Shown here: in pieces, positions 1 through 45,947 of the stretch | Position numbering within the stretch: the stretch's first letter is position 1 | Layout of the letters: each line of letters opens with the position of its first letter | Assembly: GCA_030653695.1 (NCBI GenBank) | Contig: JAURYY010000247.1 | Span: forward strand, 1-45,947 | Source of the DNA: Paludibacter sp. | GTDB lineage: Bacteria; Bacteroidota; Bacteroidia; Bacteroidales; Paludibacteraceae | DNA: 45,947 nucleotides | Direction of reading: 5' to 3' | Position numbers and translations under genes: made by a program | The notes under the pieces: model-generated | Seen by the model: only the letters and a program-made list of their open reading frames with translations | What the model was told of the DNA's origin: nothing | The model's database searches: none

Positions 1-94
1 TGTGTTCTTGCAATCTCCGTTTGATGTCAGATGTATAACCTGTATAGAAATTACCATCTTTCTCACTTAAAAGTACATAAACATAAAAGTACAT
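1..94 (-). CDS. GIY-YIG domain nuclease, N-terminal part, cut by window edge
   Basis: Reading the minus strand from an ATG at 94 gives 31 codons that begin MYFYVYVLLS and continue FYTGYTSDIKRRLQEH before leaving the window. The VYVLLS and FYTGYT blocks are the GIY and YIG strands of the small UvrC/Slx1-like nucleases, which are about 80-100 residues long and common in Bacteroidota, so the gene is probably complete beyond the edge. Small GIY-YIG proteins of this kind are often annotated as endonucleases of unknown role. An integrase fragment ends only a few bases upstream of its start, so it sits in a patch of mobile-type genes. Confidence 0.75.
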   Translation of the reverse strand, partial: MYFYVYVLLSEKDGNFYTGYTSDIKRRLQEH

Positions 95-105
95 AGTTCT
101 TATTT

Positions 106-297
106 TTAAAATCCAACGGGGTGAATGGCATTAATACTTTGATTTTGATACGATGTGGAAATTTTACGGTCGTTTACTAAATAGCGCAAAAAACTAATTA
201 TTTCTTCTTCGGTTATGTCGTGGGCATTTTTAGTTGGATAATAATTGAGAAATTCCTCAAACAAATCAGATATAAACGTTGAAATTCTATTTTTCAT
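106..297 (-). pseudogene. Tyrosine recombinase (phage integrase) N-terminal fragment
   Basis: A 63-residue reading frame resembles the SAM-like N-terminal core-binding domain of tyrosine recombinases. The stretch from about residue 25 (NAHDITEEEIISFLRYLV followed by SYQNQSINAI) matches the usual pattern of a helix, the Ser-x-x-Asn-Gln repeat and the Asn-Ala-Ile helix that leads to the catalytic domain. After Asn-Ala-Ile the frame reads HPVGF and stops. The catalytic domain with the Arg, His and Tyr residues is therefore missing and I see none of it nearby. It is best read as the remnant of an integrase whose 3' part was lost. No function is expected. Confidence 0.65.
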
Positions 298-357
298 AAT
301 TACACATTTCTATAATGTAAATATTTTGAATTTTCTATTTTCAAGTTGTTGAGTTTT

Positions 358-885
358 TTAAAGCCGAATAATTTCAATTTGTCGATTTATACTGTTATTT
401 GTCTGATGAAATCCTTTCCAAAGCAACAAATTAGTTTTGCTAAAGAGTTTTATCTCTTTTGACAAATTAAGGATATAATTAGGGTAATAAGTACATCCAG
501 CTATGATCTCAAAAACGTTAAAATTAGAAAGTAGATAATATTTCTCTTTCAAAATTGCATTTATGATGGACAAATCATTTGATTCAAAGTCGAGTAAAAG
601 TGGTTTTGATTCAGGTTTAAAGAGTTTGTCAGATGTGTTTAATTGCAAATTAATGTGCTGATAATCATTGAGGAAATTCTCGTCATTGCTTCCAATATTA
701 AACTTTACCGACATAATTTCAGATGAAATTATCCCATCGTAAAATAAGGTATGCGAAGTTTCAGCAAGTTGATTGCCGAGTGCTATTAAGTTGGTAATCC
801 GGTTATTACTGTCCTGCTCTACAACTGTATTTCGTAAAATTACGTCCGGCGAACAGAAAATCTGCTGACTGCAAACCCGTTTCAT
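358..885 (-). CDS. Short amidohydrolase-like protein lacking the catalytic core
   Basis: A 175-residue protein with no signal peptide. Its first 55 residues look like the N-terminal beta-sandwich strands of amidohydrolase/cytosine-deaminase-family enzymes, ending in FYDGII where the family normally goes on to PGFVNxHxH. Here that metal-binding segment is replaced by unrelated residues. The last 60 residues resemble the end of the same enzymes (a helix with VFEIIAGCT, then strands like LLLWKGF). The metal-ligand barrel of about 200 residues is absent, against a usual length near 380. Its start overlaps the end of the DUF4296 gene by four bases (ATGA), so the two are translationally coupled. 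In relatives this position next to lspA is, from memory, often held by a full amidohydrolase. The homology call is pattern-based and moderate. Confidence 0.55.
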   Translation of the reverse strand: MKRVCSQQIFCSPDVILRNTVVEQDSNNRITNLIALGNQLAETSHTLFYDGIISSEIMSVKFNIGSNDENFLNDYQHINLQLNTSDKLFKPESKPLLLDFESNDLSIINAILKEKYYLLSNFNVFEIIAGCTYYPNYILNLSKEIKLFSKTNLLLWKGFHQTNNSINRQIEIIRL

Positions 886-1811
886 AAAGATTTCGGCAGT
901 TTTTCAACATGAATGAACTTATTGCTTCTGGGCATGTGAGGTAAACGGCGGTGCAAAGAATCAATTTTTTGCAAAGAATCAATTTTTATCGAATCCGCTT
1001 TAAGTTGTTTTAATTCCAAGCGCATTTTTTCATGAGTTTTGGGGCTGAATTCATGGATGAGAGAGATACTGTCGAGCAATGCATTTTGTACTCCTTTGTA
1101 AGTTGAGCTTCCAAGTAATGAGCCTGTCAAACGTTCTACTTTAAGGTTGTATCGGGCAACCAAACGAAGTTTGTAACGGCGTAAAACACTATCGTTATGC
1201 GTGTTGGTGAAAATGCTGTCGGTCTCGCCGTTTGCAAAATGAATGCGAAATACCGAACGTTGATTCAAACACGAGTCTGATGGTGCGATGCGGTGTAAAA
1301 ACTTTAATTCGTAAATATCCTGAGAGAAAAGCTCAGTGCTTACAATTTCAAAATCGACAGAAGTGCGGGCTGAATCTTTTGTAAGCAACATCTTTACCGG
1401 TTTATTCCAGAGGTTAAATCGTTTTATTGCATATTTAATCGAGTCTTCATAAACCATTATTCTTTTCTTTACTACACTATCTTCCTCATTTAGATGCAGA
1501 AGAACTTTAACATATATTTTTTCAAATTTTTTGGGATTCTTTGTGTACCAAACCAACGAAGAATCAAATTGATCTTTTGTTATTCCATATTTTAAAAGCA
1601 GGGCATTGTAATAATAAATATTCTCCCTGTCCTGCGTAGCGCCTAACCCCTTAACTGATAGTGCACCATCTAATTTGTGTAAATCAGTCAGGAAACTAAC
1701 CATTTTTCCCTGATTAATAACTACGGATGGACGATTGTTACACGAAATCATTACAAAAGTAAAAAACGTGAAACAAATTAAATAATGCAATGTACTACTT
1801 TTCGGATTCAA
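882..1811 (-). CDS. DUF4296 domain lipoprotein
   Basis: A 309-residue protein with a lipoprotein signal peptide: a hydrophobic stretch follows a short basic start and the lipobox VMIS precedes Cys24. The region from about residue 35 to 115 carries the DUF4296 pattern, with MVSFLTDLHKLDGAL, YYYNALLLKYGIT and FDSSLVWYTKNPKKFEKIY. The rest is a charged, mostly helical tail ending in a Lys/Asp/Ser-rich segment where the DNA has a perfect 18-bp tandem duplication. Function is unknown; the family is confined to Bacteroidota and usually sits beside lspA, which fits a role in the cell envelope. It overlaps lspA by 17 bases upstream and the amidohydrolase-like gene by 4 bases downstream, so the three form one transcription unit. 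Confidence 0.85.
   Translation of the reverse strand: MNPKSSTLHYLICFTFFTFVMISCNNRPSVVINQGKMVSFLTDLHKLDGALSVKGLGATQDRENIYYYNALLLKYGITKDQFDSSLVWYTKNPKKFEKIYVKVLLHLNEEDSVVKKRIMVYEDSIKYAIKRFNLWNKPVKMLLTKDSARTSVDFEIVSTELFSQDIYELKFLHRIAPSDSCLNQRSVFRIHFANGETDSIFTNTHNDSVLRRYKLRLVARYNLKVERLTGSLLGSSTYKGVQNALLDSISLIHEFSPKTHEKMRLELKQLKADSIKIDSLQKIDSLHRRLPHMPRSNKFIHVEKLPKSL
952..987. repeat. Perfect 2 x 18-bp tandem repeat inside DUF4296 gene
   Basis: The unit TGCAAAGAATCAATTTTT occurs twice back to back. It is in frame, so the protein repeats the hexapeptide KIDSLQ-type motif near its C-terminus. It looks like a simple slippage duplication in a disordered tail. Confidence 0.85.
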
Positions 1812-2400
1812 TATTTTTTGTTTTTTTTGATTCTAAACTTTCGTTTAAATCTTTTCGGAAGAAAATAAGAATAATTGTTACCGCAATGGTTATCGAAGAA
1901 TCGGCAATATTAAAAACAGGACTAAAGAAAATGGTTTCGCCCAAACCGTTTTTAATGATTGGAAAATAGAGCATATCCACTACTTTGCCATGAAAAAGCG
2001 AAGCATAGCCTCCTGATTCGGGCATGAAAGTAGCTATCTGACCGGAACTATGGCTGAAAATAAGCCCGTAAAACAACGAATCGAAAATATTGCCTGCAGC
2101 GCCAGCCAGCAAAAGAGAGACAGAAAGAATATAACCGGTGCGGAATTGTTTTTTAATCAATGTATAGATAAAATAAGCCAAACCACACACAGCCGCTATA
2201 CGGAACAGGGTCAGATATAATTTGCCGATTATTTCCATGCCGAACGCCATTCCGTTGTTTTCAATAAAATAAATCTGAAACCAACTGAAAACATCAATGT
2301 GATCACCCAAAGCAAAATTGAGCTTTATGTAGATTTTGCTTGCCTGATCAACAAGTAAAATTGTAAAAATGAGGAGTAATGCTTTTTTTGTAGTTGACAT
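1795..2400 (-). CDS. lspA: Lipoprotein signal peptidase (signal peptidase II)
   Basis: A 201-residue inner-membrane aspartic protease that cuts the signal peptide from diacylated prolipoproteins just before the lipobox cysteine. Four transmembrane helices are visible. Family signatures are present: DQASK after the first helix, ENNGMAFG, the first catalytic aspartate in GAAGNIFDSLFYG, VVDML, and the second catalytic aspartate in FNIADSSI. It is longer than the E. coli enzyme (about 164 residues) because of an insertion of about 20 residues around HSSGQIATFMPESGGYAS, as is usual in Bacteroidota. The many lipoproteins in this window (DUF4296, SusD, both ARH proteins, one esterase) are its likely substrates. 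A strong hairpin separates it from the dksA-like gene upstream. Confidence 0.95.
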   Translation of the reverse strand: MSTTKKALLLIFTILLVDQASKIYIKLNFALGDHIDVFSWFQIYFIENNGMAFGMEIIGKLYLTLFRIAAVCGLAYFIYTLIKKQFRTGYILSVSLLLAGAAGNIFDSLFYGLIFSHSSGQIATFMPESGGYASLFHGKVVDMLYFPIIKNGLGETIFFSPVFNIADSSITIAVTIILIFFRKDLNESLESKKTKNIESEK

Positions 2401-2457
2401 TTATAAAATAGAATAGTGTAAGTACATAATTTTAAAACACACAAGCATTAAAACAAT

Positions 2458-2494
2458 AAATTCGGCAACAGAAAATTGCCCTGTTGCCGAATTT
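2458..2494 (-). terminator. Rho-independent-type hairpin after the dksA-like gene
   Basis: A perfect 14-bp inverted repeat (AAATTCGGCAACAG paired with CTGTTGCCGAATTT) with a 9-base loop lies 17 bases past the dksA-like stop codon and is followed on the minus strand by a T-rich stretch. It should end most dksA transcripts before lspA. Confidence 0.8.
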
Positions 2495-2511
2495 GGTCTG
2501 TTTGATAATAA

Positions 2512-2889
2512 TTATTTTTGATCGTTTTTAGCTTCTATGCTCAAAGTAGCATGTGGCACAACACGTAAGCGTTCTTTAGGTATTAATTTGCCGGTTTCAC
2601 GACAAATGCCATAAGTTTTATTTTCGATACGCACCAGTGCGGCTTGTAAGTGTTGTATAAACTTTATCTGACGTTGAGCTAAACGGCCTGACTCTTCTTT
2701 CGATAATGTAGCAGCACCTTCTTCCAGCACTTTGAAAGTAGGAGATGTGTCCATTACGTCATTTCCATCAAGGTTGGTGATTCCATTGCGTAATAACTCA
2801 TAATCTTTTTGTGCTTTTTCAAGCTTATCGTAAATAATCTGACGAAATTCTGCTAATTCAGCATCATTGTATTTTGTTTTTTCCGACAT
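2512..2889 (-). CDS. TraR/DksA-family regulator with degenerate zinc finger
   Basis: A 125-residue protein of the DksA/TraR family. Residues 1-75 form the charged coiled-coil region and the C-terminal part keeps the family pattern YGICRETGKLIPKERLRVVPHAT. The canonical zinc finger has four cysteines (CxxC...CxxC); here only the first remains, and the others are replaced by Thr, Ser and Ala. This substitution is common in Bacteroidota copies, so the fold probably stands without zinc. DksA proteins bind the secondary channel of RNA polymerase and act with ppGpp; whether this form does so is not shown. It has its own promoter-like sequence at 2972-3002 and a terminator at 2458-2494, so it is probably monocistronic. 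Confidence 0.85.
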   Translation of the reverse strand: MSEKTKYNDAELAEFRQIIYDKLEKAQKDYELLRNGITNLDGNDVMDTSPTFKVLEEGAATLSKEESGRLAQRQIKFIQHLQAALVRIENKTYGICRETGKLIPKERLRVVPHATLSIEAKNDQK

Positions 2890-2971
2890 AGTTGTATTTT
2901 TTTTAAAGTAAAATTTTAGATAAGCTTATATCAGCAATGTTTTTTTTTATAACGAAATTATAAATTGAGTG

Positions 2972-3002
2972 CGAAAATAGCTAAATTGTTTCAGTCTGCC
3001 AA
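2972..3002 (-). promoter_or_regulatory. Promoter of the dksA-like gene
   Basis: On the minus strand TTG (3000-3002) is followed by exactly 20 bases and then TATTTTCG (2972-2979), one base off the Bacteroidota -7 consensus TAnnTTTG. The expected transcript would carry a leader of about 75 bases. Confidence 0.5.
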
Positions 3003-3120
3003 TTATTTTTCTATTTATTTTAGTTGCAGAAATAATTGTTTTTTTTGTTTTTTAAGTTTCTTCGGAACAGGATAAAATCCTTAAGCAGTAAAAAAATAAA
3101 AAGATTTGATTCAGAATGTT

Positions 3121-6100
3121 TTATTGTGCTTTTTTTACGGCAATTTTTACAGTGTAATCATCAAAATCAAGTTCGGTAGCATTGGCTAAATCATCAACTA
3201 ATCGAACAGCATTGGCTAACGTTTGTGATGCAATATAATTAGAATATTCTTTTACTGATTCGCTGATTTCTTCCCTGTTTTCAATTTCAACGACGATTTT
3301 ATCCACTATCTCATAACCGTTTGATTTGCGTATGTTTTGGATGCGGTTTACGAGTTCGCGGGCAATTCCTTCGCGCAATAATTCGTCAGTTACTGTAATA
3401 TCTAATGCAACTGTCAATTTGCCTTCGTTAGCAACTAACCATCCGGGCATGTCTTCAGTTATTATTTCAACATCTGCCTGCGTCAGTTCCACATCGCCCG
3501 AAGTCAATTTTAGGATGTAAAAACCGTTATTTTCTATTTCAGTAATTTCATGGTTGCCAAACGAGTTCATCGCTTGTGCAATTTCTTTCATAAGTTTGCC
3601 ATATTTTTTGCCTAAAGTTTTGAAATTCGGCTTGATTTTCCTCACTAAATTTTCCATATCGGCATCAGCCGGAATAATTTCCAGCTCTTTTACATTCACC
3701 TCGGCTTTTACCAACTCGGCAATGTATTTCAACTGATTGTATGAGGTTACATCGTGAGCAGGCACAATTGCTTTTGTCAATGGTTGACGAACTTTTTTGT
3801 CCGCTTTGCGGCGCAATGCCAGAATCATCGAGGAAGTTTGCTGCGCTAACTGCATACATTCTTCAAGATGAGTATCAATCAATGCTTCGTTGTAAGTTGG
3901 GAAATCGGCTAAGTGAACAGAAATTTCACCCTCTCTTAACCTCTCATCAAGCGCGAGGAAATTAGCGTTACTCATTTTTTCTGCAATTTTTGATGAATGC
4001 GCATCTCCTTCCCCTATGGGGAAGGTTGGGTTGGGGTGTAAATCCAAGAATAATTGATCGGCAAAGAAAGGAGCAATCGGAGCCATCAGGCGCGCCACAG
4101 TTTCGATGCAAGTATAAAGTGTCTGGTAAGCCGAAATTTTATCCTGATCATATTCGCCACCCCAGTATCGTTTCCGGTTCAGCCGAACATACCAGTTGCT
4201 GAGATTCTCGCCTACAAAATCCGAGATGGCTCGTCCGGCACGTGTGGGCTCATACGTTTCGTAATACTCGGTTACATCTTTTACCAACGTGTTGAGCAGT
4301 GAAATTATCCATCTGTCAATTTCAGGGCGATGTTCCATGGGAACTTCCGCTTCGTTGTTAGTGAAATGATCCACGTTGGCATAAAGCGAAAAGAATGAAT
4401 AGGTGTTGTAAAGCGTACCGAAAAATTTGCGACGCACTTCTTCAATTCCTTCGATATCAAATTTCAGGTTGTCCCACGGCGATGCATTGGTCATCATGTA
4501 CCAGCGCAGCGGGTCTGATCCATATTTCTCTATGGTTGAGAATGGATCAACGCCGTTTCCTAATCGTTTCGACATTTTATTCCCGTTTTTATCTAATACC
4601 AAACCGTTCGAGATGACGTTTTTGAAGGCTACACTTCCCGAAATCATGGTACTGATGGCATGAAGTGTGAAAAACCATCCTCTTGTCTGATCAACCCCTT
4701 CGGATATAAAATCGGCAGGGAAATTAGTGTTGTTGTCGATCAACTCTTTGTTCTCAAATGGATAATGCAATTGTGCGTAAGGCATTGCACCCGAATCGAA
4801 CCAAACATCAATTAAATCCAACTCGCGTTTCATGGGCTTGCCACTTGCCGAAACTAATATAATGTTATCAACATACGGACGGTGTAAATCAATATTCTCT
4901 ACAGCGTAATTTTCGGAAGTGAACACGCCGGGTTTAAAGTTCTTGAACGGATTTTCGGTCAAACATCCGGCTTCAATCGATTTCTCAATTTCTGACATCA
5001 ATTCTTCCGCCGAGCCAATGCATATCTCTTCGGTTCCATCTTCGCTACGCCAAATTGGTAGCGGAGTTCCCCAGTAACGACTGCGCGATAGATTCCAGTC
5101 CTGCAGGTTTTCGAGCCATTTGCCAAAACGACCGGTGCCTGTTGAAGTAGGTTTCCAGTTGATGGTGTCATTTAAAATCATCATTTCTTCGCGGCAAGCT
5201 GTCGATTTTATAAACCAACTATCTAACGGATAATACAATACCGGTTTGTCGGTACGCCAACAATGCGGATAACTGTGAATTTGCTTTTCAATCTTAAAAG
5301 CCAATCCCTGTTGTTTTAACATCACACAAATATCGATGTCGAGTGTACTATCGCTGTCTTTCAGATGGTCGTCGTATGCGTTTTTCACGTAACTTCCGGC
5401 ATATTCCGAATAAAGATCGGTATTTACACTCGAAGCGACAAACTCAGCACTTAAATCTTCAATTTTGAAAAATTTCCCCGATTTGTCAACCATAGGTTGT
5501 CGGTTGCCTTCTTTATCAGTCAACAATAAAGGTGGAACTCCGTATTGTTTAGCAATGCGGTCATCGTCGGCACCAAAAGTAGGAGCAATGTGAACGATTC
5601 CTGTACCTTCTTCGGTGGTAACAAAATCACCTGTTATTACCCGAAAAGCACCCTCGCCCGGGTAAACCCAGGGGATGAGTTGCTCATAATAAATCCCAGC
5701 CAATTCTGAACCTTTTTTGCGGTCGATAATTTCATATTCGTTTTTGCCCATCACAGCAGCCAGTAAATTTTCGGCAAAAATCAGGTAACAGACATCTTTG
5801 GTATATGGGTTCTGTGTTTTTACTTTTACATAATCGATAGTCGGACCAACGCAAAGTGCTGTGTTCGAAGGCAAAGTCCATGGTGTAGTTGTCCATGCCA
5901 GAAAGTAAGTGTTTTGTTCAGTTTTGAGTTTAAACTGTGCCACACAAGTGGTGTCTTTTACATCGCGATAGCAACCCGGCTGGTTGAGCTCGTGAGTTGA
6001 CAGCCCGGTGCCCGCTGCCGGCGAAAAAGGTTGAATGGTGTAACCTTTGTATAATAAGTTCTTGTTGTAAAGTTGTTTGAGCAACCACCAGAGTGTTTCG

Positions 6101-6570
6101 ATATATCGGTTATCGTACGTGATATAGGGGTCGTTCATATCAACCCAGTAGCCCATTTTGGTAGTGAGGTCTTCCCACTCGCGGGTGTATTTCATAACAT
6201 CGGTGCGGCAGGCAGCATTATATTCGTCAACACTTATTTTTGTGCCGATGTCTTCTTTGGTAATTCCTAATGATTTTTCCACACCAAGTTCAACAGGAAG
6301 TCCGTGTGTATCCCAGCCGGCTTTACGTTTAACCTGAAAGCCCTGCATGGTTTTGTAACGGCAGAAAATATCTTTGATGGTGCGCGCCATTACGTGGTGA
6401 ATTCCCGGTAAACCGTTTGCCGAAGGAGGTCCTTCGTAAAATACAAAGGAAGGTTTGCCCTCACGTGTTTCGATACTTTTATGGAAAACATCAAGTTTTT
6501 CCCAACGCAATAACATTTCTTTATTTACGTCGGATAAGTTTAAACCGGAATACTCTTTAAATTTTTTCAT
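3121..6570 (-). CDS. ileS: Isoleucyl-tRNA synthetase with GxHH signature (IleRS2-like)
   Basis: Charges tRNA-Ile with isoleucine in the cytoplasm. I place the start at 6570 (MKKFKEYSGLNL, 1149 residues), where the family alignment begins; an upstream ATG at 6636 would add 22 unconserved residues. The Rossmann-fold motif reads PPSANGLPGIHH, with GIHH at residues 56-59 in place of HxGH, and KMSKR is at residues 665-669. The editing domain (TTTPWTLPSNTA, GTGIVHIAPTFGADD) and the anticodon-binding region are complete. Length and motifs point to the IleRS2 type rather than the shorter IleRS1. A stretch around residues 843-880 (HPNPTFPIGEG and what follows) looks like an in-frame insertion from a palindromic repeat. 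The rest of the gene looks intact. Confidence 0.97.
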   Translation of the reverse strand: MKKFKEYSGLNLSDVNKEMLLRWEKLDVFHKSIETREGKPSFVFYEGPPSANGLPGIHHVMARTIKDIFCRYKTMQGFQVKRKAGWDTHGLPVELGVEKSLGITKEDIGTKISVDEYNAACRTDVMKYTREWEDLTTKMGYWVDMNDPYITYDNRYIETLWWLLKQLYNKNLLYKGYTIQPFSPAAGTGLSTHELNQPGCYRDVKDTTCVAQFKLKTEQNTYFLAWTTTPWTLPSNTALCVGPTIDYVKVKTQNPYTKDVCYLIFAENLLAAVMGKNEYEIIDRKKGSELAGIYYEQLIPWVYPGEGAFRVITGDFVTTEEGTGIVHIAPTFGADDDRIAKQYGVPPLLLTDKEGNRQPMVDKSGKFFKIEDLSAEFVASSVNTDLYSEYAGSYVKNAYDDHLKDSDSTLDIDICVMLKQQGLAFKIEKQIHSYPHCWRTDKPVLYYPLDSWFIKSTACREEMMILNDTINWKPTSTGTGRFGKWLENLQDWNLSRSRYWGTPLPIWRSEDGTEEICIGSAEELMSEIEKSIEAGCLTENPFKNFKPGVFTSENYAVENIDLHRPYVDNIILVSASGKPMKRELDLIDVWFDSGAMPYAQLHYPFENKELIDNNTNFPADFISEGVDQTRGWFFTLHAISTMISGSVAFKNVISNGLVLDKNGNKMSKRLGNGVDPFSTIEKYGSDPLRWYMMTNASPWDNLKFDIEGIEEVRRKFFGTLYNTYSFFSLYANVDHFTNNEAEVPMEHRPEIDRWIISLLNTLVKDVTEYYETYEPTRAGRAISDFVGENLSNWYVRLNRKRYWGGEYDQDKISAYQTLYTCIETVARLMAPIAPFFADQLFLDLHPNPTFPIGEGDAHSSKIAEKMSNANFLALDERLREGEISVHLADFPTYNEALIDTHLEECMQLAQQTSSMILALRRKADKKVRQPLTKAIVPAHDVTSYNQLKYIAELVKAEVNVKELEIIPADADMENLVRKIKPNFKTLGKKYGKLMKEIAQAMNSFGNHEITEIENNGFYILKLTSGDVELTQADVEIITEDMPGWLVANEGKLTVALDITVTDELLREGIARELVNRIQNIRKSNGYEIVDKIVVEIENREEISESVKEYSNYIASQTLANAVRLVDDLANATELDFDDYTVKIAVKKAQ
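4007..4025. repeat. Palindromic element inside ileS
   Basis: CCTTCCCC, a 3-base spacer and GGGGAAGG form a perfect 8-bp inverted repeat within the ileS coding frame. It is followed by GTTGGGTTGGGGTG, a G-run pattern typical of intergenic repeats. The translated stretch has no counterpart in the IleRS proteins I know. Confidence 0.7.
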
Positions 6571-6652
6571 TGAAAATATGTAATTATATTCCATGTTCTT
6601 TGGTGTGTTGACCCCAAAAAACCGGAATAATTGCACTTTAAAATTAAGTGTG

Positions 6653-6660
6653 CAAAATTA
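6653..6660 (-). promoter_or_regulatory. Possible -7 element for ileS
   Basis: The minus strand reads TAATTTTG, a full match to TAnnTTTG, 83 bases before the chosen ileS start. I see no good TTG at the expected -33 distance, so this is a weak call. Confidence 0.35.
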
Positions 6661-6689
6661 CTAAAAATAAATGATATCTATATCACACC

Positions 6690-6724
6690 AAAAAACCACA
6701 AACTATAGGGTTTGTGGTTTTTTG
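6690..6724 (-). terminator. Bidirectional-looking terminator between the exb cluster and ileS
   Basis: AAAAACCACAAAC (6691-6703) pairs perfectly with GTTTGTGGTTTTT (6710-6722) around a 6-base loop, and the pairing extends by two more bases. T runs flank it on both strands. It lies just after the last exbD gene on the minus strand and before ileS. Confidence 0.85.
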
Positions 6725-6745
6725 CATATAGATTGAAATTGTAAA

Positions 6746-7216
6746 TTATTCAGGTTGTCGCTTTCCGGCGGCATAAATAATTTTAAGCGCACTGGCGTTA
6801 CGAAGCTCTTTTTTAATATCATTAATAATTCCCATTTTTGTATCTTTATCAGCTTTTATCGAAACTGTCATCAATGGTTGATCTTCTTCTTTCATTGCAC
6901 TCCGTTCGTTGATAATGAACTGTTGTAGTTCTGATACGTCTGCAAAAGCATCTCCAAGTTGAATACGTGTTTCCGACCCAAAGATTCGTTTTAAATCTTC
7001 CATTGGTTTACCCACGTATATATACCTTGTCAGCGATTTGTTATCTAATTTTTCGGCTTCCGATGCTTGTGGAGGTGTTACTCTTACTTTGAATGTAACT
7101 TCTTTCATCGTTGTTACAGCCATAAAAAAGAAGAGGAACATAAAAATAATATCAGGTAACGAAGATGTTGATAAAGCAGGAGTTTCCCGCTCTCCTTTTT
7201 TTCTAATTTGTGCCAT
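6746..7216 (-). CDS. exbD: ExbD/TolR-family biopolymer transport protein
   Basis: A 156-residue inner-membrane protein with the ExbD layout: a short basic N-terminus, one transmembrane helix at about residues 23-40 starting with LPDIIFMFLFFFMAVTT, and a periplasmic domain. The aspartate in LPDIIF is the conserved membrane residue that takes part in proton movement. With ExbB it harnesses the proton gradient to energise TonB and so drive outer-membrane receptors such as SusC. It starts at the base where the upstream exbD stops (1-base overlap), so the two are coupled. Two different exbD genes in a row are usual in Bacteroidota. Confidence 0.92.
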   Translation of the reverse strand: MAQIRKKGERETPALSTSSLPDIIFMFLFFFMAVTTMKEVTFKVRVTPPQASEAEKLDNKSLTRYIYVGKPMEDLKRIFGSETRIQLGDAFADVSELQQFIINERSAMKEEDQPLMTVSIKADKDTKMGIINDIKKELRNASALKIIYAAGKRQPE

Positions 7217-7806
7217 TATTTTTTTCCTCCTCCATAATTTTTAGGTTCTGCTTCCGATATCTTTTGAGGATATGCAGCCTGAATTGCTTTTTGTTGTGCT
7301 TCAACTAATTCATTATAAAGCTTTCCGAATTTTTCTTTCGACAACTCATTACGCAATTCAGTGTATGCACCAACTAATTCGTTTTGAACATCAATGTACG
7401 CTTGATATTGAGTATCAATGTCATTTTGCAGTGATATCACATGATCTTTTGTAATTTCAATTTCGCCGAGCAAAGGGATGTTTACTGTGAATTTAGCAGG
7501 AAGTCCCAAGTCGTTCGCATCGTTTCTAATGAATTCTTTTGTTTTTGCTCGTAGCTCTTTAATACTTATTTCATTTCCCTGTACCAACAATTGGTTCATG
7601 CTGTTGATTTTAACAACAAAAAGATTTCGTTTCTTGATATCAACAGGTGGAATAACTACATTGGGTGGAAGAGGCGGCGGTAACCGTCTTGTAAGCCCTG
7701 TCGTTGAGCCCATTGATGTTGTAACAAGGAAGAAAATCAAGAGCAAAAACGCTATATCAGCCATCGAACTTGAATTAATTTGGGTGATTTTTCTTTTCTT
7801 TCCCAT
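7216..7806 (-). CDS. exbD: ExbD/TolR-family biopolymer transport protein, longer paralog
   Basis: A 196-residue ExbD paralog. The N-terminus (MGKKRKITQINSSSMADIAFLLLIFFLVTTSM) holds the single transmembrane helix with the conserved aspartate in MADIAF, followed by a proline-rich hinge (RRLPPPLPPN) and a periplasmic domain of about 130 residues with a helical insertion near residues 130-180. It differs enough from the following exbD to suggest a heteromeric complex rather than redundancy, but that is inference. It lies 43 bases after the four-helix membrane protein. Confidence 0.92.
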   Translation of the reverse strand: MGKKRKITQINSSSMADIAFLLLIFFLVTTSMGSTTGLTRRLPPPLPPNVVIPPVDIKKRNLFVVKINSMNQLLVQGNEISIKELRAKTKEFIRNDANDLGLPAKFTVNIPLLGEIEITKDHVISLQNDIDTQYQAYIDVQNELVGAYTELRNELSKEKFGKLYNELVEAQQKAIQAAYPQKISEAEPKNYGGGKK

Positions 7807-7849
7807 GATAATATTCTATATGAGTAAAAAACTACTCGTTTCTAAATTT

Positions 7850-8326
7850 TTAATTTAATTTTTTATAGATAGCCGAACCTGCAATTGTTAAAGCAAGACC
7901 TATAAACAATGCATATATTGAGTATATTATCATATCGGTAAATCGTGCCCAGAAACCTTCGTTGTCAGTTCCTTCGTAACCGATAATTGATATTTTTTCG
8001 CCACTGCCCAAATACCAGCCTACTACAAACACCAGCGCAAAGATAATGAGCGGAATGAGCGTTTTAATTGCAGAAACAGGACTTGAAATAAGCGTTTTTA
8101 TAAAACCGTACAGCGTTAACAGAATTGTTATTGCAATTGTCAAGAAAACTAAAAAGTATGACCAATACAAGAGTGAGTCAGTAAATTTCGGTACAATCAA
8201 CGATTCTTCTCCTACGGAAATCGATTCTGCATTACCACCCAAATAGATCAGCGCAACCAATGCAACTGATACAACTCCAAGCAGCAAAACCGTTATGCCG
8301 GATATTTTTTCTATTATTTTAGACAT
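7850..8326 (-). CDS. Four-helix membrane protein of the exb cluster
   Basis: A 158-residue protein with four likely transmembrane helices at about residues 10-30, 53-75, 84-106 and 132-154. I recognise no catalytic motif. It sits between exbB and the two exbD genes with short spacers, the position where Bacteroidota genomes commonly have a conserved hypothetical membrane protein. It may be an accessory part of the TonB-energising motor; this is inferred from context only. Confidence 0.8.
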   Translation of the reverse strand: MSKIIEKISGITVLLLGVVSVALVALIYLGGNAESISVGEESLIVPKFTDSLLYWSYFLVFLTIAITILLTLYGFIKTLISSPVSAIKTLIPLIIFALVFVVGWYLGSGEKISIIGYEGTDNEGFWARFTDMIIYSIYALFIGLALTIAGSAIYKKLN

Positions 8327-8348
8327 ATTAATAGTATTTAAAATCGTA

Positions 8349-9155
8349 TTATTTTTTTGATTGTTTCACAATAATATCAAGCAAAGATATAGATGAATCT
8401 TCCATATCGTTTGTCATTCCTTCGATTAATGTAAGAATATAGTTAAAGAATACCTGCAAAATCATTGCAACAATAAGACCGAATACTGTAGTTAAAAGAG
8501 CTACTTTCATACCACCTGCTACTACGGTTGCCGAAATATCACCTACTTGTTGAATTTTGTCGAATGCCTGAATCATACCAATTACTGTACCCAAAAATCC
8601 TAAACTTGGAGAAATTGTAATGAACAATGAAATCCATGTCAGATTTTTTTCTAATAATCCAAGTTGAACTCCACCATAAGAGGCTACTGATTTTTCAACT
8701 ACATCAATACCTTCATCGTACCGACTTAACCCCTGATAGAAAATGGACGCCACAGGTCCGCGTGTATTGCGACAAACTTCTAAAGCTGCATTTACTCCGC
8801 CTTTTTCCCATTCTTCTTCAATACTGGTCAATAACTTTTTGGTGTTTGTAGCCGAAAGGCTCAAATACATAATACGTTCGATACACAGGGCTAAACCCAC
8901 GATCAAACAGAAAGCGATTGGTGCCATCCACCCTGCACCACCTTCAATAAATTTTTGTTTTAATCCTTTGTGCATACCGCCTTCTTCAGCTACTGCCGGA
9001 GGAGCCTCAGTTACTTGAGTTGAATCGGTTACGGCTGCCGAATCGGTTGTTGCTGTTACTTGAGCTTTTGCAGGAGCGTTTTGTGCTGCCACTTTCAAAG
9101 TGCTTCCAAAATTGAAAATCGCTAAGATTGATAAGATTGCAAATACCTTTTTCAT
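8349..9155 (-). CDS. exbB: MotA/TolQ/ExbB proton channel family protein
   Basis: A 268-residue protein. It has an N-terminal signal-like helix (residues 5-24), an Ala/Thr/Val-rich linker (30-60), and then the ExbB core with three membrane segments at about 78-98, 170-195 and 210-235. The conserved core appears as SPSLGFLGTVIGMIQAF and VAGGMKVALLTTVFGLIVA, which line the channel. With the ExbD proteins it forms the inner-membrane motor that powers TonB. The only tonB in this window is about 30 kb away at 39426. It is the first gene of the cluster exbB, membrane protein, exbD, exbD. Confidence 0.95.
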   Translation of the reverse strand: MKKVFAILSILAIFNFGSTLKVAAQNAPAKAQVTATTDSAAVTDSTQVTEAPPAVAEEGGMHKGLKQKFIEGGAGWMAPIAFCLIVGLALCIERIMYLSLSATNTKKLLTSIEEEWEKGGVNAALEVCRNTRGPVASIFYQGLSRYDEGIDVVEKSVASYGGVQLGLLEKNLTWISLFITISPSLGFLGTVIGMIQAFDKIQQVGDISATVVAGGMKVALLTTVFGLIVAMILQVFFNYILTLIEGMTNDMEDSSISLLDIIVKQSKK

Positions 9156-9229
9156 TTTACTTCTTTTTTAAATTTAATTTTTTGTTTTTATTTAATTTTT
9201 TATTCAATTCCCACATTATTAATTATTTG

Positions 9230-9319
9230 CGGAGAGGAAGAGATTCGAACTCTCGATACGATTCCACACCGTATATACGCTTTCCAGGCGTACCTCTTCA
9301 ACCACTCGAGCACCTCTCC
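9230..9319 (-). tRNA. tRNA-Ser (anticodon GGA)
   Basis: The minus strand folds as a class II tRNA of about 90 bases. The acceptor stem is GGAGAGG with CCTCTCC and discriminator G, the D arm begins CTCGAGTGGTTGAAGAG, and the anticodon stem TACGC/GCGTA encloses the loop CTGGAAA with anticodon GGA, which reads UCC/UCU. A long variable arm typical of serine tRNAs and a T arm with GTTCGAATC follow. The 3' CCA is not encoded. Confidence 0.97.
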
Positions 9320-9328
9320 CAATCGGGG

Positions 9329-9358
9329 CGAAGTTAAGAAAAAAAATAGGAAATACAA
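9329..9358 (-). promoter_or_regulatory. Promoter of tRNA-Ser
   Basis: On the minus strand TTG (9356-9358), 19 bases and TAACTTCG (9329-9336) resemble the Bacteroidota -33/-7 elements with one mismatch. Initiation about 7 bases on would give a very short leader before the mature tRNA end at 9319. Confidence 0.45.
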
Positions 9359-9408
9359 TATTTTAAAAAGATTTTGTAAAACAGTTTTTTTTATTTGGGC
9401 TTAATAAT

Positions 9409-10194
9409 TTAAAAATAACCATTTTTTGGGAGCTTATTAAAAATATTTAACGAATTAATAGTCGTCATTTTAACAATCTCACTTCCATTTATTTTATATA
9501 TTTCTGATAATTTTTTTATTATTAAATTCAAATATGCACTTTCATTTCTTTTTCCTCTGTGTGGCGATGGTGTTAAATAGGGTGCATCTGTTTCTAAAAC
9601 TATGTTTTTTATGTCAATTTGTTCAATTACTTCCGATAATCCTGAGTTTTTAAATGTAATTATGCCATTAATACCCAGCAAAAATCCCCCGAAACTTATT
9701 ATTTCGTTGGCATCATCGATATTGCCGGTAAAACTATGAAAAATTCCTCTCAAAGCACTTCTCTTGTAGGGTTGGAGCGATTGCATGGTTTCACGAAAAG
9801 AGTCGCGGACATGAATTATTACCGGTAAATTGTATTCTAATGCCCAGTCAATTTGTTGTCGAAAGCATACGATTTGTTCTTTCAAAAAAGTTTTATCCCA
9901 GTATAAATCGATGCCGATTTCGCCGATTGCAGCCCATTCTCTGCGTTCGAGTTCGTTTTTTATAATTGCTAATTCTGCTTGGTAATTTTCGTTTACGCTT
10001 GTAGGATGCAAACCTATCGATGCGTGGCAGAAACCCGGATATTCCGATTCGAGTGCTAACAGGCGTGGTAAGGACTCGCTGTCCACATTAGGTAAAATAA
10101 TGTGTTTTATGCCAATATCTTTTGCGCGCTGAATCGCTTGGGCTCGGTCGGCATCGAATTCGACTGCATAAATATGTGAGTGAGTATCTATCAT
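9409..10194 (-). CDS. TatD-family metal-dependent DNase
   Basis: A 261-residue TIM-barrel hydrolase of the TatD family, at the family's normal length. The metal ligands and signatures are visible in order: DTHSH at residues 3-7, the glutamate in AIGEIGID, IHVRDS, HSFTG, and ETDAPYLTP near residue 200. TatD proteins are cytoplasmic nucleases with 3'-5' exonuclease and AP-endonuclease-type activity linked to DNA repair and RNA turnover. It lies 91 bases after guaA on the same strand, across a short G/C-run repeat. TatD, YcfH and YjjV subtypes cannot be separated from sequence reading alone. Confidence 0.93.
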   Translation of the reverse strand: MIDTHSHIYAVEFDADRAQAIQRAKDIGIKHIILPNVDSESLPRLLALESEYPGFCHASIGLHPTSVNENYQAELAIIKNELERREWAAIGEIGIDLYWDKTFLKEQIVCFRQQIDWALEYNLPVIIHVRDSFRETMQSLQPYKRSALRGIFHSFTGNIDDANEIISFGGFLLGINGIITFKNSGLSEVIEQIDIKNIVLETDAPYLTPSPHRGKRNESAYLNLIIKKLSEIYKINGSEIVKMTTINSLNIFNKLPKNGYF

Positions 10195-10198
10195 TATG

Positions 10199-10224
10199 AC
10201 CCCTAACCCCTAAAGGGGGAATTT
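10199..10224. repeat. Intergenic CCCCTAA / GGGG element
   Basis: Two CCCCTAA-type units followed by AAAGGGGG can form a short hairpin (CCCC at 10207-10210 with GGGG). It resembles the G/C-run palindrome found inside ileS at 4007-4037 and may belong to the same dispersed repeat group. Confidence 0.45.
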
Positions 10225-10285
10225 AAGAAATAAGTAATTCGGAACACAAAACCTGAAACTTTGAAACCTGAAACTTCTTAAACTT

Positions 10286-11803
10286 TCATTCCCATTCGAT
10301 GGTTGCCGGTGGTTTGGAGCTGATGTCGTACACTACTCGGTTTACACCTTTCACTTTATTGATTATGTCATTCGATACTTTGGCTAAAAAATCGTAGGGA
10401 AGTTGTGCCCAGTCGGCTGTCATAGCATCGGTTGATGTTACAGCGCGCAATGCAATTACATTTTCGTAAGTCCGTTCATCGCCCATGACACCCACCGACT
10501 GAACAGGAAGTAAAATAGCGCCAGCCTGCCACACCACATCGTACAAATTCCATTCGCGCAGCGCATTGATAAAAATATCATCGGCTTCCTGTAGAATTTG
10601 GACTTTTTCGGGAGTTATATCGCTCAAAATACGTACAGCCAAGCCTGGTCCGGGAAATGGTTGCCGTTTTATCAAATGGTGCATCATACCCAATTCAGTT
10701 CCCACGCGGCGCACTTCGTCTTTGAAAAGCAGACGTAGCGGTTCGCAAAGTTTTAGATTCATTTTTTCGGGTAATCCACCCACATTGTGATGCGATTTTA
10801 TGGTTGTTCCGGTAATGGAGAGCGACTCGATAATGTCAGGATAAATGGTTCCCTGAGCCAGCCATTTTACATCTTTTATTTTGTTTGCTTCCTTTTCGAA
10901 AACATCAATAAAACCGGTGCCGATAATTTTTCGTTTTTTTTCGGGATCGGTAACATCTTTCAGTATTCCATAAAAATAATCTTTAGCGTTTACTCCAATT
11001 ACGTTCAAACCAAGATGTTCGTAATTTTTCATTACGGTCTCAAATTCGTTTTTTCGTAATAATCCGTGATCTACAAAAATGCAGGTCAGATTTTTGCCGA
11101 TGGCTTTGTTGAGTAAAACAGCTGCTACCGACGAATCGACACCGCCCGACAGGCCGAGCAGTACTTTGTCGTTACCCACTTGTTTTTTTAAACTATCAAC
11201 TGTGGTTTCGATAAACGAAGCCGGCGACCAGTCGCGCTTACAACCGCAAATATTAAGAAAATTTTCGAGCAACAAAACACCATCCACCGTATGAAAAACT
11301 TCGGGATGAAACTGTACGCCCCAGGTTTTTTCGCCATGAATGTGGTAGGCGGCTAATTCTAAATCGTCGGTGCTTGCAATTTTTTTAAAATCAACAGGAA
11401 TAATAGTGATTGAATCGCCGTGTGACATCCATATTTGTGAACCGGCATTTATGTTGTTAAATAATGGGTCATCGTTATCAACAAACGAGAGATTGGCACG
11501 TCCGTATTCACTTGTTCCTGCGGATTCAACTTTTCCGCCCGAACTATACGCCATAAATTGAGCACCATAACAAATGCCGAGTACCGGAAATTTCCCGCGA
11601 ATCGGACTTAAATCTGTTTTAAATGCAGCAGGATTGTAAACAGAGTAAGGACTTCCGGAAAGAATCACACCTTTTACATCGGCGGTTTGTTCAGGAAATT
11701 TATTGTAAGGCACTATTTCGCAATATACATTCAATTCGCGCAAGCGACGACCGATAAGTTGGGTAGTTTGAGAGCCGAAATCGAGGATAATTATTTTTTC
11801 CAT
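10286..11803 (-). CDS. guaA: GMP synthase (glutamine-hydrolysing)
   Basis: Converts XMP to GMP with glutamine-derived ammonia and ATP in purine synthesis. The start at 11803 ([12 protein letters not shown], 505 residues) agrees with the family; an in-frame ATG at 11842 adds 13 residues but lies at the -7 promoter box. The class I glutamine amidotransferase domain covers about residues 1-190, with the nucleophile in GICYGAQ and the partner residues in GVQFHPE. The ATP pyrophosphatase P-loop is LSGGVDSSV near residue 220, and the dimerisation domain at the end closes with the conserved KPPATIEWE. The gene is complete. It is preceded by a good promoter. Confidence 0.97.
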
Positions 11804-11839
11804 TCTATATAAGTCCTTGTTTTGTGTCGATAAGTTGTG

Positions 11840-11870
11840 CAAAAGTAAATAAAATGTAAGTGTTATGCAA
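11840..11870 (-). promoter_or_regulatory. Promoter of guaA
   Basis: On the minus strand TTG (11868-11870), exactly 20 bases, then TACTTTTG (11840-11847), a full match to TAnnTTTG. The start of transcription would be near 11833, about 30 bases before the guaA ATG at 11803. Confidence 0.65.
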
Positions 11871-11885
11871 GTTTAAGTTGTGCTT

Positions 11886-13139
11886 TTATCTCAACAACAA
11901 TGAACTGTCGCCATAACTCAAAAACCTGAAATCCTTATCCAACGCATAGTCGTAAATTGTCTTCCAATTGCCATTTACAAAAGCCGAAACAAGCAGCATT
12001 AAGGTGCTTTTAGGTTGATGAAAATTCGTTATCATGCCGTTTACCACCCGAAATTTGTACCCTGGTTTAATCATAATTTTTGTATTGGCATGCAAAGTTG
12101 TTTGATTGTTTTTATTCAAATAATCAAGAATGTTTTGCAATGCATCAAAAGCCGAAATTTCAGTATTTGTTTCGTAAGGAGTCCACTGCGAAACATTAAA
12201 TGTTTCAACTTGTATATTAACTGTGTTCTCTCCATCTCTTTTGTATGGTTTTGTGGAAAGGTTTTCACCTATAAAATAAAGCGTTTCGAGGGTTCGCACC
12301 GAAGTTGTTCCAACAGCAATAATATTTCCGATTTTTTTTTGCAGATGTTCAATGGTGCTGCGGTGAACCGAAATAACTTCGCTATGCATTTGATGTAACG
12401 CAATATCGTTTTTTTTCACGGGTTGAAAAGTTCCTGCTCCAACGTGCAGCGTGAGTTCTGCAGTTTCGATATTTCTCAATTCGAGACTTTTAAAAACTTC
12501 GGACGTAAAATGCAATCCGGCTGTGGGAGCAGCTACCGAACCTTTTATTTTTGAATAAACGGTTTGATAAGTAGTCAGATCGCTTTCCTCTGTTTTGCGA
12601 TGCAGATATGGAGGTATAGGCAGTTCGCCTGCTTTTTCGAGTATTTCGGCAAAATGAATGTCTGCATTGTCCCACGTAAACCTTATTGTATGTGTGTTTT
12701 CTTCCGATTCAAGCAATTCGGCATTGAATGTAAAAGTATTATTGTCGATAATTAGCGTTCTGGAAAGAATACCTGTTTTCCATTTTTTCAGATTTCCTAC
12801 CATACATTTCCAAATACACTCGGTAGTAGCGCCCAGCGATAATGCATAATCCGAAGGCGTGAGCGGCTCTAAACAAAACACTTCGATATGCGATCCGGTG
12901 GTTTTCCGGAAAATTAAGCGAGCCTGAATGACTCGGGTGTTATTATACACCAATAAACAATTTTCGGGTAAATAGGATGCAATATTCGAAAAAACGGTCT
13001 CAGATATTGTTCCATCTTTGTAAATCAGTAATTTGGATGCATCCCGTTGGGTTAATGGGTATTTGGCTATTCGTTCATCGGGCAACGGATAATTGTAATC
13101 TTCGATGTAAATCGGAGTGTTTTCGGAGATAGTATTCAC
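11886..13139 (-). CDS. queA: S-adenosylmethionine:tRNA ribosyltransferase-isomerase-like
   Basis: QueA moves the ribosyl part of SAM onto preQ1 at the tRNA wobble position to make epoxyqueuosine. Family motifs are present: YPLPDERIAKYPL with RDASKLL near the start, LVYNNTRVIQARL, GSVAAPTAGLHFT, LHVGAGTFQPV, and FHQPKSTLMLLVSAF with YALDKDFRFLSYGDSSLL at the end. I start it at a GTG at 13139 (417 residues, beginning MNTISENTPIYI). An ATG at 13229 would lie upstream of a well-formed promoter (13169-13199) and add junk sequence. At about 417 residues it is longer than E. coli QueA (356) and matches the longer Bacteroidota type, so it may be a QueA-like paralog rather than the sole QueA. Confidence 0.9.
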   Translation of the reverse strand: MNTISENTPIYIEDYNYPLPDERIAKYPLTQRDASKLLIYKDGTISETVFSNIASYLPENCLLVYNNTRVIQARLIFRKTTGSHIEVFCLEPLTPSDYALSLGATTECIWKCMVGNLKKWKTGILSRTLIIDNNTFTFNAELLESEENTHTIRFTWDNADIHFAEILEKAGELPIPPYLHRKTEESDLTTYQTVYSKIKGSVAAPTAGLHFTSEVFKSLELRNIETAELTLHVGAGTFQPVKKNDIALHQMHSEVISVHRSTIEHLQKKIGNIIAVGTTSVRTLETLYFIGENLSTKPYKRDGENTVNIQVETFNVSQWTPYETNTEISAFDALQNILDYLNKNNQTTLHANTKIMIKPGYKFRVVNGMITNFHQPKSTLMLLVSAFVNGNWKTIYDYALDKDFRFLSYGDSSLLLR

Positions 13140-13168
13140 TATTGAAAATAATTTGTTGTATTTTTGTG

Positions 13169-13199
13169 CAAAAGTAGTAAATAGGAAACGAGTTGACAA
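13169..13199 (-). promoter_or_regulatory. Promoter of the queA-like gene
   Basis: On the minus strand TTG (13197-13199), 20 bases, then TACTTTTG (13169-13176), a full match to the Bacteroidota consensus. The same TACTTTTGCACAA string is found at the guaA promoter. It lies downstream of the ATG at 13229 and so supports the GTG start at 13139. Confidence 0.65.
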
Positions 13200-13226
13200 G
13201 TGGACAAGGAAACGAGTAGAATAGAA

Positions 13227-13246
13227 CAAGGGGGCATGCCCCCTTG
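13227..13246. repeat. 20-bp perfect palindrome 17 bp before a start codon
   Basis: CAAGGGGGCATGCCCCCTTG is its own reverse complement. It ends 17 bases before the ATG of the DUF2027-Smr gene. A near-identical palindrome with the same spacing lies at 43573-43592. Confidence 0.9.
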
Positions 13247-13263
13247 AAAAAGCAAAATAAAAT

Positions 13264-14343
13264 ATGATAAAAAAAGGTGATACTGTGCGTTTTCTGAACG
13301 CTGTAGGTGGCGGAGTTGTAACCCGCGTGGATGAAATAAAAAAAATGTTGTACGTTGAAGATGCCGATGGATTTGAGATTCCGGTGTTGGAAAAGGAATG
13401 TGTAATGGTTGGTGCTGTAAATAAAGAAACAAATTTTCCGAAAAGAGATTTCTCCTCAAAAACGGAACATACTGTTGCTGAAAAACAAATTGTAGAAGTT
13501 GATACAAAAAAACCGGAACAAGAAACCCGAAGTTACGAACAAATAATTGAAACCGTTGAAGGCGAAACTTTAAAGGCATTTCTGGCTTTTTTTCCGCAAG
13601 ATATTAAACAGTTACAAACAACTTCGTACGATTGTTATTTAGTAAACGACAGTAATTATTTTCTGTATTACAATATTATATATGGTGAAAATAATAACCG
13701 GAAGAGTTTATCTAACGGCTTAATTGAGCCCAATATGCAGGAAGAAATTACCCAAATATCAAAAGACGAGCTGAATTCATGGGAAAACTTGCGGGTACAA
13801 ATTATTCCTTTCAAAAAAAATAAAATTTATACGCCTCAAAATGTGCTGGATGTTCAACTTAAAATTAACGTTGTAAAGTTCTACAAGTTGCACAGTTTTA
13901 CCGAAAACGATTATTTCGACGATTTAGCAATGATAATTGATATAGTTTCGGAAAAGGAAAATCAAAAATTAGCCGATATTTCGCCCCTTGAAATTAAAAA
14001 CGCCATGTTGCACAAAGAAGAAATAAAGCGACCAAGAATTACTTTACGTCAGCAGGTACCCGATGTGATTGAAGTGGATCTGCACATCAACGAATTGGTT
14101 GATACTACAGCAGGTATGGGAAATGCAGATATGCTACAATTGCAGTTGACTAAATTTCATGCCGTACTCAACGAAAATAAATCGAGGAAGGGGCAAAAAA
14201 TAGTATTTATACATGGCAAAGGAGAAGGTGTGCTTCGCAATGAAATTGAAAAACTGCTTAAATCGCGTTATAAAACGTATTATTTTCAGGATGCTTCGTT
14301 CAGGGAATATGGATTTGGTGCTACAATGGTGACGATAAAGTAA
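13264..14343 (+). CDS. DUF2027 and Smr domain protein
   Basis: A 359-residue cytoplasmic protein. Residues 1-50 (KKGDTVRFLNAVGGGVVTRV) form a small barrel-like start, followed by the DUF2027 region to about residue 260 and a C-terminal Smr domain (about 270-358). The Smr signatures are VDLHI, the HGKGEG loop at VFIHGKGEGVLRNEI, and a final GATMVTIK strand. Smr domains bind or cut branched nucleic acids in MutS2, but in this family the substrate is unknown. It diverges from queA across 124 bases that contain a queA promoter and a perfect palindrome. No partner gene is evident in the same direction. Confidence 0.88.
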   Translation: MIKKGDTVRFLNAVGGGVVTRVDEIKKMLYVEDADGFEIPVLEKECVMVGAVNKETNFPKRDFSSKTEHTVAEKQIVEVDTKKPEQETRSYEQIIETVEGETLKAFLAFFPQDIKQLQTTSYDCYLVNDSNYFLYYNIIYGENNNRKSLSNGLIEPNMQEEITQISKDELNSWENLRVQIIPFKKNKIYTPQNVLDVQLKINVVKFYKLHSFTENDYFDDLAMIIDIVSEKENQKLADISPLEIKNAMLHKEEIKRPRITLRQQVPDVIEVDLHINELVDTTAGMGNADMLQLQLTKFHAVLNENKSRKGQKIVFIHGKGEGVLRNEIEKLLKSRYKTYYFQDASFREYGFGATMVTIK

Positions 14344-14408
14344 AAAATGCTGATAGGTGCATCGTTCCGTTTGTGAATTTGTCAGCCCTAAAAATCCCAT
14401 ACCTTTTT

Positions 14409-15941
14409 TTATGATGATAAGATGTTAATTTTATTATTCAGAATCTGACTGAATGATATATTCATGATTTTTGATTCTATCCAAGCTGCAAAATCAAAAA
14501 TCAGCAATAGCTGATTTTCGTATTTATTCATAGCAATATCTTTGAGTTGAAGATTGTTTTTATTCCACAATGTTGTTCGTTCTTTGGATGATAAGTGGTT
14601 TATGGGCTTGCTAATAAATTTCAGAAATATTTTCTCAATTTTCAAACTGCGTTCTGTAGATTTCAGTTGCCTTTTTACCGATCGAATTTCAGATTCTATC
14701 AAATCAAAATCTCCTATTTCATACAGAAGAACTATATAAATCAGCCTTATTGCTTTGAAGGCAGGCATCAAATAAATTTCTCTTTCGACATTTAGTATTT
14801 GATTTAAAGTTTTACGCGCAAGTGAAAATTGTCGTAATCCAATATTCACTATTGAAATGTAAAGCAAAATTTGGAGTTGACGGGACATTAACAACATATT
14901 TATTTTGTCAATTAAATCAACAGTAAATTGGTCAATAACTTTTTTACCAGCCTCAAAGCAACCTGTATCGATAAAGGGGACAAGCGTATATAAAAATATC
15001 ACTGATTTTACTTGCAAATTAAAATTAGTGGAAGTGCTTTTGATTTTTTTAAGTTGATCAATAAAATGAGGCATAGCGTTGTAGTTTCGTATCACACGTA
15101 AACTTTCAAGCACCCCTTCGATAGTATTCAGATAATAAATGGGTGGATTGCTCAATAAATGTTTGTTTTTTTCAAATATAGCATTTAATTCATAAAACGA
15201 ATTGAGAGCCGACTTATAATCGCCAACTGCTATAAGGTAGTTCGATTGAAAAAGCTTATGGGTTTTTTGTATTTCAAAATTATTGAACCCTGTGCTCGAC
15301 ACAATACTCATTTCGCTAACAACCAAATCGTTTAATGTTTGTTTCTGATTGTTGGAAGCGACAACTCCACTGTGTAACAACCTATGTTTTAATATTCCGT
15401 ACAAAAACGCATGTTCGTTTATTTTTCGAATTTTTTTTAACGAGTCGTTTATTTTATATTGTAAAGTAAGTAGTTCATTTTCGCTTGTGTCTGGAAAGTC
15501 TAAACCCAACAGAAAATCATGTTCAATTTTTTGGGCAATGTGTAAAACCATAAAATTTTCAAAAACGATCGCTTCATTCTGAATTTTTAAAAGCAACTCG
15601 AAACACTCACCATACAATGATTTTTCGAAAAGCACCTTTGCATGCATCAGTTGATTAAAAAGCGAAAAATAACTATCCTGATTTTTTCTTAATTCACTCA
15701 AAACGTTTAACAATATATCGTACAGATAACTTACTCCTGTATTGAAATTTGAATTTGGTCTTTTTCTTTGAAAAGTATTTTTTATATCGTTTAATGTTAA
15801 CGATTTATCAGACTCAATTATTTTATAAAGGATCGCATAATCTGTGCTTTTCCCACTTTTGAATAATCGTTGAGTTGTACTTTTTTGTTCAGACTTGCTA
15901 AGCGAATGTACAAGTGTAATTAATGATGAGAGTTTCGACAT
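14409..15941 (-). CDS. Large alpha-helical repeat protein of unknown function
   Basis: A 510-residue protein with no signal peptide or membrane segment. The first 90 residues (LVHSLSKSEQKSTTQRLFKSGK, then LYDILLNVLSELRK) follow a pattern I associate with a Bacteroidota family that starts with LSKSEKR-type helices and continues into TPR-like helical hairpins. The remainder is a run of amphipathic helices consistent with tetratricopeptide-type repeats. I recognise no DNA-binding or catalytic motif. It is divergent from the ribokinase gene across a 404-base gap, the position where many sugar-utilisation loci have their regulator, so a regulatory role in the neighbouring locus is possible but unproven. 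Confidence 0.75.
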   Translation of the reverse strand: MSKLSSLITLVHSLSKSEQKSTTQRLFKSGKSTDYAILYKIIESDKSLTLNDIKNTFQRKRPNSNFNTGVSYLYDILLNVLSELRKNQDSYFSLFNQLMHAKVLFEKSLYGECFELLLKIQNEAIVFENFMVLHIAQKIEHDFLLGLDFPDTSENELLTLQYKINDSLKKIRKINEHAFLYGILKHRLLHSGVVASNNQKQTLNDLVVSEMSIVSSTGFNNFEIQKTHKLFQSNYLIAVGDYKSALNSFYELNAIFEKNKHLLSNPPIYYLNTIEGVLESLRVIRNYNAMPHFIDQLKKIKSTSTNFNLQVKSVIFLYTLVPFIDTGCFEAGKKVIDQFTVDLIDKINMLLMSRQLQILLYISIVNIGLRQFSLARKTLNQILNVEREIYLMPAFKAIRLIYIVLLYEIGDFDLIESEIRSVKRQLKSTERSLKIEKIFLKFISKPINHLSSKERTTLWNKNNLQLKDIAMNKYENQLLLIFDFAAWIESKIMNISFSQILNNKINILSS

Positions 15942-15970
15942 TGATAGTTAAATTATAATAGTTACAAGTG

Positions 15971-15978
15971 CAAAAATA
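15971..15978 (-). promoter_or_regulatory. Possible -7 element of the helical-repeat gene
   Basis: The minus strand reads TATTTTTG, a full TAnnTTTG match 30 bases before the ATG at 15941. No convincing TTG is found at -33. Confidence 0.4.
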
Positions 15979-16129
15979 GCAATATTATTTGTAATTATGA
16001 TTTCGAGCAAGATTATTATTTTAATATCTTATTAATATCTTGGCATTTAATAAATATAAATATTGTAATCCGTTGATTTGAAATTATGAAATTGCAATAA
16101 TTATTGTTTTTTTAAATTTATTTTCTAAT

Positions 16130-16137
16130 TACCTTTG
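16130..16137 (+). promoter_or_regulatory. Possible -7 element of the ribose-type operon
   Basis: TACCTTTG matches TAnnTTTG fully. The nearest upstream TTG (16104-16106) is 23 bases away, a little too far, and is the end of the CAATAATTATTG palindrome, so an activator or repressor may act here. Confidence 0.4.
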
Positions 16138-16345
16138 TTATGTATTTGATGATTATTGCAACATTACCCGAATCGATTTATTATACACGACATACTTAAC
16201 ATACTCTTTGAATTTTGCAAAAAACTGATATACTGTGCTTTGTCGATGCTCTTGGCAATTAGATCTTTAATTATATTATGACTTTTTCAATTTTTTTTTA
16301 AATCTGGAAATATATCAAATCAACAAATTAATAAAACGGTAAACA

Positions 16346-17254
16346 ATGAACTCCACAAGAATTGTAGTAATCGGCAGTAGTAACACCGATATGGTTGTAA
16401 AATCGGATAGACTGCCTGTACCGGGCGAAACTATATTGGGTGGCGCATTTATGATGAACCCTGGCGGAAAGGGTGCCAATCAGGCAGTTGCAGCTGCTCG
16501 CCTTGGCGGCACCGTTACTTTTATTGCCAAAACAGGGAATGACCTGTTTGGCAAACAATCAATTGACATGTTCGATGAAGAAAATATCAATACTGATTTT
16601 ATTTTTTCCGACCCGCTCAATCCCTCCGGCGTTGCATTAATTATGGTGGATACAAATGGTGAAAACTGCATAGTAGTGGCTTCAGGTGCAAACGGAACGC
16701 TTGGTACACACGACATTGATAAATCCAGAACGGTGATTGAAAGTGCTTATATAGTTTTGATGCAGCTCGAAATTCCAATAGAAACTGTGGAATATGCCGC
16801 CAAAATAGCCAGTAACAAAGGTGCAAAAGTAATACTTAATCCTGCTCCGGCAGCTTTTCTCTCAAACGACCTACTAAAATGCCTTTATGCCATAGTACCC
16901 AACAAAACCGAAGCCGAAATGCTTTCAGGAATTAAAGTTCATGACTGGAAATCGGCCAGACAGGCTGCCGACATAATAAGCGAAAAGGGGGTTGATGTTG
17001 TCGTAATTACACTCGGCTCGAAGGGAGCTTTGATTAAAGAATACGACAAATATACCGAAGTGCCCGTCGAAAAAATTAAGGCTATAGACACCACAGCAGC
17101 CGGAGATACTTTCTGCGGCGCTCTTTGTGTCGGACTTTCGGAAGGAATGCCAATAGAAGATGCGGTAAAAATGGCGAATAAAGCTGCAGGAATCACAGTA
17201 ACCAGAGAAGGTGCGCAAGTGGCAATACCTTACCGTAAAGAAATAGAGCATTGA
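16346..17254 (+). CDS. rbsK: Ribokinase (PfkB family)
   Basis: A 302-residue sugar kinase that phosphorylates D-ribose to ribose 5-phosphate in the cytoplasm. PfkB signature 1 reads NPGGKGANQAVAAARLG at residues 38-54. Signature 2 is DTTAAGDTFCGAL near residue 250 and contains the catalytic aspartate (AAGD). The N-terminal VVIGSSNTDMV and the acidic NKTEAE motif are typical of ribokinases rather than fructokinases. It is the first gene of the run and lies 38 bases before the SusC gene. In known rus loci ribokinases are also co-located with susCD, and this is one of the main reasons to read the locus as ribose-directed. Confidence 0.93.
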   Translation: MNSTRIVVIGSSNTDMVVKSDRLPVPGETILGGAFMMNPGGKGANQAVAAARLGGTVTFIAKTGNDLFGKQSIDMFDEENINTDFIFSDPLNPSGVALIMVDTNGENCIVVASGANGTLGTHDIDKSRTVIESAYIVLMQLEIPIETVEYAAKIASNKGAKVILNPAPAAFLSNDLLKCLYAIVPNKTEAEMLSGIKVHDWKSARQAADIISEKGVDVVVITLGSKGALIKEYDKYTEVPVEKIKAIDTTAAGDTFCGALCVGLSEGMPIEDAVKMANKAAGITVTREGAQVAIPYRKEIEH

Positions 17255-17292
17255 TATAAAACAGGTCAATCTTCACGTTATAAAAAAATAGT

Positions 17293-20244
17293 TTGTATAT
17301 GAAAAATCACCTATCTTGGCAAAAATTAGTGCAGGTTTTCCTCACAATTTTATTCGTATTCGTTACTGTTGCCCAAAGTTTGGCAGCCAATATTACGGTC
17401 AAAGGAACAGTTGTAGATGAACAAGGAATTGCCTTGCCGGGCGTAAATATTAAAGCCATGGCTTACGAAATAGGCGTAATCACCGATTTCGATGGCAAAT
17501 ATACTGTACAACTTCCACTTGAAGCCACAGCGTTAATTTTCTCGTATATTGGTTACACCTCGCAGCAAATTACCATCAATAAACGAACAACAATCAATAT
17601 TGTAATGCTCCAAGATGTAAAAGCAATTGAAGAAGTAGTGGTCATTGGGTATGGAAAAACAACGAAAAAGGAACTCACCGGATCGATCTCATCACTTAAA
17701 GCTGAAAATTTCAGTCAAGGTTCCTTTGCAAATGCAGCTGGATTATTGCAAGGCAAAGTGGCGGGATTATCGGTAGTAAATGCCAACGGTGGCGACCCGC
17801 AGGCAAATTACGAAATAATACTTCGTGGTACTAACACACTAACTTCAGGGCAAGGTCCACTCATTATTATCGATGGTGTGGCAGGCGCAGATATGAAAAA
17901 CATTAACTTTCAGGAGGTGGAAAGTGTTGATGTGCTTAAAGATGGATCAGCAGCTGCTATTTATGGTACACGGGGTACAAATGGAGTTATTATTATTACT
18001 ACTAAACAAGCCCGTAAGGGGAAGACAAATATTGAATACCAAGGTATAGCCACTGTGCAAATAGCATCGCGCATGGTGCAAAATTTGAGTGCCGAAGCGT
18101 TTAAATACGCTATTGATACATATACACCTGCAAAAGCAGGGAGTATTTATAATAGTAGTACCAATTGGTTTAATGAAGTAACACGCTCTGCTCCAATAAG
18201 CCAAAAACACAATTTGGCAATTTCGGGTGGAAATGATGAATTCTCGCACCGCACTACTATTAATATGGAACAAAACCAGGGCTTACTTAAAAACAACAAT
18301 CTGAGTAAACTGTTGGCTAAAACAAATATTTTGCAAAAAGCACTGAACGGATTAATAACATTAAATTACAATTCGTACTATTCGATGCGGAAGTATAATC
18401 CGGCAAATTACGACATTTTTTTTCAGGCTTTTATTCATAATCCCACCGAACCAGTTTACGATAATACAAATGAACTTTCGGGTGGATACACTAAAGTAGA
18501 TGGCATTAGTTATTATAACCCCGTAGCAATGCTTAACGAAGAAACCCGCGAAGGCGAAACTGATAATTTTGGTGGAAATGTGCGAGCTACTCTTAATTTT
18601 CCTTATGTTGCAGGCTTGAAGTGGGACAATTTTGTATCGTACGAAAAATCCAGATGGGAATCGCATCGATATCGTACCCGATATTATCCAAGTGCCATAG
18701 GAAGTAATGGCATAGCAAGTATCGAAAACGGAAGTAATGCAACTTTGCAATACGAAAGCACCGTTAATTACACCAAAGAATGGGAAAAAAATACAATTCA
18801 AGCATTGGCCGGTTATACCTACCAAACTGAGAATATGCATACCGCAAGTATGGAAAACAGGGGTTTCGATTTTGACTATTTTGGAACAAACGACATTGAT
18901 GATGGTGCAGCCTTAAAACTCGGAACAGCTAATATGGATTCTTATCGAGAATCAAGTAAACTAATCTCATTTTTTGGACGTGCGATATACAATTTTGGCG
19001 AGAAATATCTTTTTTCGGCATCGATACGTCGCGAAGGTTCCTCTCGGTTTGGTGTAAATTATAAGTGGGGCTGGTTTCCGGCGGTAAGCGTAGGTTGGCG
19101 AATTCATGAGGAAGATTTTATGAACGATATAAAATGGTTAAATGAATTGAAACTGCGCATTGGGTACGGTTCTACAGGAAATCAGGAGTTCTCGAATTAC
19201 AAATCGCTTATAATGATGGGGAAAGCCGGAATGTTTTATTATAATGGGAAATGGATTAATACCTACCAACCCGTGAGCAATCCAAATCCAAATCTTCGTT
19301 GGGAAAAGAAACATGAGGTGAATTTAGGTGTTGATTTTTCGGGTTTTCAAAATAAAATTGGTGGAAGCATTGACATATACAATCGCCGAAGTAAAGATCT
19401 ATTATATAATTACGATGTATCATCTCCACCCTATTTGTTTACTAATATAATGACTAATGTAGGAATTATTCGAAACACAGGAATAGAGATATCGCTCAAT
19501 GGAAACCCAATAAAAGCAAAAGACCTTAAATGGAATACTTTTGTAAATTTCAGCACGAACAAAAATATTCTCGAGAAATTCACAAACGATGAATTCACTA
19601 ACGGCACTTACAAAACTGGATGGTTAACCGGCGATATTGCTGTTTTCAGTCAGCGAATGGTCGAAGGTAAAAGTTTAGGCACCTTTTATGGGCCGGTTTG
19701 GTTGCGTGTTGACGAAAATGGGAATGACATTTTTAAAAACCAATTGCCCGATGGCAAAGTTGCAGAAGACAAATGGGAGCCTATTGGCAATGCATATCCC
19801 GCTTTTATACTTGGTTGGAGCAACGCAATAAACTATAAATCGTGGGACTTAGGTGTTTCATTAAGGGCTTCGATTGGGGGCAAAGTTTTAAACTCGTACA
19901 GATTATATTATGAAAACTTCGGAGCAATAGGTCTGAAAAATATTCTGAAATCACAATTAGATAATGCTGCTTTTAAAGGGAATGCTCTATACTCGTCAAA
20001 ATACATCGAAGATGCATCATACCTTAAGATGGACAACCTTTCGGTAGGGTATAATTGGAGTAAACCGTCTAAGTTAGTATCGAGTATCCGAATTTACAGT
20101 GCTGCACAAGACCTGTTTTGCATTACAGCCTACAAAGGAGTAAATCCCGAAGTGTCGTTGAGCGGATTGGAACCCGGTATTGAGAAAATGAGGTACTATC
20201 CTGTTACAACAGGTGTAACAATAGGTGTAAATATAATATTCTGA
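17293..20244 (+). CDS. SusC/RagA-family TonB-linked outer membrane transporter
   Basis: A 983-residue outer-membrane receptor. A signal peptide ends near residue 33 (SLAAN). A carboxypeptidase-D-like regulatory domain follows at about 34-110 (VKGTVVDEQGIALPGVNI, ITDFDGKYTV), then the TonB-box-like EEVVVIGYG at about 114-122. The plug domain has GSAAAIYGTRGTNGVIIITTK, the SusC signature, and the 22-strand barrel runs to the final aromatic IIF. It imports ligand-bound nutrients together with its SusD lid and needs the TonB-ExbBD motor. Genomic context suggests ribosides or ribose-containing oligomers as cargo; the sequence itself does not show this. It lies 22 bases before the susD gene. Confidence 0.96.
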   Translation: MYMKNHLSWQKLVQVFLTILFVFVTVAQSLAANITVKGTVVDEQGIALPGVNIKAMAYEIGVITDFDGKYTVQLPLEATALIFSYIGYTSQQITINKRTTINIVMLQDVKAIEEVVVIGYGKTTKKELTGSISSLKAENFSQGSFANAAGLLQGKVAGLSVVNANGGDPQANYEIILRGTNTLTSGQGPLIIIDGVAGADMKNINFQEVESVDVLKDGSAAAIYGTRGTNGVIIITTKQARKGKTNIEYQGIATVQIASRMVQNLSAEAFKYAIDTYTPAKAGSIYNSSTNWFNEVTRSAPISQKHNLAISGGNDEFSHRTTINMEQNQGLLKNNNLSKLLAKTNILQKALNGLITLNYNSYYSMRKYNPANYDIFFQAFIHNPTEPVYDNTNELSGGYTKVDGISYYNPVAMLNEETREGETDNFGGNVRATLNFPYVAGLKWDNFVSYEKSRWESHRYRTRYYPSAIGSNGIASIENGSNATLQYESTVNYTKEWEKNTIQALAGYTYQTENMHTASMENRGFDFDYFGTNDIDDGAALKLGTANMDSYRESSKLISFFGRAIYNFGEKYLFSASIRREGSSRFGVNYKWGWFPAVSVGWRIHEEDFMNDIKWLNELKLRIGYGSTGNQEFSNYKSLIMMGKAGMFYYNGKWINTYQPVSNPNPNLRWEKKHEVNLGVDFSGFQNKIGGSIDIYNRRSKDLLYNYDVSSPPYLFTNIMTNVGIIRNTGIEISLNGNPIKAKDLKWNTFVNFSTNKNILEKFTNDEFTNGTYKTGWLTGDIAVFSQRMVEGKSLGTFYGPVWLRVDENGNDIFKNQLPDGKVAEDKWEPIGNAYPAFILGWSNAINYKSWDLGVSLRASIGGKVLNSYRLYYENFGAIGLKNILKSQLDNAAFKGNALYSSKYIEDASYLKMDNLSVGYNWSKPSKLVSSIRIYSAAQDLFCITAYKGVNPEVSLSGLEPGIEKMRYYPVTTGVTIGVNIIF

Positions 20245-20266
20245 TAGTATTAACAAAATAAGTAGT

Positions 20267-21787
20267 ATGAAAAAATATATTTTTGGTTTAAGCATTCTTT
20301 CTGTATTTTTAAGCACCGCTTGTACCGATTTATCCGAAACGGTTTACTCCGACTTGCCAAGTGATAAATACTTTGTGAGCGAAAAAGCTCTATTAATGAA
20401 TGCTGGCAGGGCTTATACTAAATTACAGCCCTATCCAGAAGAACAGATGTTGTGGTCGCTGGTAACGGTTAGTACCGATGAATGTGTGGTACCTGCCCGT
20501 GCCGATGGCGAGTGGTGGGACAATGGACGATGGGACGAAATGCGACAACATGCCGTTTTGCCTACAAACAAAATAAACCGCAAGGCTTGGGAGTTTGTTT
20601 TCGGAGGCATTACTGCTTGCAACGAGGTATTGTATGTAACCGAACTTTCACCATACTCTTTCGATGGGAAGGATAAAATTCTTGCCGAAATAAAAGTGCT
20701 GCGTGCATTGTACTATTATTGGGGAATGGACGCATGGGGCGAAATACCATTTACCACCAACTTTGCCGATAAAACATTACCCAAAAAAAAATCGCGCCAA
20801 TTTATTTTTAATTTCGTGGAACAAGAAATCAAAGAGAATATCAAGTTTTTGAGCGAAACACCTACTCCGCTAAACTACGGACGGGTAACCAAAGGAATGG
20901 CATTTACATTACTTGCTAAATTATATCTGAACGCTCAGGTATGGACGGGTGCGCCCCGCTGGGCTGATGCTGAACGAATGTGCGATAGCGTGATAACAAA
21001 AGGAAATTACAGATTAGAGAATAATTATTTCGATAATTTTAAAGTGCAAAATGAGAACTCCAAAGAAAATATTTTCGTTATAGTTTATAATTCAACCCTT
21101 ACTACAGAGTGCTTTTATTGGTACGATTTAACATTAAATGCCATGAGTCGCTATACCTATAATATTAACGACACGCCTTGGGATGGGTTTATGACAACGC
21201 CTGACTTTTTCAAAACTTATACTGATACCGATTTGCGAAAAAAAACATGGCTATATGGGCAACAATACCACTTGAACGGAAAAAAACTTTTCGAAAAATC
21301 TGGAACTGGAGACACCCTATGGTTTGCCTACAAAGCCGATTTTCCGGAATCAACCTACAAATCGCGTCACAAATGGGATGGTGCCCGATGTGCTAAGTAC
21401 GAATTTCAAACCAACGGTTTGCAATATGACATTATAGATATGGAAAACGATTTTGTACTATTCAGGTATGCCGATGTAGTGATGATGAAAGTGGAAGCCA
21501 TGATGCGTCAAAGCAAAACTGCTCAAGCCCTGAGTTTGCCCGATTTCAAACTTTTAAGAACCCGCGTTGGGGTGTCAGCTTTTGCCACACTTACAATGGA
21601 CGAACTACTTGCTGAGCGAGGACGGGAATTTGCATGGGAAGGTCATCGCCGTCAGGACTTAATTAGATTTAACAAATGGAATGATAAATGGTGGGCGAAA
21701 CCACCAACAACAACACAATGGGTGTTCCCAATTCCGCAAACAGCAATCAACACCAATCCGAATTTATCACAGCCGGCTGAAAATTAA
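20267..21787 (+). CDS. SusD/RagB-family nutrient-binding lipoprotein
   Basis: A 506-residue surface lipoprotein. The lipobox STA precedes Cys19. The body is helical with TPR-like pairs: LRALYYYWGMDAWGEIPF is the conserved SusD segment around residues 145-162, and AFTLLAKLYLNAQVW follows. The C-terminal part has RYADVVMMKVEAMMR, then ERGREFAWEGHRRQDLIRFNKW and the closing VFPIPQTAINTNPNLSQ, all hallmarks of the family. SusD proteins bind the substrate and act as a lid on the SusC barrel. It is encoded directly after its SusC partner. Confidence 0.96.
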   Translation: MKKYIFGLSILSVFLSTACTDLSETVYSDLPSDKYFVSEKALLMNAGRAYTKLQPYPEEQMLWSLVTVSTDECVVPARADGEWWDNGRWDEMRQHAVLPTNKINRKAWEFVFGGITACNEVLYVTELSPYSFDGKDKILAEIKVLRALYYYWGMDAWGEIPFTTNFADKTLPKKKSRQFIFNFVEQEIKENIKFLSETPTPLNYGRVTKGMAFTLLAKLYLNAQVWTGAPRWADAERMCDSVITKGNYRLENNYFDNFKVQNENSKENIFVIVYNSTLTTECFYWYDLTLNAMSRYTYNINDTPWDGFMTTPDFFKTYTDTDLRKKTWLYGQQYHLNGKKLFEKSGTGDTLWFAYKADFPESTYKSRHKWDGARCAKYEFQTNGLQYDIIDMENDFVLFRYADVVMMKVEAMMRQSKTAQALSLPDFKLLRTRVGVSAFATLTMDELLAERGREFAWEGHRRQDLIRFNKWNDKWWAKPPTTTQWVFPIPQTAINTNPNLSQPAEN

Positions 21788-21845
21788 TATTTAACAACTC
21801 GGAAAAAGAAATGTATCGAGAGGTATTTATATTTAAACTGACATT

Positions 21846-23456
21846 ATGCTTAAAAAAACTATTATCCATATACTCATGATCTTGTTGACTGCGAGTGCTT
21901 GTACCGAAAATAAAAGTGCAATTTCCGATCGGACTTTTAGCATATCGAAAGATGAGTTGCAGGATAAAATAAAAGGCGGCTGGGCAGGTCAGACTATAGG
22001 TGTGGTTTATGGTGCACCTGTTGAGTTTAAATATCAAGGAGCAATTATTCCAGGGTATCATTATATCCCTTGGCGAGATGGATACGTGAAATATTGGTGG
22101 GATAAAAAACCGGGATTGTTCGATGATATTTATACCGATTTGAATTTTGTGCAAGTATTTGAAAAACATGGATTAAATGTGTCGATGGATACTATTGCGC
22201 TTGCTTGGGCATCTACTTCTTATCATTTAGCACATGCCAATCAAGCCTCGCGATATAATATTTTAAACGGAATAATGCCTCCTGAATCGGGCTTTTGGAA
22301 AAACAATCCACATGCCGACGATCTCGATTTTCAGATTGAAGCCGATTTTATAGGACTTATGGCTCCTGCAATGGTAAATTCGGCTACTGAAATAGCTAGT
22401 CGTGTAGGACATATTATGAGCAGTGGCGATGGCTGGTACGGTGGTGTTTATGTTTCGGCGTTGTATTCGCTTGCTTTTGCAATAAGCGATGTAATACTAT
22501 TAGTCCAGGAGTCATTAAAAACCATTCCGGAGGGTACTCTGTTTTACAGTTGCATAGCCGATGTCCTGAAATTTCACAAACAATATCCCGATGATTGGAA
22601 AGCTACGTGGTTCGAGATTCAAAAAAAGTGGGATAAAGATGTTGGTTGCCCTAAAGGGACGTATTTATCATTCAACATAGATGCTAAAATAAATTCGGCT
22701 TATGCTACAATTGGGTTACTTTACGGCAAAGGCGATTTTGGGAAATCCATCGAAATAGCGACGCGTTGCGGACAAGATGCCGATTGTAATGCAGCTACTG
22801 TGGGTGGTGTGCTTGGTGTAATGCTTGGGTACTCAAATATCCCCGACTTTTGGTTAAAACCTTTGCGTGAAATTGAGCTACTCAATTTCGAAGGCACTAC
22901 AATTTCATTATCAGAGGCATATCAGCTAAGCTACAAACATGCTCTAAAAATAATCCAAAAGGGAGGTGGTAAAATAGAAACCGACAAGGTAATAATACTC
23001 TATCAAAAACCTAAAGCAGTAGCTTTTGAGCAAAATTTCGAAAACACATTTCCGATTTATCGCGACCGATTTGATAAGTCCTTTACCAAAGAACTTGTTT
23101 ATGAGTTTACCGGAAATGGATTTATTTTTTACGGAAACTTAGTTAAAAATTCTAAAGTAGACAAAATTTATATCGACCGCATTTCACGTCGATTAGGGTC
23201 AGAAGTATTCGGGCTTGCCGAATTGGACGATAGTTATGTGGCTGAATTAGCATTATATATAGATGGGAAATTTGATGAAAAAATTAAGATGCCGATGAAA
23301 AATACGGCGCGTAGGCTCGAACCGGCATGGAAATATCAACTCAATGAAGGCAAACATACTGTGCGACTTGAATGGTTGAATCCACATAAAGAGTATGAAA
23401 TTAGAATAAACGATATAATTATTTATTCAGAAAAAGCGTATAACACTGATATTTAA
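21846..23456 (+). CDS. ADP-ribosylglycohydrolase-family lipoprotein, copy 1
   Basis: A 536-residue lipoprotein (lipobox TASA before Cys19) of the DraG/ARH family, which cleaves N- or O-glycosidic bonds to ADP-ribose or related ribosides using paired divalent metals. The core begins KIKGGWAGQTIGVVYGAPVEF (about residues 38-60). The first metal motif reads FDDIYTDLNF at residues 92-101, where classical enzymes have TDDT. The second is GQDADCNAATVGGVLGVMLGY from residue 309, matching the family DxD(T/S/C) motif. A C-terminal beta-rich domain of about 130 residues (from about 395) resembles a binding module. The next gene is a clear paralog. The lipid anchor suggests action at the cell surface or in the periplasm. 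True substrate unknown. Confidence 0.85.
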   Translation: MLKKTIIHILMILLTASACTENKSAISDRTFSISKDELQDKIKGGWAGQTIGVVYGAPVEFKYQGAIIPGYHYIPWRDGYVKYWWDKKPGLFDDIYTDLNFVQVFEKHGLNVSMDTIALAWASTSYHLAHANQASRYNILNGIMPPESGFWKNNPHADDLDFQIEADFIGLMAPAMVNSATEIASRVGHIMSSGDGWYGGVYVSALYSLAFAISDVILLVQESLKTIPEGTLFYSCIADVLKFHKQYPDDWKATWFEIQKKWDKDVGCPKGTYLSFNIDAKINSAYATIGLLYGKGDFGKSIEIATRCGQDADCNAATVGGVLGVMLGYSNIPDFWLKPLREIELLNFEGTTISLSEAYQLSYKHALKIIQKGGGKIETDKVIILYQKPKAVAFEQNFENTFPIYRDRFDKSFTKELVYEFTGNGFIFYGNLVKNSKVDKIYIDRISRRLGSEVFGLAELDDSYVAELALYIDGKFDEKIKMPMKNTARRLEPAWKYQLNEGKHTVRLEWLNPHKEYEIRINDIIIYSEKAYNTDI

Positions 23457-23466
23457 AACTACAGAA

Positions 23467-25026
23467 TTGAAAATGAAAAAAATAACGTTAATATTTTTAG
23501 TGGCGATTATTGCCTTATCGTGTGCCGAAAAAAAAAAGAAAATTGCTTATAACCAACCATATACTATCGCAATTGATGTGTTAAAAGATAAAATTAAAGG
23601 TGGATGGGCTGGGCAAACCATTGGCTGTACTTTTGGCGGACCAACTGAATTTAAGTATCGGGGTGCAATTATTCACGATCAGCAACCTATTATTTGGTAC
23701 GATGATTATGCACGCGAAACCTTTGAAATTGATCCCGGATTGTACGATGATGTATATATGGATTTAACTTTTGTGGAAATAATAAATAAATACGGTCTCG
23801 ATGTGCATGTTGATTCATTTGCTTTGGCGTTCGCCAACGCTGATTACAAACTGTGGCATGCCAATCAAGCAGCTCGCTATAATATTTTAAACGGAATAAT
23901 GCCGCCTGCTTCGGGACATTGGATGAATAACCCACATGCCGATGATATTGATTTTCAGATTGAAGCTGATTTTATTGGTATGATGACCCCCGGAATGGTG
24001 AATACAAGTTCTGAGATTGCCGACAAAATTGGACACATCATGAATTATGGCGATGGCTGGTATGGTGGTGTATATATTTCGGCTATGTATAGTTTGGCTT
24101 TTGTGTCGGACGATATACGGCTTGTTGTAAGCGAAGCATTGAAAACCATTCCGCCCAAAAGTAAATTTGCCCTATGTATAGCCGATGTTATTGCCTTGCA
24201 CAAAAAATATCCTACCGATTGGAAACGATGCTGGCGCGAAATTGAACAAAATCATGCATTTGAAATTGGATGTCCCGAAGGCGTATTCAATGCTTTTAAT
24301 ATTGATGCTACACTCAACTCGGCTTATGTTGTTATGGGATTGTTATACGGTAATGGCGATTTTTATACCACTATGGACATTGCCACCCGTGCCGGACAGG
24401 ATTCCGATTGCAACCCAGCTTCAGCTGCCGGAGTGTTAGGCGTAATGTATGGCTACAGCAAAATACCCCAATATTGGAAACCGGCTTTGGAAAAAGTAGA
24501 AGACCTCGATTTTCCCTATACAAGCATATCGCTAAACGAAATTTACGATATTAATCTGAAAAATATTAAAGATGTAGTGCTTAAAAACGGGGGACAAGTT
24601 GATAACAAATCGATTAGCTTTATCATTCAGCTACCAAAAGAAGTTCGCTGGGAAATGTCATTCGAAGGGTACTATCCTTCGGAGCGTAGGGTAATCAACA
24701 AAGAGTTTAAGGGGGATCATTCGATAAAAGTAGATTTTGAAGGTACGGGTGTTGTTCTCATGGGTTTTATAAAGCAAATAATCCCAAATAAAACGAACTA
24801 TATAGCTCACATTGAAGCTTATATTGACGGTAAAAAAGTAGAGTCGTTTAAAATGCCATTCGATTATATTAAGCGCAAATACGACATTTTTCACAGTTAT
24901 AATTTAATAAAAGGCAAACATAGTTTGGAAATTAAATGGCTTAACCCGCACCCACATTATGTTATTCAGGCCAAAGATTTGGTAGTATATACCGATAAGG
25001 CAGTTGAAAATAAACGTCCGTATTGA
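23467..25026 (+). CDS. ADP-ribosylglycohydrolase-family lipoprotein, copy 2
   Basis: A 519-residue paralog of the preceding protein that lines up with it over the whole length, with the same lipobox type (ALS before Cys19, or Cys17 if translation starts at the second Met). The metal motifs are YDDVYMDLTF near residue 95 and AGQDSDCNPASAAGVLGVMYGY from residue 309. The segment HANQAARYNILNGIMPP and the GDGWYGGVY loop are nearly unchanged between copies, so both are probably active. The C-terminal beta-rich domain is again present and less conserved, which suggests the copies differ in what they bind. It begins 10 bases after copy 1 and overlaps the first esterase gene by 4 bases. Confidence 0.85.
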   Translation: MKMKKITLIFLVAIIALSCAEKKKKIAYNQPYTIAIDVLKDKIKGGWAGQTIGCTFGGPTEFKYRGAIIHDQQPIIWYDDYARETFEIDPGLYDDVYMDLTFVEIINKYGLDVHVDSFALAFANADYKLWHANQAARYNILNGIMPPASGHWMNNPHADDIDFQIEADFIGMMTPGMVNTSSEIADKIGHIMNYGDGWYGGVYISAMYSLAFVSDDIRLVVSEALKTIPPKSKFALCIADVIALHKKYPTDWKRCWREIEQNHAFEIGCPEGVFNAFNIDATLNSAYVVMGLLYGNGDFYTTMDIATRAGQDSDCNPASAAGVLGVMYGYSKIPQYWKPALEKVEDLDFPYTSISLNEIYDINLKNIKDVVLKNGGQVDNKSISFIIQLPKEVRWEMSFEGYYPSERRVINKEFKGDHSIKVDFEGTGVVLMGFIKQIIPNKTNYIAHIEAYIDGKKVESFKMPFDYIKRKYDIFHSYNLIKGKHSLEIKWLNPHPHYVIQAKDLVVYTDKAVENKRPY

Positions 25027-26615
25027 AAATGATAAGGGGTAATTATTTACATATTCGCTTTTATTTTTTCTTGTTGTTAATAACTGCAAGCTATGTTTTT
25101 GTTGCCTGTACACCTACCGAACCGAAAATAGAAGAGGCGAAAATTCAACGTTACGCCGAAAGCATGCATTTTAATAGCAAAATTTTAAATCGAAATGTAC
25201 GTTATTCTATTTATTTGCCCGAAAAATATAGCAAAATCAATTCCTATTCAACCGTATATTTGCTACATGGCTATGGGGGTAATGAATGTAACTGGATGAA
25301 AGATGGAAAAATTGATTTATTAATCGCTCCATTAGAAAAAGCAAATAAAGTTGACCCTATGATATATATTATGCCGCAGGGCGATAATAATTATAATGTA
25401 AACCGGTTTGACGGTACGTTGAATTATATGCGTATGTTCACTCAAGAGCTTGTTCCGCTTATCGACTCACTATATGCTACCAAAAAAGATCGCGCCAAAA
25501 GAGCGATTGTAGGATTTTCGATGGGTGGATATGGCGCATTGATACTTGCAGCAAAAAATCCGCAACTTTTTACTGTGTCGGTGCCACTAAGTATGTCATT
25601 TCGCACCGATGAGCAATACATGAACGAACCACAATCGGTGTTCGATTACCAGTGGGCATCAATTTTTGGAGCTAAAGGAACTACAGGAGATGCCAGATTG
25701 ACCGATTTTTTTAAACTACACAGTCCTTTTCATTTTTTTGCTTCAAATGAAAAAAAATTAACTCCAACGGTGAACTATTTTATCGACTGTGGCGATGATG
25801 AAGAAACACTTTCGGAAACAAACAATGCATTGCATAAGCTCATGCTGCAAAAAGATATAGCACATGAATATAGAATGCGAAATGGGGGACATAATTGGGA
25901 TTATTGGCAAAGTGGAATGCGTGAAGCATTACTGTATATTCAATCCTGCTTCGATGCGAATAGCTATCCCCAAGAAACCGGCAACAGCAATTCCGAAAAA
26001 TTTTCGGGGAATTTGGTACAACTAACTATTTCGGAAACAATATTAAATGTATGGTTACCTGCAGGTTATTCAACTTCTTCTTCGATGTATCCGGTAGTTT
26101 ATTTCTACCATTCGATAGAGGCAAACCGACTTGCCGAAACAAATAAAATGTGTGCTGCTTTAGATTCGTTACAAAAAGTAAAACCGTTTATTTTGGTCGA
26201 AATGAATGCAGCCGAAGTTGAAACAAGATTAATTAATATGCAACAGATAAGCGCTTTAATAGACAATTCGTACCGAACAAAAACCGCCAATACGAATCGG
26301 ATTGGTATAGGTAACAAACTTGGTGCAAAGCTACTGCTCGTTGCCGCAAATAATTATTCGGATTTAATGTACGCATCGTTTATTTTCGATGCACCACTCG
26401 GTACTGAAATTCCTAAACTTACCGCTAAATTTATGTATTTAAGTTGCAGCGATACAAGTTTGGATTTTGATTTGATGAACAAGCTATATTTAAAATGCCG
26501 AAAGGAAAAAATTACGCATCAATTCAGGGTATATAATGGTTTGCCTACTTATAACTCCTTGTTGCAAGGAATGAATGAGGCAATTGTTTCGATAGGATTA
26601 TTTTTATCAATGTAA
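25023..26615 (+). CDS. Esterase-family (PF00756-like) lipoprotein with second pseudo-catalytic domain
   Basis: A 530-residue lipoprotein (lipobox VFVA before Cys29). Residues 40-310 form an alpha/beta-hydrolase domain of the esterase D/feruloyl esterase type. VYLLHGYGGNECNW gives the oxyanion-side strand, GFSMGGYGA contains nucleophile Ser166, and GGHNWDYW contains the catalytic His. Residues 320-530 look like a second copy of the same fold: NRIGIGNKLGAKLLLVAANN aligns with the nucleophile elbow, with Asn431 in place of Ser, and the end aligns with the His segment but reads YNGLPTYNS. The second domain should be inactive and may bind substrate. The likely reaction is removal of an acyl group from a sugar. 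Its start overlaps the ARH gene (ATGA). Confidence 0.82.
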   Translation: MKMIRGNYLHIRFYFFLLLITASYVFVACTPTEPKIEEAKIQRYAESMHFNSKILNRNVRYSIYLPEKYSKINSYSTVYLLHGYGGNECNWMKDGKIDLLIAPLEKANKVDPMIYIMPQGDNNYNVNRFDGTLNYMRMFTQELVPLIDSLYATKKDRAKRAIVGFSMGGYGALILAAKNPQLFTVSVPLSMSFRTDEQYMNEPQSVFDYQWASIFGAKGTTGDARLTDFFKLHSPFHFFASNEKKLTPTVNYFIDCGDDEETLSETNNALHKLMLQKDIAHEYRMRNGGHNWDYWQSGMREALLYIQSCFDANSYPQETGNSNSEKFSGNLVQLTISETILNVWLPAGYSTSSSMYPVVYFYHSIEANRLAETNKMCAALDSLQKVKPFILVEMNAAEVETRLINMQQISALIDNSYRTKTANTNRIGIGNKLGAKLLLVAANNYSDLMYASFIFDAPLGTEIPKLTAKFMYLSCSDTSLDFDLMNKLYLKCRKEKITHQFRVYNGLPTYNSLLQGMNEAIVSIGLFLSM

Positions 26616-28189
26616 TGACAAAGAAACTCATCATACTACTTATTATATATATTCAGGCTGCTACAATAAATGTAACTGCAGGTAACTTTTTGGTGCACGA
26701 TAATGTGCAGTTTTACAGTAAAATATTGCAACAGCCCATTAAGTTTGCTGTTATTTTGCCAAAACAGTATTTTGAAAGCAATAACCAATATCCTACCATT
26801 TACTTCTTGCACGGACTTGGCGACAGTCATAATGCATGGCTCGAAAACGGACAACTCGCGCAGCACGCTTATCGATTGACGAAAAACAAAACCATTCAGC
26901 CTTTTATAAGCATTATTCCACAAGGGTTTACTACTTATTATTCTAATTTTAGCGATGGTAGTTTTTCGTATCAGGATATGTTTGTAAAGGAACTGGTACC
27001 TTTTGTCGATTCGGTATTTAGAACTAGAAAAGATCCATCGCAACGTGCCGTAATGGGATATTCGATGGGAGGCTTTGGGGCATTGGTTTTGCCAGTAAGG
27101 CATCCGGATGTTTTTGGCATCAGTATTCCACTTAGTGCCTCGATCCGGACTGATGCACAATACATGAGTGAAGAGCAAAGAGGATGGAACGAGCAATGGG
27201 GAAGAATTTTTGGAGGTATAGACAAACAAGGGAATCACAGATTAACAGATTATTATAAAAATAATTCGCCATTTTATTTATTTAAAAATATAAAATTGGA
27301 GGAATTAAAGCGTATAAAGTTTTATATAGTAAATGGCGATAAAGAAAATACGCTCTGCCGCAGCAACGAGGAGTTACATATATTGTTGCTTCAACAGCAA
27401 GTTCCACACTTTTACAATGTGAAAGCCGGTGGGCATGAGTTTTCGTTTTGGCGCGATTGTCTGCCCGAAGCGCTGAATTTTGCCAATGTTGGTTTCAATA
27501 AACAAGTTTATCGACCGAATTTTAGTGCAATTAAAGTGAGTGATAAACTTTCAACACAAGTAGCTTCTACAAATCTTACTGTTTCTGACAAACAAATACG
27601 AGTGATCTATCCCGAACTTCAAAACACCGTAAACCGAAGTTATCCGATAATTTACTTTGTTGCTAATATGAGCGTATATGAACAAAACCAGTTAATCAAT
27701 TTATATGTCAAGGAGCAAGAAAAGAACAGCTTACCGCCTATTATTTTCTGTTTTGTACCTACTAATTATCAACACGCTATACGTTCTGAAATAATTCCAT
27801 ATATGGAACAAAACGGAAAAGCTCGCAAAGGTGGTAGGTTTCGTGCTTTTTGGGCATTCGGAAATGAAAACAATGTTTTGTTGAACGAAATTCTTGAACC
27901 TGATATCTTTACTGTTGTAGCACTAACCTCCACTACGCTCGGCTTACCCGAAAATGAAATAAAAACAATACTATTGAGTAGAAAAAATGCACGAAAGCAA
28001 TTATGGTTTTACATTGATACACGCCCCGAAAGTACAGGGTATTGGTCGAACGCATTTTTGCATATTCAACTACGCGAAGCCGATTTTACGCACGAATATA
28101 GAGTTAGAAGTGAACAAAACGACTTTAACCTCCTAAAATCCGGTTTTATTGAAACCTTGAATTATATTAACAAAAAAATTCACCATTAA
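26615..28189 (+). CDS. Esterase-family protein, paralog with second pseudo-catalytic domain
   Basis: A 524-residue paralog of the preceding esterase, starting on the last base of its stop codon (TAATG). The N-terminus looks like a cleavable signal peptide ending near VTA-GN at residue 23, with no lipobox cysteine, so it is probably periplasmic or secreted rather than lipid-anchored. Catalytic-domain motifs are YFLHGLGDSHNAW, GYSMGGFGA with Ser150, and GGHEFSFW. The C-terminal half repeats the fold: a segment ending EPDIF parallels HPDVF after the nucleophile elbow, but the elbow reads FGNENN without serine, and the final segment has EQNDF where the active half has GGHEF. Substrate unknown; sugar acyl esters are the best guess from context. 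Confidence 0.8.
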   Translation: MTKKLIILLIIYIQAATINVTAGNFLVHDNVQFYSKILQQPIKFAVILPKQYFESNNQYPTIYFLHGLGDSHNAWLENGQLAQHAYRLTKNKTIQPFISIIPQGFTTYYSNFSDGSFSYQDMFVKELVPFVDSVFRTRKDPSQRAVMGYSMGGFGALVLPVRHPDVFGISIPLSASIRTDAQYMSEEQRGWNEQWGRIFGGIDKQGNHRLTDYYKNNSPFYLFKNIKLEELKRIKFYIVNGDKENTLCRSNEELHILLLQQQVPHFYNVKAGGHEFSFWRDCLPEALNFANVGFNKQVYRPNFSAIKVSDKLSTQVASTNLTVSDKQIRVIYPELQNTVNRSYPIIYFVANMSVYEQNQLINLYVKEQEKNSLPPIIFCFVPTNYQHAIRSEIIPYMEQNGKARKGGRFRAFWAFGNENNVLLNEILEPDIFTVVALTSTTLGLPENEIKTILLSRKNARKQLWFYIDTRPESTGYWSNAFLHIQLREADFTHEYRVRSEQNDFNLLKSGFIETLNYINKKIHH

Positions 28190-28220
28190 TTTATTTTACA
28201 CTTTAAAACAATAAAATACT

Positions 28221-29228
28221 ATGTACATTGTCGAAAATTATTCGTTAGCTGTTCTCCTCTCTGTAGTTACTATGCTCTGCTGGGGGTCATGGGGAAACAC
28301 TCAAAAGTTAGCTGCCAAAACTTGGCGGTTTGAACTTTTTTATTGGGATTATGTTATTGGGATGCTCTTGTTTGGCATAGTAGCGGGTTTTACTCTTGGG
28401 AGCGTTGGACAAGGAGGTCGCTCTTTTTTGACCGATTTGCAACAATCCGATTTGAATAACATTGGTAGCGCATTACTGGGTGGAATAGTTTTTAATGCTG
28501 CCAATATCCTGCTTTCGGCATCTATTTCGTTAGCCGGATTAGCGGTTGCTTTTCCGCTTGGTATTGGTATTGCTTTGGTGTTGGGAGTTTTTGTCAATTA
28601 TTTTACTGCACCGAAAGGAGACCCTGTTTTCCTTTTTATTGGTGTGGCACTTATTATGATGGCTATCATTTTTAACGCTATTGCAGCCAGTAAAAACAAA
28701 AAAGCAGGCAAAAGTAAATCCAATAAAAAAGGGATTTGGCTGGCTTTACCTGCAGGGTTGTTAATGGCTTTTTTCTATCGTTTTGTTGCAGCAGCAATGG
28801 ATTTGGATAATTTTGAAGCACCTGCTGCCGGTATGATGACCCCTTACTCAGCATTTTTTATTTTCACACTTGGTGTATTATTAAGCAACTTTATATTTAA
28901 TACAATTATCATGAAAAAGCCTTTCGAAGGCACTCCTGTTTCGTACAAAATGTATTTTAAAGGAGGTTTAAACACGCATTTAATAGGCATATTGGGAGGT
29001 TCTATATGGGCATTGGGCAGTTTGCTGAGCTATTTGGCTGCGGGTACTGCCGGCACTGCTATTTCTTATGCATTAGGACAGGGTGCTACCATGATTGCTG
29101 CCATCTGGGGCGTGTTTATCTGGAAAGAGTTTAAAGGGGCTTCAAAGCAAACAAATATACTACTCACACTTATGTTTATCCTCTTTATTGCGGGCTTGGC
29201 ACTTATCATTTTGTCAGGTGGTAATTAA
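28221..29228 (+). CDS. GRP/RhaT-type sugar permease (RusT-like)
   Basis: A 335-residue inner-membrane protein with about ten transmembrane helices and internal similarity of the two halves, as in the drug/metabolite transporter superfamily. The start MLCWGSWGNTQKLAAKTWRFELFYWDYVIG is typical of the glucose/ribose porter-like GRP family, and a Lys-rich loop near residue 155-170 separates the halves. In known rus loci a permease of this general type carries ribose across the inner membrane, and here it directly follows the periplasmic enzymes and is co-directional with ribokinase, which completes an import-and-phosphorylate route. Substrate assignment is by context. Confidence 0.82.
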   Translation: MYIVENYSLAVLLSVVTMLCWGSWGNTQKLAAKTWRFELFYWDYVIGMLLFGIVAGFTLGSVGQGGRSFLTDLQQSDLNNIGSALLGGIVFNAANILLSASISLAGLAVAFPLGIGIALVLGVFVNYFTAPKGDPVFLFIGVALIMMAIIFNAIAASKNKKAGKSKSNKKGIWLALPAGLLMAFFYRFVAAAMDLDNFEAPAAGMMTPYSAFFIFTLGVLLSNFIFNTIIMKKPFEGTPVSYKMYFKGGLNTHLIGILGGSIWALGSLLSYLAAGTAGTAISYALGQGATMIAAIWGVFIWKEFKGASKQTNILLTLMFILFIAGLALIILSGGN

Positions 29229-29290
29229 TTTTTCATTCGTAAATAACACACTAACTCTCTATAAATAAACAATTAAAAATTTTAAAAATC

Positions 29291-30079
29291 ATGAAAAAAA
29301 TTCAATTACTGACATTATTTGTCGCAGTTGGCTTAATTGCCTTTACATCGTGTGATCCGAAAGATAAGGAAGAACCCATCGTTGTAGTTAAAGCCTCGCC
29401 AATCAAATCGATTTCGATGGTTTCGGGCAGCGATACCGAAATGTGGGATTTTGCATACCACACCACAACAAAAAAAATCACAGAAATTAAAAATTATTGG
29501 AATGCCGCTTTAGACAAAACAATTACGTACAATTATGCCACAGCAGGCAAACTTACCATTACTTCGGGTACTACAGCTGTAACCTACGATATCAATGCAT
29601 CGGGTATGGTAACAAAAGAGCCTTGGTCAACTTCCGGCGAATTTGCAGTTTACGAGTATGATGCTGCTGGATATTTAATTAAAATAAGTGAATTCTGGGG
29701 TGGCTCTCTACGTTTGAAAATGGCTGCCGTAATTACTAATGGTAATATTATGAAACACACCACTTACGATGACGATGGAGTAACTGTAAAAAGAATAAAA
29801 GAGTTTACTTACCTTGTAGGCGATAATGTGAATGAAATTCAACAAGCCAGTATGGTGGATCACAACACCAAACCAATGACCAACTTATTTGGTAATTCAA
29901 GCAAGAAATTACTTGACAGACTAAAACTTTGGGATCCGCGAGTTAATCCTATCGTTGAAAGAACAACTGTGATTACGTACTTATTCGACATCAAAAATCG
30001 TCCATCGAAAATTACGCGTACCGGTGCCACTTTTGTTGAAGTATATAATTATACCTATGTTGAAGATGCGGTGAAATAA
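29291..30079 (+). CDS. Lipoprotein with YD-repeat-like beta strands, unknown function
   Basis: A 262-residue lipoprotein (lipobox FTS before Cys21). After an acidic linker it is built from repeating short beta strands such as ITYNYATAGKLTIT, YEYDAAGYLIKISEF and VITYLFDIKNRPSKITRTG, the rhythm seen in RHS/YD-type and DUF4595-like Bacteroidota lipoproteins. No catalytic motif is visible. It lies 62 bases after the permease and just before a terminator, so it is probably the last gene of the ribose-type unit and may be a surface binding protein. That role is inferred only from position and the lipid anchor. Confidence 0.72.
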   Translation: MKKIQLLTLFVAVGLIAFTSCDPKDKEEPIVVVKASPIKSISMVSGSDTEMWDFAYHTTTKKITEIKNYWNAALDKTITYNYATAGKLTITSGTTAVTYDINASGMVTKEPWSTSGEFAVYEYDAAGYLIKISEFWGGSLRLKMAAVITNGNIMKHTTYDDDGVTVKRIKEFTYLVGDNVNEIQQASMVDHNTKPMTNLFGNSSKKLLDRLKLWDPRVNPIVERTTVITYLFDIKNRPSKITRTGATFVEVYNYTYVEDAVK

Positions 30080-30111
30080 AAAAATCTTCCTCTAATTAAA
30101 TTTTAATGATT

Positions 30112-30150
30112 AAGAAAGCTGACTGGTTTGTAATCGGTTGGCTTTCTTTT
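30112..30150 (+). terminator. Terminator at the end of the ribose-type locus
   Basis: AAGAAAGC (30112-30119) pairs with GCTTTCTT (30141-30148). The inner stem is extended by G-U and Watson-Crick pairs, and TT follows. It lies 33 bases past the lipoprotein stop and separates that unit from the carboxylate transporter gene. Confidence 0.65.
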
Positions 30151-30166
30151 AAAAACTATTTCTTTT

Positions 30167-31651
30167 ATGCTTTCCACTAAACTCATAGGCTTACTATCCG
30201 GAATAATATTTTTTGTACTTATACTTTTACTTCCAACGCCAAACAGCATGTCGATAGAAGCAAAAAGTGTTGCAGCAGTAGTAGTGCTAATGAGTATTTG
30301 GTGGCTTACAGCTGCCATTCCTATTTATGCGACTGCTTTTTTGCCCTTGGTTTTGTTCCCGCTTTTAAAAATATTGCCAGCTCAGGATACCGCTGCCAAC
30401 TATGCCCACAACTTTGTTTTTATGATGCTTGGTGGATTTATTTTAGCTAAAGCCATCGAAACTCAAAACCTACACAAGCGTATTGCACTTGTGTTGATGA
30501 ATATATTCGGGACAGGTCGAAAAAGAATTATTCTTAGTATAATGCTTGCCACGGCATTTCTCTCCATGTGGATATCAAACATTACTACTGCATTACTAAT
30601 GCTCCCCATAGCATTGGCAATAGTTGTAAAAGAAGAAACCGGAACAAATGGTGCAACTACTTTTTCAAAAGCACTCATTTTGGGTGTAGCGTATTCGGCA
30701 ACCATCGGTGGTCTTGGTACGCTAATAGGTTCACCCACCAACCTGATTCTTGTAGGGGTTATGGAAAAGATTTTCCCCCAAGCTCCCCCAATTACTTTTT
30801 TTCAATGGTTGAAAATTGGATTGCCAATATTAATCATTCTTCTGCCAATAATCTGGTTTTACCTTATAAAATATTTTAAAGTTACGGGCTTTCTTTCCGA
30901 TAGTCATGAAGTTATTAAACAAGATTTAAATAATTTGGGAAAAATGTCGGTAGGCGAAAAAGGAGTTATGTATGTGTTTTTGATTGCCGTATTCGGATGG
31001 GTGTTTCGTGATGGATTTGAATTTGGGAACTTTATGATCAAAGGATGGGGCGAACTTACAGGTTTGCAAGGATACGTTCACGACAGTACTGTGGCATTAT
31101 TGGCTGTTTTGCTTTTATTTATACTGCCTGCTGGCAACAATAAAAAATTAATGGAATGGAAGGATGCCAGTCAAATTCCGTGGGGAGTATTAGTGATAGT
31201 AGGTGGAGGCTATGCATTAGCCGAAAGTTTTAAAGTTACCGGTTTGGCCGATTGGTTAGGGCAATTGCTGTTGTTTGTTAATAACTTTTCGCCACTTGTT
31301 GTTCTGATAATCGTAGTGGTATTTATCTCGTTTTTCACAGAGCTGAACCCCAATACAGCTACGGTGAATATATTTTTACCTGTGTTGGCAAGTTTGGCTA
31401 TAGTAAGTAACACAAACCCGCTACTGTTAATGATTCCGGCTACCGTAGCGTCATCCTTCGCTTTTATGATGCCTGCCGGAACCGGGCCAAATACAATAGC
31501 TTTTGCAAGCGAACGATTGACAATTTCCGAAATGGCTAAAAGCGGATTAGGAATTAAATTTATTTCTTTGGTAATTCTTATCCTCTTGCTTTATTTTATA
31601 ATTATGCCTTCGCTCAACCTGCAAACAACATTACCTGATTGGGCAAAATAA
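30167..31651 (+). CDS. DASS/SLC13-family sodium:di- or tricarboxylate symporter
   Basis: A 494-residue inner-membrane transporter with about 12 hydrophobic segments. The two family repeats are visible: SNITTALLMLP and GSPTNLILVG in the first half, ELNPNTATVNIFLPVL and PAGTGPNTIAFAS in the second. These contain the Ser-Asn-Thr-type motifs that bind substrate carboxylates and sodium. Family members carry succinate, malate, citrate or sulfate. The two citrate lyase genes follow within 23 and 24 bases, so citrate or a related acid is the likely cargo. Residues 18-45 match the VxLLMSIWWLTAAIP start of the family. Confidence 0.9.
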   Translation: MLSTKLIGLLSGIIFFVLILLLPTPNSMSIEAKSVAAVVVLMSIWWLTAAIPIYATAFLPLVLFPLLKILPAQDTAANYAHNFVFMMLGGFILAKAIETQNLHKRIALVLMNIFGTGRKRIILSIMLATAFLSMWISNITTALLMLPIALAIVVKEETGTNGATTFSKALILGVAYSATIGGLGTLIGSPTNLILVGVMEKIFPQAPPITFFQWLKIGLPILIILLPIIWFYLIKYFKVTGFLSDSHEVIKQDLNNLGKMSVGEKGVMYVFLIAVFGWVFRDGFEFGNFMIKGWGELTGLQGYVHDSTVALLAVLLLFILPAGNNKKLMEWKDASQIPWGVLVIVGGGYALAESFKVTGLADWLGQLLLFVNNFSPLVVLIIVVVFISFFTELNPNTATVNIFLPVLASLAIVSNTNPLLLMIPATVASSFAFMMPAGTGPNTIAFASERLTISEMAKSGLGIKFISLVILILLLYFIIMPSLNLQTTLPDWAK

Positions 31652-31673
31652 TTCTGATAAATATAGAAACTGT

Positions 31674-32876
31674 ATGAAAAATCAACTTGGCACTGCTGGA
31701 AATAAAGGAGATAAAGTACGCTCGGATTGTTTTGTCTCACTCGAAGTAACACCATCGGGCGGGCTGCAAATTGAGCTGACATCCAAAGTAAAAACATTGT
31801 ATGGCGAATCAATAATTACACTTTGCAAGGAGATACTCGTTTTTTTTGGAATCGAAAATGCAATGCTGATAATCGATGACAAAGGTGCACTCCCCTTTGT
31901 GATTTCCGCCCGAATGGAAGCTGCCATAAAACAATTAATTTATTCTGAAAAGGAGTTTTTGCCCGAAATGCTTCCCGAAAATGTGTATTCCACTACCCGC
32001 CATCAACATCGAATTTCGCGCTTATACCTTCCGGGCAACACGCCAAGTTTAATGCTGAATGCGGGGATTCATGCTCCAAATGCAATTATTCTCGATTTAG
32101 AAGATGCTGTAGCTATAAATAAAAAAGCGGAGGCGCGTTTTTTAGTTCGAAATGCGTTAAGAAGCATTGATTTTTCGGGAGTTGAGCGCATGGTTCGCAT
32201 CAATCAGCTTCCTGCGGGTTTTGATGATTTGGAATTTTTGCTACCACACAACGTAAACCTGATTTTGGTGCCCAAATGCGAAAGTGCCATTCAAATTCAT
32301 CAAATAAATAAAAAAATAGCTGCTTTACAAACACAAAAACAAATGTTTCGCACGGTTTGGTTAATGCCTATAATTGAAAGTGCAATGGGTGTAATGAAAG
32401 CCTTGGAAATAGCACAATCGGCTGAAAATGTAGTGGCAATGTGCATTGGATTAGAAGATTATACCGCCGATATTGGCGTGCAACGCACCAACAAAGGCAA
32501 CGAATCGCTTTTTGCCCGTTGTCAGGTTATTAATGCTTGCAAAGCAGTTGGTATTCAGGCTATCGATTCGGTGTTTTCGGACATTACCGATATGGAAGCG
32601 TTGAAACAAAATGTACTGCAATCAAAGGCACTTGGGTTCGAAGGAATGGGATGCATTCACCCTCGTCAAATTAGAGTTATTCATGATAATTTTGCACCTA
32701 CCCACCACGAAATTGAATATGCTCAAAAAATTGTAAGTGCTTATTTTTATGCCATCGAAAATGGATTGGGCGTTGTATCGTTGGGCACAAAAATGATTGA
32801 TGCCCCTGTGGTAAAAAGAGCCCAAAAAACCATAGAATTGGCAAAAAGTATGGACTTTTTTTTTGAAAATCAATAA
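31674..32876 (+). CDS. Fused citrate lyase acyl carrier (CitD) and lyase beta subunit (CitE)
   Basis: A 400-residue protein that joins two normally separate subunits. Residues 1-95 match CitD: TAGNKGDKVRSDCFVSLEVTP, where Ser17 is the best candidate for the phosphoribosyl-dephospho-CoA attachment site, and DDKGALPFVISARMEAAI, the CitD C-terminal signature. Residues 105-400 match CitE of the HpcH/HpaI aldolase family, with RLYLPGNTPSLMLNAG, the metal-binding LDLEDAV, MPIIESAMGV, GLEDYTADIG and GMGCIHPRQI. CitE cleaves citryl-ACP to acetyl-ACP and oxaloacetate. CitF follows 23 bases later. No citC, citX or citG for making and activating the prosthetic group is present in the window. A citramalate or other acyl-ACP substrate cannot be excluded. 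Confidence 0.88.
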   Translation: MKNQLGTAGNKGDKVRSDCFVSLEVTPSGGLQIELTSKVKTLYGESIITLCKEILVFFGIENAMLIIDDKGALPFVISARMEAAIKQLIYSEKEFLPEMLPENVYSTTRHQHRISRLYLPGNTPSLMLNAGIHAPNAIILDLEDAVAINKKAEARFLVRNALRSIDFSGVERMVRINQLPAGFDDLEFLLPHNVNLILVPKCESAIQIHQINKKIAALQTQKQMFRTVWLMPIIESAMGVMKALEIAQSAENVVAMCIGLEDYTADIGVQRTNKGNESLFARCQVINACKAVGIQAIDSVFSDITDMEALKQNVLQSKALGFEGMGCIHPRQIRVIHDNFAPTHHEIEYAQKIVSAYFYAIENGLGVVSLGTKMIDAPVVKRAQKTIELAKSMDFFFENQ

Positions 32877-32899
32877 ATTTGGGCTAAAATATTAAAAAC

Positions 32900-34465
32900 A
32901 TGAAAAACAACAATAATTTTGTTTTTAACGCCATTGGAAGGAAAATACCCACCAATGTAAACGGAAAAACGGTTATCCCTTTTATGGGTATTGGCAAGTA
33001 TTTACCCGAAGGAAATAAACATACTTCTCCAATTTCGACTTGTGCTAATTTTCCGTCCGATGGAAATAAGTTACTACCCACGCTTAAGGATTCACTTATT
33101 AAAGCAGGTTTAAAAAGCGGTATGACCATAAGCACCCATCATCATTTCCGAAATGGGGACATAATTGCTAATCAAATTTTCGATATGGCTTCGGAACTTG
33201 GCGTGAAAGACCTCATTTGGTTTCCATCGGCATCATTCGAATGTCATGCTTATTTGATTAAGTATTTGGAAAATGGAACGATTCATCACATCGAAGGGAG
33301 TATGAATGGTTCACTTGGGCGTTTTGCGTCAGATGGTTTGATGAAAGGCTGCGGCGTGCTGCGTTCGCATGGCGGACGTTACCAGAGTGTGCAAGATGGC
33401 GAAGTTCATATTGATATTGCTGTAATAGCTGCTCCCACTGCCGATAGTTTTGGTAATGCAAACGGCATTGACGGACCAGCTGCTTGCGGGTCGTTGGGCT
33501 TTGCGCTTGCCGATTCGGAGTTTGCCGATAAAGTAATAATAGTTACCGACAATTTAGTGGTTTTTCCTTGTATTCCGTGGCAAATACAGGGTAACAATGT
33601 AGATTATGTGGTGCAGGTAGAAAAAGTTGGCTTGCCCGAAAAAATTGTGTCCGGTACAACCGAAATAACAAAAAGCCCCGATCGTTTGTTTCTGGCTGAA
33701 CTCACTGCCAAATTTTGTGAAGCAGCCGAAATTATAAAAAATGGTTTTTCGTTTCAGAGCGGTGCCGGAGGTATTTCGCTTGCTGTTGGAAATTATTTCA
33801 AAGAAATAATGGTTAAAAATGGTATCAAGGCTCGATTTGCGCGCGGAGGAAGCAATAAATACTTGGTTTCGATGCTCGAAGCAGGGCTCGTTGATTATAT
33901 ATTAGATGGACAAACTTTTGATTTGGAGGGCGTACGGTCGATGCGTGAAAATCCTAACCATGTGTGGACAAGTCCGTTTACAAGCTATAATTACCATAGT
34001 AAAGGAAATTTTGCAAGTCAGGTGGACGTGGTTATTCTGGGCGCAACCGAAATTGATGTGAATTTTAATGCCAATGTAGTTACTCATTCTGATGGTTATT
34101 TACTTCATGGAATTGGCGGCTGGCAAAATTGTTTGTTCTCAAAAACAGTAATTTTAACTGTTCCGCTTTTCAGAGATAGAATCCCTGTAATTAAAGATGA
34201 AGTTACAACAATTTGCGGACCCGGCGAATTGATAGATGTTGTAATAACCGAACGGGGAATAGCGATAAATCCTTTACGGGTAGATTTGATAGAAAAAACA
34301 AAAGATTCGGGGCTGCCAATCGTTTCGATGACAGAACTGAAAGAAATGGCTGAAAAAATTTGTGGTATTCCATCGAAGCCCAAATTTGGAAATAAACCTA
34401 TAGCCATTGTAAAATGGGTTGATGGTACGGTAATTGATACCGTTTGGGGGGTAGATGAAAGTTAA
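32900..34465 (+). CDS. citF: Citrate lyase alpha subunit (citrate:acetyl-ACP transferase)
   Basis: A 521-residue protein that follows the CitF pattern along its whole length: HHHFRNGD near residue 75, RSHGGR, GAPTADSFGNANGIDG-type loop, CGSLGFALADSEFADKV, SGTTEITKSPDRL, GFSFQSGAGGISLAV, VVILGATEIDVNFNANV, and a final KWVDGTVIDTVWG. It swaps citrate for acetate on the acyl carrier, producing citryl-ACP for the CitE domain encoded just upstream. The gene is complete and ends facing the phosphatase gene, with no clear terminator in the 32-base gap. Confidence 0.93.
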   Translation: MKNNNNFVFNAIGRKIPTNVNGKTVIPFMGIGKYLPEGNKHTSPISTCANFPSDGNKLLPTLKDSLIKAGLKSGMTISTHHHFRNGDIIANQIFDMASELGVKDLIWFPSASFECHAYLIKYLENGTIHHIEGSMNGSLGRFASDGLMKGCGVLRSHGGRYQSVQDGEVHIDIAVIAAPTADSFGNANGIDGPAACGSLGFALADSEFADKVIIVTDNLVVFPCIPWQIQGNNVDYVVQVEKVGLPEKIVSGTTEITKSPDRLFLAELTAKFCEAAEIIKNGFSFQSGAGGISLAVGNYFKEIMVKNGIKARFARGGSNKYLVSMLEAGLVDYILDGQTFDLEGVRSMRENPNHVWTSPFTSYNYHSKGNFASQVDVVILGATEIDVNFNANVVTHSDGYLLHGIGGWQNCLFSKTVILTVPLFRDRIPVIKDEVTTICGPGELIDVVITERGIAINPLRVDLIEKTKDSGLPIVSMTELKEMAEKICGIPSKPKFGNKPIAIVKWVDGTVIDTVWGVDES

Positions 34466-34497
34466 TTGAAAATTATTCCCCCAAAATCAGTAATAGA

Positions 34498-34995
34498 TCA
34501 AGGAGTTTCGAAATATTTATGACTTTCAACTTGTAAATACAGAAATAAACCTGCACAGGCATCTTCTAATAATTCTATTACATTTTCGAAACCCTGGCCG
34601 CCACCATAGTATGGGTCGGGAATGTGGGTTGCCTGTTTGTAGCGACAAAAATCAACCATGCGGTCAATTTTGTTGACTTCTTCAATAGTCAGGGCTTTGT
34701 CTTTTAACGCTGCAATGTTTTGATCGTCCATGCCAATAATCATATCAAAATTATCGAAGTCGGAACTTGTAAAAGGGCGAGAGCGATGTGTAAGCCTGTA
34801 ACCTCTTTTTTCTGCAAAAAAACGCATTCTGCTATCGGGTAATTCGCCTTTGTGGTATGCAATCATTCCGGCTGAATCAATTTCGAACTGTGATGATAAA
34901 CCATTTTTTGCAACAATCCTTTGAAAGACTGCTTCGGCCATGGGTGAGCGGCATATATTTCCCAAACAAACAAAAAGGATGGATTTTGTATTCAT
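34498..34995 (-). CDS. Low-molecular-weight protein tyrosine phosphatase
   Basis: A 165-residue cytoplasmic phosphatase. The active-site loop VCLGNICRSPMAEAVF near the start has the family CX5R pattern, and the general acid is in DPYYGG near residue 120. I start at 34995 (MNTKSILF); an ATG further upstream at 35013 would put the start inside the pfkA terminator hairpin. The family removes phosphate from protein tyrosines and sometimes from arginine or small molecules. In Bacteroidota it is often encoded near capsule genes, but here it stands beside pfkA. Confidence 0.92.
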   Translation of the reverse strand: MNTKSILFVCLGNICRSPMAEAVFQRIVAKNGLSSQFEIDSAGMIAYHKGELPDSRMRFFAEKRGYRLTHRSRPFTSSDFDNFDMIIGMDDQNIAALKDKALTIEEVNKIDRMVDFCRYKQATHIPDPYYGGGQGFENVIELLEDACAGLFLYLQVESHKYFETP

Positions 34996-34997
34996 AT

Positions 34998-35037
34998 AAA
35001 AATGCCTCCTCAATACCTTTATGGAGTTTTGGAGGCA
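34998..35037 (-). terminator. Terminator after pfkA
   Basis: TGCCTCC (35003-35009) pairs perfectly with GGAGGCA (35031-35037). On the minus strand the second arm is followed by TTTTT. It lies 39 bases past the pfkA stop and abuts the phosphatase start codon. Confidence 0.65.
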
Positions 35038-35075
35038 GTATTTAAAATTTTTTGTAAAACTATTTTCAAAAAAAA

Positions 35076-36059
35076 TTAAATTGATAAAATCTGAAGAACG
35101 CCCAGCAGATTTTCGTTTACGGGTTTATCGTCTTTAATGGCTTTGGTAAAAGGCACATGAACAATTTCGTTGTTTACAATGCCAATCATTATACTCCGTT
35201 GTTCGTCAAGCAGCGCATCGATGGCTGCAACTCCCATCCGGCTGGCAATTATTCTATCGTAAGCCGAAGGAGAACCACCGCGCTGAATATGACCAAGAAT
35301 CGTAACTCGTACATCATATTCGGGATGTTCTTTGTGCATACGTGCAGCCAAACCGTTTGCCCCACCGGTTATTTCACTTTCGGCAACAATTACAATACTA
35401 CTGTTTTTCGATTTTCGGAAACCATTTTTAATTAGTTCTTCTAATTGGTCTACTTTGGTTTCACGTTCGGGAATGATAGCCGCTTCGGCTCCAGATGCCA
35501 GCGCACTGTTCAGTGCCAAAAATCCGGCATCGCGTCCCATCACTTCAATAAAAAAAAGACGTTCGTGCGAAGTAGCTGTATCCCTGATTTTATCTACTGC
35601 ATGGATTATTGTGTTCAGCGCGGTGTCGAAACCGATGGTTGAGTCGGTGCCGTATAAATCATTGTCGATAGTTCCGGGTAATCCAATAATAGGGACATTA
35701 AATTCTTGAGCAAAAATGCGTGCTCCGGTAAAAGTGCCATCACCGCCAATCACCACCAACGCATCAATTTCTTCTTTTACCATGGTTTGGTAAGCAATCT
35801 TACGTCCTTCGATGGTTTTAAACTCTTCACATCGGGCTGTTTTGAGTATCGTTCCGCCCTGTTGTATTATATTGCTTACATTTTGGGTCTGAAATTCTTT
35901 TATTTCTCCTGTTATCAACCCTTTATATCCGCGATAAATTGCTTTTACACGAATATTGTTGAAAATTGCAGATCGTGTAACCGAACGGATAGCTGCATTC
36001 ATACCGGGTGCATCACCTCCCGATGTTAATAAGCCGATACATTTAATTCCATAAGTCAT
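35076..36059 (-). CDS. pfkA: 6-phosphofructokinase
   Basis: A 327-residue glycolytic kinase that converts fructose 6-phosphate to fructose 1,6-bisphosphate. It has [14 protein letters not shown] at the start, GGDGTFTGA where a Gly at the position after GGD supports ATP rather than pyrophosphate use, [12 protein letters not shown] with the catalytic aspartate, [12 protein letters not shown]-type loop ([11 protein letters not shown]), and [15 protein letters not shown]. The length is normal for the bacterial ATP-dependent type. It lies 70 bases after ispH on the same strand. Confidence 0.96.
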
Positions 36060-36129
36060 ATTGTTATAAAAATTTAGTTGATAATTTTACACCTTTATTT
36101 TGAAAAAATTAAACATATTACTTAAGAAT

Positions 36130-37017
36130 TCAACCTGTATAATATTCATTTTCTTTTAACATTCCGGATAATTTCGCAGCTACTTCTTCCATCAACCAGC
36201 GTGGTGTGGAAGTAGCCCCACAGATTCCTATGCTTTTTGTTAAGTCAAGATTTAAATCCAAAACTTCGTCGGCAGTTGAAATCAGAAATGTATTTTTATT
36301 GGTTTTCTTTGAATGTTCATACAAAACCTTTCCGTTAGAACTTTTCTTGCCGCTGACAAAAATTATAATATCTTTTTGTTGTGCAAATGTAGTAATATTT
36401 GGAATTCTATTGGCAACCTGACGGCAAATTGTATCAGAAAATTCAAAGTTATTTTTGTTTTCAATTCTATTTGTAACAGTATTTACTAAATTATTAAATC
36501 CTTCGAGCGATTTAGTTGTTTGCGAAAAAAGGATTATATTTTTTGTGAAATCAATTTTGTTCAAATTCGATTCATTGTCGATAACTATTGCATGGTCATT
36601 AATTTGTCCCATCAATCCGTTCACTTCGGCATGTCCTGTTTCGCCATAAATCACAATCTGTGTATCTTCGGTGGGTGCGGTATCGTAAGCCTTTTTTATC
36701 CTCGACTGGAGTTTGAGTACCACCGGACACGAAGCATCGATTAATGTAATGTTATTTTCTTTGGCAATCTGATAGGTGAGAGGAGGTTCGCCGTGAGCAC
36801 GCAACAAAACATTTGCGTTTTTTAGTTTTGAAAATTGTTCGTGATCTATTGTGATTAATCCCAAATTTTCTAATCGGTTTATTTCCTGCCCGTTATGAAC
36901 AATGTCGCCTAAGCAATACAATGTGCCGCCTTTGGCTAATTCTTCTTCGGCTTTTTTTATGGCATTTACAACTCCGAAACAAAATCCGGATTTTTTATCA
37001 ATTTCAATATTTAACAT
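36130..37017 (-). CDS. ispH: 4-hydroxy-3-methylbut-2-enyl diphosphate reductase
   Basis: A 295-residue enzyme of the last step of the MEP isoprenoid pathway, giving IPP and DMAPP. The three cysteines that hold the [4Fe-4S] cluster are visible in SGFCFGV near residue 13, DASCPVV near 95 and DTICRQVANR near 195. The substrate motifs RAHGEPP, GETGHAEV, SGKKSSN and GATSTPRWLMEEV are all present. It follows cmk on the minus strand, a common Bacteroidota arrangement. Confidence 0.96.
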   Translation of the reverse strand: MLNIEIDKKSGFCFGVVNAIKKAEEELAKGGTLYCLGDIVHNGQEINRLENLGLITIDHEQFSKLKNANVLLRAHGEPPLTYQIAKENNITLIDASCPVVLKLQSRIKKAYDTAPTEDTQIVIYGETGHAEVNGLMGQINDHAIVIDNESNLNKIDFTKNIILFSQTTKSLEGFNNLVNTVTNRIENKNNFEFSDTICRQVANRIPNITTFAQQKDIIIFVSGKKSSNGKVLYEHSKKTNKNTFLISTADEVLDLNLDLTKSIGICGATSTPRWLMEEVAAKLSGMLKENEYYTG

Positions 37018-37117
37018 CTTTACATTTACTATTTAAACAGTTGCTATTTACAATTTCAGTTATTGCCCGAAACAAAATTTTTATTAATATGGGAAATGGC
37101 ACATCTGAATATGTAAA

Positions 37118-37804
37118 TCAATCTAACGTTTTTTCGGCAAATAATGTTCGCAAAATTTCTTGTTGTTGCTGGGGTGTTAGCGAGGAGTTGTCGATAATTA
37201 TGGCATCCTTTGCTTTTCGGAGTGGACTTTCAGCACGGTTTTGATCGCGATCATCGCGTTCTTTTACATTGGTCAGAACATCATTGTAATTAACAACTTC
37301 CCCTTTGGCAATCATTTCATCCATGCGGCGTTGAGCACGTATTTCGGGAGAAGCGGTCAGGAAAATTTTTAATTCGGCTTCAGGAAAAACCACCGTGCCT
37401 ATATCTCTTCCGTCCATAACTATTCCTTTGTGTTGTCCCATTATTTGTTGCTGATGCACTAATTCGAGACGCACAAAACCCAATGTACTCACGCGGCTCG
37501 CTCCGTTTGCCACTTCAAGTGAGCGTATCTGATTTTCTACATTTTCGCCATTCAGGTAAATTTCATTTTCGCCTTGATTATTTGTTTTGAATTCAAGATT
37601 CATGGAAGAAATATGTTTTTCAATCTGTTTTTCATTTATTTGTGAGTCTGTCATCCAGCCATTGCGGATACAAAATAGCGAAACCGCCCGATACATGGCT
37701 CCGGTATCAACATATATATAACCGGTTTCGTGTGCCAGTTCTTTTGCCATTGTGCTTTTGCCGCACGATGAAAACCCATCTATTGCAACGATAATTTTTT
37801 TCAT
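37118..37804 (-). CDS. cmk: Cytidylate kinase
   Basis: A 228-residue (d)CMP kinase. I start at 37804 (MKKIIVAIDGFSSCGKST), which puts the P-loop at its usual place; an upstream ATG at 37837 adds 11 unconserved residues. Further motifs are YVDTGAMYRAVSLF, VMDGRDIGTVVFP and the lid arginines in RAQRRMDEM and RDDRDQNRAESPL. It provides CDP and dCDP for nucleic acid synthesis. Its neighbours porQ and ispH are typical in Bacteroidota. Confidence 0.95.
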   Translation of the reverse strand: MKKIIVAIDGFSSCGKSTMAKELAHETGYIYVDTGAMYRAVSLFCIRNGWMTDSQINEKQIEKHISSMNLEFKTNNQGENEIYLNGENVENQIRSLEVANGASRVSTLGFVRLELVHQQQIMGQHKGIVMDGRDIGTVVFPEAELKIFLTASPEIRAQRRMDEMIAKGEVVNYNDVLTNVKERDDRDQNRAESPLRKAKDAIIIDNSSLTPQQQQEILRTLFAEKTLD

Positions 37805-37957
37805 GTATAATAACAATGGTTCGTTATAAAAATGCATATTATATTTATAATCAATAGTTTAACCATGTATAATTGTATTACTAGAATATATTCTTTTTAA
37901 AACAGTAAAAGCAATGCCACAAAGATTTAAACGCCTTATAATCAAAATGAAGAAAAA

Positions 37958-38012
37958 GAACGCAAAGACAAAACCTTTCAGTTTTTCTTTGCGGCTTAGC
38001 GACTTAGCGTTC
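37958..38012. repeat. Intergenic inverted element built on CGCAAAG / CTTAGCG words
   Basis: GAACGCAAAG at 37958-37967 is mirrored by CTTTGC at 37987-37992 and GCGTTC at 38007-38012, with GGCTTAGCGACTTAGCG between. Such word-like GC-rich strings are frequent between genes in Bacteroidota. On the minus strand it lies about 90 bases after porQ and ends in a T-rich run, so it might also end porQ transcripts. Confidence 0.5.
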
Positions 38013-38074
38013 AAAAAATCTTATTTTATAACGAACCATTGAAATAAAAAATCAGTAAAATAAAAAGTATTCCC

Positions 38075-38104
38075 AAACCAACCAATCAACCAACCAACCA
38101 ATCA
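38075..38104. repeat. CCAA/TCAA tetranucleotide repeat
   Basis: About seven AACC- or AATC-type units in a row lie directly after and touching the porQ stop codon on the minus strand. It looks like a simple-sequence repeat with no evident function. Confidence 0.7.
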
Positions 38105-39139
38105 AAGTCTAAATTCGTTTAAACCGGTACTTAACGAAAATTGGTATGCGTAATTACCCACCTGATACTGGCTCATGCCAAATCCCACCTGGAATTTATA
38201 TAATTTAATTCCACCGCCAACCGAAAATCCGGCCAAGCTTTTAAATCCATTCATGCTAAGCTCCTGATGGCGGCGATGATTGTAAGATGCAGCAATATAA
38301 AAACTTTTATTGGGTACAAATTCAACTCCAATAACCGAATGCCGAAAAGCCATATCGATAAAACTTATGTTACTTTGGCGGGTAGCCGCTGTTTTAATTC
38401 CCGATTGGTTGGCTAACAGATAATTCAGATCCCAGCGCTGCAAATTATGAAGATTAAGTGAGAAGCGAAAAGGAGCATGTGCCAGTTTTTTTGTAATCCC
38501 CAATTGAATATTTAGAGGTAATGATTCGTAATGTTGACCATTTTCATCGGAGTAATACCCCTTTAACTGAGTTCCGATATTTTTGACAACTAAACCTGCT
38601 GAGAAAAGATGTAATGGATCGTTATAACTTATACCCGCATCCAAAGCTATCCCAAAACTCGAATAACGTTCATAAGCTGAGTAAATTGGTTTTAAAGTTC
38701 CTCCAATTGTAATTTTATCGGTCAGCGGACGTGCATAAATTATGTTGATTGCCATATCTTTTGCCGTAAATTCTCCTAATACTTCATTAAACTCGTTAGT
38801 TTCTTTAAAAATTCCAAAATCGACATATTGAATTCCGATGGCAAAAAAGTTCTTTTTATCTAAATTCAGCGCATACATTGCCGAGCCAAACTGAATGTCG
38901 GCAAGATAATTTGCCATATTGAGCCCGATTACATTGCTTGTTTCGGTTGTAAGCAATGCCGGATTTTGAAATGCAAAATTAATATCGTTGTCATTGTTTG
39001 AAACATTGGTGCCACCCAATGCAGCTAAACGTGACGATACAGGTAATTCGAGAAACTGATATACGCCCTTACCTGCTTGCGAAAATAATTGATTATAAAA
39101 AAGGATAAGAGATATTACTAAAATATGCTTTTTAAACAT
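38102..39139 (-). CDS. porQ: Type IX secretion system protein PorQ
   Basis: A 345-residue outer-membrane beta-barrel protein with a signal peptide ending near residue 20 (QLFSQA). The opening GKGVYQFLELPVSSRLAALGGTNVS and the segments NPALLT, INIIYARPLTDKITIGGTLKPIYS and the final QVGFGMSQYQVGNYAYQFSLSTGLNEF match the PorQ family, which belongs to the FadL-like barrels. In Porphyromonas PorQ pairs with PorU, PorV and PorZ to attach secreted proteins to the surface. The cargo and other por genes are not in this window. A -7 promoter match lies 71 bases upstream. Confidence 0.85.
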   Translation of the reverse strand: MFKKHILVISLILFYNQLFSQAGKGVYQFLELPVSSRLAALGGTNVSNNDNDINFAFQNPALLTTETSNVIGLNMANYLADIQFGSAMYALNLDKKNFFAIGIQYVDFGIFKETNEFNEVLGEFTAKDMAINIIYARPLTDKITIGGTLKPIYSAYERYSSFGIALDAGISYNDPLHLFSAGLVVKNIGTQLKGYYSDENGQHYESLPLNIQLGITKKLAHAPFRFSLNLHNLQRWDLNYLLANQSGIKTAATRQSNISFIDMAFRHSVIGVEFVPNKSFYIAASYNHRRHQELSMNGFKSLAGFSVGGGIKLYKFQVGFGMSQYQVGNYAYQFSLSTGLNEFRL

Positions 39140-39209
39140 TGATTTAACCGGTTTATTAATTAAATGGTATTTTTTTTAAAATTATCTTCTGTTTTTTGAA
39201 AAAAACTCC

Positions 39210-39217
39210 CAAAGATA
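39210..39217 (-). promoter_or_regulatory. Possible -7 element of porQ
   Basis: The minus strand reads TATCTTTG, a full TAnnTTTG match, about 70 bases before the porQ ATG. No TTG sits at the ideal -33 distance. Confidence 0.45.
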
Positions 39218-39383
39218 CATTATTTTTGTACACATTATTGAATGTGCATGTTTTATTAAATCATAAAACGCAAAAAACAAAGAAAATTATATTTAAACGG
39301 GTGAAATAATTGGATATTTTTAAAGGTTATGAATGAATAATAAAAAAAATGGTCTAATTAAATGAACTTTAAAAAAAATATAT

Positions 39384-39391
39384 TACATTTG
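39384..39391 (+). promoter_or_regulatory. Possible -7 element of tonB
   Basis: TACATTTG matches TAnnTTTG, 34 bases before the tonB ATG. The -33 region is A/T rich without a clear TTG. Confidence 0.45.
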
Positions 39392-39425
39392 CCCATCAGA
39401 AAAATAATAAATTTACAACATAATT

Positions 39426-40103
39426 ATGGACTTAAAAAAATCTCCAAATGCTACTCTTGAAGATAAAAAATTCCTTTATCTGCTAATGGGTCTTGTTATG
39501 GTTTTGTCATTGTTTTACATTGGATTAGAATGGACAAAATCTGTAACTGTTTATGATATTACCGATGCAGCCGGATTAGTGGAAGAACAAATTGAAATTA
39601 TTCAAACTGCGCCCGAGTTGCCTCCACCGCCTCCACCGCCTGCACCCGAAATAGTGGAGATATTAAATGTGGTTGAAAATGATGTGGAAGTTGCCGAAAT
39701 AAAAATCAACACAGAAGATGACAAAGACAAAGGAGTTGTAATAATAGGTCCTGTTTCAACCGGTCCTGCCATCGAAGAAGAAGACAATGTTGTATTTCAG
39801 GTTGTAGAAACTATGCCATCCTTCCCCGGAGGAGATGCGGCTTTGTTTAAGTTTTTGAACGACAACGTTAAATATCCGGTTATTGCTCAGGAAAACGGAA
39901 TTCAAGGTCGTGTAATTTGTCAGTTCGTTGTTAACCGCGATGGTTCAATCGTTGATGTCGAAGTGGTTCGTAGTGTTGACCCGAGTTTAGATAAGGAAGC
40001 TATTCGTGTAATTAAATCGATGCCTAACTGGTCGCCGGGTAAGCAACGCGGAAAATCAGTACGTGTAAAATATACGCTGCCGGTTAACTTCAGACTTCAA
40101 TAA
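39426..40103 (+). CDS. tonB: Energy transducer TonB
   Basis: A 225-residue protein with a single N-terminal membrane helix (about residues 17-36), a proline-rich stretch (PELPPPPPPPAPE) that spans the periplasm, an acidic linker, and a C-terminal TonB domain (about 130-225) with FPGGDAALFKFLNDNVKYP, GIQGRVICQFVV and SMPNWSPGKQRGKSVRVKYTLPVNF. It passes energy from ExbB/ExbD to outer-membrane receptors such as the SusC here. It is a stand-alone gene ended by a strong hairpin. Confidence 0.95.
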   Translation: MDLKKSPNATLEDKKFLYLLMGLVMVLSLFYIGLEWTKSVTVYDITDAAGLVEEQIEIIQTAPELPPPPPPPAPEIVEILNVVENDVEVAEIKINTEDDKDKGVVIIGPVSTGPAIEEEDNVVFQVVETMPSFPGGDAALFKFLNDNVKYPVIAQENGIQGRVICQFVVNRDGSIVDVEVVRSVDPSLDKEAIRVIKSMPNWSPGKQRGKSVRVKYTLPVNFRLQ

Positions 40104-40163
40104 AAAACAGTCTTTATAAAAATAATGAGTCGATTGTACCAACGGTCAATCGGACAAAAAAAT

Positions 40164-40197
40164 AAAAAACCGTTTGGTGTATTCCAAGCGGTTTTTT
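40164..40197 (+). terminator. Terminator between tonB and hflX
   Basis: AAAAAACCGTTTGG (40164-40177) pairs with CCAAGCGGTTTTTT (40184-40197), with one G-U pair and a 6-base loop, and runs into a T tract. It lies only 10 bases before the hflX ATG. Confidence 0.85.
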
Positions 40198-40207
40198 CAG
40201 ATAAATT

Positions 40208-41404
40208 ATGCAAACAGAAATATATCAGGAAAAAGCAGTTTTGGTTGGATTAATCACTCAGCATCAAAACGAGGAGCGTGCAAGGGAATATCTCGATGAA
40301 TTAGCGTTTCTGGCTGATACTGCCGGGGCAATACCCGAAAAGTTGTTTTTCCAGCGGGTAGAATACGCAAATCCGAAAACTTTTGTTGGACCCGGGAAAC
40401 TTCAGGAAATCAAAACTTATGTTGAAGAAAATGACATTGGATTAGTGATTTTCGATGATGAACTGACCCCCAAGCAACTTCGGAATATAGAACGCGAGTT
40501 GAATGTTTTGATTCTCGACCGCACCAATCTTATTCTCGATATTTTTGCCAAACGTGCGCAAACAGCCAATGCCAAAACGCAGGTTGAACTGGCTCAACTC
40601 CAATATATGTTGCCGCGCTTGACACGCCTGTGGACTCACCTTGAACGGCAGCAAGGTGGTATTGGGATGCGCGGACCGGGTGAAACTCAGATTGAAACCG
40701 ACCGCAGAATTATCCTTACTAAAATTTCGTTGCTAAAGCAAAATCTGAAAGATATTGATCAGCAAATGTCGACACAACGAAAAAACCGCGGAAAAATGGT
40801 GCGTGTGGCATTGGTTGGTTATACCAATGTAGGCAAATCTACTTTGATGAATTTATTAAGCAAATCGGATGTGTTTGCCGAGAACAAGCTTTTTGCAACT
40901 CTTGACACCACCGTTCGCAAAGTAATTATCGACAATTTGCCATTTCTGTTGTCCGATACCGTTGGTTTTATCCGCAAATTACCACATCATTTGGTTCAAT
41001 CGTTTAAATCTACGCTCGATGAAGTTCGCGAAGCTGATTTATTAATCCATATTATTGATGTGTCGCATCCAAATTTTGAAGAACAAATTGAAGTAGTGCA
41101 GCAAACGCTCAAAGAAATTGATCCAAAAGAAAAACCAACGATTTTAGTTTTTAATAAAATTGATGTTTTTTCGCATATACCGAAAGATGATGATGATTTG
41201 TTGCCCGTAAAACGTGAGAATCTCACGCTTGAAGAATTGAAAAATACATGGATGTCGAAAATGCACGACAATTGTATTTTTATTTCGGCACGCGAAAAGC
41301 AAAATATCGAGCAGCTGAAAGCATTGATGTATGAAAGAATTAAAGCGATACACGTAGAACGTTATCCATATAACGATTTTTTATTTCAGAAATATGAAGA
41401 GTAG
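40208..41404 (+). CDS. hflX: GTPase HflX
   Basis: A 398-residue ribosome-associated GTPase that splits stalled ribosomes under stress. The N-terminal HflX domain has [24 protein letters not shown] and the glycine-rich [18 protein letters not shown] near residue 155. The G domain shows the P-loop GYTNVGKST, the switch regions TLDTTVRKV and [21 protein letters not shown], and FNKID for base recognition. Length is typical. The close terminator upstream suggests that its own promoter overlaps the hairpin or that it depends on read-through from tonB. Confidence 0.96.
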
Positions 41405-41505
41405 TCAGATTAGATAGCACAAATTCGTTAATATTTGTGGAGATTTTTTCTCTCAGCCAAAAAAAGAGTAATTATTCAACCTTTAAACAAAAACTGTTAC
41501 AATTT

Positions 41506-43491
41506 ATGACAAATTACCGCCCACTTACCGAAAAGGAAATAGCCACACTGACCGTATATGGTTGCACCGCCGAAAAATGGACTAACGTGGAAGTTGTTGA
41601 AGAATTCACACCCAATTTCATATCCAATGTTCATTTCTCGGGAAATGTAAAATTGGGATTTTATAGAAAAATTATCGACCTACCCGGAGGATTGAAAAAA
41701 CATGCCGGAATCAATAATTGTTGTCTGCACAATTGTTCGGTTGGGAACGATGTTTTTATTGATAAAATAGACAACTACATTGCCAATTATAAAATTGACG
41801 ATGGCGCGTATATCGAAAACGTGAATCTGATTTTAGTAGATGGAGAATCTACATTCGGAAATGGGGTAAAAGTACCTGTTATGAACGAAGGAGGAGGACG
41901 GGAAATTCCGATTTTTGATAATTTATCGGCTCCGTTGGCGTATATTCTGACACTTTATCGTCATCGTCCACTGCTCATTCAAAATCTTCAAAAAGAGATA
42001 GATGACTATGCAAAATCGAAATTATCGTCAGTAGGTTATATTGGGAAAAACGTACGAATAGTAAATTGCGGAAGTCTGAAAAACGTTCGCGTTGGAGATT
42101 GTGCTATTATCGAAGGAGCATCAATACTCGAAAATGGTTCAATTAATAGCAACCAATTTGCGCCTGTTATTATAGGTTCGGGAGTAAAATGTAATGATTT
42201 TATTCTTTCTTCGGGAGTCTCTGTAACCGACTCAACCTTAGTTTCGCGTTGTTTTATTGGTCAGGGTTGCATTCTGGGAAAACATTATTCTGCCCTCGAT
42301 TCGCTTTTCTTTTCGAACTGTCAGGGCATGCATGGCGAGGCAACAGCCATTTTTGCAGGTCCTTACACGGTTTCGCATCATAAATCCACGCTGCTCATTG
42401 CAGGTATGTTTTCATTTCTGAATGCCGGAAGCGGATCGAACCAAAGTAATCACATGTATAAATTGGGACCTATTCATCAAGGTTTGTGCGAACGGGGATC
42501 CAAAACCACCAGTGATTCATATTTGCTTTGGCCTGCCAAAATTGGTGCTTTCACCTTAGTTATGGGGCGGCACTATAAACATTCCGATACTTCCGATTTG
42601 CCATTTTCGTATTTAATTGAAAATGCTACCGATAGTTTCTTAGTTCCGGGTGTAAACTTGCGAAGTGTGGGAACGATACGGGATGCGCAAAAATGGCCCA
42701 AACGCGATAATCGGAAAGACATGCATAAATTAGATCCGATCAATTTCAATTTACTTAGTCCTTATACTATTTCGAAAATGATGAAAGGTATTGATGTACT
42801 TAAAAATCTTCAGAAAATTGCAGGTGAAACAACCGATGTTTATTCTTTTCAAAATTGCAGTATCAAGAACTCATCGTTGAATAAAGGTATTGAGTTTTAC
42901 ACAATAGCGATTAACAAATTTCTGGGTAATTCCTTAATCAGCCGACTTAAGGAAACAAATTTTAAAAATATTGATGAGGTTAGAGCCCGGTTGAAACCCG
43001 ATACAGAAAAAGGATTGGGCGAGTGGATTGATTTGTCGGGATTAATCGCTCCGAAAATTGAAATTGAAAAATTGTTGGGCGACATTGAAAATAACAAGTT
43101 CGGATTAGATAGCATTCAACAGGAATTTGAAGTCATGCACAATCAGTATTATAACTACGAATGGACTTGGGCAATCAGCAAACTCGAACAATATTGGAGA
43201 AAATCCGTAGATGAAGTTAATTACGAAGATATTTTCAATATGGTGGAGTTGTGGAAAGAATCGGTCGTAAAACTCGACAAATTAATTTACGCCGATGCCA
43301 AAAAGGAATTTAATTTGAATGCAAAAACCGGCTTTGGAGTTGATGGAGATGAAGCACAAAAGCATCAGGATTTTGAGTCGGTGCGCGGAAGTTTCGAAAG
43401 TAATCCATTTGTAATAGAAGTGCTTAACCACATTAAACAAAAAACAGCATTGGGAAATGAATTGATCGAAAGGCTTGAAGTTTTACGTTAA
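41506..43491 (+). CDS. DUF4954 family protein with left-handed beta-helix repeats
   Basis: A 661-residue protein. I start at 41506 (MTNYRPLTEKEIATLTVYGC); a start at 41437 would add 23 residues with no family similarity. From about residue 60 to 400 it is rich in short hexapeptide-like strands, for example NVRIVNCGSLKNVRVGDCAIIEGASI and VIIGSGVKCNDFILSSGVSV, the pattern of LpxA/GlmU-type beta helices. The segment around residues 310-340 (SNHMYKLGPIHQG) is strongly conserved in the family. The last 200 residues are helical. Members are Bacteroidota proteins of unknown function that may be nucleotidyl- or acyltransferase relatives. It follows hflX on the same strand. Confidence 0.85.
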   Translation: MTNYRPLTEKEIATLTVYGCTAEKWTNVEVVEEFTPNFISNVHFSGNVKLGFYRKIIDLPGGLKKHAGINNCCLHNCSVGNDVFIDKIDNYIANYKIDDGAYIENVNLILVDGESTFGNGVKVPVMNEGGGREIPIFDNLSAPLAYILTLYRHRPLLIQNLQKEIDDYAKSKLSSVGYIGKNVRIVNCGSLKNVRVGDCAIIEGASILENGSINSNQFAPVIIGSGVKCNDFILSSGVSVTDSTLVSRCFIGQGCILGKHYSALDSLFFSNCQGMHGEATAIFAGPYTVSHHKSTLLIAGMFSFLNAGSGSNQSNHMYKLGPIHQGLCERGSKTTSDSYLLWPAKIGAFTLVMGRHYKHSDTSDLPFSYLIENATDSFLVPGVNLRSVGTIRDAQKWPKRDNRKDMHKLDPINFNLLSPYTISKMMKGIDVLKNLQKIAGETTDVYSFQNCSIKNSSLNKGIEFYTIAINKFLGNSLISRLKETNFKNIDEVRARLKPDTEKGLGEWIDLSGLIAPKIEIEKLLGDIENNKFGLDSIQQEFEVMHNQYYNYEWTWAISKLEQYWRKSVDEVNYEDIFNMVELWKESVVKLDKLIYADAKKEFNLNAKTGFGVDGDEAQKHQDFESVRGSFESNPFVIEVLNHIKQKTALGNELIERLEVLR

Positions 43492-43515
43492 TTGCTTCGC
43501 TGTTAATTGCTTCGC
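43487..43515. repeat. Tandem 14-bp duplication at the DUF4954 stop codon
   Basis: GTTAATTGCTTCGC occurs twice with one base between. The first copy contains the TAA stop of the DUF4954 gene, so a stop is kept in either copy. It looks like a local duplication. Confidence 0.8.
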
Positions 43516-43572
43516 GTATTTTTTTATTTTCAAATGAATTTTATAAACTCAAATCATCAATCATCCAACCGA

Positions 43573-43592
43573 CAATGGGGCATGCCCCATTG
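43573..43592. repeat. 20-bp perfect palindrome 17 bp before a start codon, second copy
   Basis: CAATGGGGCATGCCCCATTG is its own reverse complement and shares the GGGGCATGCCCC core with the palindrome at 13227-13246. It ends 17 bases before the alcohol dehydrogenase ATG. Confidence 0.9.
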
Positions 43593-43609
43593 CTAAATAC
43601 AAAACAACA

Positions 43610-44776
43610 ATGAACAACTTTAATTTTTATAGTCCTACATTTTTCGTTTTCGGAAAAGAGCGCGAGAATGAAACAGGAAAACTCGTGAAACGCTTCGGTG
43701 GAACAAAAGTGTTAATTCACTATGGAAGTGGGTCGGTAGTGAAAAGCGGTTTGCTCGATCGTGTTAAAAAATCGCTTTCAGATGCTGGTATTTGGTTTGC
43801 CGAATTAGGCGGGGTAGTTCCAAATCCGCGCAGTGGTTTAGTGTACAAAGGAATAGAAATTAGCAAAAATGAAAATATTGATTTTATTCTCGCTGTTGGC
43901 GGTGGAAGTGTTATCGATTCGGCCAAAGCCATTGCACTTGGTACACTTTACGACGGGGATTTCTGGGATTTTTACTGCGGAAAGCGCATTGAAAAAGCGT
44001 TACCCGTAGGTACAATACTTACGCTTACCGCTGCCGGAAGCGAAGGGTCGATGGGAACAGTGATCACCCATGAAAATGGCATGCTCAAACGTGCAGCCAA
44101 TCACGATGTGTTGCGACCGGCTTTTTCTATACTTAATCCCGAATTAACCTGCCCGTTACCACCTTATCAAACCGCTTGCGGTGCTGTTGATATGATGGCG
44201 CACGTGATGGAGCGTTATTTTACCAATACACAAAATGTGGAAATTACCGACCGGCTGTGCGAAGGAATTCTGCTGTCAATTATCAACGAAGCCCCCAAAG
44301 TCATGTCCAATCCGGATGATTATGATGCGCGTGCCAATCTGATGTGGGCGGGTATGGTGGCGCATAACGATACCTGTGGCGTAGGACGCGAAAGCGACTG
44401 GGCGAGCCACCAAATGGAACACGAACTTTCGGGATTGTACGATGTGGCACACGGAGCCGGATTGGCGGTTATGTTTCCGGCATGGATGAAATATGTATTG
44501 CAGCAGGATGTTATGCGTTTTGCCCAATTCGCGGTGCGTGTGTGGGGTTGCGAAATGGATTTTCAGAACCCCGAAAAAACAGCACTGCAAGGTATTGAGC
44601 GATATGAACAATTTGTAAGTTCACTCGGAATGCCGATTCGCTTTGCCCAACTTGGTGCGAAAGCCGAAGATATACCCACCTTGGTAAAAACTGCCGGATT
44701 GGGCGAAAACACTATGGGTAGTTTTGTGAAATTGACTGAAGAGGATATCAGGAAAATTTATGAATTGGCAGTTTAA
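43610..44776 (+). CDS. Iron-containing alcohol dehydrogenase, YqhD/butanol dehydrogenase type
   Basis: A 388-residue group III alcohol dehydrogenase. The nucleotide-binding region has VGGGSVIDSAKAIA near residue 100. The metal ligands lie in the segments CGAVDMMAHVMERYF (Asp and His), SHQMEHELSGLYDVAHGAGLAVMFPAWM (two His). The start NFNFYSPTFFVFGKERENE is typical of the YqhD/BdhA group, which reduces short-chain aldehydes with NADPH. Likely roles are aldehyde detoxification or fermentative reduction. It is preceded by a perfect palindrome with fixed spacing, and no partner gene follows. Confidence 0.94.
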   Translation: MNNFNFYSPTFFVFGKERENETGKLVKRFGGTKVLIHYGSGSVVKSGLLDRVKKSLSDAGIWFAELGGVVPNPRSGLVYKGIEISKNENIDFILAVGGGSVIDSAKAIALGTLYDGDFWDFYCGKRIEKALPVGTILTLTAAGSEGSMGTVITHENGMLKRAANHDVLRPAFSILNPELTCPLPPYQTACGAVDMMAHVMERYFTNTQNVEITDRLCEGILLSIINEAPKVMSNPDDYDARANLMWAGMVAHNDTCGVGRESDWASHQMEHELSGLYDVAHGAGLAVMFPAWMKYVLQQDVMRFAQFAVRVWGCEMDFQNPEKTALQGIERYEQFVSSLGMPIRFAQLGAKAEDIPTLVKTAGLGENTMGSFVKLTEEDIRKIYELAV

Positions 44777-44851
44777 CAGAATGGCATTTCAATTTCAGTT
44801 GATTCGTAAATTAGTCTATTTGTTGTACAGTTAATCAATCATTTTATTAAC

Positions 44852-45391
44852 ATGGCTTTGTTTCAAAACTCAGTATTAACAAAATATTTTAACGCACAAA
44901 ACAAGCATATTCTTGTTGAAAGTTGGAACGTTTACAAGTCTCATTTCCTCAATGTTGAAATTCAGGATAATATTCGAAATAGTAAGGAGGAAGAATATCA
45001 AGGCGAATTTCTGATTGACTTATTCGTAAATGTGTTAGGTTATACTAAAAAACCAAACACTAATTTCAATTTAACAACTGAGCTTAAAAATGAGAAAGAC
45101 AACAAAAAAGCGGATGGCGGAATTATCATAAACGACAAAGTCATTGGAATTATCGAACTTAAAGGCACTAAAACAACAGATTTACAAAAAATAGAAGAAC
45201 AGGCATTTGCCTATAAAAACAATCAAAAAGATTGCACTTACGTAATTACTTCGAACTTTGAAAAGTTACGTTTTTATATTGACAATGCTATTGAAAAAAT
45301 CAACGTAATAAATTATTTTGATGGAATATACATGATAAAAGTTTATTATAAAGATGCAAGTATAGGTTTTCAGAAATTTGTTAAAATTTAA
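44852..45391 (+). pseudogene. Type IIG restriction-modification enzyme, N-terminal fragment
   Basis: A 179-residue frame that matches the start of Eco57I-like type IIG restriction-methylation enzymes, normally about 1000 residues or more. NIRNSKEEEYQGEFLIDLFVNVLGY and NFNLTTELKNEKDNKKADG are the family opening. ADGGIIINDKVIGIIELKG holds the PD-(D/E)xK nuclease residues (Asp then ExK), and CTYVITSNFEKLRFYIDNA follows. After about residue 150 it departs from the family and stops, and I see no methyltransferase motifs downstream. The nuclease without its methyltransferase suggests a broken gene rather than a working enzyme, although the short form could still fold. Confidence 0.65.
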
Positions 45392-45549
45392 ATATCCTAT
45401 TGTAGTTCATTGGTTATTAGAAAAAGTTTTTATCTAGCGTATCGGTGTAGTTGTTGCCAAACCTCAGGTTTTGATAAACAGAGCTTTCCTTTTAACTATG
45501 ACATTGGCTGAGACTTCGCAGAACATATCGGATTGTACAAATTATACGT

Positions 45550-45750
45550 ATGCTACTTAATCAGGTTGAGCAGTTTGTAAAGACCAACCGCCACCTGCCC
45601 GAAATACCTTCGGCTGCCGAAGTTGCGAAAAACGGTATGAATATGGGTGAAATGCAAAATAAATTGCTGTTGAAAATTGAAGAACTGACGCTGTATGTGA
45701 TAGAGCAGCAAAAGCAGATTAATAAATTGAAACAGGAGTTGAATAAATAG
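45550..45750 (+). pseudogene. C-terminal tail of a Bacteroidota surface or tail-fibre-like protein
   Basis: A 66-residue frame whose sequence VEQFVKTNRHLPEIPSAAEV, then GMNMGEMQNKLLLKIEELTLYVIEQQKQI, is the well-known ending of large Bacteroidota surface or S74/tail-fibre-like proteins, finishing in a short coiled coil. The frame is open only 48 bases upstream of the ATG and shows no repeats of the parent protein, so the rest of the gene has been lost. It lies in the same decayed stretch as the restriction-enzyme fragment. Confidence 0.6.
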
Positions 45751-45947
45751 CTGTTTATGCTTTCTATCTGTTGGTTAGTTAATCAACAGATAGATTATTT
45801 AAAGATACCTGGTTATCTGCTTAGAACAAGTGTTTATTTTTGAAATAAAGTTTATTTCAAAAACTGTCTTAAATTAAGCATAGAAGGCATTACTGATTAA
45901 TAAGGAATATTTTTTAACATTAAGTGAATAAGATACTTAGCTATATT

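Follow-up and report, generated by a model that had tools for sequence, protein, structure and literature searches.

We analysed a 45,947-nucleotide stretch of DNA from Paludibacter sp. (contig JAURYY010000247.1 of assembly GCA_030653695.1), hereafter the window. It contains two perfect 20-bp palindromes. One, CAAGGGGGCATGCCCCCTTG (13227..13246, unstranded), lies in the 124-bp gap between a queA-like gene for queuosine biosynthesis (11886..13139, minus strand, with its probable start at ~13139, the edge of the gap) and a DUF2027-Smr gene (13264..14343, plus strand). The other, CAATGGGGCATGCCCCATTG (43573..43592, plus strand, in the flanking context ...CCGA[palindrome]CTAA), lies between a DUF4954 gene on its left and an Fe-containing alcohol dehydrogenase gene (43610..44776, plus strand). 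The ATG codons at 13264 and 43610 each follow their palindrome by 17 nt. An earlier note, made from the letters of this DNA alone, had described both palindromes and this spacing, and its two gene identities agree with our assignments (DUF2027 plus Smr domains; iron-containing alcohol dehydrogenase). As single-stranded DNA, each palindrome was predicted by folding to form a stable hairpin with an 8-bp stem and a 4-nt CATG loop. An Rfam scan found no match at the palindromes, and its sole match in the window was a tRNA elsewhere. At window scale the count of the core is just mildly above chance: allowing up to two mismatches there are two matches, both exact, against 0.5 expected, and 7 of 100 shuffled sequences also reach two.

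The source assembly (G000; 3.69 Mb in 383 contigs) gives a clearer picture. The genome-wide count that the earlier note had proposed returned 38 sites of the core GGGGCATGCCCC against none for the reversed-pattern control, far above chance. We took all 38 sites with their flanks and aligned the 37 whose flanks were complete. The family has the REP-like form (A)CAAGGGG-N6-CCCCTTG(T), with centres that are mostly palindromic themselves (GCATGC, ATTAAT, TTTAAA, ACATGT and others). Class A, (A)CAAGGGGGCATGCCCCCTTG(T), comprises 24 of the 37 aligned sites and has no other strongly conserved flank. Class B, CAATGGGGCATGCCCCATTG, comprises 10 and can be written CAATGGGG...CCCCATTG with asymmetric flanks: CCAA usually precedes the palindrome, C occupies position -8 in all 10 sites and CTA follows the palindrome in nine. 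The window carries one site of each class, and the flanking difference between its palindromes (AAG/CTT against AAT/ATT), which had been described as compensatory, marks these two classes. The palindrome is free of stop codons in every frame. The GT[AG]G foot was found directly at the stem in 1 of 248 flanks and within 8 nt in 9 of 248; class B has CTA/TAG on one side in its place. Intergenic positions account for 29 of the 38 sites, compared with 16% expected from a coding fraction of ~84% in the sampled DNA (p = 6e-16). Purine-rich, word-like text such as GAAACAAGTAGACGGCAGCAAG and GAAACGAGTAGAA was repeatedly seen beside class A copies (L018, L021, L045 and window positions 13180-13226).

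An exact scan of GTDB species genomes found the class A 20-mer in at least 110 stretches. Among the matches listed are Bacteroidales, Chitinophagaceae, Ignavibacteria, Kapaibacterium, Beta- and Gammaproteobacteria, a Myxococcales metagenome-assembled genome (MAG), the clostridium Petroclostridium and the archaeon Methanoregula, and the flanks are unrelated between most of these taxa. Many of these genomes are MAGs, so single taxon assignments may be binning errors; the genome of Petroclostridium sp. X23 is complete.

A candidate enzyme was found among the seven Y1_Tnp matches in G000. The weakest match lies between two palindromes on contig C320, in a frame that encodes an Eco57I-type (type IIG-like) restriction-modification (R-M) methylase. 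The Y1 domain is inserted in frame between the SAM-binding motif DPACGSGAF and GGFDVVIGNPPY, just before the NPPY motif. One palindrome of this gene lies within the domain; of two others, both close to the 5′ end of the frame, one is perfect and the other imperfect. The 5′ side of the frame is cut by the contig end, which we count against a mobile REP-like element. The earlier note had offered such an element as its alternative and suggested a search for a RAYT-type transposase; that alternative is supported, except that the RAYT-type domain lies within an R-M gene and is not a free-standing RAYT. We had initially expected a RAYT with a gene of its own, an idea abandoned once the C320 match turned out to sit within the methylase frame. 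The six other Y1 genes of G000 (L048-L053) were rejected as the cognate enzyme, as no GGGCATGCCC lies nearby.

We searched the C320 gene in the 80 public loci listed by the 20-mer scan, which had been drawn by the 20-mer alone. This recovered 10 substantial RAYT matches and two fragments, always at the same methylase position and with the palindrome nearly always inside the RAYT coding sequence. The fused R-M proteins are ~1100-1350 aa long, and the only stand-alone relatives are L212 and L218. In the alignment the DH-H (HUH), W and Tyr residues are invariant (DH[LMIV]H / W[TA]Q / YI-NNR), and the stretch encoded by the palindrome occupies a single position between HUH and Tyr. The Pfam Y1_Tnp match is above its cut-off; the best NCBIfam family, REP_Tyr_transpos (NF047646), scores 42-55 bits, below the curated cut-off of 80 bits. 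AlphaFold (AF2) models of moderate confidence (mean pLDDT 73 and 70) predict an HUH fold with the palindrome peptide in a disordered loop. The top Foldseek matches of the domain are IS608 and ISDra2 TnpA and the E. coli RAYT (4er8), and the whole region matches the BrxX, CamA and TaqI methylases. The inserted domain is of the RAYT-type HUH/Y1 transposase kind, has intact catalytic residues and is the likely cognate enzyme of the palindrome.

The palindrome inside this loop is read as TRGHAPL in most proteins and, in another frame, as QQGGMPPC or EQGGMPPC in L158 and L212; it is therefore the DNA, rather than the peptide, that is conserved. RAYT inserts that lack the GCATGC core carry a loop palindrome with the same stem and a TTTAAA, ATTAAT (twice) or ACATGT centre, the last as three tandem copies in a gammaproteobacterial MAG. 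The L218 loop has a palindrome with a variant stem, and the L217 loop differs (CAGCGGGTCATGACCCGCTG). In G248 the centre is TTTAAA in the RAYT and also in the two other copies, which lie on the same contig on both sides of the RAYT. Centres are mixed in G359 and G362, so the matching of centres between a RAYT and its dispersed copies is not strict. In an Ignavibacteria MAG (L212), GAACAAGGGGGCATGCCCCCTTGTTC lies before, within and after the gene of a 185-aa stand-alone relative, which makes this locus a REPtron.

We assessed the association of the palindrome with the fusion in 295 evenly drawn genomes of the class, taking E below 1e-40 as a strong RAYT-insert match. Five genomes had such a match (G000, G282, G248, G194 and G162); three additional matches (E ~1e-11 to 1e-13) belong to different Y1 proteins, which are short. 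The pattern CAAGGGGN6CCCCTTG was present in all five fusion genomes and in none of the other 290 (p = 5.6e-11). Copies outside the RAYT gene provide the fair comparison because the gene itself contains a copy, and these were found in three of the five fusion genomes and none of the 290 (p = 2.4e-6). The fusion or a relative was present in 17 of 44 genomes drawn by the 20-mer, and in 9 of 36 of those drawn through a locus without it, compared with 7 of 294 in the class.

We consider it about 80% probable that a REP-like mobile hairpin, dispersed in many copies, accounts for the palindromes and that the likely enzyme is the RAYT-type domain inside the Eco57I-type R-M methylase. On this reading, the pair in the window are intergenic insertions of the ordinary sort. 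The single-stranded palindrome would fold into its hairpin, which the HUH tyrosine domain would probably nick and then move or copy as single-stranded DNA. Copies would accumulate between genes and, given the lack of stop codons in any frame, also in flexible protein linkers, above all those of R-M enzymes. The data show the repeat family and its spread, the architecture and intact catalytic residues of the enzyme, and the association between the two; cutting and movement of the hairpin, like any influence on nearby genes, are inferred. Several observations count against a mobile REP. In two of the five co-occurring genomes the palindrome is found in the RAYT gene only, and no clean empty site was found for the window copies. 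Copies also exist in genomes without the fusion, namely Betaproteobacteria, Methanoregula and the congener G004 (10 copies); loss, incomplete assembly or another enzyme could account for these.

The earlier note had favoured a translation-control hairpin or an operator, which we took as a transcription-factor operator, placed at a fixed 17 nt before start codons. The two window copies at 17 nt, one further copy at 16 and one at 7, together with the stable hairpin in both window copies, are what such a signal would have. The genome-wide distances point elsewhere: the nearest start codons of 26 intergenic copies lie at 7, 16, 17, 17, 46, 60 ... 522 nt, with 22 of the 26 at 46-522 nt; the 17-nt spacing does not extend to the 38-member family. 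Many copies follow stop codons or lie between convergent genes or within genes, and the genes that flank them are unrelated. In the sister species and closest congener, G053, the gap orthologous to the 13227 site holds a decayed copy, CAAAGGGGCATGCTCCCTTG, at a distance of ~32 nt to the ATG, and no palindrome is present in that gap in six other congeners. Because the distances vary genome-wide and the sister-species spacing differs, we rejected a fixed 17-nt spacing, take the equal spacing in the window as coincidence, regard the DUF2027-Smr and alcohol dehydrogenase genes as bystanders and consider a control element of this kind highly improbable. Hairpins maintained for the host as transcription terminators or mRNA stabilisers are another reading: 10 of the 28 intergenic copies with a measurable distance (about one third) lie 0-21 nt past a stop codon, and a terminator/promoter scan, uninformative on the whole, reported a terminator-like match on the minus strand at 13246-13227. 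However, the U-tract is not consistent, and copies also occur upstream of divergent genes and within coding sequence. The palindrome is moreover absent from most of the class and is therefore not a general terminator; we regard this explanation as improbable.

It is also conceivable, although we think it unlikely, that another transposase moves the repeats and that the R-M-embedded RAYT is just a frequent landing site. G000 has six other Y1 transposases, copies occur in R-M genes without a RAYT, and the Betaproteobacteria have copies without the fusion. On the other hand, co-occurrence across the 295 genomes is perfect, the loop position is conserved while its centres change and yet stay palindromic, and the REPtron surrounds a stand-alone relative. 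In addition, no palindrome was found within ~1.5 kb of any of the other Y1 loci taken from fusion-negative genomes.

R-M genes recur as hosts of in-gene copies. In G000 the clear cases are the fusion (two perfect copies), a second type IIG-like enzyme and a type I-like restriction subunit; a further copy lies at the C-terminal end of a PLP enzyme. Across the 80 loci listed, a copy was found in 20 long frames, of which 14 are DNA methylase or R-M genes, two are SpoIIE-type phosphatases (both from one genome) and four lack a Pfam match. Of the 14 methylase/R-M hosts, 10 contain either the RAYT insert or part of that same gene, and the host bias is to this extent the same fact as the fusion. The divergence of the RAYT insert correlates with that of the methylase N part (r = 0.81, p = 2e-4; main clade r = 0.47, p = 6e-4) and has r = 0.16 with the C part. 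The insert and the N part have thus diverged together, so the insert has long resided in these enzymes, or at the least alongside their catalytic N half.

Other RAYT lineages were also found in frame in R-M proteins, of MmeI type (L240, L245) and type ISP (L230). These are canonical RAYTs (L240:241-3168, L245:1-2343, L230:862-2808), accompanied by repeated linker peptides (GDAGVSPA..., SPQLQGRHQQHLRDADD) that, judged from their sequence, look to be encoded by other REP families. The fused R-M protein of L136 also contains a CTERSRS stretch, which in other Bacteroidota proteins we take to be the product of another palindromic repeat. We suggest, tentatively and with somewhat more doubt than conviction, that R-M enzymes are regular carriers of HUH transposases and that several RAYT lineages entered them in frame: before NPPY in the Eco57I type, on either side of the target-recognition domain in the MmeI type, and in type ISP. 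Such a fusion may serve both partners: through the R-M gene the transposase would spread horizontally and resist being lost, and the palindromes that it supplies would diversify R-M linkers.

The closest described system is TnpAREP subclass 2.4 (RAYT group 4), for which Quentin et al. 2018 (PMC6006769) described in-frame REPs located between HuH and Y. Both systems have an HUH-Tyr transposase, dispersed and mostly intergenic copies, and in-frame repeats between HuH and Tyr in the transposase gene; as in REP/RAYT pairs generally, the RAYT gene can be flanked by its repeats (L212; G248, with copies on both sides). They differ in that subclass 2.4 proteins stand alone (~194 aa), whereas here the domain is embedded in an R-M methylase, and in their motifs (NH[IFV]H / WQ / YIxNNP in subclass 2.4). 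The repeat itself is a perfect palindrome without the GT[AG]G foot, the usual RAYT guide; this counts against a mobile REP, and although the system looks to be built like a REP/RAYT pair, strict REP membership lacks one defining feature. Perfect palindromes have been reported for one REP group (Corneloup et al. 2021, PMC8266576). GTAG and CGTC REPs are likewise 20-40 bp palindromes, intergenic, often after coding regions and sometimes intragenic, including in repair genes (Di Nocera et al. 2013, PMC3733652). Neither tag is present here, and their intragenic hosts are noted as replication and repair genes whereas ours are mostly R-M genes; the word "restriction" is absent from the text of that paper (PMC3733652). 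Rickettsia palindromic elements (RPE) also lie in frame in coding genes, but RPE-1 is longer and RPE-4/6 are CGTC repeats without a dedicated transposase (PMC3733652), whereas here a transposase is associated and the hosts are mainly R-M genes. The methylase domains and fold resemble those of Eco57I/MmeI/BsaXI-type R-M enzymes, BREX PglX/BrxX and CamA; the annotations of the solved matches record no inserted HUH transposase domain.

A literature search, with subscription papers mostly outside it, returned no report of a RAYT or HUH domain in an R-M enzyme or of this palindrome, and the sole match to the core string was in unrelated mitogenome work. REPs inside RAYT genes are already known, while a RAYT embedded in an R-M gene, a foot that lacks GTAG and the R-M bias of in-gene copies appear to be undescribed. 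The combination is one that filters on length have removed; Quentin et al. 2018 (PMC6006769) excluded unexpectedly long proteins, which they regarded as annotation errors or fusions. The findings connect a short unexplained palindrome, identical across bacterial phyla and an archaeon, with a probable enzyme, so that the mobility of the palindrome can be tested directly. They also account for the recurring odd peptides TRGHAPLS, NKGACPLV and QQGGMPPC in predicted proteins. R-M methylases and the transposase domain have travelled together. Should the domain be active, R-M enzymes would carry within themselves a source of in-frame insertions, and a selfish repeat would share in the ability of R-M genes to spread horizontally.

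Several further repeats were seen in these genomes. G364 has 141 copies of the palindrome, mostly with the ATTAAT centre, on many contigs at bases 64-83; this common offset from the contig starts indicates that the palindrome probably lies within a longer, assembly-breaking repeat. In betaproteobacterial MAG loci (L083, L090, L092, L094, L098, L104, L105) the palindrome frequently belongs to a larger unit, approximately CCCTCTGAAGTGGGGGATAT-ACAAGGGGGCATGCCCCCTTGT-TCAGTGAAT; the RAYT insert was looked for in these MAGs and none was found. In G000, the IS200-like gene at L048:1300-1960 (contig C308) has AGCTCCGTAGGAGC and GCCTCTAAGAGGC palindromes on its flanks, which form a further REP-like family of that genome. 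The congener G013 has 15 copies of CCCCGTACGGGG, which is the reversed control and is itself palindromic; these copies perhaps represent a different, species-specific palindrome family.
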